From positions 1 to 64,000 of the forward strand of contig QKPN01000014.1 of assembly GCA_003258405.1 (NCBI GenBank): a stretch of DNA of 64,000 nucleotides, read 5' to 3'. The translations under genes were made by a program, and so were the position numbers. This stretch comes from Rhodobacteraceae bacterium DSL-40 (GTDB lineage: Bacteria; Pseudomonadota; Alphaproteobacteria; Rhodobacterales; Rhodobacteraceae). This document shows, one piece after another, positions 1 to 64,000 of the stretch. The notes below the pieces were generated by a model, which did not search any database, was not told the origin of the DNA, and was given only the letters and a program-made list of their open reading frames with translations. The first letter of the stretch is position 1; each line of letters opens with the position of its first letter.

Positions 1-25
1 CAAGACCGTCACGCTCACGCTCTGA
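1..25 (+). CDS. 3' end of an upstream gene, probably phage tail region (partial)
   Basis: An open frame enters from the left edge and ends at TGA 23-25, encoding only KTVTLTL before the stop. It sits 10 bases upstream of the DUF2793 tail gene on the same strand, so it is probably the end of the preceding tail-module gene. Eight codons cannot identify the product. Confidence 0.35.
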
Positions 26-35
26 AAGCCAACCC

Positions 36-1112
36 ATGTCCGACGCCACGACCCATCTCCTGTTGCCCTACATCCTCGCGGCACAGGCCCAGAAGCATGT
101 CACCCACAACGAGGCGCTGCGGATCCTCGACGGGCTCGTCCAGCTTTCCGTCCTCGACCGGAATCTGACAGCGCCGCCCGGCAGCCCTGCGGATGGCGAC
201 CGCTACATCGTCGGCTCGGGCGCGACGGGCGACTGGGCGGGGTGGGACCTGAATGTGGCGCTGTGGGCGGACGGCGCGTGGCTGCGTCTGCCACCGAGGA
301 CCGGCTGGCGGGCTTGGGTCGAGGATGAAGGACTGCTGCTGGTATACGATGGCGCGGGCTGGATCGGGACCACACCGGACGTGTTGCAGAACCTCGCGCT
401 TCTTGGGATCGGCACGACGGCGGACGCCTCGAACCCGTTCTCGGCCAAGCTCAATGCAGCGCTCTGGACGGCGAAGACCGTGGCCGAGGGCGGCACTGGC
501 GATCTGTTCTACATCATGAACAAGGAGGCCGCGGGCGACGATCTCGGGCTGACCCTGCAGACCGGCTTCGTCACCAAGGCGCTGGTCGGCCTCTTCGGCT
601 CCGACCGCTTCCGGCTGGCGGTCTCGGCCGATGGCAGCACCTTCTTCGACGGGCTCAGCGTCGACAACGCCAACGGCATCGTCGACCAGCCCCGGCTGCC
701 GCGCTTCAAGGCGTACACGAACTACGACAACTACGTGGGCGTCGGAACCTGGACGAAGATCGGCCTGAACAACACCGACTACAACGATCAGGGCGCCTTC
801 GACGCCGCCAACAACCGGTTCGTGGCGCCGGTCGACGGCACCTACCTCTTCGGCGCGACGCTCATGTACAAGGTCAACGCCAGCACGACCGCGCGCATGC
901 GGGGGCGGCTGGTGCTGAACGGAACCACGGAAATCCGGGGCTCCCTCGGCGAAATCTCTGCCACTCACGTCTCGCTCGCCACCGCGATCTGGCTGCAGAC
1001 CATGGTCCCGCTAACCGCTGGCGATACCGTCGAGCTGCAGGGGTATTTCCGGGTCGCGGACGGCTACTTCGCCGCCGATCACACGTCCTTCTGGGGCTGC
1101 AAGATCGGCTAA
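36..1112 (+). CDS. DUF2793 phage tail/receptor-binding protein with C-terminal C1q-like domain
   Basis: A 358-residue protein. The N-terminal ~150 residues match the DUF2793 family, found in tail fibres and spikes of alphaproteobacterial phages and gene transfer agents (start MSDATTHLLLPYILAAQAQK). The C-terminal ~130 residues, from FKAYTNYDNYVGVGTW to the end, have the alternating-strand pattern of a C1q/TNF jelly roll (GTYLFGATLMYKV, HTSFWGCKIG), a trimeric receptor-binding fold. Inferred role: a host-recognition tip. It is the only recognisable virion gene in the window and is separated from the integrase by the restriction-like cassette, which places that cassette in the accessory position of a prophage-like element. 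It is convergent with the GIY-YIG gene, 44 bases away. The domain calls are from remembered family patterns. Confidence 0.75.
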   Translation: MSDATTHLLLPYILAAQAQKHVTHNEALRILDGLVQLSVLDRNLTAPPGSPADGDRYIVGSGATGDWAGWDLNVALWADGAWLRLPPRTGWRAWVEDEGLLLVYDGAGWIGTTPDVLQNLALLGIGTTADASNPFSAKLNAALWTAKTVAEGGTGDLFYIMNKEAAGDDLGLTLQTGFVTKALVGLFGSDRFRLAVSADGSTFFDGLSVDNANGIVDQPRLPRFKAYTNYDNYVGVGTWTKIGLNNTDYNDQGAFDAANNRFVAPVDGTYLFGATLMYKVNASTTARMRGRLVLNGTTEIRGSLGEISATHVSLATAIWLQTMVPLTAGDTVELQGYFRVADGYFAADHTSFWGCKIG

Positions 1113-1156
1113 ATTCTCGCCACGCTGACGGTACCGTTCCCCGGGCAGTCGCACCT

Positions 1157-2044
1157 TCAGAATTGGCCTGACGCGTCGCCCGCCGCATCCTGGTTTGCCT
1201 CCCAATCCCCGTAATTGCGTCCGTCCGCGAGCTTCCAGAGGATCCGGCCATTGGCGCTCGCACCAATGACGGCCGCAGCCGCGGCAGAGGCAGACGTGAA
1301 GCTGTAGGCGCTTGTGAAGACAAGAAAATCGCCTTCCTCGCGGAGGACGCCCTTCTCCACAAGGGTGTTCCGGAGCGTGACCGTCCCTCTCGGTATCGTT
1401 CGCGTCGTCCGGACCCTTGCCCTCGAACCTGCCGTGACGACGAAATCCCCGGAGGGCCCGATCTCCATCTCTGCCGCGAAGCCGTCGCCCCGGAAGAAGA
1501 ACCGAGGGCTTTCATGGAGTTCAGCCTTTGGCAGTTCTTGCTCCGCGATCTGCTCCGGCGCACGACCGCGGACTTCTCGGAAGAGATCCCAGCCAAGGGC
1601 TCCAACCAGTGTTTTCGTCTGATCCACGAACTCGTCCATGGCTGCGCGGTCAGGGAGCGGTAGCTTGCCCGCGTCGTCGGACGGCGTGCGCGTGTTGGGC
1701 AGGGTCCAACGGGGATTGCTGACGACCCCCCGGATCAGACAAGCTTCGACATAGCGCGCGTGGCTCTTCGTCAGGTTCTCGTCCTTGCTGATCAGCACGA
1801 CCGTGTCGGTCCAGAAGCCTTTGGCATCGCGACCCGCCTCATTCGAGTTGTGATACGATAATCGCGCTCCGACACCTTCGGACTCGCCAATATATGCAAG
1901 CTGCCGGTCCTGCGCGTCTTCGTCGGCCCCGATCAGGATGTACACGCCTGGCCGTTCGATTTCGGGAAAAGCCTCCCGAACCCGACGAAGCTGGTTGCGC
2001 CGGAAGGCAATCGCCTGGATCGTCGACATCGAGATTTGCGCCAC
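1157..2044 (-). CDS. GIY-YIG nuclease family protein (DUF4357-like C-terminus)
   Basis: A 295-residue protein as bounded by GTG at 2044. GVYILIG (about 33-39) and QLAYIGESEGVGARL (about 48-62) are the GIY and YIG strands of a GIY-YIG nuclease-like domain, with conserved Arg and the later SHARYVEACLI segment. The C-terminus (GRILWKLADGRNYGDWE) resembles DUF4357, often fused to such domains. Last gene of the cassette, 68 bases after res. The frame stays open upstream of GTG to about 2101 and encodes a family-like INIFLLDGDPNGIRVAQIS, so the real start may be the non-standard CTG at 2101, 8 bases after an AGGAG motif; an internal ATG is at 2029. Role inferred: accessory DNA-binding or nicking component. 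Confidence 0.75.
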   Translation of the reverse strand: MAQISMSTIQAIAFRRNQLRRVREAFPEIERPGVYILIGADEDAQDRQLAYIGESEGVGARLSYHNSNEAGRDAKGFWTDTVVLISKDENLTKSHARYVEACLIRGVVSNPRWTLPNTRTPSDDAGKLPLPDRAAMDEFVDQTKTLVGALGWDLFREVRGRAPEQIAEQELPKAELHESPRFFFRGDGFAAEMEIGPSGDFVVTAGSRARVRTTRTIPRGTVTLRNTLVEKGVLREEGDFLVFTSAYSFTSASAAAAAVIGASANGRILWKLADGRNYGDWEANQDAAGDASGQF

Positions 2045-2112
2045 CCGGATACCATTCGGGTCGCCGTCGAGCAGGAAGATATTGATCGACCTCGGTTTCA
2101 GTACTGACGCTC

Positions 2113-4791
2113 CTAGAGTAGCACTCGATAATTTCGAGCATCAGCATCGGTCGATTTAATGATCTGATATTCCATGCCGCTGGCCACTGCTATTTGCTCT
2201 GCAAATTCCTTCTTGGCCTGAACCACCGCATTGTCGACCTGATGATCGCCTTTGACCTCTACCACGACGTACTTTTCACTGCCGTCCGGCTCCTCGCGGA
2301 GAAAAACAAAGTCGGGATAGTAGCTGCGAACCGTGTGTGAGTCAGGGTCGATATACTGAATGAAAAAGTCCGACTGACCGTGCGTAAGCATGCCAGTAAA
2401 ATAGATCTTTTTCACTCGTTTCTCTCTTAGAAGATCCCAGAACAGCGTTCGCTCCGAATTGGAATCGAAGCAGTAGGTGTCGAGGTGGAAGCTCTTGTCG
2501 CGCTCATGATCCTTCACCACTGCGTCCGTGCTGCGGACAATCTTGTCCTTGGCAGCCGTGATCTCGTAATATCCGTTCGCCGGGAGCTTGATGAGTTCGA
2601 CTTCGTGCTCTTCGGTTTTTTCCGACTCATCCAGCTCAAAGATCATCCGGAACAAGCGTGGAATAACCTCGTCGTAGAGCAGCTCGTTGAATTCGTTAGT
2701 GATTTCAACGAGCCTATTGACGCCTTCCGTTGTGGCATCCAGCAGCGACTCGATTTCCAATGGCGATTGGTTGAGATACCGAGCGACTTCTCCCACGAGG
2801 CTGAGGCGTGAGAACACCTGCTTCTCGCGGCGCTCGGTAAGGTCGAACGTCCTGCTGGATGACGCACGGGCGGCCTCACTTGGGGTGAGCCCTTCCTGCT
2901 GCGTCTCCACGAGCCGATATTTCTCGACAAGCTCGCTCCATTTGTCCCGAGCGGACAGCTCGGGGAAGAGCGTCTGTCCAGGCGTGACGGTTTTTTCGCA
3001 CACATTGTATTCCTTGCGCACCCGCACCAGCTTGATCTTCACGGGGGGCTCGATGACCTTGACCTGGACGCGCTCCTTGTCGCTGGCGACGTTCTGCAGC
3101 TCGGCAGCGCTGATCCTGAAGTTCTGCTGCAGTTCGTCGTTCAGGATCTCCATGTTATCGTCGGAGAGAAACACATGCCCGGTGTGCTGGGCTTGGCCGA
3201 TGGCGCGAAGGCAGCGCATGGTGGCCTGAAGCACGAAAACCTTGGATTTGGGCTCGCGGAAGAGGCCGACGCCAAATAGGGACCGGCAGTTCCAGCCCTC
3301 GCGCCCCTTGTTGACGAGCAGAATGAACTGCTTCTCCGAGTCTGGGGTGTCCAGACGGTTGAACTCTCGAATGTCGTCGTTCGAGGTCAACTTCTCGTCG
3401 CCGACGTTGACTAGGATGCGGGATGTCGGAACACCTCTTTTCGAAAGGGCCCGTTCAACCGCCGGGCGGAGCTCCTTCGTTAGTTCCTCGATCGTGGCTG
3501 CGAAGAATGCCAATTTGGGCAGCATGCCCTCAGGCTTCAGATCGCCAGTCTCATCGAGGAATTGCTCGACGGCTATGTCGACGAACTCGTCCGTCCGGGT
3601 GTTTCGGTATCCGTGAAGGACGACCTTCTTTAGGAAGCCCTTGTCGATGGCCTCCTTCAGCCCGTACGCGTAGACCACCTCGGGCAGCACTTCTTTGCCG
3701 ACGTACGGTGTGCCGGTGTAGTTGTAGCAGGCGACGACGCGCGTCCCGGCGCGGTTCAGATTGGCGGCGAGCTGGTCGATGGTGGTGCGGAGGCTCGTGT
3801 CAGTCTCCTTGGCGCCGATCCCCATGTCCTTGGCGAGCGTCTTGCCAAAGGCGTGGTGCGCCTCATCAACGTAGATGCCCAGCTGCTCGAGACGGCACAG
3901 TTTTTCGAACCGCTGGTTAGTGGTCAGCTCGGCCTCTTCTTCGGGCTGATCCCAGGCATAGAGGTCGGCGGCCTCACCATAGACCCCGGGCGCTGTCACC
4001 GTGTCCGGGGTCGCGCCGAACAGCGCGTCCAACGGGGTCTTCTCCTTGTGGCGACGCTTCAGGATGATCTTCTGTGTGTTCGAGACCACGATGTTGAAGC
4101 GCGATCGGTCCAGCGTACTGAGCGAGGTGCCAGCCTCCTCGAGGTAGTGGAAGCGCAGGTGGGTGGTCAGGAAGTTCACGTATTCGGGGGGGACGACCAG
4201 CGCGAGGTCGAAGGACTCGATCTCCTTCAGCGACTGGAGCACGGTCTTGTCCGGGGCGAAGACCAGCGCGTTGTGGCAGTAGCGCTTGTCCTTCTCGAAT
4301 TTGTTTCCCAACAGGAACTCGTAGAAGATGCACGTCGCCATGAGGATTGTCTTGCCGGTTCCCATGGTCAGGGCGAAGATGTAGTTGGGGTAGATGCGGG
4401 AGTTCTTCCGCATTGCCGCGAAGACAGCCTTGTACTGGTCCTGCGTCACCGCATCGAACATCGACCCCTGGCGCGCGTCGCCGCCGATGATTCCGCCTTC
4501 CTGGCGGCCGGCGAAGCGGCCGGTCTTCTCGAACCACGCCTTGAAGATCTCCTCGACCTTCGCGTTGTCCATGAATTCCTTCAGGAAGACATAGATCTCC
4601 AGTGCCTCGTACTGAGGCTGGCGCAGGAAGGCCTTGGGGTTCTTGTCCGGGTTGTTGAAGTCCAGAAACTTGCGGGTTAGCTCCTTGTAATGCGTGCGGA
4701 TCGTGCCGCGGTTGCCGCGGTAGAATTCCCACAGGAACTGGAAGAAGGCGAAGTCCAGCGACGCGCTGATCGCCTTGGTGCGCCTAGCCAT
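2113..4791 (-). CDS. res: Type III-like restriction subunit, DEAD/DEAH helicase with PD-(D/E)XK nuclease (Res)
   Basis: An 892-residue SF2 helicase-nuclease. Walker A is MGTGKT at residues 143-148 and the DEAH box is YVDEAHHAFG near 310. The SF2 C-terminal helicase segment includes NKGREGWNCRSLFGV. The C-terminus has an intact nuclease motif: PD at 826-827 and EVK at 845-847. In Type III systems Res translocates on DNA and cuts when Mod finds unmethylated sites. ATG at 4791 overlaps the mod stop by 8 bases, so the two are translationally coupled. Both ATPase and nuclease motifs are complete, so it is probably active. It differs from the classical pair in being downstream of a second helicase-nuclease and followed by a GIY-YIG gene. 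Confidence 0.85.
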   Translation of the reverse strand: MARRTKAISASLDFAFFQFLWEFYRGNRGTIRTHYKELTRKFLDFNNPDKNPKAFLRQPQYEALEIYVFLKEFMDNAKVEEIFKAWFEKTGRFAGRQEGGIIGGDARQGSMFDAVTQDQYKAVFAAMRKNSRIYPNYIFALTMGTGKTILMATCIFYEFLLGNKFEKDKRYCHNALVFAPDKTVLQSLKEIESFDLALVVPPEYVNFLTTHLRFHYLEEAGTSLSTLDRSRFNIVVSNTQKIILKRRHKEKTPLDALFGATPDTVTAPGVYGEAADLYAWDQPEEEAELTTNQRFEKLCRLEQLGIYVDEAHHAFGKTLAKDMGIGAKETDTSLRTTIDQLAANLNRAGTRVVACYNYTGTPYVGKEVLPEVVYAYGLKEAIDKGFLKKVVLHGYRNTRTDEFVDIAVEQFLDETGDLKPEGMLPKLAFFAATIEELTKELRPAVERALSKRGVPTSRILVNVGDEKLTSNDDIREFNRLDTPDSEKQFILLVNKGREGWNCRSLFGVGLFREPKSKVFVLQATMRCLRAIGQAQHTGHVFLSDDNMEILNDELQQNFRISAAELQNVASDKERVQVKVIEPPVKIKLVRVRKEYNVCEKTVTPGQTLFPELSARDKWSELVEKYRLVETQQEGLTPSEAARASSSRTFDLTERREKQVFSRLSLVGEVARYLNQSPLEIESLLDATTEGVNRLVEITNEFNELLYDEVIPRLFRMIFELDESEKTEEHEVELIKLPANGYYEITAAKDKIVRSTDAVVKDHERDKSFHLDTYCFDSNSERTLFWDLLREKRVKKIYFTGMLTHGQSDFFIQYIDPDSHTVRSYYPDFVFLREEPDGSEKYVVVEVKGDHQVDNAVVQAKKEFAEQIAVASGMEYQIIKSTDADARNYRVLL

Positions 4792-6778
4792 TGGTCACGC
4801 TCCCTTCCCAGGACTCGGAGAGGAGGTCGGTGATCTTCACGCGGATCGTCCCGGCGTCGGCCGGAACCTCGTATCGCCCGGCGACGAGGTCGGTCTTGCC
4901 GGGGATGTCGACCACGGCGGGCTGCAGCACAGCGCCGTCGTAGTTCCAGTCGATGAGGATGCTCTCGACCAGCTCGCGCCAGTCCTCGACCGTCTCCTTC
5001 TGCATCGACAGCTTCTGCAGCAGGTTCATGGGGTAGAAGCGCTCGACGAACAGCTCGCCATCCTTGATGACAACTTTTGCCTCGGAGTCGCGACGGAACT
5101 CGAGGTTGGCCTTGTCGCGCAGGATGTCGACCACCTCTACATCGATCTTGTAGGGTGCCGCGGCCAGCTTGAGCCGGGCGGCGAGGTCGGGCTCATGACC
5201 CATGCAGACGAGCGTGAGCTTCTCCACTGGCCGGTTCGGATGCTCGGCCTGGCGGCGCTCCCACGCCTTGTAGTCGAAGCCGGCGATCAGCTCGTTCAAG
5301 TCCGCGCGGGTGGCGATGCGGTTGACCGGCATGATCTTGACCATGCGGCCGTCCTTCTCTCCGTCGAAGACAGTACTGAGTTCAAGAGGCTGGACCTCTA
5401 AGGCTTCAATCAGAAGTTCTTTTGCCTGAACCGGATTGCGAAAAACATCGTATTGATTGACGTTGCAAACCTCGAAGCCGACAAATTTCGTAGCGCCTGA
5501 TGGCTCAGCTTCGCTGCATATTTCCGAAGCAACTCGCGTAAGTCTTTTTGTAGTGATCTGAATTGCACCAAGATTTATGTCAGCACCAATGAATTTTCGG
5601 CCAAGCTTCATGGATACAGCTTGCGTCGTTCCGGCCCCCATAAAGCAGTCAAACACAATATCGCCAGGATTTGATGATGATTTTATAATTCGGGAAAGAA
5701 GCTCTTCAGGTTTTTGGGTGGGATAGTCCTCTGACTCTAGAGAGTTGCTCCCGAGCGCAACAAAGTCAGTCCAAATTGACTGAAGCTCAACGCCGGGCAT
5801 ATCGTCCGCGAATTGAATGGCATTCGGCCGTCCCATTCCGTCCTTGGCCCACCTGATGCGACCCTTGGCTTCCAGCTCGTCGAGAGCTTTAAGGGGACTT
5901 TTCTTTGCCTCGTCGGACAACATGTGCTCCAAGAAGCTCGGTACCGCCCAGTGCCGACCCTTTCCGATATTGCTTGGATTTAGCCCCTTCCAAGTTGCCC
6001 CTGACTCTCCACTCCGAAGCCCAGGCGCAGTAATTGGGCTTTCGCGAAATAGGCGACCATCCTCGTCTGGCTTGAAGTTGGACGCGAGGTACTCTTTGCT
6101 ATAATCAGTGTACTGTTGATTCCAAACGTATTTAGGGCCCTTTGAGTAGAACAGGATCGTATCATGTATATGATTATATGCCCCACTCCCGGAACGAGCA
6201 GTGGTTCTTCTCCAGACTATTTCGTTCTGAAAACTGCTTGCGCCGAAAACCTCATCGAGAGCCAGCTTAAGGTAGTGAGACTTGCGATAGTCACAATGAA
6301 CATAAATGGAGGCCTCAGGAGACATAAGCTCTCTAAGTAGTATGAATCTTTCAAACATGAATTGAAGATACTCATCATTTGTCCATATATCTCCATATTG
6401 CTTTTCTTCAAAAGCGACGTAGTCGGACGATGCAGATGAGCCCTTAACAGAGATCTTGCGTCGGTAGTCCGCTCCCGAGTCAAAGGGCGGATCAATATAC
6501 ACCAAATTTATCTTCCCACGAAAGTTCTTGAGCATATGGCTCATGACTTGGAGATTGTCTCCCCAAAAGATCTTGTTGCGCCATCCAGAGACCTCGGGGC
6601 CGTGAACTTCCTTAAGTTGCGCCGGAAAGAACTGCGTGGACGTGAACGGCCGCTTCCCGCGCCAGTTCAGCATCGGGTAGCCTTTGATCGGCGCGAACTG
6701 GAACTTCTCCACGCTCTCCAGGCTGGCGGCCTCGGCGCCAAGGTCCATCGCGGTCTGATCGGCTTTCACATCACTCAT
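4784..6778 (-). CDS. mod: Site-specific DNA methyltransferase, Type III Mod-like (beta class)
   Basis: A 664-residue N6-adenine or N4-cytosine DNA methyltransferase. Motif IV is YIDPPF (DPPF at 96-99), ahead of the SAM motif FDCFMGAGTT near 374, the order of the beta class. The long N-terminus and the ~200-residue C-terminal extension fit Type III Mod proteins, which add a recognition domain and a Res-binding part. ATG at 6778 overlaps the helicase stop by 4 bases (ATGA) and its stop overlaps the res ATG by 8 bases. The central part (about 5400-6540) looks more AT-rich than the flanks, perhaps reflecting exchange of the recognition region. Predicted to give self-protection and target recognition. 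The recognised site cannot be read from the sequence. Confidence 0.85.
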   Translation of the reverse strand: MSDVKADQTAMDLGAEAASLESVEKFQFAPIKGYPMLNWRGKRPFTSTQFFPAQLKEVHGPEVSGWRNKIFWGDNLQVMSHMLKNFRGKINLVYIDPPFDSGADYRRKISVKGSSASSDYVAFEEKQYGDIWTNDEYLQFMFERFILLRELMSPEASIYVHCDYRKSHYLKLALDEVFGASSFQNEIVWRRTTARSGSGAYNHIHDTILFYSKGPKYVWNQQYTDYSKEYLASNFKPDEDGRLFRESPITAPGLRSGESGATWKGLNPSNIGKGRHWAVPSFLEHMLSDEAKKSPLKALDELEAKGRIRWAKDGMGRPNAIQFADDMPGVELQSIWTDFVALGSNSLESEDYPTQKPEELLSRIIKSSSNPGDIVFDCFMGAGTTQAVSMKLGRKFIGADINLGAIQITTKRLTRVASEICSEAEPSGATKFVGFEVCNVNQYDVFRNPVQAKELLIEALEVQPLELSTVFDGEKDGRMVKIMPVNRIATRADLNELIAGFDYKAWERRQAEHPNRPVEKLTLVCMGHEPDLAARLKLAAAPYKIDVEVVDILRDKANLEFRRDSEAKVVIKDGELFVERFYPMNLLQKLSMQKETVEDWRELVESILIDWNYDGAVLQPAVVDIPGKTDLVAGRYEVPADAGTIRVKITDLLSESWEGSVTNG

Positions 6779-9687
6779 CGGTCATCTTCCCTGAAATTCC
6801 AGTTCTTCGCGTCGCAATAGGCGCGCATGTCACAGTTCTCGCACAGCCGGTCGGGCCGCGCGGCGATCCGGTAGTCCGCACTTTCGATGCGGTGGACGAT
6901 CTCATCGAAGCGGGCGACCGTCTTGCCGATCGCCCGGTCGTCCTTGGCGAAGCTGACATACGGATTCCCGTCCTGTTCGCCGGTGTAATAGAGGTGCATC
7001 CGGCTGACCTTCTGTCCGGTCCGCTCCTCGATGAGGTGGGCGTAGACCTCGAGCTGGCTCTGGTACTGGCGCAGGCGCTCGCGGTCCTTCTCCATGTCGG
7101 GCTTCTTCTCGGACTTGAAGTCCACCACCTCGACAGTGCCGCCTTCGCCCCGGATCAAGTCGACATTGCCCTTGAGGATGTAGTCGTCCTTGACCAGCGA
7201 GATCTCGACTTCGGTTTCCTTGACCCTGTCCCAGTTGCCGTTCTCGCGCTCGTAGTAGCGCATCACGTGCCGGCGCGCGGCTTCGAGGGTGATGGGCGCG
7301 AGGTACACGCGCTCCTTCTTCGACAGCATCGCGTAGTTGGTGGAGAACCAAGCGTCGATGGCGTCCGGCGTGACCGTGTGTTCCTCGCCCCGCAGGACGG
7401 CCTTGTGGATGTCCTCAATGGTCTGGTGGACGAGGGTGCCGAACAGCATCGGGCTGACGCGGATGGCCGCGAACTCGAGCTCCTTGAAGAAGCGGTATTG
7501 CTCGGCGCAGTTCTCGAAGAGCGTGATGTGGGAGGTGAAGGAGTATTCCCGCTTTAGGTTGATCTCCTTCACCTTCTCGAAGGTGAGCCGGGTCAAGTCG
7601 ACCGTCCGCCAGTCCGGAAGGCCATGGAAGACGTCCTCAAAATATTTCGACGGCGATTTGCCGAGCCCTTTGCCGTACCGTTCCTGCGCGGCCAGGACCA
7701 GCAGGTTCTGCGCTCGCGAGAAGGCGGTGTAGTAGAGGCGCCAGAAGTCGAAGTGCTTGATGCGATCCAGAGGCTCGAACCGCGCCTTCGACAGGTATCC
7801 GCCGTCCTCGAGGATCTCGTCCAGATCGGTGTGCTGCTTGCGTGGCACGGCCTCCAGCGAGCCGCACACGACCACCGGGAACTCAAGCCCTTTGGACTGG
7901 TGGATGGTCAGGAACGAGACGCAGCCCTTCGGCGCGTACTCCGCCTCGTCCTCGTACTCCCCAATGCCGCCGTCCTTGAGGAAGCGGAAGAACTGGTTGA
8001 ACAGGTTCCGCAGGTCGCGCTCGAGATACTCGGGGTTCAAGACCGTGACGTAGTGAAGGTACTCGAACTTGGTGATCAGCTTCGAGAATGTGGCCAGGTT
8101 GCGTGCGGCGCGGCCCTTGTCCACGCCTTGCATCGCCTCCTCGTCGAGGAAGCGGGAGAACAGGGGGAACTGAAGGAGCTGATAGAACAGCCCAGAGAAG
8201 GCGTAGTCGGCGGTTTGGGTCAGGACGGCATGGCGCTTGGCGAGCGGGCGGGCCCACTCAAGCATACGGCTGTTCTCCGGCTTCCGAAGCTCGTCCGTGA
8301 ACGCCTTGAAGCACTGCTGGTCGTAATAATCCCAGATCGCCAATTGGGCGCCTTCGGCCCACTGCCGCACCTTGGGGAACTGCGGAAACAGGAAGATCAG
8401 CGCTCCGATGATCAAGCGGATTTCCTCCCGCTCGAAAAACATGTTGGAGCGCGGCGAATAGACAGGAACCCCGTTGCCTTCGAGAAACCGTGCCAGCTCG
8501 AGCACGCGGTCGTTCTTGACCGAACGGAAGAGGAAGGCGACCTGGTTCCAGTCGGTCAGGCGGCCGGAGTCGCGTAGCGCTGTCAGGAACGTGAGAACCT
8601 CGGCGTGCCAGTTCTCGTTCTCGCCTTTCTCGTCCGATGCGCTCAGACGGACCGCGGTCGGCACGTCGGGGAAGCTGTCCTCACGCGGAAGAATTTGCTT
8701 CGGGAAGCGGAATGCCGTTCCTTGCTCCTCCCAATCCAGCCGTTTCATCCACTCGTTGTAGAAGTCGATGATCCCTGGATGTGAACGATAGTTCACCGTC
8801 AGCCGCACCTGCTTACAGCTGTCTGGCGGGAAGAGCTGTGGGAACTCGAGGATGTTGCGAATCGTGGCCCCTCGAAAGCGGTAGAGGCCTTGGTCATCAT
8901 CCCCGACGACGCAGAGGTTACTCCTGTCGCCGGCGAGAAGCAGCAGGATCTGTTCCTGGATCGTATTGGTGTCCTGATACTCATCGACCATCAGATACGT
9001 GATCTTGTCGCGTAGCTGAGCAAGCACGTCCGGGTGCCGGCGCAGTAGCTGCAGAGCCTCGTACTGGATCCCGGAGAAGTCCAAGCAGTTATTCTCTTCG
9101 AGAAGCTCTTGATACTTTTGAAAACAACGAGCGAGGGCACGCACCTCCGGATCTGGCGCCGTTTTAAGAACATGCGGTTCCAAGGCCTCTTCGCTGACCT
9201 TGTTCAACCACTTCATCAGTTGTTCCGACTGCGCCCACCGGCCGGTCTGGTCATCTCCTATTACTAGCTGTGCATCGGCAAGCTCGCGAAAATCCTTGAT
9301 CTTCTGATAGAGGAAGTACTGCTGATCGAACTGGTCAAAAAGGGTGAAACTGCGCCTCAGGCGGGTGAAATCACGAAATTCTTCCAGTAGCCGTAGGCAG
9401 ATCGAGTGAAATGTGCCGAGGTACATTTCATTCAGGTTGAAGCGGATATCGAGTTCAGCGAGGCGATTTGAAACTCGTGTGGTCAGTTCCCGGGCCGCCT
9501 TGTCAGTGAATGTGACGACCAGGAGGCTCTCTGGCGCAACCTGCTTCTCGGTGATCAGGTGAACAATTCGCTCGACAAGAGTGTAAGTCTTGCCGGAGCC
9601 AGGGCCGGCGATAATGAGAACAGGTCCTTCCGCCGCATTGATCGCAGTCAATTGCTGAGGATTGGCGCTGGAGCGAAGGTCTTTCAT
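6775..9687 (-). CDS. UvrD/Rep-family helicase fused to Fe-S PD-(D/E)XK nuclease
   Basis: A 970-residue SF1A helicase-nuclease. Walker A is GPGSGKT ending at K33-T34. VDEYQDTNT is Walker B, VGDDDQGLYRFRGA motif III and HQSKGLEFP motif V. The C-terminal ~250 residues are a RecB/AddB/Cas4-type nuclease: a GNVDLIR then VVDFKSEKK active site, and an iron-staple cysteine set of one upstream Cys (FENCAEQYRF) with C949, C952 and C958. A DNA-end-processing or unwinding-degradation enzyme similar in architecture to AddA-plus-AddB nuclease parts. It lies between the WYL regulator (4-base overlap) and mod (4-base overlap), so it belongs to the restriction cassette and is not a housekeeping uvrD. Function in the system is inferred. 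Confidence 0.85.
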   Translation of the reverse strand: MKDLRSSANPQQLTAINAAEGPVLIIAGPGSGKTYTLVERIVHLITEKQVAPESLLVVTFTDKAARELTTRVSNRLAELDIRFNLNEMYLGTFHSICLRLLEEFRDFTRLRRSFTLFDQFDQQYFLYQKIKDFRELADAQLVIGDDQTGRWAQSEQLMKWLNKVSEEALEPHVLKTAPDPEVRALARCFQKYQELLEENNCLDFSGIQYEALQLLRRHPDVLAQLRDKITYLMVDEYQDTNTIQEQILLLLAGDRSNLCVVGDDDQGLYRFRGATIRNILEFPQLFPPDSCKQVRLTVNYRSHPGIIDFYNEWMKRLDWEEQGTAFRFPKQILPREDSFPDVPTAVRLSASDEKGENENWHAEVLTFLTALRDSGRLTDWNQVAFLFRSVKNDRVLELARFLEGNGVPVYSPRSNMFFEREEIRLIIGALIFLFPQFPKVRQWAEGAQLAIWDYYDQQCFKAFTDELRKPENSRMLEWARPLAKRHAVLTQTADYAFSGLFYQLLQFPLFSRFLDEEAMQGVDKGRAARNLATFSKLITKFEYLHYVTVLNPEYLERDLRNLFNQFFRFLKDGGIGEYEDEAEYAPKGCVSFLTIHQSKGLEFPVVVCGSLEAVPRKQHTDLDEILEDGGYLSKARFEPLDRIKHFDFWRLYYTAFSRAQNLLVLAAQERYGKGLGKSPSKYFEDVFHGLPDWRTVDLTRLTFEKVKEINLKREYSFTSHITLFENCAEQYRFFKELEFAAIRVSPMLFGTLVHQTIEDIHKAVLRGEEHTVTPDAIDAWFSTNYAMLSKKERVYLAPITLEAARRHVMRYYERENGNWDRVKETEVEISLVKDDYILKGNVDLIRGEGGTVEVVDFKSEKKPDMEKDRERLRQYQSQLEVYAHLIEERTGQKVSRMHLYYTGEQDGNPYVSFAKDDRAIGKTVARFDEIVHRIESADYRIAARPDRLCENCDMRAYCDAKNWNFREDDR

Positions 9688-10568
9688 TGAATCGTTGACC
9701 TCGCGCTATTTCGTCGTTCTCCGATTATGTCACTCGCATTCAGAAGAACGATCTGCTGATCCTGCGGCCTCCTAGCTTCCGGGTCCGTATCGAGCCCAAG
9801 CCGCCTCAGCGCGTAGTAGAGGAGCGCGCGCCGCACCTTGATCTTGGCCTTGCCACCCCGCATCCCGTAGTCACGCGCGATGACCTTCGCCTGCGTCTCT
9901 GAAAGTTCGGGGTGAGGGCCCAATTCAAGAGTGACCTCGGAATGCCAGTCGCGATCATCGTCTGCCGACGTTTCGCTCTCGCATGACCCGCGGATGTCGA
10001 GGATCCGCGAGAGCAGGAAATCCTTGAAGCAGTCATCGATCAGGCAGAACGCCCGGGTGTGCCAGCGGAACCCGTCGAACGCGATGGCGTGAGGCGCGAT
10101 CCAGCGCCAGCGCGGCTCGGGGCTAGACAGGGACTGGTACTTCACCTCGATCGCCTCAGAGCGGCGGATGGCGCCGACGACCGAGCGAAGTGTCACCGGC
10201 TCAACGCCGCGAACCGGCGTCGGGGCGGATGCGTAGGGTGGCAGGTCAGGGATCCAGCAATCTTCGCGCTCCAGCACATCGTCGGCAACGAGGCGGATCT
10301 GGGCGAGGTAGTGCGCGGCGTCCGGCGGGCGGAACTTGCAGTCGAAGTCTGGGCCGCGGACGTAGGTCCGCGCGCTCTTGTCGTAGACCATGTTGTCCGG
10401 TGCCAGCGCGATGTAGCGGTTCAGGTCCGAGGATGCCTGGTTCACCGAGACGCCGAACTGCTGCATCACGTCGATACGATTGACGTGTCCCTCCCAGAAC
10501 AGACGGAACTCGATGAACTCGAGGCGCTGCTCAATCCCCCAGCGAAGTTCGGCCTTGTCCCGGTCCAC
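9684..10568 (-). CDS. WYL-domain transcriptional regulator
   Basis: A 294-residue protein from GTG 10568. The N-terminal ~70 residues form a winged helix-turn-helix (HVNRIDVMQQFGVSVNQASSDLN), followed by a WYL domain containing GFRWHTRAFCLIDDCF and a C-terminal WCX-like extension. WYL proteins sense nucleic-acid or nucleotide ligands and often control defence operons. First gene of the cassette; its TGA overlaps the helicase ATG. GTG 10568 is chosen because GGGAG lies 6 bases upstream; a TTG at 10616 would add 16 Arg-rich residues that look non-coding. An inverted repeat just upstream (10590-10612) could be its own operator. Autoregulation is inference. Confidence 0.8.
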   Translation of the reverse strand: MDRDKAELRWGIEQRLEFIEFRLFWEGHVNRIDVMQQFGVSVNQASSDLNRYIALAPDNMVYDKSARTYVRGPDFDCKFRPPDAAHYLAQIRLVADDVLEREDCWIPDLPPYASAPTPVRGVEPVTLRSVVGAIRRSEAIEVKYQSLSSPEPRWRWIAPHAIAFDGFRWHTRAFCLIDDCFKDFLLSRILDIRGSCESETSADDDRDWHSEVTLELGPHPELSETQAKVIARDYGMRGGKAKIKVRRALLYYALRRLGLDTDPEARRPQDQQIVLLNASDIIGERRNSARSTIQ

Positions 10569-10589
10569 GTTGCGCTCCCGCCCAGCCCT

Positions 10590-10612
10590 GCGCGCACGCG
10601 AACTGTGCGCGC
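10590..10612 (-). promoter_or_regulatory. Inverted repeat upstream of WYL gene, candidate operator
   Basis: GCGCGCAC and GTGCGCGC arms of 8 bases, separated by 7 bases, centred about 33 bases upstream of the GTG start at 10568. A second short inverted repeat (GCCCA-N5-TGGGC, 10611-10625) abuts it. Position and symmetry suit a binding site for the dimeric WYL regulator. No protein-DNA evidence. Confidence 0.35.
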
Positions 10613-10688
10613 CCAATTTCTGGGCTTACTCGGAGGGTAGCCGCGCGGAACTACGTGATCAATCGAAAAGGGACGTGGCGGGGCGCGA

Positions 10689-11843
10689 TTATCCCAAGGA
10701 TTGCCTGAGGTTTTGCGCCACCGCATCGGCCGCCATCCGCACCGGCTCGGCGGCGAGGTGGGCGTAGCGCGCCGTGGTCTGGACCTGCGTATGCCCGAGC
10801 AGCTTGCCGATCATGGGCAGACCCTGACCCGAGGCGACGGCAGTCGACGCGAAGGTGTGGCGCAGGTCGTGGATGCGGACGTCCTTGACGCCGGCGCGGG
10901 CACGAACGCGCTGCCAGAAGGGCTGGAGATCGCTCAGGCGCTTGCCCGGCAGGGTGCCGGCGATGACCCACGGGTTCTCGTCGATGCGCTGAGCGTCGCG
11001 GAGCAGGTCGACAGCAGGCTGGCCGAGATGGACGACCTTGGCGCCAGATTTGGAGTCCGGCAGGCGCAGGACGCGCTCGGCCAGATCGATGTGGGTCCAC
11101 TGCAACGTCATGATCTCGTTCAGGCGGCAGCCGGTCAGGATCAGCAGGCGGGCCGCGAGAATGGCCGAGGGCAGTTCGATCCCTTCCGCCTCCATCTCGC
11201 GCAGCACCTCACCTATCCGGCGCAGTTCCGCCGCGCTGAGGAACCGCTCGCGCTTCTCCTCGGGGTACTTCCGGATGTGCTTTCGCGGGTTGGTGCCGTC
11301 CGGACGCAGGCCCCACATCTCGGTGAGGCTGAACATCTTCGAGATCACTTCGAGGCAGCGGTTCGCCTGATAGGGGATGTGGCGGAGGTCGTGGTGGAAC
11401 TTCGCCACATCGGCACGCGTGATCCCTGTGACGGTCAGTTGCCCGAGCGCGGGCAGGATGAAGCGTTCGAGGTTGCGGCGGTACTCCTTCGCCGTGCTCG
11501 CTTTCACGCGGATCGCGATGTGCTCCTTGTCGAACCGCTCCGCCAGCTCCTTCACCGTGATCGCCCTGCGCCCCGCGTCCCGCTCGGCGGCGGGGTCCGC
11601 ACCATTGCGCGCGGCGGCGACAATGGAGATGGCGCGGTTGCGGGCCTGCTCGCAGGTCAGGACCGTGCTGGGCCCGAGGCTGATCCGCCGGGACCGGCGT
11701 CCGGCGCGATACTGGACCACGTAGCCCTTGCGCCCGCTCGGCAGCACGCGCAGCCCGAAGCCGGGGATCTCGCTGTCCCAGACGAAGTATTCGGCGGAGC
11801 GGGCTTCTGCGGCGTCGACGAGGCGTTTGGTGATCTTGGGCAT
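10689..11843 (-). CDS. int: Tyrosine-type site-specific integrase (P4/DUF4102 type)
   Basis: A 384-residue phage-type integrase. The N-terminal ~90 residues are the arm-DNA-binding domain (DSEIPGFGLRVLPSGRKGYVVQ), followed by a SAM-like core-binding domain and the catalytic domain. Visible catalytic residues: Arg in TGCRLNEI, His and Arg in HDLRHTFAS, His in LGHTQVQTTARYAH and its nucleophile Tyr. All five are present, so it should be active. Integrases of this type often use tRNA 3' ends, and a tRNA-fMet 3' fragment lies 1.8 kb to the right (13688-13732). It probably mobilises the element that carries the cassette. Confidence 0.92.
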   Translation of the reverse strand: MPKITKRLVDAAEARSAEYFVWDSEIPGFGLRVLPSGRKGYVVQYRAGRRSRRISLGPSTVLTCEQARNRAISIVAAARNGADPAAERDAGRRAITVKELAERFDKEHIAIRVKASTAKEYRRNLERFILPALGQLTVTGITRADVAKFHHDLRHIPYQANRCLEVISKMFSLTEMWGLRPDGTNPRKHIRKYPEEKRERFLSAAELRRIGEVLREMEAEGIELPSAILAARLLILTGCRLNEIMTLQWTHIDLAERVLRLPDSKSGAKVVHLGQPAVDLLRDAQRIDENPWVIAGTLPGKRLSDLQPFWQRVRARAGVKDVRIHDLRHTFASTAVASGQGLPMIGKLLGHTQVQTTARYAHLAAEPVRMAADAVAQNLRQSLG

Positions 11844-12062
11844 GGCGCTCTTCGGTGGTTCTTTCGCCGTTCCACAGTGCTGAAGCGCGGGCGACAGTCA
11901 ACGAACACATTGAAATCGCGAAGAAAAAGGAAATGGCTCGCGGTTCCGCGCAAGGCGCTTCGGCGCGCTGATGCGGGAAATCGACGAGCCGCGCGAATCA
12001 GAACGCAGGTTCCGGACCCCGCTGGCCGCTGATAGGCTCAGGGAAAAGAAACTGGCGATCCG

Positions 12063-13502
12063 ATGGCTTCAAAGACCACCCTCAATGCGAAGAACCTCGA
12101 AGCGCTGGGCGCCGAGCGCCTGGCGCAACTGCTGATCGAGGTCAGCACCGGCAACGCGGCCGCCAAGCGCAAGCTGCGGCTCGCGCTGGCGGGTGCCCAG
12201 AGCCCGAGGGAGGCCGCGCGGGAGATCACCAAGCGGCTGACAAGCATCGCCCGCGCCCGCAGCTTCATCACCTGGAAGAACCGCAAGGCACTTGTCACGG
12301 ATCTCGAAACCCAGCGGCGCGCCATCGTCGAGCAGATCGCGCCCGCCGATCCGGATGAGGCGCTGGCGCTGATGTGGCGGTTCATGGCGCTCGCCACGCC
12401 GGTGTTCGAGCGCTGCGACGACTCCAGCGGCACCGTCATCGGCATCTTCCACCTGGCCTGCGCCGATCTCGGTCAGCTCGCCGCGAAGGTCCGGCCCGAC
12501 CCGCAGGCGCTCGCCGGCACTGTTCTCGATGCGCTTCAGGACAACGGCTATGGCCAGTATGACGGCCTGATCGGCATCATGGCCCCGGCGCTCGGCGACG
12601 AGGGGCTGGCGGCACTGAAATCGATGGCCGAGGACCTCGGTCGCTCGCCCGTGCCGGCGCCGCCGAAGGATCAATGGAAGGCGGTGGGCTGGGGCCCGGG
12701 TGGCACGACCTACGAGCACGAGATGCGGGCGCGCGAGCGCACGAGCACGGTCGCCGTGGCGCTCAAGGACATCGCCGATGCACAGGGCGACGTCGACGGC
12801 TTCATCGGCCAGTACGATCCGAAGACCCGCAAGGTGCCACAGATCGCAGCCGAGATTGCGCAGCGCCTACTCGCGGCCGGCAGGGCGGGCGAGGCGCTGG
12901 GGTTCCTCGAGCGCGCGGAGCTCGGCGACGGCTTGCGGGTTCCGCTGGCCTGGCAGGATATCCGCCTGCAGACGCTGGAGGCGCTGGGTCGCGGCGAGGA
13001 GGCGCAGGCGTTCCGGTGGGACTGCTTCGAACGCACGCTCTCCGACAGCTACCTGCGGGCCTATCTCAAGCGGCTGCCCGACTTCGACGACATCGAGGCC
13101 GAAGAGCGGGCGATGGCGCACGCCACGGCCTATCCGAGCCTTCTTCACGCCCTGCAGTTCTTCCTCGACTGGCCGGCGCTGGATCGCGCTGCCGACGTCA
13201 TGATTGCCCGGCACGACGAGATCGACGGTGACCATTACGAGTATCTCGCCCCCGCGGCGGAGGCCCTGTCAGAGCGTCATCCACTGGCCGCGACTCTGGT
13301 GCTCCGCGCGATGATCGACTTCACGCTCACTCGATCGCGGGCGAAGCGGTATCGCTATGCCGCCGAGCACCTTGTCCCCTGCGCCCGGCTCGCGCGGGAC
13401 ATCCCGGACTTCGGCGCGTTCGAGACGCACGATGCCTATGTCGCCCGGCTGAAGGAGGAGCACGGCAGGAAGTTCGGCTTCTGGTCGCTCACCGCCGCCT
13501 GA
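12063..13502 (+). CDS. DUF6880-like protein of unknown function
   Basis: A 479-residue soluble, mostly helical protein without transmembrane segments. It resembles the DUF6880 family in its start (LNAKNLEALGAERLAQLLIE) and in TPR-like helical pairs through the middle (AAGRAGEALGFLERAEL). No catalytic motif was seen. It is transcribed away from the integrase and lies alone between integrase and attachment site, the usual place for cargo genes on such elements. The start is ATG 12063. Family assignment is from memory of related sequences and moderately certain; function is unknown. Confidence 0.7.
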   Translation: MASKTTLNAKNLEALGAERLAQLLIEVSTGNAAAKRKLRLALAGAQSPREAAREITKRLTSIARARSFITWKNRKALVTDLETQRRAIVEQIAPADPDEALALMWRFMALATPVFERCDDSSGTVIGIFHLACADLGQLAAKVRPDPQALAGTVLDALQDNGYGQYDGLIGIMAPALGDEGLAALKSMAEDLGRSPVPAPPKDQWKAVGWGPGGTTYEHEMRARERTSTVAVALKDIADAQGDVDGFIGQYDPKTRKVPQIAAEIAQRLLAAGRAGEALGFLERAELGDGLRVPLAWQDIRLQTLEALGRGEEAQAFRWDCFERTLSDSYLRAYLKRLPDFDDIEAEERAMAHATAYPSLLHALQFFLDWPALDRAADVMIARHDEIDGDHYEYLAPAAEALSERHPLAATLVLRAMIDFTLTRSRAKRYRYAAEHLVPCARLARDIPDFGAFETHDAYVARLKEEHGRKFGFWSLTAA

Positions 13503-13687
13503 TGGTCGTGCTACCGGAAAATCAGGTCGCGGCCCCTTGGAAGCATTGTGGAAGCACGAGGCCGAAAAACCCTGCGCAATCCCGACAGTTGGTGCGAAGC
13601 GGGGCCTTGCCTGCGGGATCGCCAAGTGGCGGAAATTGCGCAAGAACTCGCGGTTCCGAGTGATTGTTCATGGTTCGTTCGGCACGA

Positions 13688-13732
13688 CTCATAACCTGAA
13701 GGCCGCAGGTTCAAATCCTGCCCCCGCAACCA
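13688..13732 (+). other. 3' fragment of tRNA-fMet, attachment site of the integrated element
   Basis: Forty-five bases match the 3' half of an alphaproteobacterial initiator tRNA: anticodon loop CTCATAA, anticodon-stem 3' arm CCTGA, T-loop GTTCAAATC, acceptor CCCCGC and CCA at 13730-13732. The 5' half is absent: bases before 13688 do not form D-arm or acceptor partners. This is the duplicated end left when an element integrates into a tRNA gene, with the intact tRNA at the other end, beyond the left edge. The native terminator follows it. Confidence 0.75.
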
Positions 13733-13910
13733 GATATACTGGCAAGAACCCCGCCCCTCCGGCGGGGTTTTGTCGTTTCAACGGAAAGCGGAAGAATTCC
13801 AGCGCGATCGCCGCATACCTCGACCTCCTCCAGGAGACCGTTCTGCGCCTCCGGGTTGGCCGTAAGCACCACCTTCTCGATCAGGCCAGTTGAAATCAGG
13901 CTTGCTTGAG
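13711..13910 (-). pseudogene. Possible serine-recombinase C-terminal remnant
   Basis: A minus-strand open frame encodes LISTGLIEKVVLTANPEA then GLLEEVEVCGDRAGILPL. This resembles the last strands of large serine recombinases of alphaproteobacteria (GLIERVVLTP... and GDLA.IL patterns). There is no start codon and no catalytic domain. The frame runs over the tRNA fragment to a stop at 13711. The similarity is short, so this is tentative. A clearer remnant of the same kind lies at 16446-16778. Confidence 0.3.
13747..13771 (+). terminator. Rho-independent terminator of the tRNA-fMet locus
   Basis: AACCCCGCC and GGCGGGGTT form a 9-base stem with a 5-base loop, followed by two more T residues and TG. 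It starts 15 bases after the CCA of the tRNA fragment, so it is probably the original tRNA terminator left on the chromosome side of the junction. Confidence 0.7.
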
Positions 13911-14007
13911 CCGTTGCTCTTCACGATGGAAACCGCCATTATAACTGCAAAGAGCGCTCATTTGGGAACGATCGGGGTGAACCATCTCTAAATGAGAGGA
14001 CCGAGAG

Positions 14008-14934
14008 ATGTTCCCAATTCCGCGACGATTGATCTGGCTCGCACTGGCGATCATTTGTCTCGCTCTCGCGGTCTTTCCCATGAGGCCGATCAGTGCCCCG
14101 GCCGAGCGGGTGGCCCGCGACGCCGCGGTGGCGAGCCTCGGCGTCTATGTCGCCCTGAGGTCGGTCAACTCGGCGCTGTCGTTCGCACAGGAGATCGAGG
14201 TCGGCGGCAGCTTCGGGATATCGGCCAGCGCCCAGCCACTGAAGTTTCTCGAGCCGATCGACGACACGGTCGAGCGGGTGGCCGATGCGATCTTCTGGGT
14301 CGCGCTCTTCGCCGGCGTGCTGGCGATCGGGGTGGGGCCGCTCTCCGGCCTCGGCTTCCTTCTACTGGCCGTCGGGCTGGCCATTCACGCGGCCCGCGGG
14401 CCCATTGAGCGACACTGCGACGTCATTGCACAGCCGATCTGCCGCGCGGGTACCGCCTCGAACCTGACCGGCGCTCTGCTCGCCGTGCTGTTACCGCTCT
14501 CTCTCGCGCTCGGCGGCCTGTTTGGAGAACATGTCACCCGCTCCGCACGGGCCGCGGCCATGGCGCAGCTCGCCGTCGTATCGGACAAGGCCCAATCGCT
14601 TCTCGGTGTCCCCGACGAGGCCCTGGAAACCGGTGAGGCAGTCGCCCCGGAACCCGACAGCTCTTTCGGCTGGATTCAGGATTCGCTCCGCTCCGGCGGG
14701 TCGGACACTTCGGATGCATTGGCGCAGTTCAGAGCATATTTCGGAGCGGCTGGCTTCTTCGTCTCGCATGCGGACGAATTGCTGGAATCCTCGCTCAAGC
14801 TGATCGCGATCTTTCTGCTACGCACGCTCGTTCTGCCGCTCGCCCTGGTCGTGGCGATGGTGGCATTGCTGCGACAGGTCGCTCGGCCCCAAGCGATTCA
14901 ATCGGACGGCAGAGCTGTGGCTGAAAATGGGTGA
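14008..14934 (+). CDS. Membrane protein of unknown function, 3' end replaced by IS256-type element
   Basis: A 308-residue protein with about four to five hydrophobic segments: an N-terminal helix, a pair around residues 95-130, one near 150-170 and one near 265-290. Acidic periplasmic-looking loops lie between them (DEALETGEAVAPEPDSSFG). I do not recognise the family. The stop codon lies inside the left inverted repeat of the insertion sequence beginning at 14911, so the last residues (about RAVAENG) come from the element and the native C-terminus is missing. The loss may be small because the final transmembrane helix is present. GAGAGATG precedes the start. It is the first gene to the right of the tRNA attachment site. 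Confidence 0.6.
   Translation: MFPIPRRLIWLALAIICLALAVFPMRPISAPAERVARDAAVASLGVYVALRSVNSALSFAQEIEVGGSFGISASAQPLKFLEPIDDTVERVADAIFWVALFAGVLAIGVGPLSGLGFLLLAVGLAIHAARGPIERHCDVIAQPICRAGTASNLTGALLAVLLPLSLALGGLFGEHVTRSARAAAMAQLAVVSDKAQSLLGVPDEALETGEAVAPEPDSSFGWIQDSLRSGGSDTSDALAQFRAYFGAAGFFVSHADELLESSLKLIAIFLLRTLVLPLALVVAMVALLRQVARPQAIQSDGRAVAENG
14911..14934 (+). repeat. Left terminal inverted repeat of the IS256-family element
   Basis: AGAGCTGTGGCTGAAAATGG followed by GTGA. Aligned with the reverse complement of 16331-16354 it differs at only positions 7, 16, 17 and 19. It supplies the stop codon of the interrupted membrane gene. Confidence 0.75.
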
Positions 14935-15007
14935 TGGGGCCTGAGAAGGCGGCGTATTGTGGCGGGTGTCGAAGCCTGCCAGAACTTCCGAAAGGAACGA
15001 TACGCCT

Positions 15008-16337
15008 ATGGCCGAAGATACCACGATTACCCCGCTCCGCCAGCCCGGAACCATCCTCCACCCGCTGACCGAGATTGCTCGCGAGGATGCCCGCCAGATG
15101 CTCGCGGCTGCCCTCAAGGCGGAGGCGGCCAGCTTCGTCGCCCAGTTTGCCGAGGAACGGCTGCCTGACGGCCGCCAGCGTGTCGTCCGGCATGGCACCG
15201 GCGGCCCCGAGCGCGACATCCAGACCAGGATCGGTGCGATCCCGGTGCAGCGCCAGAAGGTGCGCGACAGGGCAGCCGGGGTGCCCGACGAGAAGAAGAT
15301 CCGGTTCACTTCGAACATCCTGCCGCGATGGGCGCGCCGATCACGCAGCCACGATGCGCTGCTACCCGTGCTCTACCTGCGCGGCGTTTCCACCGGAGAT
15401 TTCCAGGAAGCGCTCGGCGCGTTGCTCGGGGCGGATGCGCCGAACCTGTCGCCGGGTGCGGTTACCCGTCTCACGGCCGGGTGGCAGGAGGAGTACGACC
15501 GCTGGCAGCGCCGCGATCTGTCCGCCCGGCGCTATGTCGTTCGCCCGCTCTCTCGGACGGATCGCATTCGCGGGCTCACCTGAGGCGGATGGCGTCTACC
15601 TGCAGGCCAGGATGGAGCCCGTGGCCGAATGCATGTTGGTCCTGATCGAGGCGACACCGGAGGGGAAGAAGGAGCTGGTGGGCTTCCAGGTCGGGGTCCG
15701 GGAAAGCGCGCAGAGTTGGCGCGAGCTTCTGGTCGATCTCAAGGCCCGGGGACTGGCGGTGCCGCCGGCACTGGCCGTGGGCGACGGCGCCCTGGTGTTC
15801 TGGAAAGCGATGGACGACGTCTTTCCCGGCACCCGCCACCAGCGCTGCTGGCTTCACAAGATATCGAACGTGCTCAACCACTTCCCGAAATCCGGGCAGC
15901 TCGCCATGGCCGCGGATCTGCGCAACATCTCGCATGCGCCACCCCGGGCGGAGGCCCTGGCGGCCATCGAGACCTTCCGAAAGAAATACGCTGCCAAATA
16001 TGCGGAGGGCGTGTCCTGCCTGACCAAGGACATCGATGCGCTGCGGGCCTTCTACGATTTCCCGGCCGAACACTGGGACCACCTGTGAACGTCGAACCCG
16101 ATCGAGAGCGTGTTCGCCATCGTCAGGCATCGTAATGTCCGGACCAGGGGCGCGCGCTCGCAGAAGACCGCGAAGCTGATGGTCTTCACCCTGATCAGGG
16201 CAGCGTCGAGGAAATGGCGCAAGCTCAACGGGCGGAACCAGTTGCCCCGCGTCATCGAAGGTGTCACATTGACCGACGGCGTCGCCCAGGCTGATGCGAA
16301 CAAAAGCCGCGCCGCCGGATCAAGCCGTGTCACCTAA
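15008..16337 (+). pseudogene. IS256-family transposase, broken by an internal frame disruption and a nonsense codon
   Basis: The first part (15008 to about 15540) encodes the IS256 N-terminus (YLRGVSTGDFQEALGALLG). At about 15540-15585 extra bases replace the expected short link before ADGVYLQAR and the frame shifts. The second part carries the DDE residues ADG and VGDGALVFWK. At 16086-16088 the codon after WDHL is TGA where relatives have an Arg codon, consistent with CGA to TGA. The last part (SNPIESVFAIVRHR, containing the DDE glutamate) follows in the same frame. At least two lesions separate the catalytic residues, so it cannot make active transposase without suppression. Confidence 0.88.
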
Positions 16338-16354
16338 ATTCAGCCATAGCTCTT
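16331..16354 (-). repeat. Right terminal inverted repeat of the IS256-family element
   Basis: TCACCTAAATTCAGCCATAG followed by CTCT; its reverse complement matches the left end at 20 of 24 positions. The transposase stop TAA (16335-16337) lies within it. Confidence 0.75.
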
Positions 16355-16445
16355 CTGATCATATAGTATATCACTTGTATTGGCTTGCCCTTCAATTCAC
16401 GTTGGCCGGGAAACGCTCTAATCCGTGACTCAACCGTCGGTGTGA

Positions 16446-16778
16446 TCAGGCCCCCGCAACCAGTGTTAGCGAAGGCCTGTGCAGCGCACAGGCTTTTGCG
16501 ATTCCAAGCTCCGAAAATCCAAGCAGTCCAACCAGATCGCCCTCGATCTCCACCGTGTGTGTGCCGGCCTGCGCGTCCCATCGCACCACGATCTGCTTGA
16601 CGATCTCCGACAGTTGTTCGCTCGCCCGGTGGATCACATCCGGGTTCGACAGCGTGCCGACAAGATCGTCGATCTTGACCCGGTAGAGATCCGGGAGGTC
16701 CTCCGGAAGCTCGGGCAGATCCGAGGTGATGGCGTCGCGCTGTTCGTGCAGCGCCTTGCGGGGGTTGTTCACGCCCAA
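16446..16778 (-). pseudogene. C-terminal remnant of a large serine recombinase
   Basis: A 110-residue frame: RVKIDDLVGTLSNPDVIHRA, SEQLSEIVKQIVVRWD and VEIEGDLVGLLGFSE match the end region of large serine recombinases, where a coiled segment is followed by strands ending in GDL..LL. The resolvase catalytic domain (Ser nucleophile) and zinc ribbon are missing. Upstream sequence (above 16778) does not continue the family. It ends over a copy of the tRNA-fMet 3' terminus (16450-16462). Best read as the leftover of an earlier integrated element. Confidence 0.6.
16450..16462 (+). repeat. Second copy of the tRNA-fMet 3' terminal 13 bases
   Basis: GCCCCCGCAACCA here is identical to 13720-13732. On the minus strand it encodes the final residues of the recombinase remnant (LVAGA-stop). 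It could be a relic attachment site or chance similarity. The length is short but both copies lie at the end of a recombinase-like frame. Confidence 0.4.
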
Positions 16779-17278
16779 GGTCTAGCCCCATCACAGAGAC
16801 TGTGCGGGCCGATCCGAGAGGGGCGGCTCGCATGATGTCCGAGAAGCGCCAGTGCCCGTGGAGTTGGAGCGGGACAGGCGTCCGGGTTGCGTTTCGACCG
16901 AGCATTCACATCACGGCAAGGAAGGTCACGGAGTCGGTCCTGGCTGGGAAAGCCCGCTACGCGATGCAGGGAAACCGAACTCCGCCGACATGTGCGTCGC
17001 GCTCTATTGGCCTGCCCCCATCGGGTGGCCTGGCGAGGGGCTGGCGCCCTGGCGCGGGGAGGCCGCGGGCGCGAGTGCGGATCCAGGAGAGGGGACAGTG
17101 CGCTTCTGCTTCGGAGGGTGTCACGCCGAGGTTGCCGTGAATCGGCGCGGCCACTACGACTTGCAGGGAGAACGCCCCTGGACGGATGCTTCTGCGGCGC
17201 CAGCCGCGCCCAGCTTCCGTGCGGGAAAACAGGCGCCGAAGGTGCCGGCGGCGCATCAATCTGGGAGGAAACAAGGCC
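16779..17278. other. Intergenic region with no recognisable gene
   Basis: About 500 bases between the recombinase remnant and dctQ. Several open frames cross it but none shows family motifs, a good ribosome-binding site or plausible composition (all are rich in Arg, Gly and Pro). The dctQM promoter must lie in its right part; no confident promoter elements were seen. Confidence 0.5.
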
Positions 17279-17899
17279 ATGAACCTTCTCATTCGCTGGA
17301 GCCGCGGCGTCGACCGGATCACGGCCTGGCTCGGCCGGGGCATTGCCTGGCTGATCCTCGTCGCGGTTCTGGTCAGCGCCGGAAATGCGGTCGTGCGCAA
17401 GGCGTTCGACATTTCCTCGAACGCCTGGCTCGAGCTGCAATGGTATCTCTTTGGCGCGGTCTTCATGCTTGCGGCTGCATGGGCGCTGCAGAAGAACGAG
17501 CATGTGCGCATCGACGTGGTATCCTCGCGGCTCAGCCAGCGGACCCGGCTCTGGATCGATCTCGTCTGCCATCTGATCTTCCTCATGCCCTTCGTTCTCC
17601 TGATGACATGGCTCTCCTGGCCGTTCTTCTGGCGCTCCTGGATCACGGGCGAGCAATCGATGAACGCGGGCGGGCTCGTGCTCTGGCCTGCCAAGCTCCT
17701 GATCCTGCTGGGGTTCGTCGTGCTCGTGTTCCAGGGTCTCTCCGAGATCATCAAGACCGTCGCCTACCTGCGCGGCGATCTCGATCCGCCGGTCGAGACC
17801 GAGGAGGATCACCTGCCGCCGGAGCTGCGTGAACACGCTCACCTGGTCCATGACATCGAGGAAGCGCATCACAAGGCCGGGGATCGCAGCCATGCTTGA
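17279..17899 (+). CDS. dctQ: TRAP transporter small permease subunit (DctQ family)
   Basis: A 206-residue membrane protein with four predicted helices: residues about 18-38, 50-70, 90-115 and 135-155. It carries the DctQ signature region NAWLELQWYLFGAVFMLAAA and the following HVRIDVV. It pairs with DctM to form the membrane part of a sodium-coupled TRAP transporter. ATG 17279 is chosen: GGGAGG lies about 12 bases upstream and the hydrophilic Arg-rich extension of the longer frame looks non-coding. It overlaps dctM by 8 bases. The binding protein is encoded separately and convergently (20627-21742) and resembles TakP, so the likely substrate is an alpha-keto acid. Confidence 0.9.
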   Translation: MNLLIRWSRGVDRITAWLGRGIAWLILVAVLVSAGNAVVRKAFDISSNAWLELQWYLFGAVFMLAAAWALQKNEHVRIDVVSSRLSQRTRLWIDLVCHLIFLMPFVLLMTWLSWPFFWRSWITGEQSMNAGGLVLWPAKLLILLGFVVLVFQGLSEIIKTVAYLRGDLDPPVETEEDHLPPELREHAHLVHDIEEAHHKAGDRSHA

Positions 17900-19886
17900 G
17901 CTCATCGCCCACAACCTTGCGCCGATCATGTTCATCACGGTGATGGGCATGCTGCTGATCGGCTATCCGGTGGCGCTCACCCTCGCCGCCGGCGGCCTCT
18001 TCTTCTTCGTTGTCGGTGTCGCCCTCTCTGAAATCGCCCCCTCGCAGATCAACCTCTTCTGGCCCCTGCTGGGCGCGCAACCCGAACGCGTGTTCGGGAT
18101 CATGTCGAACGACACGCTGCTTGCGATTCCATTCTTCACATTCATGGGGCTGATCCTCGAGCGATCCGGCATGGCCGAGGATCTGCTCGAGACGATCGGC
18201 CAGCTCTTCGGCCCGATCCGCGGCGGGCTCGCCTATGCCGTCATCGTCGTCGGCGCGCTGCTTGCGGCCACCACCGGCGTGGTCGCGGCCTCGGTGATCG
18301 CCATGGGCCTCATCTCGCTGCCGATCATGCAGCGCTTCGCCTATTCGCAGCCGGTGGCAACCGGCACCATCGTTGCCTCCGGGACGCTCGCGCAGATCGT
18401 GCCGCCCTCGCTGGTTCTCATCGTCATGGCCGACCAGCTCGGCGTCTCGGTGGGAGACATGTACATGGGCGCGATCTGGCCCTCGCTCATGCTCGTCGGC
18501 TTCTACTGCGCCTACATCTTCATCCTTTCGATCATCCGGCCGGCAGCCGTTCCCGCCCTGCCCATCTCCGAACGCACGCTCGGGAGCGGGGTCATGTCGC
18601 TGGTTGCCGCCTTGGCCGTTGCCGTCGCGATCCATTTCCTGGCCGCGCATTTCGTCTTTGACGGGCTCACACCGGCCAACCGTCTGGTCGCCTCCGCGGC
18701 GACGGCGGTGATCCTCATCTTCGTCTTCGCGCTCGTCAACCGCGCCATGAACCTCGGGATCATCTCGCATCTCGCCGAGCAGGTGATCATCGTGCTGATC
18801 CCGCCGCTGGCGCTCATCTTCCTCGTTCTCGGCACGATATTCCTCGGCATCGCCACGCCCACCGAGGGCGGCGCGATGGGGGCGGTGGGCGCGCTGCTCC
18901 TCGCGCTCGCCAAGCGGCGTCTCGACTTCGCCACGCTCCGCTCCTCGGTCGAGGCCACCACGACGCTGTCGGCCTTCGTGATGTTCATCCTGATCGGCGC
19001 GCGGGTGTTCGGGCTCACCTTCTACGGCGTGAACGGCAACATCTGGATCGAGGAGCTGCTGCTGGATCTGCCCGGCGGCGAATACGGCTTCCTGATTGTC
19101 GTGACCGTGGTCGTCTTCATCCTCGGCTGCTTCCTCGACTTCTTCGAGATCGCCTTCATTCTTGTCCCGCTGCTCGCACCCGTGGCCGCCAAGCTCGGCA
19201 TCGATCTGGTCTGGTTCGGAGTGATCCTCGGCGTCAACCTGCAGGCGAGCTTCCTCACGCCGCCCTTCGGCTTCTCGCTGTTCTATCTCCGCTCCGTCGC
19301 CCCCGCCCGGGACTGGAAGGACGAGCGTTCGGGCCGGGTGATGCCGGCGATCCGCACCACCGAGATCTACAAGGGCGCGGTCCCCTTCATCTTCATCAAC
19401 ATCGCGATGATCCTGCTGGTGATCGCCTTCCCCTATCTGGTGACCCATTACAAGAAGGTGCCGGTGGCGGCGCCGTCCTCGACCATCGAGGTTCCGGCCC
19501 CGTCCGGTGGCGGCGGGCTCGGTCTTCCGCCCATGGGAAGCGGCGGCAGCTCGGACAGCGGGGGCGGGCTCGGCCTTCCGCCGCTCGGAGGTTCGGGTGG
19601 CGCGTCCGGCAACGACGGCGGCCTCGGCCTGCCGCCGCTTGGCGGGCCGCAGCAGGGCACGGGTGCGCCGTCGGACAGCGGGGGCGGGCTTGGCCTTCCG
19701 CCGCTCGGCGGCGCGGGCGGCCCGCCCCCGGGTCTCGGCGGCGGAAACAGCGCACCGGCGGCACCCGGAGGGACGGGAAGCGGGGCGGCAGGCGGCGGGG
19801 CGGGCTCGGCTCCCGCCCCAGAGGGCTCGGCTCCGGCCCCGCAGCCCGGCGCCCCGGACCTCTCGCAACCCCCGAGCTTCAACTGA
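17892..19886 (+). CDS. dctM: TRAP transporter large permease subunit (DctM family) with Gly/Pro-rich C-terminal tail
   Basis: A 664-residue protein. The first ~540 residues form the usual DctM transporter with about 12-14 helices; typical segments are LAAGGLFFFVVGVAL, FMGLILERSGMAEDLLETIG, TGVVAASVIAMGLISLP and FLTPPFGFSLFYL. From about residue 538 a 125-residue tail of Gly, Pro, Ser and Ala contains four imperfect copies of GGGLGLPPLGG. DctM proteins are usually about 430 residues; longer forms occur in marine alphaproteobacteria, but this repeat tail is striking. The preferred start ATG 17892 overlaps dctQ; the upstream ATG at 17829 would duplicate DctQ coding sequence. Confidence 0.9.
   Translation: MLELIAHNLAPIMFITVMGMLLIGYPVALTLAAGGLFFFVVGVALSEIAPSQINLFWPLLGAQPERVFGIMSNDTLLAIPFFTFMGLILERSGMAEDLLETIGQLFGPIRGGLAYAVIVVGALLAATTGVVAASVIAMGLISLPIMQRFAYSQPVATGTIVASGTLAQIVPPSLVLIVMADQLGVSVGDMYMGAIWPSLMLVGFYCAYIFILSIIRPAAVPALPISERTLGSGVMSLVAALAVAVAIHFLAAHFVFDGLTPANRLVASAATAVILIFVFALVNRAMNLGIISHLAEQVIIVLIPPLALIFLVLGTIFLGIATPTEGGAMGAVGALLLALAKRRLDFATLRSSVEATTTLSAFVMFILIGARVFGLTFYGVNGNIWIEELLLDLPGGEYGFLIVVTVVVFILGCFLDFFEIAFILVPLLAPVAAKLGIDLVWFGVILGVNLQASFLTPPFGFSLFYLRSVAPARDWKDERSGRVMPAIRTTEIYKGAVPFIFINIAMILLVIAFPYLVTHYKKVPVAAPSSTIEVPAPSGGGGLGLPPMGSGGSSDSGGGLGLPPLGGSGGASGNDGGLGLPPLGGPQQGTGAPSDSGGGLGLPPLGGAGGPPPGLGGGNSAPAAPGGTGSGAAGGGAGSAPAPEGSAPAPQPGAPDLSQPPSFN
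19507..19710 (+). repeat. Four imperfect coding repeats in the dctM tail
   Basis: Units begin near 19507, 19561, 19615 and 19681, each encoding a variant of GGGLGLPPLGG separated by Ser/Gly/Asp linkers. The units are spaced 54-66 bases apart and keep the frame, so length variation by slippage would not break the gene. Confidence 0.75.
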
Positions 19887-19897
19887 GGGGCGGGGGC

Positions 19898-20371
19898 ATG
19901 GATCTCAAAGGCTCCTGCCACTGTGGCGCGGTCCGGTTTGCCGTGACCTCGCCGCATCCCTATCCCTTCAACCTCTGCTACTGCTCGATCTGTCGCAAGA
20001 CGGCGGGCGGCGGCGGTTTTGCGATCAACCTCTCGGCGGAAGCGGCCACGCTCACCGTCGAGGGGGACGAGCATGTGCGGAGCTACAGCGCGCGGCTTGA
20101 GGATGGCGAGCCAAGCCCGGCGGAGCGCAAGTTCTGCGGCCTCTGCGGTTCGGCGCTCTGGCTCTGGGACCCGCGCTGGCCGGAGCTTCTGCATCCGCAT
20201 GCCTCGGCGATCGACACCGAACTGCCGGTGCCGCCGGAGCGGACACATCTCATGCTGGGCTCGAAGGCCGGCTGGGTGGAGCCCTGCGTCCACGAGGGCG
20301 ACAGGCTCTTCGAGGGCTACCCGGAGGAGAGCATCGCCGACTGGCACCAAAGGCTGGGGCTGGAGGGCTGA
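19898..20371 (+). CDS. GFA family protein (glutathione-dependent formaldehyde-activating enzyme-like)
   Basis: A 157-residue protein with the GFA zinc-binding pattern: CHCGAVRF near residue 7, CYCSICRKTAGGGGFAIN near 28-45 and CGLCGSALW near 80. The family binds zinc; some members act on S-hydroxymethylglutathione, many have unknown substrates, so a formaldehyde role is only a possibility. Interestingly, formaldehyde is a product of the betaine and sarcosine demethylations encoded further right. It starts 11 bases after dctM and may be co-transcribed with it. Confidence 0.85.
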   Translation: MDLKGSCHCGAVRFAVTSPHPYPFNLCYCSICRKTAGGGGFAINLSAEAATLTVEGDEHVRSYSARLEDGEPSPAERKFCGLCGSALWLWDPRWPELLHPHASAIDTELPVPPERTHLMLGSKAGWVEPCVHEGDRLFEGYPEESIADWHQRLGLEG

Positions 20372-20577
20372 CGGCAGGGGCGCGGCCTGAGGCTGGCCGC
20401 GCCGACATCCAGCCGAGCTCTTCGCCGCTGACCCTCATGGACTATCCGTCTCTGGCGTCGGCATTGGTCGGGGGGATCTGGGCGCCTCGCCTTTCCCGGC
20501 GTTGTGGGCGGTGCTGTGCCGGACCACCGCTCCGCTGGCAGACCGGGGCGGGCGATCGGCGAGAGCAATCCTCAGGA

Positions 20578-20602
20578 GAGGCCCGCACGCGCCGCGGGCC
20601 TC
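20578..20602. terminator. Hairpin between convergent GFA and dctP genes
   Basis: GAGGCCCGC and GCGGGCCTC form a perfect 9-base stem with a 7-base loop, 25 bases beyond the dctP stop. There is no T-tract on either strand, so it is a weak or Rho-assisted terminator candidate. The remaining sequence between 20372 and 20577 shows nothing recognisable. Confidence 0.45.
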
Positions 20603-20626
20603 TGATGCGCGGCGGGCTGGCTGCCG

Positions 20627-22628
<2,002 letters not shown>

Positions 22629-22784
22629 CGGGACCACCCGCGGAATCTGTTGACGACCCGGCGAGCTGTAAACCGGCTTCCGGCCGATTGGAACCCGCAG
22701 AGGAAGCCTGCGCCAACCGCCTTTTACCGTTGCCGGTTTCGGGAAGGGGCCGGGTGGTGCGCCCGCATTCCAACGTGGAGCGAC

Positions 22785-22798
22785 TTGACCAAAGTCAA
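22785..22798. promoter_or_regulatory. FNR/NNR-type binding site upstream of the nap operon
   Basis: TTGACCAAAGTCAA has perfect inverted half sites TTGAC and GTCAA with a 4-base spacer, close to the FNR/FnrL consensus TTGAT-N4-ATCAA. It is centred about 160 bases upstream of the napF start. This fits activation of periplasmic nitrate reductase at low oxygen. The distance implies a leader of over 100 bases or use of a more distal promoter. Confidence 0.6.
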
Positions 22799-22950
22799 TT
22801 CAATCCGAGGGCGGCCCCATAGACTGAGCCCCAGACACCGGGCGCGAGACGGTTTTCTGATGGGTTCAGAAGCGCGCCTGGCGTGTGACCGGAGCGGGCG
22901 GGCAGCGCGTCACGCTCCGGGTGGTGCCAGGCAGAAGGCCAAGCGACGCG

Positions 22951-23457
22951 ATGGTATGTCACTCTCGAAGAGATTTCCTGCGCGGAAATCTCGCTCCGGA
23001 CGAGACAGATCAGATGAGGCCGCCCGGGGCCCGGGGCGACTTCGCGAGCCTGTGCGACCGGTGCCGCAAGTGCACCGAGGCCTGCCCCGAAGGCATCATC
23101 GTGCAAGGCCGAGGGCAGCGCCCGTCACTGGATTTCTCGAAAGGTGCCTGCACGTTCTGCGGGGATTGCGCGCGCGCCTGCCCGTCGGGCGCGCTTCTGG
23201 TCGAGCTTGTCGCCGAGTGGCCGTGGCGGGCGGAGATACGGCCCTCCTGCCTTTCGCTTCAGGGCATTGCCTGCCGGGCCTGTGAGGATGCCTGCGAGAC
23301 GCGCGCCATCCGGTTCCGGCTGATGACGGCGGGCCGGGCCGTGCCGGAGCTCGATCCGGAGCGATGCACGGGCTGCGGCGCGTGTGCCTTCACCTGCCCG
23401 GCAGGCGCCGTAGCGTTTCGCCGCGATCTTCCCGCGGCCGTGGGAGCACGCGAATGA
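22951..23457 (+). CDS. napF: Ferredoxin-type protein NapF
   Basis: A 168-residue cytoplasmic iron-sulfur protein with clusters of CxxCxxCxxxCP type: CDRCRKCTEACP (about 34-45), CTFCGDCARACP (about 70-81), a third Cys-rich site CRACEDAC and CTGCGACAFTCP near the end. NapF helps assemble or activate NapA before Tat export. The start at 22951 gives MVCHSRRDFLRGNL, matching the usual NapF N-terminus SRRDFLRG. The stop overlaps napD by 4 bases. First gene of napFDAGHBC. Confidence 0.9.
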   Translation: MVCHSRRDFLRGNLAPDETDQMRPPGARGDFASLCDRCRKCTEACPEGIIVQGRGQRPSLDFSKGACTFCGDCARACPSGALLVELVAEWPWRAEIRPSCLSLQGIACRACEDACETRAIRFRLMTAGRAVPELDPERCTGCGACAFTCPAGAVAFRRDLPAAVGARE

Positions 23458-23726
23458 ACATCTGTGGTTGCCTTGTCCATGTCGCGGCGCGCGCGCGGGA
23501 AGCGGCCCGCGCCGCCATGGCCGCGATGGAGGGCGTCGAGGTCCATGCCGAGAGCGCGGACGGCCGTTTCGTCGTCGTGGTCGAGGATACCCGGACGGCG
23601 CGCGCCTCGGATCTGCTCATGGCGCTGCACCAGCTTCCGGGCGTGATCTCGCTCACGCTCAACTACCACCACTTCGAAGATCAGACCCCGGGGCCCGCGC
23701 CTGTACTGAATACTCAGGAGACCTGA
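23454..23726 (+). CDS. napD: NapD, chaperone for NapA maturation
   Basis: A 90-residue protein of the NapD family, small cytoplasmic proteins that bind the NapA Tat signal peptide and delay export until the cofactor is inserted. The family pattern MNICGCLVH at the start and GVISLTLNYHHFED near the end are visible. The ATG overlaps the napF stop (ATGA) and napA begins 3 bases after it, so the three are translationally coupled. Confidence 0.9.
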   Translation: MNICGCLVHVAARAREAARAAMAAMEGVEVHAESADGRFVVVVEDTRTARASDLLMALHQLPGVISLTLNYHHFEDQTPGPAPVLNTQET

Positions 23727-23729
23727 CGC

Positions 23730-26222
23730 ATGACCATCTCCGAATCCCGCCGGACGTTCCTGAAAGCCACCGCAGCGGCGAGCACGGCCGCGGCCGCAGG
23801 CATTCCGCTCGCCACCGGGCCCGCCGCGGCCCAGGCCGCCTCGGCCGATATTCGCTGGGACAAGGCGCCTTGCCGGTTCTGCGGCACCGGCTGTTCGGTG
23901 CTCGTGGGGACGAAGGACGGGCGCGTGGTTGCGACCCAGGGCGATCCGGACGCGCCGGTGAACCGGGGCCTCAACTGCATCAAGGGCTATTTCCTCTCGA
24001 AGATCATGTATGGCCAGGACCGGCTGACAACGCCGCTCCTGCGCAAGACCAACGGCGTTTTCGACAAGAACGGCGCGTTCGAACCGGTAAGCTGGGACGA
24101 GGCCTTCGATGTCATGGCGCAGAAGTGGAAGGAGGCGCTGGCGAACAAGGGGCCAACCTCGGTGGGCATGTTCGGCTCGGGCCAGTGGACGGTCTGGGAG
24201 GGCTATGCCGCCTCCAAGCTGATGAAGGCCGGCTTCCGCTCGAACAACATCGACCCGAACGCGCGCCACTGCATGGCCTCGGCGGTGGTGGGATTCATGC
24301 GCGCCTTCGGGATCGACGAGCCGATGGGCTGCTATGACGATCTCGAGCAGGCGGACACCTTCGTGCTCTGGGGCTCGAACATGGCGGAGATGCATCCGAT
24401 CCTGTGGTCCCGCCTGACGGACACCCGGCTCACCAGGCCCGGCTGCCAGGTGCATGTGCTCTCGACCTTCGAGCACCGCTCGTTCGAGCTTGCGGACAAT
24501 GCGATGGTCTTCACGCCGCAGACGGATCTCGCGATCCTCAACTACATCGCCAACTACATCATCCAGAACGACCGGGTGAACTGGGAATTCGTGAATGCCC
24601 ATGTGAACTTCACCCGGACCGAGACCGATATCGGCTACGGCCTGCGCCCCGAGAATCCGCTGCAGGAAGCGGCGGCGCATCCCGATGACGGCACGCTGAC
24701 GCCGATCGATTTCGACGAATATGCGGCTTCGGTGTCCAGCTATACCGTGGACATGGTCTCTGAGCTGTCCGGCGTTCCGGCAGCCCAGCTCGAGCGGCTG
24801 GCGGAGCAGTACGCCGACCCGGACCGCAAGGTCATGTCGCTCTGGACCATGGGCTTCAACCAGCACACCCGCGGTTCCTGGGTGAACGGGCTTTGCTACA
24901 ACGTGCATCTGCTCACCGGGAAGATCTCCGAGCCCGGAAACTCGCCGTTCTCGCTCACGGGCCAGCCCTCGGCCTGCGGCACGGCGCGCGAGGTCGGCAC
25001 CTTTGCCCATCGCCTGCCTGCCGACATGGTGGTGACGAACCCCGAACACCGCGCCCGGTGCGAGGCGGCCTGGGGCCTGCCCGAGGGCACCATCCCCGAG
25101 AAGCCCGGCTTCCATGCCGTGCTGCAGAACCGCATGCTGAAGGACGGGGTGCTGAACGCCTACTGGGTCCAGTGCAACAACAACATGCAGGCCGCGGCCA
25201 ACATGAACGAGGAGGGCATCCCCGGCTATCGCAACCCCGAGAACTTCATCGCCGTCTCCGATCCCTATCCGACGGTTACGGCGATGGCCGCGGACCTGAT
25301 CCTGCCCACGGCGATGTGGGTGGAGAAGGAGGGCGCCTACGGCAATGCGGAGCGCCGCACCCAGTTCTGGCGCCAGCAGGTCTCGGCGCCCGGCGAGGCG
25401 AAATCCGATCTCTGGCAGCTCATGGAATTCTCCAAGCGCTTCACCGTGGACGAGGTCTGGGGAGAGGAGCTGGTCGCGAAGAAGCCCGAGCTTGCCGGCA
25501 AGACGCTCTACGAGGTGCTCTACGAGAACGGCACGGTGAACATGTTCCCGCTCGCGGAGACGGCGGAGGGCTTCGACAATGCCGAGGCCGAGCATTTCGG
25601 CTTCTATGTGCAGAAGGGGCTTTTCGAGGAATACGCCGCCTTCGGGCGCGGCCACGGCCACGACCTCGCCGAGTTCGACGCCTATCATCATGCGCGCGGC
25701 CTGCGCTGGCCGGTGGTGGACGGGCAGGAGACGCTCTATCGCTTCCGGGAGGGCTACGACCCCTATGTCGCGGACGGCGCGGACGTGCAGTTCTACGGCA
25801 ACGCCGACGGCAGGGCGAAGGTCATTTCCGCGCCCTACGAGCCTCCGGCGGAGAGCCCGGACGAGGAATACGATCTCTGGCTTGCGACCGGCCGCGTGCT
25901 GGAACACTGGCATTCGGGCTCGATGACCCGGCGCGTGCCGGAGCTGCACCGCGCCTTTCCGGCGGCCGTGGTGTTCATGCATCCCGACGATGCGCGGGAC
26001 CGTGGCCTCCGGCGCGGCCAGGAGATCATGATCTCGACCCGGCGCGGCGAGATGCTGAGCCGTGTCGAGACGCGGGGCCGCAACAAGCCGCCGCGCGGCC
26101 TCGTCTTCGTGCCCTGGTTCGACGAGGGCCAACTCATCAACAAGCTCACGCTCGATGCGACCTGCCCGCTGTCGAAGGAGACAGACTTCAAGAAATGCGC
26201 CTGCAAGGTCGAGCGCGCGTGA
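23730..26222 (+). CDS. napA: Periplasmic nitrate reductase catalytic subunit NapA
   Basis: An 830-residue molybdoenzyme that reduces nitrate to nitrite in the periplasm. The Tat signal is SRRTFLK at 6-12 with cleavage near AAAQA. The [4Fe-4S] ligands are C48, C51, C55 and C83. The Mo-ligating cysteine is C181 in NARHCMAS. Bis-MGD-binding regions follow, with a typical C-terminal molybdopterin-dinucleotide domain ([14 protein letters not shown]). Length is normal for the family. All key ligands are present, so it should be active. Electrons come through NapC and NapB or NapGH, all encoded downstream. Confidence 0.97.
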
Positions 26223-26248
26223 CCCTCCCCTGACCGAGAACCCCGAGA

Positions 26249-27067
26249 ATGCCCGCCCCCGGAAGGCCAGCCAACCCAAACCGCCGCCGGTTCCTTGCGG
26301 AGACCGCACGGATGGCGGGGGGATGCGCGATGGCAGGCTCGTTGCTGGCCTATCTCGCGCATCAGGCAAGGGCGCTGCCGGCAGACGCGCTGCGTCCGCC
26401 GGGGGCCTTGCCGGAGGATGCGTTTCTCGCCGCCTGCATCCGCTGCGGCCTTTGCGTGCGGGATTGCCCCTACGACACGCTGAAGCTCGCAGAACTCGGC
26501 GAGGGCGGCCCGGCGGCCGGCACGCCTTATTTCACCGCCCGCGACACGCCCTGCGAGATGTGTGACGACATTCCCTGCGTCGCGGCCTGCCCGACGGGGG
26601 CGCTTGATCCCGCGCTGCAGGTGATCGACGACGCGCGCATGGGAACCGCCGTGCTGGTGGATCAGGAGAACTGCCTGAACTTTCTCGGGCTGCGCTGCGA
26701 TGTCTGCTACCGGGTCTGCCCGGTCATCGACAAGGCGATCACGCTCGAGCTGTCTCATAACGAGCGTTCCGGCCATCATGCGATCTTCGCCCCCACCGTC
26801 CATGCCGGGCAATGCACCGGCTGCGGCATCTGCGAGAAGAGCTGCGTGCTGCCGGAGGCCGCGATCAAGGTGCTGCCGCTGCGGCTGGCCCGCGGGGCGG
26901 CTGCCGAGCATTACCGCAAGGGCTGGGAGGAGCGGGAAGCCCATGGCGCGCCGCTGGTCGAGGACCTGATCGATCTGCCGGACCGTCTGCCGGGGCCGGG
27001 CACCGACAATCTCGCGACACCGGGCGGCTTCGATCCGGCCTTCAAGCTGCCGGGAGCCAGCCAATGA
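26249..27067 (+). CDS. napG: NapG, quinol dehydrogenase ferredoxin subunit
   Basis: A 272-residue periplasmic iron-sulfur protein. The N-terminus has an NRRRFLAE Tat motif followed by a hydrophobic segment. Four cysteine clusters are visible: [35 protein letters not shown] and [12 protein letters not shown]. With NapH it passes quinol electrons toward NapA. It starts 26 bases after napA and overlaps napH by 4 bases. NapG is common in gammaproteobacterial nap operons and less usual in the Rhodobacterales, where napKEFDABC is the familiar set. Confidence 0.92.
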
Positions 27068-27975
27068 GCGACAAGACACGGCTCCCGACCGGTCAGGAGG
27101 CCATTCGCGAGAAGGGCTGGGTGGGCGCACACCGCTACCTCATCCTGCGCCGCCTGTCGCAGGCCTTCTTTCTCATGCTCTTCCTCCTCGGGCCCTGGTT
27201 CGGGGTCTGGTGGGTTGCGGGGACGCTGGCGGGGTCGCGGACCCTTGGCGTTCTGCCGCTCACCGATCCCTTCGTCCTGCTGCAGGGGATGTTCGCCGGG
27301 CACTGGCCGGAAGCCACCGCGCTCCTGGGCGCGCTGATCGTTCTCGTGGCCTATGCGCTGATCGGCGGGCGGGTCTATTGCTCCTGGGTCTGCCCGATCA
27401 ATCCGGTGACGGATGCCGCCCACTGGCTGCATGAACGGCTCGGGCTGCAGAAGGGCTGGCAGCCGAAGCGGACGACACGGTTCTGGATCCTTGGCGCCGC
27501 GCTCGTCGTCTCGGCGCTGAGCGGCACGATCGCCTGGGAGATCGTCAATCCGATCACCATGCTGCATCGCGGACTGGTCTTCGGCATCGGCTTCGCCTGG
27601 GCGCTGGTCGCGATGATCTTCCTTTTCGATCTCGTCGTCGCGCGCCGGGGCTGGTGCGGCCATGTCTGCCCGGTGGGCGCGTTCTACGGCCTTCTGGGGG
27701 CAAAGAGCCTGCTTCGTGTCAGCGCCGCGGATCGCACGGTCTGCGACAACTGCATGGACTGCTACGCCGTCTGCCCGGAATCCCACGTGATCTCGCCCGC
27801 CCTCAAGGGAAAGCCCGGCGAGACGCCGCTGATCCTGTCGCCGGATTGCACCAACTGCGGGCGGTGCATCGACGTCTGCTCGGTCAACGTCTTCAATTTC
27901 ACCCACCGCTTCGACCACCACCTCAAGACGGGGGAGGGCGCGGCGAATGATCCGAACACCAGTCATGCCGCCTGA
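27064..27975 (+). CDS. napH: NapH, membrane quinol dehydrogenase subunit
   Basis: A 303-residue membrane protein with about four helices ([34 protein letters not shown] and two more). It has two cytoplasmic CxxxCP motifs (CSWVCPINP and [10 protein letters not shown]) and two C-terminal [4Fe-4S] sites, [12 protein letters not shown] and [11 protein letters not shown]. NapH oxidises quinol and passes electrons to NapG. ATG 27064 overlaps the napG stop. The N-terminus is cytosolic and charged as expected. Together with NapC this operon has two possible electron-entry routes. Confidence 0.93.
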
Positions 27976-27996
27976 ACATCACCAGGGAGATCAGAG

Positions 27997-28440
27997 ATGA
28001 AAATGCCGGTACTCGCGGGTATCTCCGCCCTCGCCGCACCCATGCTGGTCGCCGGACTGGTCCTTGCCCAGGCCTCCGGCCCGGTTTCCTCCCTCAGGGG
28101 TGTCGATGTGGAGGACACCGTGGATGTGGGCGAAGTCTATCAGCAGCTCGAAGGCCGGCAGGTCCGCAACTATCGCCAGCAGCCGCCGGTGATCCCGCAT
28201 TCGATGACCCAGTACCAGATCGACCTGCGCACCAACCAGTGCCTGAGCTGCCATGACTGGACCAACGCGGGCGAACGCGGCGCGCCGACGCTTTCGATGT
28301 CGCACTATCTCGATCGCGACGGCACGCAGCTCGATACCGTCGCCGGGACCCGCTGGTTCTGCACCCAGTGCCATGTTCCGCAGGCCAATGCGCCCGAACT
28401 GGTCGGGAACACCTTCGAGCCTTCCAGCTCGCTGCACTGA
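27997..28440 (+). CDS. napB: NapB, diheme cytochrome c subunit
   Basis: A 147-residue periplasmic protein. An N-terminal Sec signal ends near VLAQA. Two heme c motifs are present, CLSCH and CTQCH, with conserved distal histidines (PPVIPHSM, TLSMSHY). It is the electron-transfer partner of NapA. GGGAG precedes the ATG by 7 bases. Length is typical. Confidence 0.95.
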   Translation: MKMPVLAGISALAAPMLVAGLVLAQASGPVSSLRGVDVEDTVDVGEVYQQLEGRQVRNYRQQPPVIPHSMTQYQIDLRTNQCLSCHDWTNAGERGAPTLSMSHYLDRDGTQLDTVAGTRWFCTQCHVPQANAPELVGNTFEPSSSLH

Positions 28441-28466
28441 AGCCGCCGGAACAGGGAGACACCATC

Positions 28467-29180
28467 ATGCGCGATCCGAAGGATGGGAAACCACCCCGCC
28501 GCCGCGGCCTCCTTGGCCTCTGGGACCTGATCTGGAGCCCCGTTTCGGCCTTCAGCCTCGGCTTCCTTCTGCTCGCGGGGTTCCTCGCCGGGATCCTGTT
28601 CTGGGGCGGTTTCCACTGGTCTCTGGAGCTCACCAACACCGAGGAGTTCTGCGTCTCCTGCCATACGATGGAGACCAACCTCGGCGAATACCGGCAGACC
28701 GTGCATTACAACAACCATTCCGGGGTGCGGGCGATCTGTTCGGATTGCCATGTGCCGCATGAGTGGCAGTACAAGGTCAAGGCGAAGATCATGGCGGTGA
28801 AGGATGTCTATCACGAGATCCTCGGCACGATCTCGACGCCGGAGGACTACGAGGCGCGGCGGCTGCACATGGCGGCGTCGGTCTGGCGCAAGATGAAGGC
28901 CACGGACAGCCGGGAGTGCCGGAACTGCCATGCCTTCGAATACATGGATTTCACCATCCAGGAGACCCGCGCCGCGGCGAACCACCAGCGGGCGATCGAC
29001 GAGGGCATGACCTGCATCGACTGCCACCAGGGCATCGCGCATGATCTGGCGCCGGGCTATCTCGAGGAATACCGCCACGTCGTGGAGGAGCTCGAGGGCG
29101 GGCAGACGGCACAGGGGAACCTCGCGCCCGGCCCCGATCTTGCGGCGATACGGACCTACCTCGAGAGGACGGTGGAGTAG
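28467..29180 (+). CDS. napC: NapC, tetraheme membrane-anchored quinol dehydrogenase
   Basis: A 237-residue NapC/NirT cytochrome. One N-terminal transmembrane anchor (about residues 25-48) is followed by four heme c motifs: CVSCH, CSDCH, CRNCH and CIDCH. It oxidises ubiquinol and reduces NapB. ATG 28467 is chosen, with AGGGAG about 10 bases upstream; an upstream in-frame start would lie inside napB. It is the last recognised nap gene. A hairpin (29188-29211) follows the stop. Confidence 0.95.
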   Translation: MRDPKDGKPPRRRGLLGLWDLIWSPVSAFSLGFLLLAGFLAGILFWGGFHWSLELTNTEEFCVSCHTMETNLGEYRQTVHYNNHSGVRAICSDCHVPHEWQYKVKAKIMAVKDVYHEILGTISTPEDYEARRLHMAASVWRKMKATDSRECRNCHAFEYMDFTIQETRAAANHQRAIDEGMTCIDCHQGIAHDLAPGYLEEYRHVVEELEGGQTAQGNLAPGPDLAAIRTYLERTVE

Positions 29181-29187
29181 CCTGACG

Positions 29188-29211
29188 GGGCGCCGGTCAG
29201 GCCAGGCGCCC
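29188..29211 (+). terminator. Hairpin after napC
   Basis: GGGCGCC and GGCGCCC form a 7-base stem with a 10-base loop, 8 bases after the napC stop. There is no T-tract, so it may be an attenuating or mRNA-stabilising hairpin between napC and the small membrane gene. Confidence 0.35.
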
Positions 29212-29237
29212 TGCTCACATTTCAGGAGAACGCGACC

Positions 29238-29504
29238 ATGTTGGGAATGCTGGATCTGCTTGGAACGATCGGGGGAAACATCCTGAGCCTGCCGGGGATC
29301 GTCGGGCTTGCGCTCGGGATGGCGACGCGCAACTGGCTGTTCGCGGCGATCATGGGGGGGCTTGTCGGGGTTCTCGAGACCTATCTCTTCGGCGGCACAC
29401 ATCCCGGCCATGTCACGGTGATCGAGGTTGCGGTCGCGGTCCTTGTCGGCATGGCGGCCGGGGTGGTGGGCTGTGCGATCCGGCACAAGGGGGCGACGGT
29501 CTGA
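29238..29504 (+). CDS. Small membrane protein of unknown function at the end of the nap operon
   Basis: An 88-residue protein with two to three hydrophobic segments: IVGLALGMATRNWLFAAIMG (about 21-40), VGVLETYLFGG nearby and VTVIEVAVAVLVGMAAGVVG near the end. It has no cysteines or heme motif apart from a single C near the C-terminus. Not NapE or NapK by length or sequence as far as I can tell. CAGGAG lies 13 bases upstream of the ATG. The 57-base gap after napC holds a hairpin, so co-transcription with nap is likely but not certain. I cannot name the family. Confidence 0.65.
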   Translation: MLGMLDLLGTIGGNILSLPGIVGLALGMATRNWLFAAIMGGLVGVLETYLFGGTHPGHVTVIEVAVAVLVGMAAGVVGCAIRHKGATV

Positions 29505-29863
29505 CCGGCGCTTCCGGGAGAGGCTTTGCCGTGAAAACGGGGCTTTTCACCGTGAAACGGAAATCAAGTAATTGAATTTGCTGAAAAAAGATACTAACAT
29601 ATCATGAATGGCTAGTGGGGCCGGTTGATCCGCGCGCGGGGCGGCACTGGCCAACGTTGGCCGCGCCGGGATGCCGGGGGCGTCGTGAAGAGTTTTTGCG
29701 CGCTTCGGGCGCGGGGTGTTTCCTGCGCCGGGGCGGCGGCGCGGATGCGGAGCGTGCCAGTCCCGAGACCTGCTCTTTCGGGAATGACACTTATTCCTCT
29801 CATCGAACGGTTCGGATCGCCCTAGAGTGCCGGCAGAGGCAGCAGAAAGGGAAAGGATACGCC
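29505..29863. other. Intergenic region, partly AT-rich, no gene
   Basis: It contains GTGAAAA-N6-TTTTCAC (29531-29550), a small inverted repeat, then an AT-rich stretch around 29555-29605 unlike its surroundings, suitable as a promoter for the cupin gene. Short open frames here lack ribosome-binding sites and family features. No RNA gene was recognised. Confidence 0.5.
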
Positions 29864-30259
29864 ATGGAGATCGTGCGTGCCGACAGCCGCTCGACCCGTC
29901 CGGGCCCGACCGACTGGTTTACCGGCGAGGTCGAGCTCGAGGGGCTCTTCAACAGCTTTGATGCGGAGCGCGTGCAGGGGGCGAACGTCCGCTTCGGGCC
30001 CGGCGCGCGCACCGCGTGGCATACGCATCCGCGCGGCCAGACGCTGATCGTGACCTCCGGCACCGGGCGCGTGCAGCGCTGGGGCGGGCCGATCGAGGAG
30101 ATCCGCGCCGGGGACGTGGTGTGGTTCGCGCCGGGCGAGAAGCACTGGCACGGCGCCGGGCCCGACGCGGCGATGACCCACATCGCCATTCAGGAGGTTC
30201 AGGACGGCAAGGTCGTCGACTGGATGGAGCAGGTGTCGGACGCGCAATACGGCGCCTGA
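29864..30259 (+). CDS. Cupin-domain protein (YhhW/quercetinase-like small cupin)
   Basis: A 131-residue single-domain cupin. Motif 1 is TAWHTHPRGQTLIVTSGTG with metal-binding His-His-Glu-like positions (Gln in place of the usual Glu), and motif 2 is GDVVWFAPGEKHWHGA. Such proteins bind iron or manganese and act as small dioxygenases, isomerases or sensors; the substrate is unknown. AAGGGAAAGGA lies just upstream of ATG 29864. The gene stands alone between nap and the betaine cluster. Confidence 0.8.
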   Translation: MEIVRADSRSTRPGPTDWFTGEVELEGLFNSFDAERVQGANVRFGPGARTAWHTHPRGQTLIVTSGTGRVQRWGGPIEEIRAGDVVWFAPGEKHWHGAGPDAAMTHIAIQEVQDGKVVDWMEQVSDAQYGA

Positions 30260-30390
30260 TCCCGAACGGACCCGCGCGCGTAGACGGCTTGGAGGGAGAG
30301 GCTTGTGATCGTCTTCGCGCGCGACATGCCGGGGGCAGGAGGGTGGCGCGTTCAGGATGGCGCCAGCGGCGCAGCGCTTGGGGAAAAGGT

Positions 30391-30424
30391 GCATGGACCG
30401 GCAGGGGAGAATGCCGGTCCATGC
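30391..30424 (-). terminator. Rho-independent terminator of the gbcAB operon
   Basis: GCATGGACCGGCA and TGCCGGTCCATGC form a perfect 13-base stem with an 8-base loop. On the minus strand it is followed by CACCTTTTCCCC, giving a short T-tract. It lies about 90 bases beyond the gbcB stop. A smaller hairpin, ACGGTTC-N6-GAACCGT at 30485-30504, lies between them. Confidence 0.65.
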
Positions 30425-30512
30425 GGGGTCTGCTGCCCGTTGCGGGGAGCAAACGCGCGGAGCGAAACTGTCGTCCGGGGCGAAACGGTTCGAACCTGAA
30501 CCGTCCCGGCGC

Positions 30513-31595
30513 CTAGATTTCGAGTTCGACCCGTCCGCGCGGGTTCGAGCAGCAGGCGAGGATGTAACCTTCCTCGATCTCTTCGTCGGTGATGCCACCG
30601 TTGTGCACCATGTGCACTTCGCCCGAGATCTTCTTGGTCTTGCAGGTGCCGCAGACGCCGAAGGTGCAGCCCGACGGGATGGCGATGCCGGCGTTGCGGG
30701 CAACGGCCAGCACGGTGTCGGTTTCGGTGCAGGTCTGGGTGATGCCGGAGATGTCGAAGACCACTTCGGCCGCGACGTCTTCCTGCGGCAGGTGGTCGTC
30801 GGGCAGCTCGACCTCGACGAGCTCCGGCCCCGGCGTGCCGGGAGCGTGGAAGCTCTCCTGATGGTAGTGGTCCATGTCGAAGCCAAGGCCCGCGAGCGCC
30901 TCGCGCACCGCCTGCATGAAGCCCTCGGGGCCGCAGCAGAACACTTCGCGCTCGAGGTAGTCCGGCGCCATCAGGCCGAGCATGAGCTGGTTGAAATGGC
31001 CCTGATAGCCGGTCCAGGGCTGGTAGGGATCGGGCTGCTGCACGACCCACTTGAGATCAAGCCCGGCGATGCGCATCGCCATGTGCTCGAGGCGGCGCTT
31101 GAAGATGATCTCCGAGGGGCGGCGGGCGCAGTTCACGAAGACGATGTCGCAATGCCGGCCGAGGTCATAGATCTCGGTCGTCATCGACATCATCGGGGTG
31201 ATGCCCGAACCGGCGGAGATGAAGAGATACTTCCGCGCCGGGTATTCGGTCGAGGTGAACCGCCCGCCGGGGCCGGTCGCCTTCAGCGTCATGCCCGGGC
31301 GGAGGTTGTCGATGATCCAGCGCACCCCGATCGAGGTGGCTTGCGCCTTCATCGTGATCGTCAGCGATTTCGGGCGCGACGGCGACGAGGAGATCGTGAA
31401 GGTCCGGTAGAGCGGACCCCCCGGCACGGGCAGTTCGAGGGTAAGGAACTGCCCGGCCTCGAAGGCGAAGGAACGTCCCGAGGGGGCCTGGAAGCAGACC
31501 GTGACCACATTCGGGGCCTCCGGCAGGATCGAGACGCACTCAAGCGGCTCGTTGTCGGTCCAGGTCTCGTTTGCAGTCTCTTGGGGCTTCGCCAT
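30513..31595 (-). CDS. gbcB: Glycine betaine demethylase reductase subunit GbcB-like
   Basis: A 360-residue flavin/iron-sulfur reductase. FAD-binding motif RTFTISSSP and NAD-binding ISAGSGITPMMSM are visible. The C-terminal plant-type [2Fe-2S] site is C310-x4-C315-x2-C318-x29-C348. It carries electrons from NAD(P)H to the Rieske oxygenase encoded just upstream (6-base gap). The domain order FAD-NAD-[2Fe-2S] and pairing with a Rieske oxygenase in a dimethylglycine/sarcosine gene cluster support GbcB; stachydrine and carnitine demethylase reductases are related, so the exact substrate rests on context. Confidence 0.88.
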   Translation of the reverse strand: MAKPQETANETWTDNEPLECVSILPEAPNVVTVCFQAPSGRSFAFEAGQFLTLELPVPGGPLYRTFTISSSPSRPKSLTITMKAQATSIGVRWIIDNLRPGMTLKATGPGGRFTSTEYPARKYLFISAGSGITPMMSMTTEIYDLGRHCDIVFVNCARRPSEIIFKRRLEHMAMRIAGLDLKWVVQQPDPYQPWTGYQGHFNQLMLGLMAPDYLEREVFCCGPEGFMQAVREALAGLGFDMDHYHQESFHAPGTPGPELVEVELPDDHLPQEDVAAEVVFDISGITQTCTETDTVLAVARNAGIAIPSGCTFGVCGTCKTKKISGEVHMVHNGGITDEEIEEGYILACCSNPRGRVELEI

Positions 31596-31601
31596 CGGGA
31601 A

Positions 31602-33880
<2,279 letters not shown>

Positions 33881-33979
33881 TCGCTGCCCGGAGCGAGGCA
33901 GGGAGGGCCGTATTGCCCGTCTGAGGTCAGGACGGTCGCCCGACATTCGAGAGGGCCGAAGCGGACCCCAAAAACAGAA

Positions 33980-34003
33980 ACTCCGGCGGAAATCCGCCGG
34001 AGT
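33980..34003 (-). terminator. Rho-independent terminator of the dimethylglycine dehydrogenase gene
   Basis: A perfect 11-base inverted repeat (ACTCCGGCGGA and its complement) with a two-base centre. On the minus strand it is followed by TTCTGTTTTTGGGG. It lies 30 bases past the stop of the minus-strand gene and may also stop the convergent lysR transcript. Confidence 0.8.
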
Positions 34004-34032
34004 CGCTTGAGCAGAGCTATACCGATGCCGGC

Positions 34033-36594
34033 TTAGCTGCGCGGCTTGAGGTTCTCGGGATCGTAGAGCGGCGCGTAGCCGACGCCCGCCACTTCGACGG
34101 GATAGGTCTCGTCGAAATAGGTGACGTTGAGCTTGCGGCCGACCTGGCAATAATCCCAGGGCAGGTAGGCGAGCATGATGTTCTTGCCCACCGTCGGACC
34201 GAACGCCTGCGACGTGGTGTAGGAGCGGCGGCCGAGCGCATCGACGAGCACTTCGCCGGTCTCCGGGTCCATCACCGGCATGGTGTTGACCGGGAAGCGG
34301 GCCACACCCTTGCTGTCGGTGTTTTCCGTCATCACCAGGGTGCAGAGCATCGCGGGCTGGTGCTCGCGGGCCCGGTATTCGAGGTGCTTCTCCTTGCCGT
34401 GGAAGTCCGCTTCCTTGACCTTCGGGCGCGCCAGGTCACCCTCGTAGAGGTTGTACTGGGTGTGCAGGTCGGCGTTCTGCAGGCGCAGGGATTTCTCCAT
34501 CCGCCGCGAGTTCGCGTAGGTTTCCACCCCGACGGCGATGACACCGGTGGAGCGCAGCGCGTCCCAGACGGCGAGGCCGTCGTCGTAGGCCATGTGCAGC
34601 TCCCAGCCCTGTTCGCCGACATAGGAGATGCGGAAGGCCGAGACCTTCTTGCCTGCGATCTCGATCGGCTTGATCGCGGCAAAGGGGAAGTTCTCCTTGT
34701 CGAGCATGTCCGGGTCCGCGACGACCTTCTTGAGGTTCTCGCGGGCGTTCGGGCCCCAGATGCCGATGGTGGTGAAATCCTCGGTCACGTCGGTGATGGT
34801 GACATCGAGGCCTTTGTCCTGGGCGGTGCGCTTCATGTACATCAGGTCGCGCGGGCCGGCGTCGGCGCCGTTCACCAGGCGGCAGCGGTCGGCCATGCGG
34901 AAGACGGTGAAGTCCGCGCGCACATTGCCTTCGTCATCGAGCATGTGGGTGTAGATGCCCTTGCCGATGTTGGCGTCGCCGCCGATCTTGGCCGCGCAGA
35001 GGTATTCCATCAGCGCGACGTGATCCGGGCCGGAGATGTCGGTCATGTGGAAATGCGAGAGGTTGATGATGCCGCAATCGGCGCTCATCTCGAGCTGCTC
35101 GGCATTCGAGACGCGCCAGAAATGGCGGTTGTCCCACTCGTTTTCGCGCACCGGCACCTGATCGGCGTATTTCTCGAGGAGATGCTCGTTGGCCGCGTAG
35201 CCATGGGCCCGCTCCCAGCCGCCGAGTTCCATGAAATAGCCGCCGAGCTCGACTTCACGCTCGTAGAAGGGCGAGCGGCGGATGCCGCGGGCGTTGCCGA
35301 AGGGTTCGCGCGGGTGGACCGGCGGGTTGTAGATCTTGGCGGCGGTTTCCAAGCAGCGGCCCCAGATGAAATCTTCGGTGAGCTGGAACTCGTTGAAGCG
35401 GGAATAGTCGATCGAGTGGTGGTCGATATGGGTGCGGCCGTCGGTCATCCAGTCGGCGATGAGCTTGCCCATGCCGGGGCCGTCCTTGACCCAGATCGCC
35501 ACGGCATACCACAGGCCGCGGAGCTTGCGGCTTTCGCCCATCGAGGGGCCGCCGTCGGTGGTGGTCTGCAGCAGGCCGTTGAACGAGTGGCTTTCGTTGA
35601 AGCCGAGCTCGGCGAGGATCGGGGTCAGCTCCATCGCGCGTTCGAGCGGCTCGATCACGTCCTCGAGCACGAGGTCGCGCATGGAGGGCGACAGGCGCGA
35701 CTGTTCCTTCTCGAGAATGTCGCGCGGATGCACCATGCGCACGTCCTTCTCGTAGTAGTAGCCCCATTCCATCTGGCCGCCCTCGGTGGTGGAGGGATCG
35801 CCCGTGTCGCGCATGTAGGCCGAGTTGCCCTGGTCGCGGAGCAGCGGGCGGCCGATCTCGAGGCCGGTGCCGGCGAATTCGTCATACGGGCCGAAGAAGG
35901 TCAGCGGATGATCGACGGGCATGACCGGCAGATCCTCGCCCGCCATCGCGGCGATGAGGCGGCCCCAGAGGCCGGCGCAGACGACGACATGGTCGGCCAT
36001 GATCGTGCCGCGGGTGGTCTTCACGCCCGTGACCCGGCCGTTCTCGGTGATGAGCTCGAGGGCGGAGGTGTTGGCGAAGGCGCGGAGCTTGCCGGACTTC
36101 TCGGCGGCGTCGACGAGCTTGCCCGCAACGGTCTGCGAGCGGGGGATGACGAGGCCCGCATCCGGGTCCCACATGGCGCCCTGGATCTGGTCTTCCTCGA
36201 TCAGCGGGAATTTTTCCTTGGCTTCGGCCGGCGTGATCATCTTCACGCGGGTGCCGAAGGCGCGGCCGGAATCGCAGCGGCGCTTGAGCTCTTCCATGCG
36301 GCCGTCATCGCCGACACGTGCCACTTCGATGCCGCCGATGCGCGAGTAGTGGCCCATCTTCTCGTAGAAATCGACCGAATACATGGTCGTCCACGTGGTC
36401 AGCAGGTCGTGGCTGGTGCAGTAGCAGAAGTCCGAGGCGTGGCCGGTCGAGCCGATGTCGGTGGGGATGCCGGACTTGTCGATGCCGACGATATTGTCCC
36501 AGCCGCGCTCGATCAGGTGATGCGCGACCGAGGCGCCGACGATACCGCCGAGACCGACGATGACGACATTTGCGCGTTCGGGAAACGAGGACAT
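34033..36594 (-). CDS. dmgdh: Dimethylglycine dehydrogenase-like flavoprotein with GcvT domain
   Basis: An 853-residue protein. The N-terminal FAD-binding DAO domain has GLGGIVGAS at 14-22 and GSTGHAS, where H52 corresponds to the covalent-flavin histidine of dimethylglycine and sarcosine dehydrogenases. The second half is a GcvT/aminomethyltransferase-like folate domain (ISYVGEQGWELHM). It would demethylate dimethylglycine to sarcosine, load the methyl on tetrahydrofolate as methylene-THF and pass electrons to ETF. ATG 36594 is preferred to GTG 36606. Next upstream gene is folD, then etfAB, all on the same strand. A sarcosine dehydrogenase function is the main alternative, but sarcosine oxidase is encoded separately. 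Confidence 0.85.
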   Translation of the reverse strand: MSSFPERANVVIVGLGGIVGASVAHHLIERGWDNIVGIDKSGIPTDIGSTGHASDFCYCTSHDLLTTWTTMYSVDFYEKMGHYSRIGGIEVARVGDDGRMEELKRRCDSGRAFGTRVKMITPAEAKEKFPLIEEDQIQGAMWDPDAGLVIPRSQTVAGKLVDAAEKSGKLRAFANTSALELITENGRVTGVKTTRGTIMADHVVVCAGLWGRLIAAMAGEDLPVMPVDHPLTFFGPYDEFAGTGLEIGRPLLRDQGNSAYMRDTGDPSTTEGGQMEWGYYYEKDVRMVHPRDILEKEQSRLSPSMRDLVLEDVIEPLERAMELTPILAELGFNESHSFNGLLQTTTDGGPSMGESRKLRGLWYAVAIWVKDGPGMGKLIADWMTDGRTHIDHHSIDYSRFNEFQLTEDFIWGRCLETAAKIYNPPVHPREPFGNARGIRRSPFYEREVELGGYFMELGGWERAHGYAANEHLLEKYADQVPVRENEWDNRHFWRVSNAEQLEMSADCGIINLSHFHMTDISGPDHVALMEYLCAAKIGGDANIGKGIYTHMLDDEGNVRADFTVFRMADRCRLVNGADAGPRDLMYMKRTAQDKGLDVTITDVTEDFTTIGIWGPNARENLKKVVADPDMLDKENFPFAAIKPIEIAGKKVSAFRISYVGEQGWELHMAYDDGLAVWDALRSTGVIAVGVETYANSRRMEKSLRLQNADLHTQYNLYEGDLARPKVKEADFHGKEKHLEYRAREHQPAMLCTLVMTENTDSKGVARFPVNTMPVMDPETGEVLVDALGRRSYTTSQAFGPTVGKNIMLAYLPWDYCQVGRKLNVTYFDETYPVEVAGVGYAPLYDPENLKPRS

Positions 36595-36718
36595 TCTTGA
36601 TTCCACTTGTTCGAGGAGTTTGTGGGAAGATTAGACGGATTGGCGGGCGGGCTCTACAGCCCAGAAGACATGCGCCGCGCGAGAAACAACGGTTTCACGC
36701 GCGGCGCAGAAGGTATGG

Positions 36719-37603
36719 TCACCAGAGCTGGGGTGCGACCCGCCCGGAGCGACGAAAGGCGGCGAGCAGCGTGTTGTGCATGAGGCTCATGATGGTCATC
36801 GGGCCGACGCCGCCGGGCACCGGGGTGATCGCCCGCGCCCGTTCGGAAGCATGGGCGAACTCGACATCCCCGACGAGGCGTTTCTCGCCGTCGCGGATCA
36901 CCCGGCTGGTGCCGACGTCGATCACCGTGGCGCCGGGCTTGATCCAGTCGCCGCGGATCATCTCGGCGGAGCCGACAGCGGCGACGACGATATCGGCCTG
37001 GCGGACCTTGTAATCGAGATCGCGGGTGCGCGAGTGCGCCACCGTCACCGAGCAGTTCTCGGCCAGCAGCAGCTGGGCCATCGGCTTGCCGACCAGAATC
37101 GAGCGGCCGACGACGATGGCATCGAGCCCGGAGAGATCGCCGAGCGTCGATTTCAGCAGCATGAGGCAGCCGAGCGGCGTGCAGGAGACGAGGCCCGGCA
37201 GGCCGGTTGCGAGATAGCCCGCGTTGACCGGGTGCAGCCCGTCGACATCCTTGGCCGGGTCGATGGCCTCGACGACGGCAAGGCTGTCGAGATGGCGGGG
37301 CAGCGGGAGCTGCACGAGGATGCCGTCCACCGTATCGTCGGCATTGAGCGCCGCGATGAGCGCGAGCAGCTCTTCCTGCGAGGCGGTTTCGGGCAGGACG
37401 TGCTCGAAGCTTTCCATGCCGAGCTTGCGGGCCATGCGGCCCTTGCTGCGGACATAGATTTCGCTGGCCGGATCGGTCCCGACCAGCACCACCGCGAGAC
37501 CGGGGGTGCGCCCGGTCTCTTCGGTGAAGGCCGTGACGGTTTCCGCGATGCGGTCGCCGAGGCCTGCGGCAAAGGCCTTTCCGTCGATGATCTTTGCGGT
37601 CAT
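36719..37603 (-). CDS. folD: Methylenetetrahydrofolate dehydrogenase/methenyl-THF cyclohydrolase FolD
   Basis: A 294-residue bifunctional enzyme converting 5,10-methylene-THF to 10-formyl-THF. Signatures visible: [17 protein letters not shown] with the catalytic Lys region, [11 protein letters not shown] and the NADP-binding [14 protein letters not shown] 37603 gives the standard start [12 protein letters not shown]. It lies between dmgdh and etfA, so it serves to oxidise C1 units released by demethylation; purU further right completes the route to formate. A second housekeeping folD elsewhere is possible. Confidence 0.95.
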
Positions 37604-37637
37604 TTCCGCTCTCTCCCTGATGGGCCGCGACGGGACG

Positions 37638-38570
37638 TCAGAGCTGACGCGCCATTTCCGGCAGGACTTCGAAAAGATCGCCGACGATGCCGTAGTCTGC
37701 CACCTGGAAAATCGGGGCTTCGGCATCGGTGTTGATGGCGACGATGATCTTGCTGTCCTTCATGCCCGCAAGGTGCTGGATCGCGCCCGAGATGCCGCAG
37801 GCGATGTAGAGATCCGGCGCCACGACCTTGCCGGTCTGGCCGACCTGCAGATCGTTCGGGGCATAGCCCGCATCGACGGCAGCGCGGGAAGCGCCCACGG
37901 CGGCACCGAGCTTGTCGGCAACCGGATTGAGCACATCACGGAAGGTCTGGTCAGAACCGAGCGCGCGGCCGCCGGAGACGATGATCTTCGCCGCGCTGAG
38001 ATCGGGGCGATCGCTCTGCGACAGGATGTTCTCGACGAAGCGCGAGAGATCGCCGCTGGCGGCTTCCTCGACGCTCCGGACCGGCGCTTCGGCTGCGGCG
38101 GCGCCTGCGGCGGCGAAGCTCGCGGTACGGATGGTGAGGACGCGCTTTGCCTCGGTGCTCTGCACCACCTCGATGGCGTTGCCGGCATAGATCGGACGCT
38201 TGAACGTGTCGGCCGCGACGACCTCGGTCACCTCGGAGATCTGCATCACGTCGAGCAGGGCGGCGACGCGGGGCAGGACGTTCTTGCCGGTGCTGGTCGC
38301 GGGGCTGAGGATGGTGTCGTACCCCTCGGCGAGGGCGACGATCAGCGCGGCGGTGGGCTCGGCAAGGCGGTGCTCCAGCGCGTCGGCCTCGGCGACGATC
38401 ACCGAGCGGACGCCGGCGAGTTTCGCGGCCTGGGCGGCGGCGTCGCTGGCGTTCTTGCCGGCGATCAGGATGTCGATCTCGCCGCCGATCTGCGCCGCGG
38501 CCGTGAGGGCCTTCGCGGTCTGGTCGGAGAGCGTGGTGTTGTCGTGGTCCGCAAGGAGAAGAATGGCCAT
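37638..38570 (-). CDS. etfA: Electron transfer flavoprotein alpha subunit
   Basis: A 310-residue EtfA. The start is ATG 38570 ([20 protein letters not shown]). The C-terminal FAD-binding region shows [35 protein letters not shown] and [20 protein letters not shown], all characteristic. With EtfB it accepts electrons from acyl-CoA or dimethylglycine/sarcosine dehydrogenases and passes them to ETF-quinone oxidoreductase, not encoded in this window. The longer open frame upstream of 38570 is an artefact of high GC across etfB. Its place next to dmgdh and folD suggests a role in methyl oxidation. Confidence 0.95.
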
Positions 38571-38590
38571 GGTCTTTGATTCCGCTTCTA

Positions 38591-39340
38591 TCAGATGACG
38601 CCAGCTTCGTTCTTGAGCTTGTCGAGCAGTTCGGCGACGTTGCCGACCTTCACGCCAGCCTGACGGGTGGCGGGCTCCTCGACGCGCAGCACGGTGAGGC
38701 GGCGCGCAATGGAGGCGCCGAAGTCTTCCGGGCTCTTCGTCTCGAGCGGCTTCTTCTTTGCCTTCATGATGTTCGGGAGCGAGGCGTAGCGGGGCTCGTT
38801 GAGGCGCAGGTCGGCGGTGACGATCGCGGGCAGGTTGATCTCGATCACCTGAAGGCCGCCATCGACTTCGCGGGTGACCTTTGCATTGCCATCGCCGAGC
38901 GCGATGCCGGAGGCGAAGGTGCCCTGCGACCAGCCCAGGAGGGCGGCGAGCATCTGACCGGTCTGGTTGCAATCGTCGTCGATGGCCTGCTTGCCGAGGA
39001 TCACGAGGCCGGGCTCTTCGGCCTCGACAACACCCTTCAGGATCTTTGCGACGGCGAGCGGCTCGACGGCGGTCTCGGCGGTGATGAGGATCGCGCGATC
39101 GGCCCCCATGGCGAGCGCGGTGCGCAGCACGTCCTGTGCTTGGGCCGGGCCGACGGAGACGGCGACGACTTCGCTGGCCGCACCGGATTCCTTGAGACGC
39201 ACTGCCTCCTCGACGGCGATTTCGTCGAAGGGGTTGATGGACATCTTGACGTTGGCCAGATCGACGCCGCTGCCGTCGGCCTTGACCCGGATCTTCACAT
39301 TGTGGTCGATGACCCGCTTCACAGGCACCAGTACCTTCAT
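38591..39340 (-). CDS. etfB: Electron transfer flavoprotein beta subunit
   Basis: A 249-residue EtfB. N-terminus [20 protein letters not shown] and the AMP/FAD-binding [15 protein letters not shown] are typical, as is the C-terminal [11 protein letters not shown] containing the conserved lysines. ATG 39340 is used; GAGGAAG lies just upstream. It is the first gene of the minus-strand etfB-etfA-folD-dmgdh series and is divergent from the AraC-type regulator 270 bases away. Confidence 0.95.
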
Positions 39341-39609
39341 GTTTCTTCCTCGCTGCACGGCACTCCGGTGGTGCCCTGTTGGTTCCAAGAGTATGACCGC
39401 GACGCCTTATGGCCGGTCGGTTTTCGTCTGCTCTGGCCGGTCTTTCGCCCGCAGAGCCATCGGCCCAAGGGGAAAGCGGCACGGAGCCGGGATTCGATGA
39501 GGGGCACGATTGCGCCATTTGGCGCCTCGGGAACAGAATGATTGCGTCAAAACGGGATTAGGGCTACGACAGTGGTTCAGGATCCTTGCTGAGCCCGGAG
39601 CTAAGTCGG

Positions 39610-40653
39610 ATGCCTTCCCGTCAGAAGCCGCAGAGAGAGACGTCCCGCAGCACGGTCACGCGCGCCCTGCGCCCGCGCACGGGCGGCGCGCGGCTTTCCG
39701 TCGGCTTCATCCTCGCCAAGCGCTTCACGCTCTGCGCCTTTGCAAATTTCGTGGATGTGCTGCGGCTCGCGGCCGATGAGGGCGACCGCAGCCGCCCGAT
39801 CCTCTGCAACTGGACCGTGCTGTCGGACACCATGGACGCGGTGACCTCGAGCTGCGGCATTTCGGTGCAGCCGAAGGAGCGGCTCGGCGACCCTGCGCGT
39901 TTCGATTACATCGTCGTCGTCGGCGGGCTGATGGACGAGATGCCGGGGCTCGGCACCGTCTACGAGCGGTTCCTGCATCAGGCCGCCGCGGCCGGCGTGC
40001 CGCTGGTGGGGGTCTGCACCGGGGCATTCATGCTGCATCAGGCCGGGTTGCTCGATGGCTACCGCTGCTGCGTGAGCTGGTTTCATCACGCGGACTTTCT
40101 CGAGCAGTTCGAGGGAATGACGCCGGTCACCGATCAGATCTTCGTGGTGGACGGCGACCGGCTGACCTGTTCGGGCGGCGCGAGTTCGGCGCATCTCGCG
40201 GCCTATCTCGTCGAGCGGCACGTGGGGCGCGCGCAGGCCAGCAAGAGCCTTCACATCATGATCATCGACGACGCGTTGCAGCCGGACAAGCCGCAGCCCG
40301 GCGTGACGCTCGATTTCAGGACGCGGGATCCGATCGTGCTCAGGACGCTGCTGCTGATGCAGCAGAACATCGACACGCCGCTTTCGGTGACGGAGATCGC
40401 GCGGCGCATGGGGCACAGCAAGCGGCAACTCGAACGGCATTTCCGCACGGCGCTCGACACCTCGCCGCAGGCGGCCTTTCTCAGCATCCGGCTGTCGCTG
40501 GCCTATCATCTGATCGAGACGACGGACAAATCCATTGCGCAGATCGCGGTTGATTGCGGCTTCTGCGATTCCTCGCATCTCAGCCGGATGTTCCAGCGCC
40601 GCTTTGACATGGCGCCGAATGCCGTGCGCCAGATAGGCAAGCCGGACGCCTGA
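39610..40653 (+). CDS. GlxA-family (DJ-1/PfpI plus AraC HTH) transcriptional regulator, GbdR-like
   Basis: A 347-residue regulator. The N-terminal ~200 residues form a DJ-1/PfpI-like domain (FDYIVVVGGL, VGVCTGAFMLHQAGLLDG with the nucleophile-elbow Cys) and the C-terminal ~100 an AraC double HTH (LSVTEIARRMGHSKRQLERHF and IAVDCGFCDSSHLSRMFQRRF). The same architecture as GbdR, which activates betaine catabolism genes in Pseudomonas in response to betaine or dimethylglycine. Located between etfB and the betaine transporter. ATG 39610 is preferred; an in-frame TTG at 39586 is possible. GbdR identity is inference from context. Confidence 0.85.
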   Translation: MPSRQKPQRETSRSTVTRALRPRTGGARLSVGFILAKRFTLCAFANFVDVLRLAADEGDRSRPILCNWTVLSDTMDAVTSSCGISVQPKERLGDPARFDYIVVVGGLMDEMPGLGTVYERFLHQAAAAGVPLVGVCTGAFMLHQAGLLDGYRCCVSWFHHADFLEQFEGMTPVTDQIFVVDGDRLTCSGGASSAHLAAYLVERHVGRAQASKSLHIMIIDDALQPDKPQPGVTLDFRTRDPIVLRTLLLMQQNIDTPLSVTEIARRMGHSKRQLERHFRTALDTSPQAAFLSIRLSLAYHLIETTDKSIAQIAVDCGFCDSSHLSRMFQRRFDMAPNAVRQIGKPDA

Positions 40654-40673
40654 CCCCACGCGGGGGGGGAGGC

Positions 40674-40699
40674 AAACCCGGGCCAGGCGGCCCGGGTTT
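40674..40699. terminator. Bidirectional terminator between the AraC regulator and the BCCT gene
   Basis: AAACCCGGGCC and GGCCCGGGTTT form a perfect 11-base stem with a 4-base AGGC loop, followed by CTTGG on the plus strand. It sits 20 bases after the regulator stop and 8 bases before the convergent transporter stop, so it can serve both. Confidence 0.75.
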
Positions 40700-40706
40700 C
40701 TTGGTG

Positions 40707-42428
40707 TCAGCGCGGTTCGCTGGCCAGGCCGCGCCAGATCGCGACACACATCAGCAGCAGCACCAGCGTGAAGGGCAGGCCGGTCGAGATCACCATGGCC
40801 TGGAGCGACTTCAGACCGCCGACCGAGAGCAGCAGCACGATGGCGACGAGGCCTTCGAAGAGGCACCAGAACACGCGCTGCGGCACCGGAGCATCGACCT
40901 TGCCGCCTGCGGCGATGGTGTCGATCACGAGGCTGCCCGAGTCAGACGAGGTCACGAAGAAGACGATGACCAGGACGATGCCGATCATCGAGGTGATCGA
41001 GGTCCAGGGAAGCGCATCGAGCATCGCGAAGAGCTGGAGCGGAAGCTCGGCGTCCTTGGCTGCGGTATAGCCGTCATGCACGACCTGGTTGATCGCGGCG
41101 CCGCCGAAGACCGACATCCAGATCACGCAGACGAGCGAGGGCACGAGCAGCACGCTGATGAGAAACTCGCGCACGGTGCGGCCACGGCTGACGCGGGCGA
41201 TGAACATGCCCACGAACGGCGACCAGGAGATCCACCACGCCCAGTAGAACGCGGTCCAGCCCTGAACGAAGTTCACGTCGTCACGCCCGACCGGGTTGGA
41301 GAGGGCGGGGAGGTATTCGAGGTAGGCGAGGAGGTATTTGCCGACGCCGGTGAGGATCAGGATCGTGGGACCGGCTGCGACAACGAAGATGAGCAGCAGG
41401 AAGGCGAGCCCCATGTTGATCTCGGAGAGCAGCTTCACCCCGGCCTCGAGGCCACGCACGACCGAGAAGAGCGCGATCGCCGTGATGAGGATGATGAGGA
41501 TGATCTGTGAGGTGGTGTCGATGGGCATGCCGAAGAGCTTGTTCATCCCGGCGTTGGCCTGCGCAGCACCGAGGCCGAGCGAGGTTGCGAGGCCGAAGAG
41601 CGTCGCGAAGACCGCAAGGATGTCGATGACGTGGCCAGGCCAGCCCCAGACGCGCTCGCCGAAGATCGGGTAGAAGGCCGAGCGGATGGTGAGCGGCAGG
41701 CCCTTGTTGTAGCTGAAGAGGGCGAGGCTGAGCGCGAGGATGGCGTAGATCGCCCAGGGGTGCAGCCCCCAGTGGAAGATCGCGGCGGCCATGCCGAGTT
41801 TGATCGCACCGGCTTCGTCCGAGGCGGCGCCGAGCGGGGACCAGTCGGTACGAACCCCGTCCGCCCCGACTGCGGTACCGCCGAGCGAGGAGGAGAAGTG
41901 GCTCAGGGGTTCCGAGACACCGTAGAACATCAGCCCGATCCCCATGCCGGCGGCAAAGAGCATCGAGAACCAGCCCGTATAGGTGAAATCGGGGGTCGCA
42001 TCGCGCCCGCCGAGGCGGATCTTGCCGTAGGGGCTGACGATGAGAACGAGGCAGAGCAGGACGAAGATGTCGGCCGCTCCAAGGAAGAACCAGTCAAAGC
42101 CCTGGGTCACTTCCGAAAAGATCGCATTGAAGATGGTGCCCGCGAGCTCCGGCATGGCGATCGTGAAGACCACGAAAGCAACGACCGAGAGAGCAGAGAT
42201 CGCGAAGACCGGGTTGTGAACGTCGAACCCGAACGGGCCGAAGCTCCCCTCGATATTGTCCTGTCCAATCGTGTAGTCGGTTTGAATCAGACCCTCTGGC
42301 TGGGTCTCGTCGCCGATGTCCGCGGCCGACGCATCTGCATTGGCTTGGTTTGTCAAGAATATCGCTCCTGTGTTGGAATTCGGGGATGTCCCCTTGGTCG
42401 GAAGCCCGGTTGGCCGGACCTTATTCAT
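40707..42428 (-). CDS. BCCT-family betaine/carnitine/choline transporter
   Basis: A 573-residue protein with 12 predicted helices. Family marks: GWFSMLFAAGMGIGLMFYGVSEPL, HWGLHPWAIYAILA, AFYWAWWISWSPFVGMFIARVSRGRT (Trp-rich betaine-binding helix) and FFVTSSDSGSLVID. The N-terminal ~60 residues are hydrophilic and longer than usual. Sodium-coupled uptake of glycine betaine or a related compound is likely from the neighbourhood. It is divergent from the sarcosine oxidase operon across a 505-base region. An alternative substrate such as choline, carnitine or dimethylglycine cannot be excluded. Confidence 0.9.
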   Translation of the reverse strand: MNKVRPTGLPTKGTSPNSNTGAIFLTNQANADASAADIGDETQPEGLIQTDYTIGQDNIEGSFGPFGFDVHNPVFAISALSVVAFVVFTIAMPELAGTIFNAIFSEVTQGFDWFFLGAADIFVLLCLVLIVSPYGKIRLGGRDATPDFTYTGWFSMLFAAGMGIGLMFYGVSEPLSHFSSSLGGTAVGADGVRTDWSPLGAASDEAGAIKLGMAAAIFHWGLHPWAIYAILALSLALFSYNKGLPLTIRSAFYPIFGERVWGWPGHVIDILAVFATLFGLATSLGLGAAQANAGMNKLFGMPIDTTSQIILIILITAIALFSVVRGLEAGVKLLSEINMGLAFLLLIFVVAAGPTILILTGVGKYLLAYLEYLPALSNPVGRDDVNFVQGWTAFYWAWWISWSPFVGMFIARVSRGRTVREFLISVLLVPSLVCVIWMSVFGGAAINQVVHDGYTAAKDAELPLQLFAMLDALPWTSITSMIGIVLVIVFFVTSSDSGSLVIDTIAAGGKVDAPVPQRVFWCLFEGLVAIVLLLSVGGLKSLQAMVISTGLPFTLVLLLMCVAIWRGLASEPR

Positions 42429-42933
42429 AGTTCTCTGGGCGTGAGGGCGCCGCCGTGGTCGCGGCGACCCCTCAGGCCCGCCCTTCGCCGTTTCTCCCTC
42501 TGACCCAGTATTCGGGCGCGCTCCGGCGGGAAGACTGCCGGAACGGCCAATTTTCAGGGTATTCAGTCAATCCGTCCGGTATCTATGGGTGAAGCACTGC
42601 GACACAGTAGTTTTGCGACGGGTGCGCGGTAGTACTACGACATGAAACGGCGCGGTGCGGCTGGTCGGCGGAATACCGCGCCCCGGGGTCTCGAGCCGGG
42701 GCCTCTTGCTGCCGATGGTCGCGGCGCACCCCTGTCAGACAAGGGGTGCGGCGCGATTGCGGCGGGGCTTGACGCCCGACCTGTCCGCCGCGAGCATGGC
42801 GGCGGAGCGCCTCAAGTCGGGTGCAACAAACGTTGGCGCGTATCTCCGGTCCTGATGTCGCAATCGTTCAATGAGGCTGAACCGGGAAACGCTACGTAAG
42901 CTGATACATTCCATCTGCGGTGAGGGGCAGCCC
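42429..42933. promoter_or_regulatory. 505-base divergent region between BCCT and soxBDAG with repeats and two hairpins
   Basis: TGCGAC occurs at 42598-42603 and 42614-42619, with a related TACGAC at 42636-42641, as possible AraC-type direct repeats. To their right are two hairpins: GCCCCGG with CCGGGGC (42680-42702) and CGCACCCCT with AGGGGTGCG (42725-42750). Neither hairpin has a T-tract. The layout suggests regulator sites followed by a structured soxB leader. No known glycine riboswitch core was recognised. No convincing gene lies here. Confidence 0.45.
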
Positions 42934-44187
42934 ATGACGCGTTTCAACGCCTTCAACCTACTCAAGAACGCGCTGACCGGCCACAAGAACTGGACCGAGC
43001 AGTGGCCGGACAGTCAGCCCAAGGCGGAGTACGACGTCGTAATCGTCGGCGCCGGGGGCCATGGTCTCGGGACCGCCTATTACCTCGCCACTCAGCATGG
43101 CATCACCAATATCGCGGTGATCGACAAGGGCTGGCTCGGCGGCGGAAATACCGGCCGGAACACGACCATCATCCGCTCGAACTATCTCTATGACGAGAGC
43201 GCGCGGCTTTTCGATCATGCGTTGGATCTCTGGCAGAACCTGAGCCAGGAACTCAACTACAACGTCATGTATTCCAACCGCGGCGTGCTGATGCTCGCGC
43301 ACAATGTGCACGATGTCCAGAGCTTCAAGCGCCACGTCCACTCCAACCGTCTGAACGGCGTCGACAACCGCTGGCTGACGCCCGAGGAGTGCAAGGAATT
43401 CTGCCCGCCGATCAACATCGCCAAGAACGCGCGCTATCCCGTGATGGGCGGTGCGCTGCAGGAACGCGCGGGCACCGCGCGCCATGACGCGGTCGCCTGG
43501 GGCTATGCCCGCGGTGCGGCGATGCGTGGCGTGGACATCATCCAGAACTGCGCTGTGACGGCGATCCGGCGCAACGCCGACGGGTCGGTTGCGGGTGTCG
43601 AAACCGCGAAGGGCTTCATCAAGGCAAAGAAGGTCGCGGTGTCGGCCGCCGGTCACACCTCGGTGGTCATGGACAGCGCGGGCGTTCGCCTGCCGCTCGA
43701 AAGCTATCCGCTGCAGGCGCTGGTTTCCGAGCCGGTGAAGCCGGTCTTCCCCTGCGTCGTGATGTCGAATGCGGTTCATGCCTATTGCAGCCAGTCCGAC
43801 AAGGGCGAGCTCGTGATCGGCTCCGGCACCGACCAGTACACCTCCTATTCGCAGCGTGGCGGCCTGCCGCTCATCGAGCACACGATTGCCGCGATCTCGG
43901 AGGTCTTCCCGATCTTCAACCGCATGCGGATGCTGCGCAAGTGGGGCGGGATCGTCGACAACACGCCGGACCGCTCGCCGATCGTCGGCAAGACCCCGGT
44001 GCCGGGGCTCTTCGTCAACTGCGGCTGGGGCACCGGCGGGTTCAAGGCCACGCCCGGCGCCGCGCATACCTTTGCCTGGACCGTCGCAAAGGACGAGCCG
44101 CACCCGATCAACGCGCCTTTCACCCTCGAGCGGTTCCGCACCGGACGGCTCATCGACGAAGCCGCCGCTGCCGCTGTCGCGCACTAG
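42934..44187 (+). CDS. soxB: Sarcosine oxidase beta subunit SoxB
   Basis: A 417-residue FAD-dependent DAO-fold subunit of heterotetrameric sarcosine oxidase. [18 protein letters not shown] is the dinucleotide-binding motif and [13 protein letters not shown] near the end is typical of the family. The complex oxidises sarcosine to glycine and yields methylene-THF when folate is bound. ATG 42934 gives the usual [14 protein letters not shown] start; GGGGCAG lies upstream. First gene of soxBDAG-glyA-sdaA-purU. Confidence 0.95.
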
Positions 44188-44201
44188 AGGAGTCTCCGAA
44201 C

Positions 44202-44504
44202 ATGCTTCTGATCCACTGCCCCTACTGCAGCGAGACCCTGCCCGAGGTCGAATTCACCTATGCCGGTGAAGCGCATATCGTCCGCCCCGAAACGCCTTCG
44301 GCGCAGAGCGACGCGGACTGGGAAGGTTTCCTCTTCCTCCGGAGCAACGTGCGCGGGCCGCACTACGAGCGCTGGCGGCACCTTCACGGCTGCGGACGCT
44401 ACTTCAATGCGGTGCGCGACACCGTCTCCGACAAGTTCCTGACCACCTACAAGGCGGGCGAACCGCGCCCCGACCTCTCGACGCTGACGGTGACCCAGAA
44501 ATGA
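44202..44504 (+). CDS. soxD: Sarcosine oxidase delta subunit SoxD
   Basis: A 100-residue zinc-binding subunit. N-terminal CPYC and the later GCGRYFNAVRDT supply the usual zinc ligands along with HxH positions. GAGG lies upstream of the ATG. The stop overlaps the soxA start by 4 bases, ensuring coupled production. Confidence 0.93.
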   Translation: MLLIHCPYCSETLPEVEFTYAGEAHIVRPETPSAQSDADWEGFLFLRSNVRGPHYERWRHLHGCGRYFNAVRDTVSDKFLTTYKAGEPRPDLSTLTVTQK

Positions 44505-47494
44505 GCAACTATCGTGTTTCCGGCCGGGGTCGGGTGGATACCGCGCGCCCCATCTCCTTCACCTTCGACGGCAAGACCTATCGCGGCGCGAAGGGCGACA
44601 CCGTTGCCTCGGCGCTGCTCGCGAACGGCGTGCATCTCATGGGCCGCTCGTTCAAGTATCACCGTCCGCGCGGCGCCGTCGCCGCGGGCTCCGAGGAGCC
44701 CAACGCGCTCATCGGCACCCGCCGTGGCCCGGGCCGCTTCGAGCCCAACACGCGGGCGACCGTGCAGGAAATCTGGGAAGGTCTCGAGACCACCTCGCAG
44801 AACAAGTTCCCGAGCCTGAAGTTCGACGTGGGTGCCGTGAACGACGCGGCCTACATGCTGTTCTCGGCCGGCTTCTACTACAAGACCTTCATGTGGCCGC
44901 GGAGCTTCTGGGACAAGGTCTATGAGCCCTTCATCCGCGCCGCTGCCGGTCTTGGCGTCAGCCCGAAGGAAGAGGATCCGGATCACTACGCCTCGCGCTA
45001 CCTGCATTGCGACGTGCTGGTCGTCGGCGCCGGCCCGACCGGGCTTGCCGCGGCGCGTGCTGCCGCGGTGGGCGGGCTCAAGGTGGTGCTGGTGGACGAG
45101 AACGCGGAAGCGGGCGGCACGCTGCTCTCCGAGCCGCAGGCGCGGATCGACGGCCGGCCGGCGTGGGACTGGCTCACCGCCGAGCTTGCGGCGCTGAAGG
45201 AGCTCGGGGTCAAGATCATGACCCGCACGACCGCCATCGGCTACTATCACCAGAACATGATCGGCATGGTCGAGAAGCTCACCGATCATCTGCCCGCGCT
45301 GCCGGCGGACACGCCGCGTGAGCGTATGTGGCGGGTGCGGGCGCGGCAGGTCGTGCTTGCGCAGGGTGCGCTGGAAAAGCCGCTGGTCTTCCACGGCAAC
45401 GACCGGCCCGGCGTCATGCTGGCAGGTTCCGCGCAGACCTTCCTCAACCGCTACGGCGTGCTCGTCGGCAAGAAGCCGGTGGTGATCACCTCGCACGATT
45501 CCGCCTGGTATGCCGCCTTCGATCTGCAGGATGCGGGCGCGAAGGTGCAGGCGATCGTCGACATCCGCGGCACGGTGTCCGAGGCGCTGCTCTCCGGGGC
45601 GCGCAGCCGCGGCATCACGGTGAAGCTCTCCCACACCGCGACCGGCACGTCGGGGCGCCTGCGCGTCTCCTCGCTCCGGGTCAATCCGGTGACGAACGGC
45701 GCCGTCGGCGCCGGCGAGGAGATCTCGTGCGACGCAGTGCTGATGTCGGGTGGCTGGACGCCGTCGCTGCATCTCTTCTCGCACACGAAGGGTTCGCTCG
45801 CCTGGGACGACGACCGCACCACCTTCCTGCCGAAGGACACGCCCGAGGATTGCGTCATTGCCGGTGCGAGCCGCGGGCTCTGGGGCATCGCCGCGGTGCT
45901 GGCCGATGGTGCAGAGAAGGGCCGTGCAGTGGCCGAGGCTCTGGGCCAGACGCCCGCGCCGGCCGCCGCACAGGCGGTCGAGGGGGATCGCACCGGCAGC
46001 GGCGTCTCGATGACGGAACTGCCGACCGACCGCAGCCCGGGCAAGGCCAAGGCCTTTGTCGACTATCAGAACGACGTGACCGCCAAGGACCTTCGGCTCG
46101 CGGTGCGTGAGGGCATGCGCTCGATCGAGCATGTCAAGCGATACACCACCAACGGCATGGCGACCGACCAGGGCAAGATGTCGAACATCAACGGCCTCAA
46201 CATCGCGGCCGATGCGCTCGGCAAGAAGCAGCCGCAGGTGGGTCTCACCACCTTCCGGCCGCCCTACACGCCGACGACCTTCGGGGCCTTCGCGGGCTAT
46301 CACCGCGGCGGGCATTTCGAGGTCACCCGCAAGACCCAGATCGACAGCTGGGCCGAGGAGCATGGCGCGGTGTTCGAGCCGGTGAGCCAGTGGCGCCGGG
46401 CCTGGTATTTCCCGAAGCCGGGCGAGGACATGGACACTGCGGTGCGCCGCGAATGCGTTGCGACCCGCAAGAGCGTCGGCATCTTCGACGCCTCGACGCT
46501 CGGCAAGATCGAGGTCGTGGGCCCGGATGCGGTCGAGTTCATGAACCGGATGTACACCAACCCCTGGACCAAGCTCGCACCGGGGCGCTGCCGCTACGGC
46601 CTGCTTCTGGGCGATGACGGCTACATCCGCGACGATGGCGTGATCGGCCGGCTGAGCGAGGACAAGTTCCACGTCACCACCACCACCGGTGGCGCGGCGC
46701 GGGTTCTGAACATGATGGAGGACTATCTCCAGACCGAGTGGCCCGACCTCAATGTCTGGCTCACCTCGACGACGGAGCAGTGGTCGACCATCGCGCTGAA
46801 CGGCCCGGATGCCGCGAAGCTGCTCGCGCCCTTCGTCGAGGGGGTCGAGCTGACCGAGGACGCCTTCCCGCACATGTCCTGCGTGGAATGCACCGTTGCG
46901 GGCCTGCCCGCGCGGCTCTTCCGGGTGAGCTTCACCGGCGAGATCGGTTTCGAGATCAACGTGCGGGCACATGAGGGCCGCAAGCTCTGGGAGACGCTCT
47001 GGGAGGCCGGGCAGCAGTATGGCATCACCGCCTATGGCACCGAGACGATGCACGTGCTGCGCGCCGAGAAGGGCTACATCATCGTCGGCCAGGACACCGA
47101 CGGCACGGTGACGCCCTATGACTGCGGCATGGGCTGGGCGGTCGGCAAGAAGAAGCCGGACTTCGTCGGGATGCGGGGGCTTGCGCGCCCGGATCTGGTG
47201 GCCAAGGGACGCAAGCAGTTCGTCGGCCTGCTGACCGAGGACAAGTCGCGGCTCGAGGAGGGCGCACAGATCGTCTTCGATCCGAAGCAGGCGATCCCGA
47301 TGAAGATGGTGGGTCACGTCACCTCGTCCTACCTCTCGGACACCGTCGGCCAGCCGATCGCGCTGGCGGTGATCGAGGGCGGGCACGAGCGGATGGGCGA
47401 GACCGTCTACATCCCGATGCCCGACCGCATCATCGCGGCAAAGATCACCGATCCGGTCTTTGTCGATCCAGAAAACACCCGTCTGAAGATCTGA
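44501..47494 (+). CDS. soxA: Sarcosine oxidase alpha subunit SoxA
   Basis: A 997-residue subunit. The N-terminal ferredoxin-like part (ARPISFTFDGKTYRGAKGDT) is followed by a NAD-binding pyridine-nucleotide oxidoreductase domain with LVVGAGPTGLAAARAAAV near residue 170-187, and a C-terminal ~400-residue GcvT folate-binding domain (RVSFTGEIGFEINV). The GcvT part accepts the formaldehyde-level carbon to give methylene-THF. Full-length and without evident lesions. Confidence 0.95.
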   Translation: MSNYRVSGRGRVDTARPISFTFDGKTYRGAKGDTVASALLANGVHLMGRSFKYHRPRGAVAAGSEEPNALIGTRRGPGRFEPNTRATVQEIWEGLETTSQNKFPSLKFDVGAVNDAAYMLFSAGFYYKTFMWPRSFWDKVYEPFIRAAAGLGVSPKEEDPDHYASRYLHCDVLVVGAGPTGLAAARAAAVGGLKVVLVDENAEAGGTLLSEPQARIDGRPAWDWLTAELAALKELGVKIMTRTTAIGYYHQNMIGMVEKLTDHLPALPADTPRERMWRVRARQVVLAQGALEKPLVFHGNDRPGVMLAGSAQTFLNRYGVLVGKKPVVITSHDSAWYAAFDLQDAGAKVQAIVDIRGTVSEALLSGARSRGITVKLSHTATGTSGRLRVSSLRVNPVTNGAVGAGEEISCDAVLMSGGWTPSLHLFSHTKGSLAWDDDRTTFLPKDTPEDCVIAGASRGLWGIAAVLADGAEKGRAVAEALGQTPAPAAAQAVEGDRTGSGVSMTELPTDRSPGKAKAFVDYQNDVTAKDLRLAVREGMRSIEHVKRYTTNGMATDQGKMSNINGLNIAADALGKKQPQVGLTTFRPPYTPTTFGAFAGYHRGGHFEVTRKTQIDSWAEEHGAVFEPVSQWRRAWYFPKPGEDMDTAVRRECVATRKSVGIFDASTLGKIEVVGPDAVEFMNRMYTNPWTKLAPGRCRYGLLLGDDGYIRDDGVIGRLSEDKFHVTTTTGGAARVLNMMEDYLQTEWPDLNVWLTSTTEQWSTIALNGPDAAKLLAPFVEGVELTEDAFPHMSCVECTVAGLPARLFRVSFTGEIGFEINVRAHEGRKLWETLWEAGQQYGITAYGTETMHVLRAEKGYIIVGQDTDGTVTPYDCGMGWAVGKKKPDFVGMRGLARPDLVAKGRKQFVGLLTEDKSRLEEGAQIVFDPKQAIPMKMVGHVTSSYLSDTVGQPIALAVIEGGHERMGETVYIPMPDRIIAAKITDPVFVDPENTRLKI

Positions 47495-47508
47495 GCCGGA
47501 GACATGCG

Positions 47509-48063
47509 ATGACTGCCCATACTTCTTCCCTGTCCTCCGGCGTCGCCGCTGTAAGCTCGGCCGCGCGGGTTTCCGTCGAGGCGCCCTGCGGGCGGCTCTC
47601 GCTGCGGGCGCGGGGCGATCTCTCGGCGCTCGAGGGCGCGCTCGGCCTTGCGCTTCCGCGCAAGGTCGGGGGGCGCGCCGCGGCCGGCGAGCTGCAGGCG
47701 CTCTGCCTCGGCCCCGACGAGTGGATGCTGCATGCCCCGCTCGCCGCGGTGTCCGGTCTCGTCGAGGCCTGCGCGGGCGTCTATGGCGCGCTGCCGCACA
47801 GCCTCGTCGACGTTTCGGGCCGCGAGGTGAGCTTCCAGATCTCGGGGCCCCGCGCCGCCGAGCTGCTGACCCTCGGCTGCGCGCGCGACATCGACACAAT
47901 TGCCGTGGGCGAGGGGCGCCGGACGCTTTTCGACGGCTCCACCGTGATCCTCTGGCGCGATGCCGCAGACAGTTTCCGCATGGATGTCTGGAACAGCTTC
48001 GCGTCGCATCTTCTGCACCTTCTTGAAGTCGGCGTGCGCGAACTCGCCGCTGAGGCCCTCTGA
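47509..48063 (+). CDS. soxG: Sarcosine oxidase gamma subunit SoxG
   Basis: A 184-residue GcvT-like subunit. [13 protein letters not shown] and [23 protein letters not shown] are the conserved regions. It completes the soxBDAG set, 14 bases after soxA. It is somewhat divergent at the N-terminus (Ser/Ala-rich), normal for the subunit. Confidence 0.93.
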
Positions 48064-48080
48064 GTCAAAGGACCCAACCC

Positions 48081-49355
48081 ATGATCCATTCCCTTCCCAA
48101 GGCCGTCTTGTCCGACACCGTGATCGCGTCGGCGATCGCAGAGGAACTCGACCGCCAGCAGACCCAGATCGAGCTGATCGCCTCGGAAAACATCGTTTCC
48201 GTCGACGTGATGGCGGCGCAGGGCTCCGTGCTCACCAACAAGTACGCCGAAGGCTATCCGGGCAAGCGCTACTATGGCGGCTGCGAGTTCGTCGACAAGG
48301 TCGAGGAGGTCGCGATCGAGCGGCTGAAGCAGCTCTTCGGTGCGGAATATGCCAACGTGCAGCCGCATTCCGGCGCGCAGGCGAACCAGGCGGTGTTTCT
48401 CGCGCTGCTTCAGCCGGGCGACCGTATCATGGGCCTTTCGCTCGCTCATGGCGGGCATCTGACCCACGGCTCGCCGGTCACCATGTCGGGCAAGTGGTTC
48501 GATGTCGTCTCCTACGAGGTCGATCCGGAAACCCATATCATCGACATGGAGAAGGTGCGCGAGCGGGCGCTCGAGACCCGGCCGAAGCTGATCGTGGCGG
48601 GCGCCTCGGCCTATCCGCGCAAGATCGACTTCGAAGGCTTCCGCAAGATCGCGGACGAGATCGGCGCCTATCTGATGGTCGACATGGCGCATTATGCGGG
48701 TCTGATCGCGGGCGGCCAGTATCCGAACCCGGTGCCGCATGCGCATGTCGTCACCTCGACCACCCACAAGACGCTGCGCGGGCCGCGCGGCGGCGTCATC
48801 CTCACCAATGACGAGGCGCTGGCCAAGAAGCTCAACTCGGCCGTCTTCCCGGGCAACCAGGGCGGGCCGCTGATGCATGTCATCGCCGCCAAGGCCGTCT
48901 CCTTCGGCGAGGCGCTGCAGCCCGAGTTCCGGCAGTATGCCGCACAGGTGATCGCGAACGCAAAGGCGCTCGGGGACGTGCTGATCGCGGGCGGTCTGGG
49001 CATCGTCTCGGGCGGCACCGACTGCCACATGCTGCTGGTCGACCTGCGGCCCAAGGGCGTGACCGGCAAGGTGGCCGAGATCGCGCTCGAGCGTGCCGGG
49101 CTCACCTGCAACAAGAACTCCATCCCCAACGATCCGGAGAAGCCCTTCGTGACCTCGGGCATCCGTCTCGGCACGTCGGCCGGCACCACCCGCGGCTTCG
49201 GCGTGGCGGAGTTCGAGCAGATCGGGCGCCTGATCCTGCGGGTCATCGACGCGCTCGAGCAGAACTCCGAGGGCGATGCCGCGGTCGAGGCCGAGGTGCG
49301 GGAAGAGGTTCGTGCGCTCTGCGCGGCGCATCCGATCTACGGTTCGGCAGCCTGA
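48081..49355 (+). CDS. glyA: Serine hydroxymethyltransferase
   Basis: A 424-residue PLP enzyme converting glycine plus methylene-THF to serine. [27 protein letters not shown] and the PLP-lysine region [16 protein letters not shown] are clear. In this operon it consumes both products of sarcosine oxidase, glycine and methylene-THF. It starts 17 bases after soxG. A second, housekeeping copy elsewhere in the genome is likely. Confidence 0.97.
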
Positions 49356-49356
49356 G

Positions 49357-50766
49357 ATGTTCCTGTCGGTCTTTGATGTCTTCAAGATAGGCATCGGCCC
49401 CTCGTCGTCCCATACGATGGGGCCGATGGTGGCGGCTGCGCGGTTCCTCGACGATCTGCGCAGCGGGGCCGAGAAGATCCCCGGTGCGGGCAAGCTGCAC
49501 CGGCTCGGCGCGAGCCTGCACGGCTCGCTCGCCTTCACCGGCAAGGGCCATGCGACCGACCGCGCGGTGATCCTGGGTTTCTGCGGGCTGCTGCCCGAGA
49601 CGCTCGATCCGGATCAGGCCGAGGCGCTGGAGGCCACGGTCCGGCAGGAAGGTGTCGTGCGGCCCGAGGGCCTGGGCGAGCTGATCTTCGTCCCGGACCG
49701 CGACCTTGTCTTCGACTATGACATGGCCCTGCCGGGCCATGCCAACGGCATGATCCTGCGCGCCTTCGACGAGGCGGGCAACGCCTACCGCCAGCAGATC
49801 TACTATTCTGTCGGCGGCGGCTTCGTGCTGACGGCGGAGGAGCTCGAGGCGCAGCATGCCGCGAAGGCGAGCCTGCACGACGAGAAGTCGGCGCATTCCT
49901 TTCCCTATCCCTTCGGCACCGCTCAGGAGATGCTGGAGATGGGGGCGCGCTCGCGTCTCAGCATCGCGCAGATGAAGCGCGCCAACGAGACGGTGCTGCA
50001 CGGGGCCGCGCTCGATCAGAAGATCGACCGCATCCTCGATACCATGGATGCCTGCGTCGCCCGCGGGCTCACCCAGGAGGGCATCCTTCCGGGGGGGCTC
50101 AAGGTCCGGCGCCGGGCCAAGGCGATCCACGACCAGCTTCAGTCCGAGAAGGGCATGAACCTCGCGCAGCCGCACCAGGCCAATGACTGGATGAGCGTCT
50201 ATGCGATGGCAGTGAACGAGGAAAACGCTGCGGGCGGGCGGGTCGTCACCTCGCCGACCAACGGCGCGGCGGGCGTGGTGCCGGCGGTGCTGCGCTATTA
50301 CCGCGACCATTGCGTCGGCGCGACGCACCAGGGCTGCCGCGACCTGCTGCTGACCGCTGCCGCGATCGGCGGGCTGATCAAGCACAACGCCTCGATCTCG
50401 GGCGCCGAGGTCGGCTGCCAGGGCGAAGTGGGGAGTGCCGCGGCCATGGCGGCCGGGGGGCTCTGCGCAGCCCTCGGGGGCACGAATGCCCAGGTTGAGA
50501 ACGCCGCGGAGATCGCGCTCGAGCACCATCTCGGCATGACCTGCGATCCGGCCGCCGGGCTCGTTCAGGTGCCCTGCATCGAACGCAACGCGCTTGGCGC
50601 CATCAAGGCGGTCTCGGCCGCGTCGCTCGCACTTCGCGGCGACGGAGACCATTTCATGCCGCTCGACAACTGCATCCGCGTGATGCTCGAGACCGGGCAG
50701 GACATGAACCTGAAATACAAGGAAACCTCCACCGGCGGGATTGCCGTCAACCTTCCGGAATGCTGA
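49357..50766 (+). CDS. sdaA: L-serine ammonia-lyase (serine dehydratase)
   Basis: A 469-residue single-chain iron-sulfur serine deaminase. Start [24 protein letters not shown], central [21 protein letters not shown] and [23 protein letters not shown] with cluster-ligand cysteines are characteristic. It converts serine to pyruvate and ammonia. The ATG lies 1 base after the glyA stop, so translation is coupled. It links betaine-derived carbon to central metabolism. Confidence 0.96.
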
Positions 50767-50788
50767 TCCCTCATAAGGTCCAACAGAC

Positions 50789-51673
50789 ATGTCTCAGATC
50801 ATCCTGACCGTTTCCTGCCCGGTGCGACCCGGCATCGTGGGAGCGATCTCCACCTTCCTCGCCGAGCAGGGCTGCAACATCCACGACAGTTCGCAGTTTT
50901 CGGATCTCGCGAACGACCGTTTCTTCATGCGGCTAAGCTTCGTCTCCGAGCAGGGCCGGACCCGCGACGCGCTGGGCGAGAGCTTTGCTGCGACGGCTCA
51001 GAAGCTCGACATGGATTATGCCTTCCATGACCCGGCCACGAAGATGAAAGTCATCATCATGGTCTCGCGCTTCGGGCACTGCCTGAACGACCTGCTCTAC
51101 CGCTGGCGGATCGGTGCGCTGCCGATCGACATCGTGGCCGTGATCTCGAACCACATGGATTACCAGAAGGTGGTGGTGAACCATGACCTTCCGTTCCATT
51201 GCATCAAGGTCACCAAGGAGAACAAGCAGGAGGCCGAGGCCGAGCAGATGCGCATCGTGCGCGAGACCGGCGCGGAACTGATCGTGCTCGCCCGCTACAT
51301 GCAGATCCTCTCGGACGAGATGTGCCAGGAGATGTCGGGGCGGATCATCAACATCCACCATTCGTTCCTGCCGAGCTTCAAGGGCGCGAACCCCTACAAG
51401 CAGGCCTATGAGCGCGGTGTGAAGCTGATCGGGGCAACCTCGCATTACGTGACCGCCGATCTCGACGAGGGTCCGATCATCGAGCAGGACACAGTGCGGG
51501 TGACCCATGCGCAGAGCCCGTCGGATTACGTGAGCCTCGGCCGCGACGTGGAAAGCCAGGTGCTCTCCCGGGCCATTCACGCCCATATCCATCACCGGGT
51601 CTTCCTCAACCGCGACAAGACCGTGGTCTTCGCGGCGAGCCCCGGCGAATACGCCTCCGAACGCATGGGCTGA
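50789..51673 (+). CDS. purU: Formyltetrahydrofolate deformylase
   Basis: A 294-residue enzyme. The N-terminal ~80 residues are an ACT domain (PVRPGIVGAISTFLAEQGCNI), the rest a formyltransferase fold with NIHHSFLPSFKGANPYKQAY and DLDEGPIIEQD around the catalytic His and Asp. It hydrolyses 10-formyl-THF to formate and THF, recycling folate for the demethylation enzymes. Last gene of the sox operon; formate dehydrogenase is not in the window. Confidence 0.95.
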   Translation: MSQIILTVSCPVRPGIVGAISTFLAEQGCNIHDSSQFSDLANDRFFMRLSFVSEQGRTRDALGESFAATAQKLDMDYAFHDPATKMKVIIMVSRFGHCLNDLLYRWRIGALPIDIVAVISNHMDYQKVVVNHDLPFHCIKVTKENKQEAEAEQMRIVRETGAELIVLARYMQILSDEMCQEMSGRIINIHHSFLPSFKGANPYKQAYERGVKLIGATSHYVTADLDEGPIIEQDTVRVTHAQSPSDYVSLGRDVESQVLSRAIHAHIHHRVFLNRDKTVVFAASPGEYASERMG

Positions 51674-51741
51674 GGCGGGCCAAGCCCGCCTGAAGCCTGT
51701 AGCCTTGCGCGCCCCAGAGACGGGGCGTGCCCTGCATTGAA

Positions 51742-51771
51742 GCCCCGCGCCGGACGTTTTCGGCGCGGGGC
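51742..51771. terminator. Terminator between convergent purU and SURF1 genes
   Basis: GCCCCGCGCCG and CGGCGCGGGGC form a perfect 11-base stem with an 8-base loop, followed by AATGCTATTTTG on the plus strand. A smaller stem AGGCGGGC/GCCCGCCT (51673-51691) overlaps the purU stop region. The pair should stop the sox operon and possibly the minus-strand cyo transcript. Confidence 0.6.
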
Positions 51772-51775
51772 AATG

Positions 51776-52462
51776 CTATTTTGCGCGCCAGACCAGCACG
51801 AGCCCGCCGGAGAGCAGGGCTGCGAGCGAGAACCAGGTGATCGCGTAGACGAGGTGGCTGTTGTGGAAGCGGATCACGGTGAGCCCGCCACGGGGCCAGC
51901 CGGAGCCGTCTGCATCCGCATCGATGAAATAGGGCGCGATGTCATGCAGGCCGCGGGCCGCGGCAATGGCAGCGACATCGCGGGAATACCAGCGGTCCGC
52001 GCCGGGATCGTTGGCCCGCAGGAAGGCGCCGCCGGGCTCGCTGAGGCGCAGGAGGCCGGTAATTTCCGTCTCGTCGCCGGGAGGGGCGGCGGAGGGCTCC
52101 GCCGGGCGGCCGTCGCCCGTGGGGAGGAAGCCGCGGTTGACGAGCACGACGAACCCGCGGTCGGTCAGGAAGGGGGCGAGCACCCAGTCGCCGCCGCCGA
52201 GCTCGGTCACCGCGAGGACGCGGGTTTCAGGACTGTCGAGAAAATGCCCCGTCACCCGGACATGGCGGTATTCGTCGCGGTCGCGGGAGACGGAAGGCCA
52301 GTCGGCAGGGCCGGGGGCAGCGGCGGGCGCCGCATGAACGCGGGCCTCGACGCGGTCGATCAGGTCGAGCTTCCAGGCGCGGCGCTCGACCTGCCAGATG
52401 CCGAGCGCGAGGAAGACCGCGACGGCGAGGATTCCCAGCCCGAGATATGCGAGCCGGGCCAT
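51776..52462 (-). CDS. SURF1-family protein, heme-copper oxidase assembly
   Basis: A 228-residue protein with an N-terminal (AYLGLGILAVAVFLALGIWQ) and a C-terminal transmembrane helix (AITWFSLAALLSGGLVLVWR) flanking a periplasmic domain, the SURF1/Shy1 layout. FVVLVNRGFLP and RPAEPSAAPPGDETEITGLL are typical. It assists heme a insertion or assembly of oxidases. ATG 52462 is preferred to TTG 52480, which overlaps cyoD by 4 bases. It follows cyoD and probably belongs to the cyo transcript, common in alphaproteobacteria. Confidence 0.85.
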   Translation of the reverse strand: MARLAYLGLGILAVAVFLALGIWQVERRAWKLDLIDRVEARVHAAPAAAPGPADWPSVSRDRDEYRHVRVTGHFLDSPETRVLAVTELGGGDWVLAPFLTDRGFVVLVNRGFLPTGDGRPAEPSAAPPGDETEITGLLRLSEPGGAFLRANDPGADRWYSRDVAAIAAARGLHDIAPYFIDADADGSGWPRGGLTVIRFHNSHLVYAITWFSLAALLSGGLVLVWRAK

Positions 52463-52476
52463 GGAGGGCCTTCGGC

Positions 52477-52917
52477 TCAATCGTGACCGCCGTGCTGCGC
52501 CCCGTTGGTGTCATCTTCGAGCCCGAAATCCGGCATGCCCTCGGTGGTGCCGGGCTGCATCGGTGCCGGTTCGTGCATCATGCCGGGCATCATGTTCCGG
52601 TCGAGGTGATACATCACCCAGAGCGAGCCGGTGAGCGCGATGAGGACGAGAATGAGGGTGAAGATGAGCGCCATGACCGACCATCCGCCCTCCGCCTTCG
52701 TGTCCATGTGCAGGAAGTAGACCATGTGGACGAAGATCTGGACGACGGCGAAGCCGATGACGAGCACGGCGGTCAGCGCCGCGCTGTCGAAGGGGCGGCC
52801 CATCACCAGCCAGAACGGGATCGCCGTCAGGATGACGGAAAGCACGAAGCCAGTGATGTAGCCGCTCAGGGTCGAATGGCTGGGGGCGGTATCGTGATGA
52901 TGTCCGTGGGCGCTCAT
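52477..52917 (-). CDS. cyoD: Cytochrome bo3 ubiquinol oxidase subunit IV
   Basis: A 146-residue membrane protein with three helices (GYITGFVLSVILTAIPFWLV, LVIGFAVVQIFVHMVYFLHM, ALIFTLILVLIALTGSLWVM). HMVYFLHMD is the CyoD hallmark. It is longer than the E. coli form (~109) through a Met/Pro/His-rich C-terminal tail, and the N-terminus has a HGHHHD patch. ATG overlaps the cyoC stop by 4 bases. Confidence 0.93.
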   Translation of the reverse strand: MSAHGHHHDTAPSHSTLSGYITGFVLSVILTAIPFWLVMGRPFDSAALTAVLVIGFAVVQIFVHMVYFLHMDTKAEGGWSVMALIFTLILVLIALTGSLWVMYHLDRNMMPGMMHEPAPMQPGTTEGMPDFGLEDDTNGAQHGGHD

Positions 52918-53549
52918 CGCATCACTCCCAGCAGGTAGACGAAGGTGAAGACGCCGATCCAGACCACGTCGAGGAAATGCCAGAACATGCTGAGGCAGAG
53001 CAGCCGCCGGCGGTTGGCCTCGATCAGCCCGTGCTTGCGGAGCTGGACCACCATCACGGCGATCCAGACGAGACCGGACGTCACGTGCAGCCCGTGGGTG
53101 CCGACGAGCGCGAAGAAGGAGGAGAGGAACGCGCTCCGTTGTGGCCCGGCGCCCTCGGCGATCAGCGAGCCGAACTCGTAGAGCTCGATGCAGACGAAGG
53201 CCGCGCCGAAGGCTGCGGTCACCATCAGCCATTTCTGCGTCCGCTGGTTGTCGTCGTCCTGCATGGCGAGGATGGCGAAGCCGTAGGTGATCGAGGAGAA
53301 GAGCAGCATCGCCGTGTTGACCGCGACGAGCGGCAGCTCGAAGACATCCGCCGGGGTGGGGCCCGCGGCGTAGTTCGCCCCGAGCACCCCAAAGGTCGCG
53401 AACAGCATCGCGAAGATGAGACTGTCGCTCATCAGGTAGATCCAGAACCCGAGCAGGGTGCTGTGGCCGGGTGGATGGTCCGGGCCTTCCGCGACGTGAA
53501 AGACCCGGCGGTCGGTTTCAGTGCCGTGCATCAATGTCGTATCCGTCAT
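52914..53549 (-). CDS. cyoC: Cytochrome bo3 ubiquinol oxidase subunit III
   Basis: A 211-residue five-helix membrane protein. STLLGFWIYLMSDSLIFAML and HGLHVTSGLVWIAVMVVQL are typical of CyoC, with WHFLDVVWIGVFTFVYL near the end. ATG 53549 is chosen, 2 bases after the cyoB stop. Confidence 0.94.
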   Translation of the reverse strand: MTDTTLMHGTETDRRVFHVAEGPDHPPGHSTLLGFWIYLMSDSLIFAMLFATFGVLGANYAAGPTPADVFELPLVAVNTAMLLFSSITYGFAILAMQDDDNQRTQKWLMVTAAFGAAFVCIELYEFGSLIAEGAGPQRSAFLSSFFALVGTHGLHVTSGLVWIAVMVVQLRKHGLIEANRRRLLCLSMFWHFLDVVWIGVFTFVYLLGVMR

Positions 53550-53551
53550 GT

Positions 53552-55546
53552 TCAGGCCCCGGCCCCCAGAAGTCGCGTCCGCTCGTTCTCGGAGGCGCTC
53601 ACCTCGCCGGCCGGGATCGAGTAGTCCCGGTTGTAGTTGAAGGTGTGCCAGATGGTGACGCCGATCATGCCCACGAAGGCGACGATCGCGAGCCACCAGA
53701 TGTGCCAGACCATGGCGAAGCCCAGGGCGACGCTGAGGCCCGCGAGGTAGACGCCGGTGCCGGTGTTCTTCGGCATGTGGATCGGGATGAAGCCGTCCTC
53801 CGGCCGGACGTAGCCGTGCCGCTTCATGTCGGTCCAGGCATCGAGATCATGCACCACCGGCGTGAAGGCGAAGTTGTAGGCTGGCGGCGGCGAGGAGGTG
53901 GACCATTCGAGGGTCCGGCCGTCCCAGGGGTCGCCCGTGGTGTCGCGCAGCGCCTCGCGGTTGCGGATGCTGACGAAGAGCTGCATGAGGAAGGCGCCGA
54001 TGCCGACCGCGATCATCGCCGCGCCGCAGGCCGCGATCACGAACCAGACCTGCAGGCTCGGATCGTCGAAGACGCGAAGGCGCCGGGTGACGCCCATGAG
54101 GCCGAGCACGTAGAGCGGCATGAAGGCGACGTAGAAACCGCCGACCCAGAACCAGAACGAGATCTTGCCCCAGAACGGATCGAGCCGGAAGCCGAAGGCC
54201 TTGGGGAACCAGAAGTTCATGCCGGCAAAGAGCCCGAAGAGCACGCCGCCGATGATGACGTTGTGGAAATGGGCGATCAGGAACAGGCTGTTGTGGAGCA
54301 CGAAGTCGACCGGCGGCACCGCAAGCAGCACGCCCGTCATCCCGCCGATCACGAAGGTGATCATGAAGGCGACCGTCCACATCATCGGCAGGTCGAAGCG
54401 GATCCGGCCGCGATACATCGTGAAGAGCCAGTTGAATATCTTCGCCCCGGTCGGAATCGAGATGACCATCGTGGTGATCCCGAAGAACGAGTTCACGCTC
54501 GCGCCTGAGCCCATGGTGAAGAAGTGGTGCAGCCACACGAGGTAGGAGAGTATCGTGATGACCACGGTGGCATAGACCATCGAGGTGTAGCCGAAGAGCC
54601 GCTTGCCCGAGAAGGTCGAGGTGACCTCGGAGAAGATCCCGAAGACCGGCAGGATAAGAATGTAGACCTCCGGATGCCCCCAGATCCAGATGAGGTTCAC
54701 ATACATCATCGAGTTGCCGCCGAAATCGTTCGTGAAGAAGTTCATTCCGACGTAGCGGTCAAGCATGAGCAGCGCGAGGACAGCGGTCAGCACGGGGAAG
54801 GCCGCGACGATGAGGATGTTGGTGCAGAGCGCCGTCCACGTGAAGATCGGCATCCGCATCAAGGTCATGCCCGGCGCGCGCATCTTCACGATGGTGCAGA
54901 TCAGGTTGACGCCCGAGAGCAATGTCCCGATCCCCGCGATCTGCAGCCCCCATATGTAGTAATCCACCCCGACATCCGGGCTGTAGGCGATGCCCGAGAG
55001 CGGCGGATACGCCAGCCAGCCGGTCTTGGCGAATTCCCCGATGAACAGCGACATCATGATGATGACGGCACCGGACACGGTCATCCAGAAGCTGAAGTTG
55101 TTGAGGAACGGGAACGAGACGTCGCGCGCGCCGATCTGCAAGGGCATGATGTAGTTCATCATGCCCGTCACCATCGGCATGGCGACGAAGAAGATCATGA
55201 TGACGCCGTGCGCGGTGAAGATCTGATCGTAGTGATGGGAGGGCAGGTAGCCGTCGGAGCCGTTGAAGGCGATCGCCTGCTGGAGCCGCATCATGATCGC
55301 GTCGGCGAAGCCCCGGAGCAACATGATGACGCCGAGCACCATGTACATGATGCCGATCTTCTTGTGATCGACGCTCGTGAACCATTCGCTCCAGAGATAC
55401 CCCCAGAGCCTGTAGCGCGTTATGGCGAAGAGCACGGAGCTGCCAATGAGAGCGACGACAATGAATGTCACCACCAGAATCGGCTCATGATAGGGAATGG
55501 CAGACCAGGTCAGTTTGCCGAACAGGAAATGGGTCAGTGCATCCAT
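53552..55546 (-). CDS. cyoB: Cytochrome bo3 ubiquinol oxidase subunit I
   Basis: A 664-residue heme-copper oxidase subunit with about 15 helices. Conserved ligands sit in [11 protein letters not shown] (heme), [19 protein letters not shown] (CuB and the cross-linked Tyr) and [13 protein letters not shown] plus HFHNVIIGG. It reduces oxygen to water and pumps protons. Length and residues match quinol oxidases. Three bases separate it from cyoA. Confidence 0.97.
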
Positions 55547-55549
55547 CGC

Positions 55550-56635
55550 TCAGTGTTCCTCTTCGGATCCGTGATCCATGGCGGCTTCGTTCGTGCCATG
55601 AGCGTCCATCGGTCCGCCGCGCCGCGTGGTCTTGTCGTATTCGAGTGCGTCGGGTGGGGCCCAGCTGTGGTGGCCCTCGCCGCCGTGCGCCTCTGCGGCC
55701 TGCGCGCTGCCGTGCGGTCCGTGAATGTCGCGCAGGCAGAGCTTGCCGGGCTCGACACACATGCTCACCACGTCGTCGAAGAGAGACGGGTCTGTCGCGC
55801 CGAAGTATCGGACAGGGGCGTTCTCGCTCGGCTTTTCAAGTTCGAGATAGGCTGCGCGATCAAGGGTTCCCTCGCCGCCGCGCACCTTCGCGATCCACTG
55901 GTCGAAGGCCTGGCTGTCGACGCCGTGGAACTCGAACTTCATGCCCGAGTAGCCTGCGCCGCTGTAGTTCGACGAGAAGCCGCCGAACTCGCCGGGCTCG
56001 TTGATGACGGCATGGAGCTTGGTCTCCATCCCCGGCATCGCGTAGATCTGGCCCGCCAGTGCCGGGATGAAGAAGGCGTTCATCACCGTCGAGGAGGTGA
56101 GCCGGAACCGGATCGGCCGGTCCACGGGCGCGGCGATCTCGTTGACCGTGGCAACGCCGTATTGCGGGTAGATGAATAGCCATTTCCAGTCGAGTGCGAC
56201 TGCCTCGATCTCAAGCGGCTCGGTGCCGGCGGCGACGGGCGTGTCGCTGTCGATGCGCTCGATCGGGCGGTAGGGATCGAGCAGATGCGTCCCCATCCAG
56301 GTGAGCGCGCCGAGCCAGATGATGATGAGGAGCGGTGCGCCCCAAATCACAAGCTCCAGTTGAGTTGAGTGGTCCCAATCGGGATCATAGCGCGCTTCGC
56401 GATTTGCCTGGCGGTACTTCCAGGCAAAGAAGACTGTCAGGAACAAGACCGGAATGATGACCAGAAGCATCAAGACGGTCGAAATGATCAGAAGATCTCG
56501 TTGCTGTGCTGCGATATCGCCGGATGGGGAAAGTACCACCCACTTACAACCAGCAACCGTCAGGAGAAGAACGAACGGCAATACATGCCGGCCTCGAAGT
56601 CGTCTCAAGAGATAGCCCACCTTGCCAGCGTCCAT
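55550..56635 (-). CDS. cyoA: Cytochrome bo3 ubiquinol oxidase subunit II, lipoprotein
   Basis: A 361-residue protein. The lipobox LTVAGC places lipidated Cys at residue 30. Two helices follow, then a periplasmic cupredoxin domain. The CuA ligands are absent: SNYSGAGYSGM has no Cys pair, which marks a quinol and not a cytochrome c oxidase. A C-terminal ~60 residues rich in His, Gly, Glu and Asp (HGGEGHHSW, AAMDHGSEEEH) extends beyond the family core. First gene of cyoABCD; an inverted repeat lies just upstream. Confidence 0.95.
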   Translation of the reverse strand: MDAGKVGYLLRRLRGRHVLPFVLLLTVAGCKWVVLSPSGDIAAQQRDLLIISTVLMLLVIIPVLFLTVFFAWKYRQANREARYDPDWDHSTQLELVIWGAPLLIIIWLGALTWMGTHLLDPYRPIERIDSDTPVAAGTEPLEIEAVALDWKWLFIYPQYGVATVNEIAAPVDRPIRFRLTSSTVMNAFFIPALAGQIYAMPGMETKLHAVINEPGEFGGFSSNYSGAGYSGMKFEFHGVDSQAFDQWIAKVRGGEGTLDRAAYLELEKPSENAPVRYFGATDPSLFDDVVSMCVEPGKLCLRDIHGPHGSAQAAEAHGGEGHHSWAPPDALEYDKTTRRGGPMDAHGTNEAAMDHGSEEEH

Positions 56636-56651
56636 TAGCTTGGCGCAATTT

Positions 56652-56676
56652 GACCTCTGTTTAGAGAGTAGAGGTC
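56652..56676. promoter_or_regulatory. Inverted repeat upstream of cyoA, candidate operator
   Basis: GACCTCT and AGAGGTC, 7-base arms separated by 11 bases, 16 bases upstream of the cyoA start in the divergent cyoA/MFS region. Suitable for a repressor or transcription-start control. No known regulator consensus was recognised. Confidence 0.35.
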
Positions 56677-56802
56677 GCCTGCCTGCTATGACATATTGCC
56701 CCGACTCATTTTCCTATGCCTCATCGGCGATCGGTTCAACCCGCCTTGACGTGACCGGGGAATGATCGTCAAAAGTTTGCTGCACCAATGGAAGGCTGTC
56801 AG

Positions 56803-58146
56803 ATGAACACTGATCCATCCGCCGCTGCACTGCCGTCGTCCGGCCATGGAGGCTCAATGGGCGACGGAAGAGGGCACTCCGGCCAACACGGAATTGGCCC
56901 CGGGGAGACCGCAATCGGCGTGATCATCGGACGAACTTCCGAGTTCTTCGACTTCTTCGTCTTCGCGATTGCGTCGGTCCTCGTGTTCCCGCGCCACGTG
57001 TTTCCCTTTGTCGATCCCGTGACCGGGACGCTCTATTCCTTCGGGTTCTTCGCGATCGCGTTCCTCGCCCGGCCCTTCGGCACGGCGCTGTTCATGAAGA
57101 TCGACCGGGCGCACGGGCGGGGCGTGAAACTCACCACGGCGCTCTTCACGCTCGGCACATCGACGGCAGGGATGGCGTTCCTGCCGAGCTACGAAACGAT
57201 TGGAATTGCTGCGCCAATTCTGCTCGCGCTCTTCCGTATCGGACAAGGGCTCGCGATGGGCGGGGTCTGGGACGGGCTCGCCTCGCTGCTCTCGGTCAAC
57301 GTCGATCCGAAGCGCCGCGGCTGGTATGCGATGATCCCGCAGCTCGGCGCGCCGCTCGGTCTGGTCGTCGCGAGCGGACTCTTCGCCTACTTTTACGGCA
57401 ACCTGACCCGGGCCGACTTCTACGACTGGGGCTGGCGCTATCCCTTCTTCGTGGCCATGGCGATCAACGTGGTGGCGCTTTTCGCCCGGCTGCGCATCGT
57501 GGTGACGGAGGAGTATCAGAACCAGTTCGAGGCGCGTCACCTGCAGCCGACACCCATTTTCCAGACGATTCGGGAAGAGGGGATGACTATCGTTCTCGGG
57601 GCCTTCGTGCCGCTCGCAAGCTTCGCGCTCTTCCACATGGTCACGGTATTTCCGCTCTCCTGGGTCTTCCTCTACACCGAGGAATCGATCTCTCACTTCC
57701 TTGTGATCGAGATGATCGGGGCGCTGTTCGGCGTTGCGGCGATGGTTGTCGGCGGCTGGCTCTCCGATCGCCACGGCCGACAGTTGATGCTTGGGGCGAC
57801 GGCGCTCGCCATCGCGATCTTCAGCGGATTCGCTCCGCTCCTGCTCAATGGCGGTGATATCGGCGAGCTCGCCTTCATGATCATCGGCTTCAGCATCCTC
57901 GGCCTCTGCTTCGGCCAGGCCTCGGGATCGGTCGCGTCGAACTTTGGGGTAAAGAACCGCTACACCGCCTCGGCGCTGACCTCGGACTTCGCCTGGCTGC
58001 TCGGCGCGGGATTCGCTCCGCTCGCGGCACTCTCGCTCGCCAGCGCCTTCGGGCTCGGCGCCTCGGGCGGATATCTGCTCTCGGGCGCGGTCTGCACTCT
58101 CATCGCGCTCTATGTAAGCTATCAGAAACGCGGCCGGCTCGACTGA
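56803..58146 (+). CDS. MFS transporter, MHS-type
   Basis: A 447-residue 12-helix major facilitator. The first helix region GRTSEFFDFFVFAIASVLVFP and the loop motif RPFGTALFMKIDRAHGRG, with the second copy WLSDRHGRQLMLG, are typical of the metabolite:proton symporter group. The N-terminal ~30 residues are Gly/His/Ser-rich. ATG 56803 is chosen with GGAAGG 7 bases upstream; ATG 56788 has none. Genes of this type are often found next to cyo operons in alphaproteobacteria. Substrate unknown. Confidence 0.85.
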   Translation: MNTDPSAAALPSSGHGGSMGDGRGHSGQHGIGPGETAIGVIIGRTSEFFDFFVFAIASVLVFPRHVFPFVDPVTGTLYSFGFFAIAFLARPFGTALFMKIDRAHGRGVKLTTALFTLGTSTAGMAFLPSYETIGIAAPILLALFRIGQGLAMGGVWDGLASLLSVNVDPKRRGWYAMIPQLGAPLGLVVASGLFAYFYGNLTRADFYDWGWRYPFFVAMAINVVALFARLRIVVTEEYQNQFEARHLQPTPIFQTIREEGMTIVLGAFVPLASFALFHMVTVFPLSWVFLYTEESISHFLVIEMIGALFGVAAMVVGGWLSDRHGRQLMLGATALAIAIFSGFAPLLLNGGDIGELAFMIIGFSILGLCFGQASGSVASNFGVKNRYTASALTSDFAWLLGAGFAPLAALSLASAFGLGASGGYLLSGAVCTLIALYVSYQKRGRLD

Positions 58147-58294
58147 GCCGGCACGCGCACCGGCAGGCCGATGGAGCGTCTGCCGGTGCGCCATCGCGGG
58201 TGCCCGCGAGTGCGGACCTTTTCCGGTGTACCGAAGCGGCAGCGGAGCGGGTTCTGTCGAGCCGGCCCGTGTTTTGCCTTTTGGCGGATATGCA

Positions 58295-58325
58295 AACGCC
58301 AGCATGCGGGGAGCATGCTGGCGTT
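58295..58325. terminator. Hairpin between convergent MFS and sugar-acid operons
   Basis: AACGCCAGCATGC and GCATGCTGGCGTT form a perfect 13-base stem with a GGGGA loop. It lies 33 bases past the minus-strand operon stop and 150 bases past the MFS stop. T-tracts are poor on both strands but the stem is strong. Confidence 0.6.
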
Positions 58326-58357
58326 GCGGTCTTCGAGCGCGCCTCCAGGCTCCGCCG

Positions 58358-59197
58358 TCAGGCGGGGATGCAGGTCTGGTGCTGGGTGCCGAGGCCCTCG
58401 ATGCCGAGGGCCATCCGGTCGCCGGCTCTGAGATAGGCCGGCGGCTTCTGGCCCATGCCGACGCCCGGCGGCGTGCCGGTGGAGATGATGTCGCCAGGAT
58501 GCAGGCTCATGAACTGCGAGAGATGGGAGATGAGCTGCGCGACGCCGAAATGCATGGTGGCGGTCGAACCGTCCTGATAGCGGGTGCCGTTGACCTCGAG
58601 CCACATCGAAAGGCGCTGCGGGTCGGCGATCTCGTCGGCGGTAACCAGCCATGGACCGATCGGGCCGAAGGTGTCGTGGCTCTTGCCCTTGACCCACTGA
58701 CCTGAGCGATGAAGCTGGAAGTCGCGCTCGCTGAGATCGTTGACCACGCAATAGCCTGCGACATGGGCGAGTGCATCAGCCTCGGAGACGTATTTCGCGG
58801 GCTTGCCGATCACCACGCCGAGCTCGACCTCCCAGTCGCTCTTCACCGAACCGCGGGGGATCTCGACATCGTCATCGGGGCCGCAGATTGCGGAAACCGC
58901 CTTGGAAAACAGCACCGGCTCCTCGGGGAGCGCCATGCCGCTTTCGGCGGCGTGGTCGGCATAGTTGAGGCCGATGCAGAGAAATTTGCCCACCCGGCCC
59001 ACACAGGGGCCGATCCGCTGGCCACTGACCGCGGGCAGGCTCGAGAGGTCGGTGGCGCGGAGCCCATCGAGGCCCGCGGGCGTCAGCACCTCGCCGGCGA
59101 TGTCGTCCACAAGGCCGGAGAGATCGCGAACCGTGCCGTCGGTATCGAGAATGCCGGGCTTTTCCTGGCCTTTCGGGCCATAGCGCAAGAGTTTCAT
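58358..59197 (-). CDS. Fumarylacetoacetate hydrolase-family protein, probable 2,4-diketo-3-deoxy-L-fuconate hydrolase
   Basis: A 279-residue FAH-fold hydrolase. Metal-binding acidic residues lie in DWEVELGVVIGK and in NDLSERDFQ, with GDIISTGTPPGVGMGQKPP close to the C-terminus. FAH enzymes cleave C-C bonds in 2,4-diketo acids. Together with the adjacent SDR (10-base gap) it fits the last step of the diketo-hydrolase L-fucose or L-rhamnose route, giving pyruvate and L-lactate. Start ATG 59197 (MKLLRYGPKGQEKPG). Other acylpyruvate or ureidoglycolate activities are possible. Confidence 0.85.
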   Translation of the reverse strand: MKLLRYGPKGQEKPGILDTDGTVRDLSGLVDDIAGEVLTPAGLDGLRATDLSSLPAVSGQRIGPCVGRVGKFLCIGLNYADHAAESGMALPEEPVLFSKAVSAICGPDDDVEIPRGSVKSDWEVELGVVIGKPAKYVSEADALAHVAGYCVVNDLSERDFQLHRSGQWVKGKSHDTFGPIGPWLVTADEIADPQRLSMWLEVNGTRYQDGSTATMHFGVAQLISHLSQFMSLHPGDIISTGTPPGVGMGQKPPAYLRAGDRMALGIEGLGTQHQTCIPA

Positions 59198-59207
59198 GCT
59201 GTTTCCT

Positions 59208-59936
59208 TCAAATCGCCCAGCCGCCGTCAATCACATGGGTCTGGCCGGTGACAAAGGCCGCCTCGTCCGAGGCGAGCCAGACCGCGAGGGCCGCGATCTC
59301 CGCGGCAGTGCCGATGCGACCCATCGGCTGGCGCGCGATGAACTCGGCAAGCGCCGTGTCGTAATCCCCGGTGGCGCGCAGCCGGTCGTGCAGGGAGGGA
59401 CTGTCCACCGTGCCGGGGCAGATCGCGTTGCAGCGGATGCCGCGGGTCACGAAATCGGCGGCGACCGCTTTGGTGAGGCCGATCACGGCGGCCTTGGAGG
59501 CGGAGTAGGCGAAGCGGTTCGGCACGCCCTTGAGCGAGGAAGCGACGGAGGCCATGTTGATGATCGCCCCGCCACCCGCGGCCAGCATCTCCGGCAGGGC
59601 GCTGCGGATCAGGCGATACATCGAGGTCACGTTCAGATCGAAGGTGAAGCTCCAGTCCTCGGGCGCGCAGTCGAGGATCGTGCCGGAATGGACGTAGCCT
59701 GCGCAGTTGAAGAGGATGTCGAGCGGGCCGAGGCGCCCGATGAGGGCGGACACCGCAGCGGAGTCGGTCACATCGAGATGCACGGTCTCCGCGCCGGCAA
59801 GGCTCTCAAGCGCCGGGGCGTTGATGTCGCAGGCGATGACCCGCGCGCCCTCGGCCATGAAGCGTTCGGCGGTTGCGCGTCCGATGCCCTGGCCCGCCGC
59901 AGTGACCAGGGCGGTCTTGTTTTCCAGTCGTCCCAC
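59208..59936 (-). CDS. Short-chain dehydrogenase, probable 2-keto-3-deoxy-L-fuconate dehydrogenase
   Basis: A 242-residue classical SDR. NAD motif TAAGQGIGRA, NCAG motif FNCAGYVHSGTILDC, catalytic S-x12-Y-x3-K in NMASVASSLKG and YSASKAAVIGLTKAVAADF. It is strikingly like the bacterial 2-keto-3-deoxy-L-fuconate dehydrogenase and mammalian BDH2 group (GIRCNAICPGTVDSPSL, TGQTHVIDGGWAI), as remembered. NAD rather than NADP is suggested by Asp in ACDINAP. It would oxidise the C4 hydroxyl to make the substrate for the FAH protein. Alternative: a hydroxybutyrate dehydrogenase-like role. Confidence 0.85.
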   Translation of the reverse strand: MGRLENKTALVTAAGQGIGRATAERFMAEGARVIACDINAPALESLAGAETVHLDVTDSAAVSALIGRLGPLDILFNCAGYVHSGTILDCAPEDWSFTFDLNVTSMYRLIRSALPEMLAAGGGAIINMASVASSLKGVPNRFAYSASKAAVIGLTKAVAADFVTRGIRCNAICPGTVDSPSLHDRLRATGDYDTALAEFIARQPMGRIGTAAEIAALAVWLASDEAAFVTGQTHVIDGGWAI

Positions 59937-59946
59937 GGGATCTCCC

Positions 59947-61497
59947 CTACATTACGGCGCCGATCTGCCAGGGCACGAACTCGACCCCGCCAAACCCCTG
60001 CGCCTCGCTTTTCGTTTTTTCGCCCGATGCAACGCGCAGCATCAGCTCGAAGATCTCGCGGCCCTTTTCGGCGATCGGGACACCCTCGACGATGTCGCCG
60101 CAATTCACATCCATGTCTTCCTGCATGCGGGCATACATCTCGCTGTTGGAGGCGAGCTTGATGCAGGGCACGGGCTTGTAGCCCGAGACGCTGCCGCGGC
60201 CGGTGGTGAAGGCGATGAGGTTGGCGCCGGATGCCGTCTGGCCGGTGACCGAGCAGGGGTCGTAGCCGGGGCTGTCCATGAAGGCGAGGCCGGGGCTGTC
60301 GATGGGCTCGCCGTAGCGGTAGACGCCGGAAAGCGGCGCGGTGCCTGCCTTTGCGACAGCACCGAGGCTCTTTTCGAGGATCGTGGTCAGGCCGCCGCGC
60401 TTGTTGCCCGGCGAGGGATTGTTGTCCATCTCGCCGAAGTTCCGCGCCGTGTAGTCTTCCCACCATTCGATCAGATCGACGAGCCGGCGCCCGGTGGGTT
60501 CGTCGACCGCGCGGCGTGTGAGCAGGTGCTCGGCGCCGTAGATCTCGGAGGTCTCGGAGAGCATGGTGATGCCGCCCTGGCGCACGAGCAGGTCGGAGGC
60601 CACGCCGAGGGCGGGATTGGCGGTGAAGCCCGAGTAGCCGTCAGAGCCGCCGCACTGCATGCCGACCGAGAGGTGCCGGGCGGGTACGCTTTCGCGCCCG
60701 ACCCGGTCGGCCTCGGCAGCAAGCTCGCGCAGGATCGCGACGCCTTTCTCAACCGTTGCCCTCGTGCCGCCGGTCTGCTGGATCGTCATGTAGCGGAAGC
60801 GGGCGCTGTCCTTCAGCGCCTTGCGGTCGATGAGATCGGGGATCTGCATCACCTCGCAGCCGAGGCCGACCATGAGGATCGCGCCAAAATTGGGGTTGTG
60901 GCCGTAGCCGGCGATGGTGCGGAAGAGCGTCTCGTAGCCATCGCCCTTGCCGGACATGCCGCAACCCGTGCCGTGGACGATGGGCACAACACCATCGACA
61001 TTGGGAAACGCGTCGAGCCAGCCCGCGCGCTCGGCGGCCTCGGCGATGAAGCGGGCGACCGAGCCTGCGCAGTTCACCGAGGTGAGGATGCCGATGAAGT
61101 TGCGGGTGCCGACCCGGCCGGAAGGGCGGACATAGCCGCGGAAGCGCGCTTCGGTCTCGGCAGGCGGCAGCGGGCGCAGGTCGGCGCCGAAGGCATAGTC
61201 CTGCCGGTGGGCGCCCATGCCGAGGTTCTGGACGTGGACATGCGCGCCGGGCTCGATCGTGGCAAGTGCAGTGCCGATGATCTGGCCGTATTTCCGGATG
61301 GTCTCGCCCGCCGCGATGGTGCGCGACGCGACCTTGTGCCCGGCCGGGATATCCTCGCACGCAGCCGGTCCGCCGGGTTCGAGCACGGTGCCCGCCATGA
61401 TGGCGCGCGGTGCGATCAGCACGTTGTCGTCGGGATGCAGGCGGACGGTTGCGGGGGCGGCTCCTGTACGGGCCGCCGCGTCTGGCAGCGAGGTCAT
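59947..61497 (-). CDS. UxaA-family dehydratase (altronate/galactarate dehydratase-like)
   Basis: A 516-residue single-chain protein with an N-terminal SAF domain (VLIAPRAIMAGTVLEPG, HKVASRTIAAGETIRKYGQIIG) and the UxaA core: GYVRPSGRVGTRNFIGIL, NCAGSVA and GMQCGGSDGYSGFTANPALG, with CxxSD-like metal sites. Family members dehydrate sugar acids such as altronate, galactarate and, in some bacteria, L-fuconate. Next to the KDF-type dehydrogenase and FAH hydrolase it probably dehydrates L-fuconate or a close sugar acid. The start overlaps the upstream gene by 4 bases. Substrate is inference. Confidence 0.85.
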   Translation of the reverse strand: MTSLPDAAARTGAAPATVRLHPDDNVLIAPRAIMAGTVLEPGGPAACEDIPAGHKVASRTIAAGETIRKYGQIIGTALATIEPGAHVHVQNLGMGAHRQDYAFGADLRPLPPAETEARFRGYVRPSGRVGTRNFIGILTSVNCAGSVARFIAEAAERAGWLDAFPNVDGVVPIVHGTGCGMSGKGDGYETLFRTIAGYGHNPNFGAILMVGLGCEVMQIPDLIDRKALKDSARFRYMTIQQTGGTRATVEKGVAILRELAAEADRVGRESVPARHLSVGMQCGGSDGYSGFTANPALGVASDLLVRQGGITMLSETSEIYGAEHLLTRRAVDEPTGRRLVDLIEWWEDYTARNFGEMDNNPSPGNKRGGLTTILEKSLGAVAKAGTAPLSGVYRYGEPIDSPGLAFMDSPGYDPCSVTGQTASGANLIAFTTGRGSVSGYKPVPCIKLASNSEMYARMQEDMDVNCGDIVEGVPIAEKGREIFELMLRVASGEKTKSEAQGFGGVEFVPWQIGAVM

Positions 61498-62504
61498 GGT
61501 GTCACGACGATCTTGATGATGGTCTCCCGGTCCGAGGCAAGCCCGGCGAAGCGGTCAGGCAGGTCGGTGAGCGGAACGACCTCGGAAAGCAGCGCGCCGG
61601 TGTCGATTTCGCCGCCGCGGATCGCCGCGATCACCCGGGCGAAATCCGCCGCGAGCGCGTTGCGGCTGCCGATGATCCGGGCTTCGCGCTTGTGGAACTC
61701 GGGGTCGGAGAAGGTGATGTCGTTCTTCACCACGCTCACGAGGGTGTAGGTCGCGCCGTGGGCGAGGAGGGGGAAGCCCGCCTCGATCGCGGCGGCGCTG
61801 CCGGTGGCATCGAAGATCGCATCGAACCCGTCGGCGCGTTCGCCGGTCAGGATGTCGCTGCCCGTGAGATGGGTGTCAGAGAAGCCGAAGCGGTCGCGCG
61901 CCTGGGCGAGCCGTGCCGCACTCTGGTCGAGCAGGTGGACCTCGGCCCCCTCGGCGCGCGCGAAGAGTGCGGTGCCGAGACCGATCGGGCCGGCGCCGGT
62001 GACGAGGACCCGGTCTCCGGCGGAAAGCTTCGCGCGGGCGACGGCGTGGGCGCCGATGGCGAGGAACTCGACCATAGCGGCCTGGATCTCGCTGAGCCCG
62101 TCGGCCGGGACGATGTTGCCTTCGGGCACGGCGACGCGGGCGCACATGCCGCCGTCGCGATGGACGCCGAGAACTTCGATCTTCATGCAGCAATTGGGCT
62201 TGCCGCGCCGGCAGGCCCGGCAGGTGCCGCAGGAGAGGTAGGGGTTGATGGCGACGATCCGGCCGGCGTCGGGCCCGTCCGCGAGCCGTCCGCCAAGCTC
62301 GTGGCCGATGACGCGGGGGTATTCGAGATAGGGGTGCTTGCCCTCGAAGATGTGGTAGTCGGTTCCGCAGATGCCGATGGCGGCGATATCCACAAGCCGC
62401 CAGCCTTCGGGGGCCGAAGCCGGCAGCGTGCGGGGCGAGAGCGAGAAGCGGCCGGGTGCGTCGCAGGTGCCGCAGAGCTGGGTGGTGAGCACGTCGTCCA
62501 TCAT
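61494..62504 (-). CDS. Zinc-dependent alcohol dehydrogenase, LgoD/YjjN-like
   Basis: A 336-residue medium-chain dehydrogenase. Catalytic zinc region GICGTDYHIFEGKHPYLEYP and GHE; structural-zinc cysteines CGTCRACRRGKPNCC; Rossmann motif VTGAGPIGLGTALFA. Segments such as NCCMKIEVLGVHRDGG and FSDPEFHKREARIIGSRNA closely resemble E. coli L-galactonate 5-dehydrogenase (YjjN/LgoD) as I recall it. L-fucose is 6-deoxy-L-galactose, so a role on L-fucose, L-fuconate or L-galactonate is plausible. Overlaps the ABC ATPase gene by 4 bases. ATG 62501 is an alternative start. Confidence 0.85.
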   Translation of the reverse strand: MMDDVLTTQLCGTCDAPGRFSLSPRTLPASAPEGWRLVDIAAIGICGTDYHIFEGKHPYLEYPRVIGHELGGRLADGPDAGRIVAINPYLSCGTCRACRRGKPNCCMKIEVLGVHRDGGMCARVAVPEGNIVPADGLSEIQAAMVEFLAIGAHAVARAKLSAGDRVLVTGAGPIGLGTALFARAEGAEVHLLDQSAARLAQARDRFGFSDTHLTGSDILTGERADGFDAIFDATGSAAAIEAGFPLLAHGATYTLVSVVKNDITFSDPEFHKREARIIGSRNALAADFARVIAAIRGGEIDTGALLSEVVPLTDLPDRFAGLASDRETIIKIVVTP

Positions 62505-63283
62505 TGTGCCATCTCCGCGGAGCGCGGGGTCCAGTCGAGCGGCAGTTCGCCCTTGATGATGAGGCTCAGGATGTCGTCCTTGGTGACGTCCTCGATGTCA
62601 TGTTCGCCGACGAGGTTGCCCTTGTTCATCACGACGACCCGGTCGCAGAGCTCGAAGACGTCATGCATGTCGTGGCTCACCAGCAGGATGCCGATGCCTT
62701 GAGCCTTCAGCCGACGGACGAGATCGGCGACCATCGCGGTTTCCGAGGGGCCGAGTGCCGCGGTCGGCTCGTCCATGATGAGGACCTTCACGTCAAAGTA
62801 GATCGCACGCGCGATGGCGATCACCTGGCGCTGGCCACCGGAGAGGCTCAGGACGGGATCGGTCAGGTTGCGGAAATTGGGGTTGAGCGTGGCGAGGACC
62901 TTGCGGGCCTCGCTCAGCATCCGGGCGTCGTCGAGATTGCCGAAGCGGGTCTTGATCTCGCGCCCGAGGAAGAGATTGGCCGGCGCATCGAGGTGATCGG
63001 CGAGCGCCAGTGTCTGGTAGATGGTCTCGATCCCGAGGTCGCGGGCATCATTGGGCGAGTCGAAGCTCACCGTCTTGCCGCGGATGCGGATCTCCCCGCC
63101 GGTCGGCAGCATGGCGCCCGAAAGGATCCGCATGAGGCAGGATTTTCCCGCGCCGTTATGCCCGAGCACGCCAACGATCTCGCCGGGGAAGAGCTTGAGC
63201 GATACGCCGTTCACGGCATGCACGCCGCCGAAGTGCTTCTCGATGCCGATCATCTCGACGAGAGGGGGCGCGGGGGATGTCAT
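62501..63283 (-). CDS. Sugar ABC transporter ATP-binding protein (FrcA-type, single NBD)
   Basis: A 260-residue ATPase. Walker A GHNGAGKS at 41-48, signature LSGGQRQVIAIARAI near 147 and Walker B VLIMDEPTAALG near 166 are complete, and the switch His is in LLVSHDMHDVF. A single nucleotide-binding domain, as in FrcA, and not the double RbsA type. It energises the sugar importer whose binding protein lies upstream. No permease gene is present between them, so it must lie to the right of the window. ATG 63283 is chosen. Confidence 0.92.
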   Translation of the reverse strand: MTSPAPPLVEMIGIEKHFGGVHAVNGVSLKLFPGEIVGVLGHNGAGKSCLMRILSGAMLPTGGEIRIRGKTVSFDSPNDARDLGIETIYQTLALADHLDAPANLFLGREIKTRFGNLDDARMLSEARKVLATLNPNFRNLTDPVLSLSGGQRQVIAIARAIYFDVKVLIMDEPTAALGPSETAMVADLVRRLKAQGIGILLVSHDMHDVFELCDRVVVMNKGNLVGEHDIEDVTKDDILSLIIKGELPLDWTPRSAEMAQ

Positions 63284-63315
63284 GGCGGGCCTTTCGCAAT
63301 TCCGGTTCAGGTTCG

Positions 63316-63343
63316 GCCCGCCCCCCGGGGGGAGGGGGCGGGC
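63316..63343 (-). terminator. GC-rich hairpin between binding-protein and ATPase genes
   Basis: GCCCGCCCCC and GGGGGCGGGC form a 10-base stem with an 8-base loop, 17 bases beyond the binding-protein stop and 33 bases before the ATPase start. No T-tract. Probably a partial terminator or mRNA-stabilising hairpin that raises binding-protein levels over the downstream genes, as in many ABC operons. Confidence 0.5.
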
Positions 63344-63359
63344 GTGGCGCAGAGCGGGC

Positions 63360-64000
63360 TCAGTAGAGAACGTTTTGTGCGCTGTCGCTGTCGACGTTGT
63401 CCTTGTCGACGAGGACGACACCGGTGTTGATGAAGGGCTCGACCTCGCCGCCGTTCAGCACATCGAGGACCGCGCTGACGCCCTTCTCGCCCATCTGGAA
63501 CGAGCCTTGGACGGCGATGGCATCGAGCACGCCGTCGCGCACGAACTGCTGGAGATCGGCGTTGCCGTCGAAGCCGATGGCGGTCAGGGTCCCGGCGCGG
63601 CCCGACTGGACGAGCGCCCGGCCCATGCCGACGGCCGTAGGCTCGTTGGCCCCGAAGATGCCGACGAGGTCCGGATTGGCGGCGAGCACGTCGGTCGTCT
63701 GGTTGAGCGCGGTCGCCATCTGCGACTGCGAGTAGTAGGGGCCGACGATCTCGAGCTTGGAATTGGCCTCGATATACTTCACGAAGCAGCCGACACGGCC
63801 GATCTCCGAGCCGACCCCGGCCACGTAGGACATGACCGCCACCTTGCCCTCGCTGCCGGCCTTGTCGATCATGCGCTTGGCGACTTCCTCGCCCGCGGCG
63901 CAGTTGTCGGTTGAGAGGAAGGACTGGTAGGCGCCCTTGGCCTCGTCGGAGAGCGCACTGTCGATAATGACGACGGGAATGGCGTTCTCGTAGGCGCGCT
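63360..64000 (-). CDS. Sugar ABC transporter substrate-binding protein (partial, N-terminus beyond the window)
   Basis: The frame is open to the right edge, so the gene is incomplete at its 5' end; 213 C-terminal codons are visible. GIFGANEPTAVGMGRALVQSG and LTAIGFDGNADLQQFVRDGVLDAIAVQ are typical of periplasmic binding proteins of the ribose/xylose type (PBP type 1). VVIIDSALSDEAKGAYQSFL and STDNCAAGEEVAK come earlier. It captures the sugar for the ABC importer feeding the downstream catabolic genes. The ligand cannot be determined; L-fucose or a relative is inferred from context. Confidence 0.92.
   Translation of the reverse strand, partial: RAYENAIPVVIIDSALSDEAKGAYQSFLSTDNCAAGEEVAKRMIDKAGSEGKVAVMSYVAGVGSEIGRVGCFVKYIEANSKLEIVGPYYSQSQMATALNQTTDVLAANPDLVGIFGANEPTAVGMGRALVQSGRAGTLTAIGFDGNADLQQFVRDGVLDAIAVQGSFQMGEKGVSAVLDVLNGGEVEPFINTGVVLVDKDNVDSDSAQNVLY

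Follow-up and report, generated by a model that had tools for sequence, protein, structure and literature searches.

The five closely packed genes near the start of the window (the whole analysed stretch of 64,000 nucleotides from contig QKPN01000014.1 of Rhodobacteraceae bacterium DSL-40) are best read as two units, a cargo and the socket that holds it. The locus probably serves as a socket for defence cassettes within a prophage-like integrative island and now holds a Type III-like restriction operon. One side of this socket would comprise an att-like tRNA end, a DUF6880 gene, an integrase gene, the promoter/operator region and a CapW/BrxR-type WYL regulator gene, the other an optional GIY-YIG gene and a DUF2793 gene beside phage tail genes (Table 1). 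Whole defence operons would be swapped by recombination, with the inner joint falling among the conserved WYL codons at the 3' end, such that an incoming operon would fall under the same WYL repressor. Cargo exchange is shown by the comparison of related loci, and we infer the recombination route and the repression. An earlier sequence-only reading had described five minus-strand genes headed by a WYL regulator, the first four overlapping by 4 (WYL/UvrD), 4 (UvrD/Mod) and 8 (Mod/Res) bases, and both the coordinates and the position of the regulator at the head of the operon bear this out.

Table 1. Coordinates and strands of the socket and cargo features in the window
Feature	Position	Strand	Basis or remarks
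DUF2793 gene, distal slot edge	36-1112	plus	PF10983
GIY-YIG + DUF4357 gene	1157-2044 as first called; 1157-2101 probable	minus	DUF4357 PF14267
Res gene	2113-4791	minus	ResIII PF04851 (SF2 ATPase) + C-terminal TnsA-like PF08722 (PD-(D/E)XK nuclease)
Mod gene	4784-6778	minus	N6_N4_Mtase PF01555; beta-class N6/N4 methyltransferase, DPPF
Mod low-GC segment (0.48), putative exchanged target-recognition region	5480-6476	minus	differs from close relatives
UvrD-PD(D/E)XK gene	6775-9687	minus	UvrD PF00580 + PDDEXK_1 PF12705 (Cas4-like nuclease)
WYL gene, first operon gene, CapW/BrxR family	9684-10568	minus	GTG start; longer TTG start to 10616; PF13280; phmmer: CapW 9c5g E 2.1e-64, BrxR 7t8k E 1.3e-42
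Cargo-specific WYL 3' end (exchange joint)	9684-9739	minus	blastn break + tail test
Operator-like dyad GCGCGCAC-N7-GTGCGCGC	10590-10612		similar dyads precede WYL in other operons
Operator-like dyad GCCCA-N5-TGGGC	10611-10625		kept across operons
Tyrosine integrase gene	10689-11843	minus	PF00589; phrog_1
DUF6880 gene, conserved socket part	12063-13502	plus	PF21810; 96% identity in L136, L143
tRNA 3' half with CCA end, probable att end	13687-13732	plus	read by eye

The cargo, namely the UvrD, Mod and Res genes, behaves as a unit. Core loci were sampled by a Res scan of genome contigs from which the best 80 of 160 relatives were taken, a choice that favours window-like loci, and UvrD and Mod were counted at the 66 of those 80 loci with at least 5.2 kb visible upstream of Res. 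At 58 of these 66 loci the three genes are tight and collinear on one strand; UvrD and Mod are present at 62, four of them with gaps of 1.3–4.8 kb, in keeping with the earlier claim that the UvrD-nuclease goes with Mod-Res. UvrD is absent from the other four (L003, L048, L049 and L076); as most of UvrD has gone in frame in L003, where Mod and Res are still open, and as these four loci lack it, the protein may be dispensable. A search of 385 class genomes found Res (E ≤ 1e-50) in two, the window's own and G201, and UvrD (E ≤ 1e-100) in the same two; in G201 about 2 kb separates them. All 14 plasmid records that have at least 80% of Res also have UvrD, and when IMG/VR was scanned UvrD-first, Res was found at 7/7 loci and Mod at 6/7; in one of the IMG/VR loci (L102) UvrD and Res are only partial, and another (L099) and L002 are one and the same contig. 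The pairwise distances of UvrD and Res correlate with an r of 0.982 over 71 aligned sets. Among the relatives, L002 has the same five genes as the window (four at 93–99% identity, Mod at 66%), and in L004, whose Res and UvrD are both 93% identical, the cargo has other surroundings, with no match to WYL or GIY; a phage record (PV036426) carries UvrD, a gene of unknown kind, a methyltransferase gene and Res. UvrD relatives were also seen without this Res on plasmids of Annamia, Nostoc, Geminocystis, two Priestia, Peribacillus and, more distantly, Fusobacterium; the one Priestia plasmid examined has UvrD beside a different N6_N4 methyltransferase and a ResIII helicase. The plasmid UvrD genes of Nostoc and Geminocystis are broken.

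The core is presumably a functioning restriction unit, judging from its conserved residues. In UvrD, C727, C949, C952 and C958 as well as D843, D856 and K858 are invariant in 71 of 71 aligned rows (the window included) and T34 is kept in 62 of 64; this UvrD-Cas4-type helicase-nuclease probably has an Fe-S cluster. The motor and nuclease motif residues of Res show no substitution in the 70–71 rows that cover them, and of the 71 Mod rows, 63 have the motif DPPF and 6 have DPPY. The Type III-like nature of Mod-Res, also part of the earlier reading, held up at the level of domains and of predicted folds: in Foldseek searches of the PDB, the Mod model (pLDDT 72) had EcoP15I Mod as its top match (4zcf_A, E 3.5e-23, whole-chain TM 0.35–0.38) and the Res model (pLDDT 76) EcoP15I Res (4zcf_C, E 3.5e-11, TM 0.29–0.40), TM-scores low enough that these matches support the fold class and not a close likeness. 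A PDB sequence search with Res gave no match. By homology and in view of the invariant residues, Mod would methylate host sites that are set by its exchangeable recognition region, an EcoP15I-like Mod-Res assembly would locate unmethylated sites for cleavage by the PD-(D/E)XK domain of Res, and the UvrD-Cas4-type helicase-nuclease would unwind and degrade the cut invader from its ends. Alternatively, the UvrD-Cas4 protein might act on the side of the host and not in attack, as a safeguard by which breaks that Mod-Res makes in the host chromosome are repaired or cleared. We consider this unlikely: its RecB/AddB-like architecture, including the invariant cysteines and nuclease residues, would suit such a function, as would the ancillary role in site-specific unwinding and cleavage, with a nuclease analogous to RecB/AddB, that is proposed in the available text of PMC5704561; yet the retention of Mod and Res in L003 without most of UvrD fits poorly with a strict safeguard, and a UvrD relative also stands beside another methyltransferase/helicase pair.

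The core as such is in print. Hudaiberdiev et al. 2017 (PMC5704561), as far as the available text goes, describe an unnamed neighbourhood in which Type III mod and res adjoin a fusion of UvrD with a Cas4-like (pfam12705) nuclease, several of the loci also containing WYL or HTH genes. The window core is a new member of this published neighbourhood, and the idea of a previously unlisted core was accordingly rejected. The sequence-only reading had given no named system with this exact set; UvrD-Cas4/Mod/Res, in several loci with WYL, had been described, though without a name. The main text of PMC5704561 never mentions GIY-YIG, DUF3883, Sacsin or a hotspot, nor does its available text describe an exchange of cargo behind a fixed WYL gene. 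With EcoP15I-type Type III systems the core shares an SF2 Res with C-terminal nuclease, a beta-class Mod and the best fold matches, whereas the helicase-nuclease as a nearly constant third gene sets it apart. The available part of PMC8259958 reports Type III m4C systems in which a further gene, for an SF2 helicase-like ATPase, lies 5' of mod. This resembles the extra motor gene 5' of mod-res in the window and also the SNF2, Mod and Res cargo of L136–L138 (see below), although the extra protein is an SF2 member without a nuclease motif in those systems and an SF1 UvrD with a nuclease in the window.

Within the core, Mod appears to contain an exchangeable recognition region. The edges of the low-GC segment listed in Table 1 are sharp by megablast against L002, L003 and L004, and are somewhat blurred in a more sensitive search, to 5658 for L002 and 6211 for L003. 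Distances of Mod residues 200–330 are uncorrelated with those of Res (r 0.012, 71 aligned sets), and the median identity of residues 130–330 stays at 0.39–0.42 whichever band of Res identity between 0.3 and 0.99 is taken (2346 pairs, with single pairs at 0.26 to 1.00). This flat profile indicates that specificity has been swapped while the machinery was retained. One pair (L067/L070) may reflect a binning error, since it stems from metagenome bins of different phyla that share 99% Res identity.

The second unit, the socket, emerges from what lies behind related WYL genes. In a sample of 149 genomes of the family, WYL relatives (E ≤ 1e-80) were found in 19 and integrase relatives (E ≤ 1e-150) in 7, and 15 of the 19 WYL places outside the window were examined. 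The visible genes behind WYL differ from the core in 12 of these 15, and UvrD-Mod-Res was seen in none of them, with the contigs of the remaining three ending 1.3 (L144), 0.4 (L145) and 1.6 kb (L147) after WYL. In L147, the gene next after WYL matches UvrD weakly (34% over 87 residues) and is not the core UvrD. In L136, from the same genus as the window, the flanking genes are nearly those of the window (identities of 96% for DUF6880, 97% for the integrase, 93% for WYL, 98% for GIY and 94% for DUF2793) and the cargo consists of an SNF2 helicase, DUF4391, a Type III Mod and a Type III Res, the same kind of cargo as in L137 and L138. In L143, DUF6880 (96%), the integrase (97%), WYL (96%) and part of DUF2793 enclose Mza, which is likewise the cargo of L148; in L146, WYL and DUF2793 surround Hma-like genes; L151 has BREX-3 and L155 a helicase with an N6 methylase. 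The Mza, Hma and BREX labels were taken from PADLOC or the records and carried over to L148, L151 and L155 via tblastn; the cargo of L149, L150, L152 and L153 is unclassified. The pair of integrase and WYL occurs together with DUF2793 on one stretch only in the window, L002, L136 and L143, comprising three cargos, and the window, L136 and L143 present varied defence cargo inside the same flanking genes. L138, L146 and L153 have only WYL and DUF2793 in common with the window. A WYL relative is also present in 681 plasmid records, seven of them at 78–84% identity. The five of these near twins that were examined head BREX-3 (L091, L092), a helicase with an N6 methylase (L093, L095) or a methyltransferase with ResIII (L094), and no match to the integrase was seen beside them.

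The point at which one cargo gives way to another lies inside the WYL gene itself. In 11 of 12 other-cargo loci, blastn homology to the window stops at 9737–9747, about 55 bp ahead of the WYL stop (in the twelfth, L146, at 9780), and it resumes at 2098–2100 in L136–L138, which have GIY, and at 1110 in L143, L146 and L153, which do not. The WYL tails past the residues QQIVLLN vary by cargo: over their first nine residues, tails of the same cargo are 0.58 identical (11 pairs) and others 0.22 (160 pairs), a difference matched in none of 20000 label shuffles, whereas the WYL backbone is 0.80 identical for the same versus 0.79 for different cargo, with 27% of shuffles giving as large a difference. 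The test covered 19 of 23 aligned loci, with cargo labels assigned by ourselves; L003 was omitted as a near-duplicate of L002, and L144, L145 and L147 because of their contig ends. Exceptions are three same-cargo pairs at only 0.22 and the pair L136/L143, of different cargo, at 0.67.

Upstream of the regulator gene, two operator-like dyads are kept across operons. The dyad block has 25 of 40 columns invariant in five sequences, as opposed to 9 of 98 farther upstream. The arms of the dyad that reads GCGCAY-N7-RTGCGC across operons covary, with AC/GT in the window and AT/AT in L091 and L093; imperfections occur in L094 for this dyad and in L092 for GCCCA-N5-TGGGC. A more distant WYL locus (L014) does not share the block, and in L002 a search with 8-nt arms found none while shorter arms recovered the dyad. 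Scans for promoter and terminator consensus sequences stayed within one standard deviation of shuffles. By analogy with the BrxR work (available text of PMC9122601), WYL may bind at the dyads. The protein aligns with CapW 9c5g over residues 9–282 of 294, spanning the HTH, WYL and C-terminal domains, and resembles CapW/BrxR, as presented there, in family, in its site ahead of defence genes, in upstream inverted repeats, here a candidate operator, and in the association with several defence types. What differs from the available account of CapW/BrxR is that the regulator gene here has the exchange joint in its own 3' end; the main text of PMC9122601 contains none of the words recombination, hotspot and cassette.

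It seems to us an evenly balanced possibility that promoter, dyads and WYL form a fixed general receiver, in which recombination in the WYL 3' codons swaps the downstream operons, be they restriction, BREX-3, Mza or Hma-like, and each would on arrival be coupled to the resident regulator and repressed by it. The cargo-borne WYL tail could also tune the repressor to its own cargo, conceivably via the C-terminal strap that covers the WYL domain, for which a function as a lid has been suggested in BrxR (PMC9122601, in the part available). That WYL is instead a lysogeny or island gene that adjoins the cargo without controlling it, which its place on the conserved side together with integrase and DUF6880 might suggest, is distinctly improbable in our view: the gene overlaps the first cargo gene, its nearest relatives are CapW and BrxR, and the plasmid near twins head BREX-3 and methyltransferase-helicase operons with similar dyads and no adjacent integrase match.

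Several features suggest that the socket lies in a prophage. The integrase is directly ahead of WYL at 7 of 8 places in the family sample, with one stretch of 20 kb (G450) showing DUF6880 and the integrase and no WYL match. Homology to the window ends near the tRNA CCA, at 13732 in L002, L147 and L149 and at 13735–13736 in L143 and L144, and extends to 13778 in L136 and L003. No whole tRNA was found in the window, and searches with 16- and 14-base seeds revealed no direct repeat at both island ends in L002 or the window. Tail, lysis and integrase profile matches were obtained in L002 and the window, and the L002 contig is also listed in IMG/VR. The L002 copy of DUF2793 has no PHROG match and its next gene encodes a tail protein; DUF2793 is present several times per genome, with four matches, two of full length, in the window's own. 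As tail and lysis genes follow beyond DUF2793 in L002, the slot probably lies in a prophage between the integrase and tail genes. It is a variant of the known prophage defence hotspots, which, according to the available text of PMC9122126, hold variable defence genes close to the integrase, flanked by phage genes that are conserved. One hotspot presented there, from Bacillus, adjoins a transcriptional regulator; in that text this regulator is not described as holding a joint or controlling cargo, as we propose for the window's. The joint within the regulator gene is the trait that distinguishes our slot, and literature searches in open-licence papers found no prior account of it. Two other candidates, RptR (PMC12255303) and the Listeria ICR (PMC10059834), are different loci from the window's, as judged from the available parts of these papers.

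With the two units defined, WYL and GIY-YIG appear as accessories to the core. In the sample of the best 80 of 160 Res relatives, WYL is beside the core at 2 of 57 adjacent loci with visible upstream DNA, and GIY at 4 of 72 with visible downstream DNA, on the opposite strand in two of the four; thus, adjacency to this mod-res type elsewhere, on which the earlier reading had staked its proposal, is nearly constant for UvrD and rare for WYL and GIY. A Pfam scan of the ORFs flanking the core (up to two per side and locus, below 900 residues, with four upstream ORFs left out) gave WYL in 2 of 76 upstream and DUF4357 in 3 of 109 downstream. The most frequent partner in the same sample is a Sacsin/NOV_C protein of about 1100 residues (24 of 58 loci, divergent upstream in 22 of the 24) with matches to PADLOC TmtA, which we take to be the Tiamat protein, and an HTH_17 gene accompanies the core in 15 loci; neither has a match in the first 20 kb of the window, where the island lies. 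In the 149 family genomes, GIY matches occur in 22 and Res in two, namely the window's own and G503, where it is a fragment; as G503 is not among the 22, 21 of 22 GIY genomes are without this Res. On plasmids, 45 records have GIY, and the 40 listed do not overlap with the 26 plasmid records that have Res; GIY was found inside Type I operons on two plasmids and elsewhere in other contexts (one record, H48, carries no annotation). Of the seven closest GIY places in the family (61–98% identity), three are behind the Type III cargo with WYL (L136–L138), and at the other four (L139–L142) the neighbours match none of the query proteins. GIY as a fixed partner of the core was rejected on the plasmid non-overlap, the Type I operons and the family GIY places, and we infer a roaming accessory of restriction operons. 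The original proposal was one obligate five-gene composite system under WYL control, in which Mod-Res would restrict, UvrD degrade and GIY-YIG add a cut. This is therefore highly improbable, for although the genes overlap on one strand, L002 has all five and GIY comes last behind a different Type III Res (L136–L138) and within the two Type I operons, the counts for WYL (2/57) and GIY (4/72), the lack of this Res in 21 of 22 GIY genomes and the other genes behind WYL in 12 of 15 relatives (the remaining three cut by contig ends) leave it unsupported.

Defence genes are costly and possibly toxic on first arrival in a cell. If the socket reading is true, a slot behind a resident repressor would explain the safe uptake of unrelated defence systems, as well as the occurrence of one WYL family ahead of many kinds of system, and it suggests that bacteria can trade whole defence systems yet keep one control switch. 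It would also mean that adjacency inside such a slot, as for WYL and GIY-YIG, does not prove a composite system, and comparing regulator tail and backbone across cargos offers a simple test for such slots.

Another observation concerns the GIY gene. A comparison with PADLOC models, suggested by the earlier reading, gave matches for the GIY protein (PDC-S14) and for Mod (Type II/III methyltransferase models) and none for Res; with Pfam, GIY-YIG (PF01541) scored 20.7 bits, slightly below the cut-off of 22.6. The gene probably starts at the CTG at 2101, the GTG at 2044 then being internal: this CTG is 11 bp past the Res stop with AGGAG ahead of it, and the frame, open to the CTG, reads LKPRSINIFLLDGDPNGIR. 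The matching codon is ATG in L136, L137 and L140 and TTG in L141, and in L136 and L137 the A of the ATG also belongs to the stop codon of the Res gene ahead of it. Since the window's base at this position stems from the other cargo, the CTG seems to be a scar left at the joint.

The UvrD-Mod-Res core recurs beside a further gene, encoding a Sacsin (GHKL-type) + NOV_C protein that is TmtA-like according to PADLOC, in 24 of the 58 tight core loci found among the best 80 of 160 Res relatives; in 22 of these 24 it lies upstream of the core and is divergently oriented. An HTH_17 gene adjoins UvrD in 15 tight core loci, 14 of which also harbor the Sacsin/NOV_C protein. On the 3' side of Res, a DUF488 gene lies opposite a PDC-M19B gene in five loci (L011, L016, L021, L024, and L059).

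Features located in related loci
Feature	Locus and coordinates	Remark
Sacsin + NOV_C gene, example copy	L005:1557-4880	23 further core loci likewise
UvrD remnant	L003:7901-8074	57 residues
Type III Res of island cargo	L136:11733-13954	
Core relative, gut phage record	L089 (PV036426.1:298-8451)	
Core variant, Priestia plasmid	L088:8983-18079	

In locus L003, UvrD is reduced to an in-frame remnant composed of both protein ends, beside intact WYL, Mod, and Res frames and a GIY gene that is likewise broken. Unless an assembly error, this is a natural uvrD deletion. Locus L154 (G503:C10) is a decayed core, with the UvrD N-terminus and the Res C-terminus ~11 kb apart and other genes in between. In L067 versus L070, metagenome bins from two phyla, Res and UvrD are 99% identical but the Mod recognition region only 42%; such likeness across phyla reflects either transfer or a binning error.

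Among islands with other cargo, the Res of L136 lacks about residues 39-332 compared with that of L138. L199 (G450:C31) carries the DUF6880-integrase pair (69% and 80%), followed by weak matches to a helicase and a methylase; WYL had no match anywhere on this stretch.

The gut phage record has the order UvrD, an unknown 246-residue protein, MTase, and Res. In the Priestia plasmid variant, UvrD is a relative of the core protein, and its partners are an N6_N4 MTase (985 residues) and a ResIII helicase (1069 residues).
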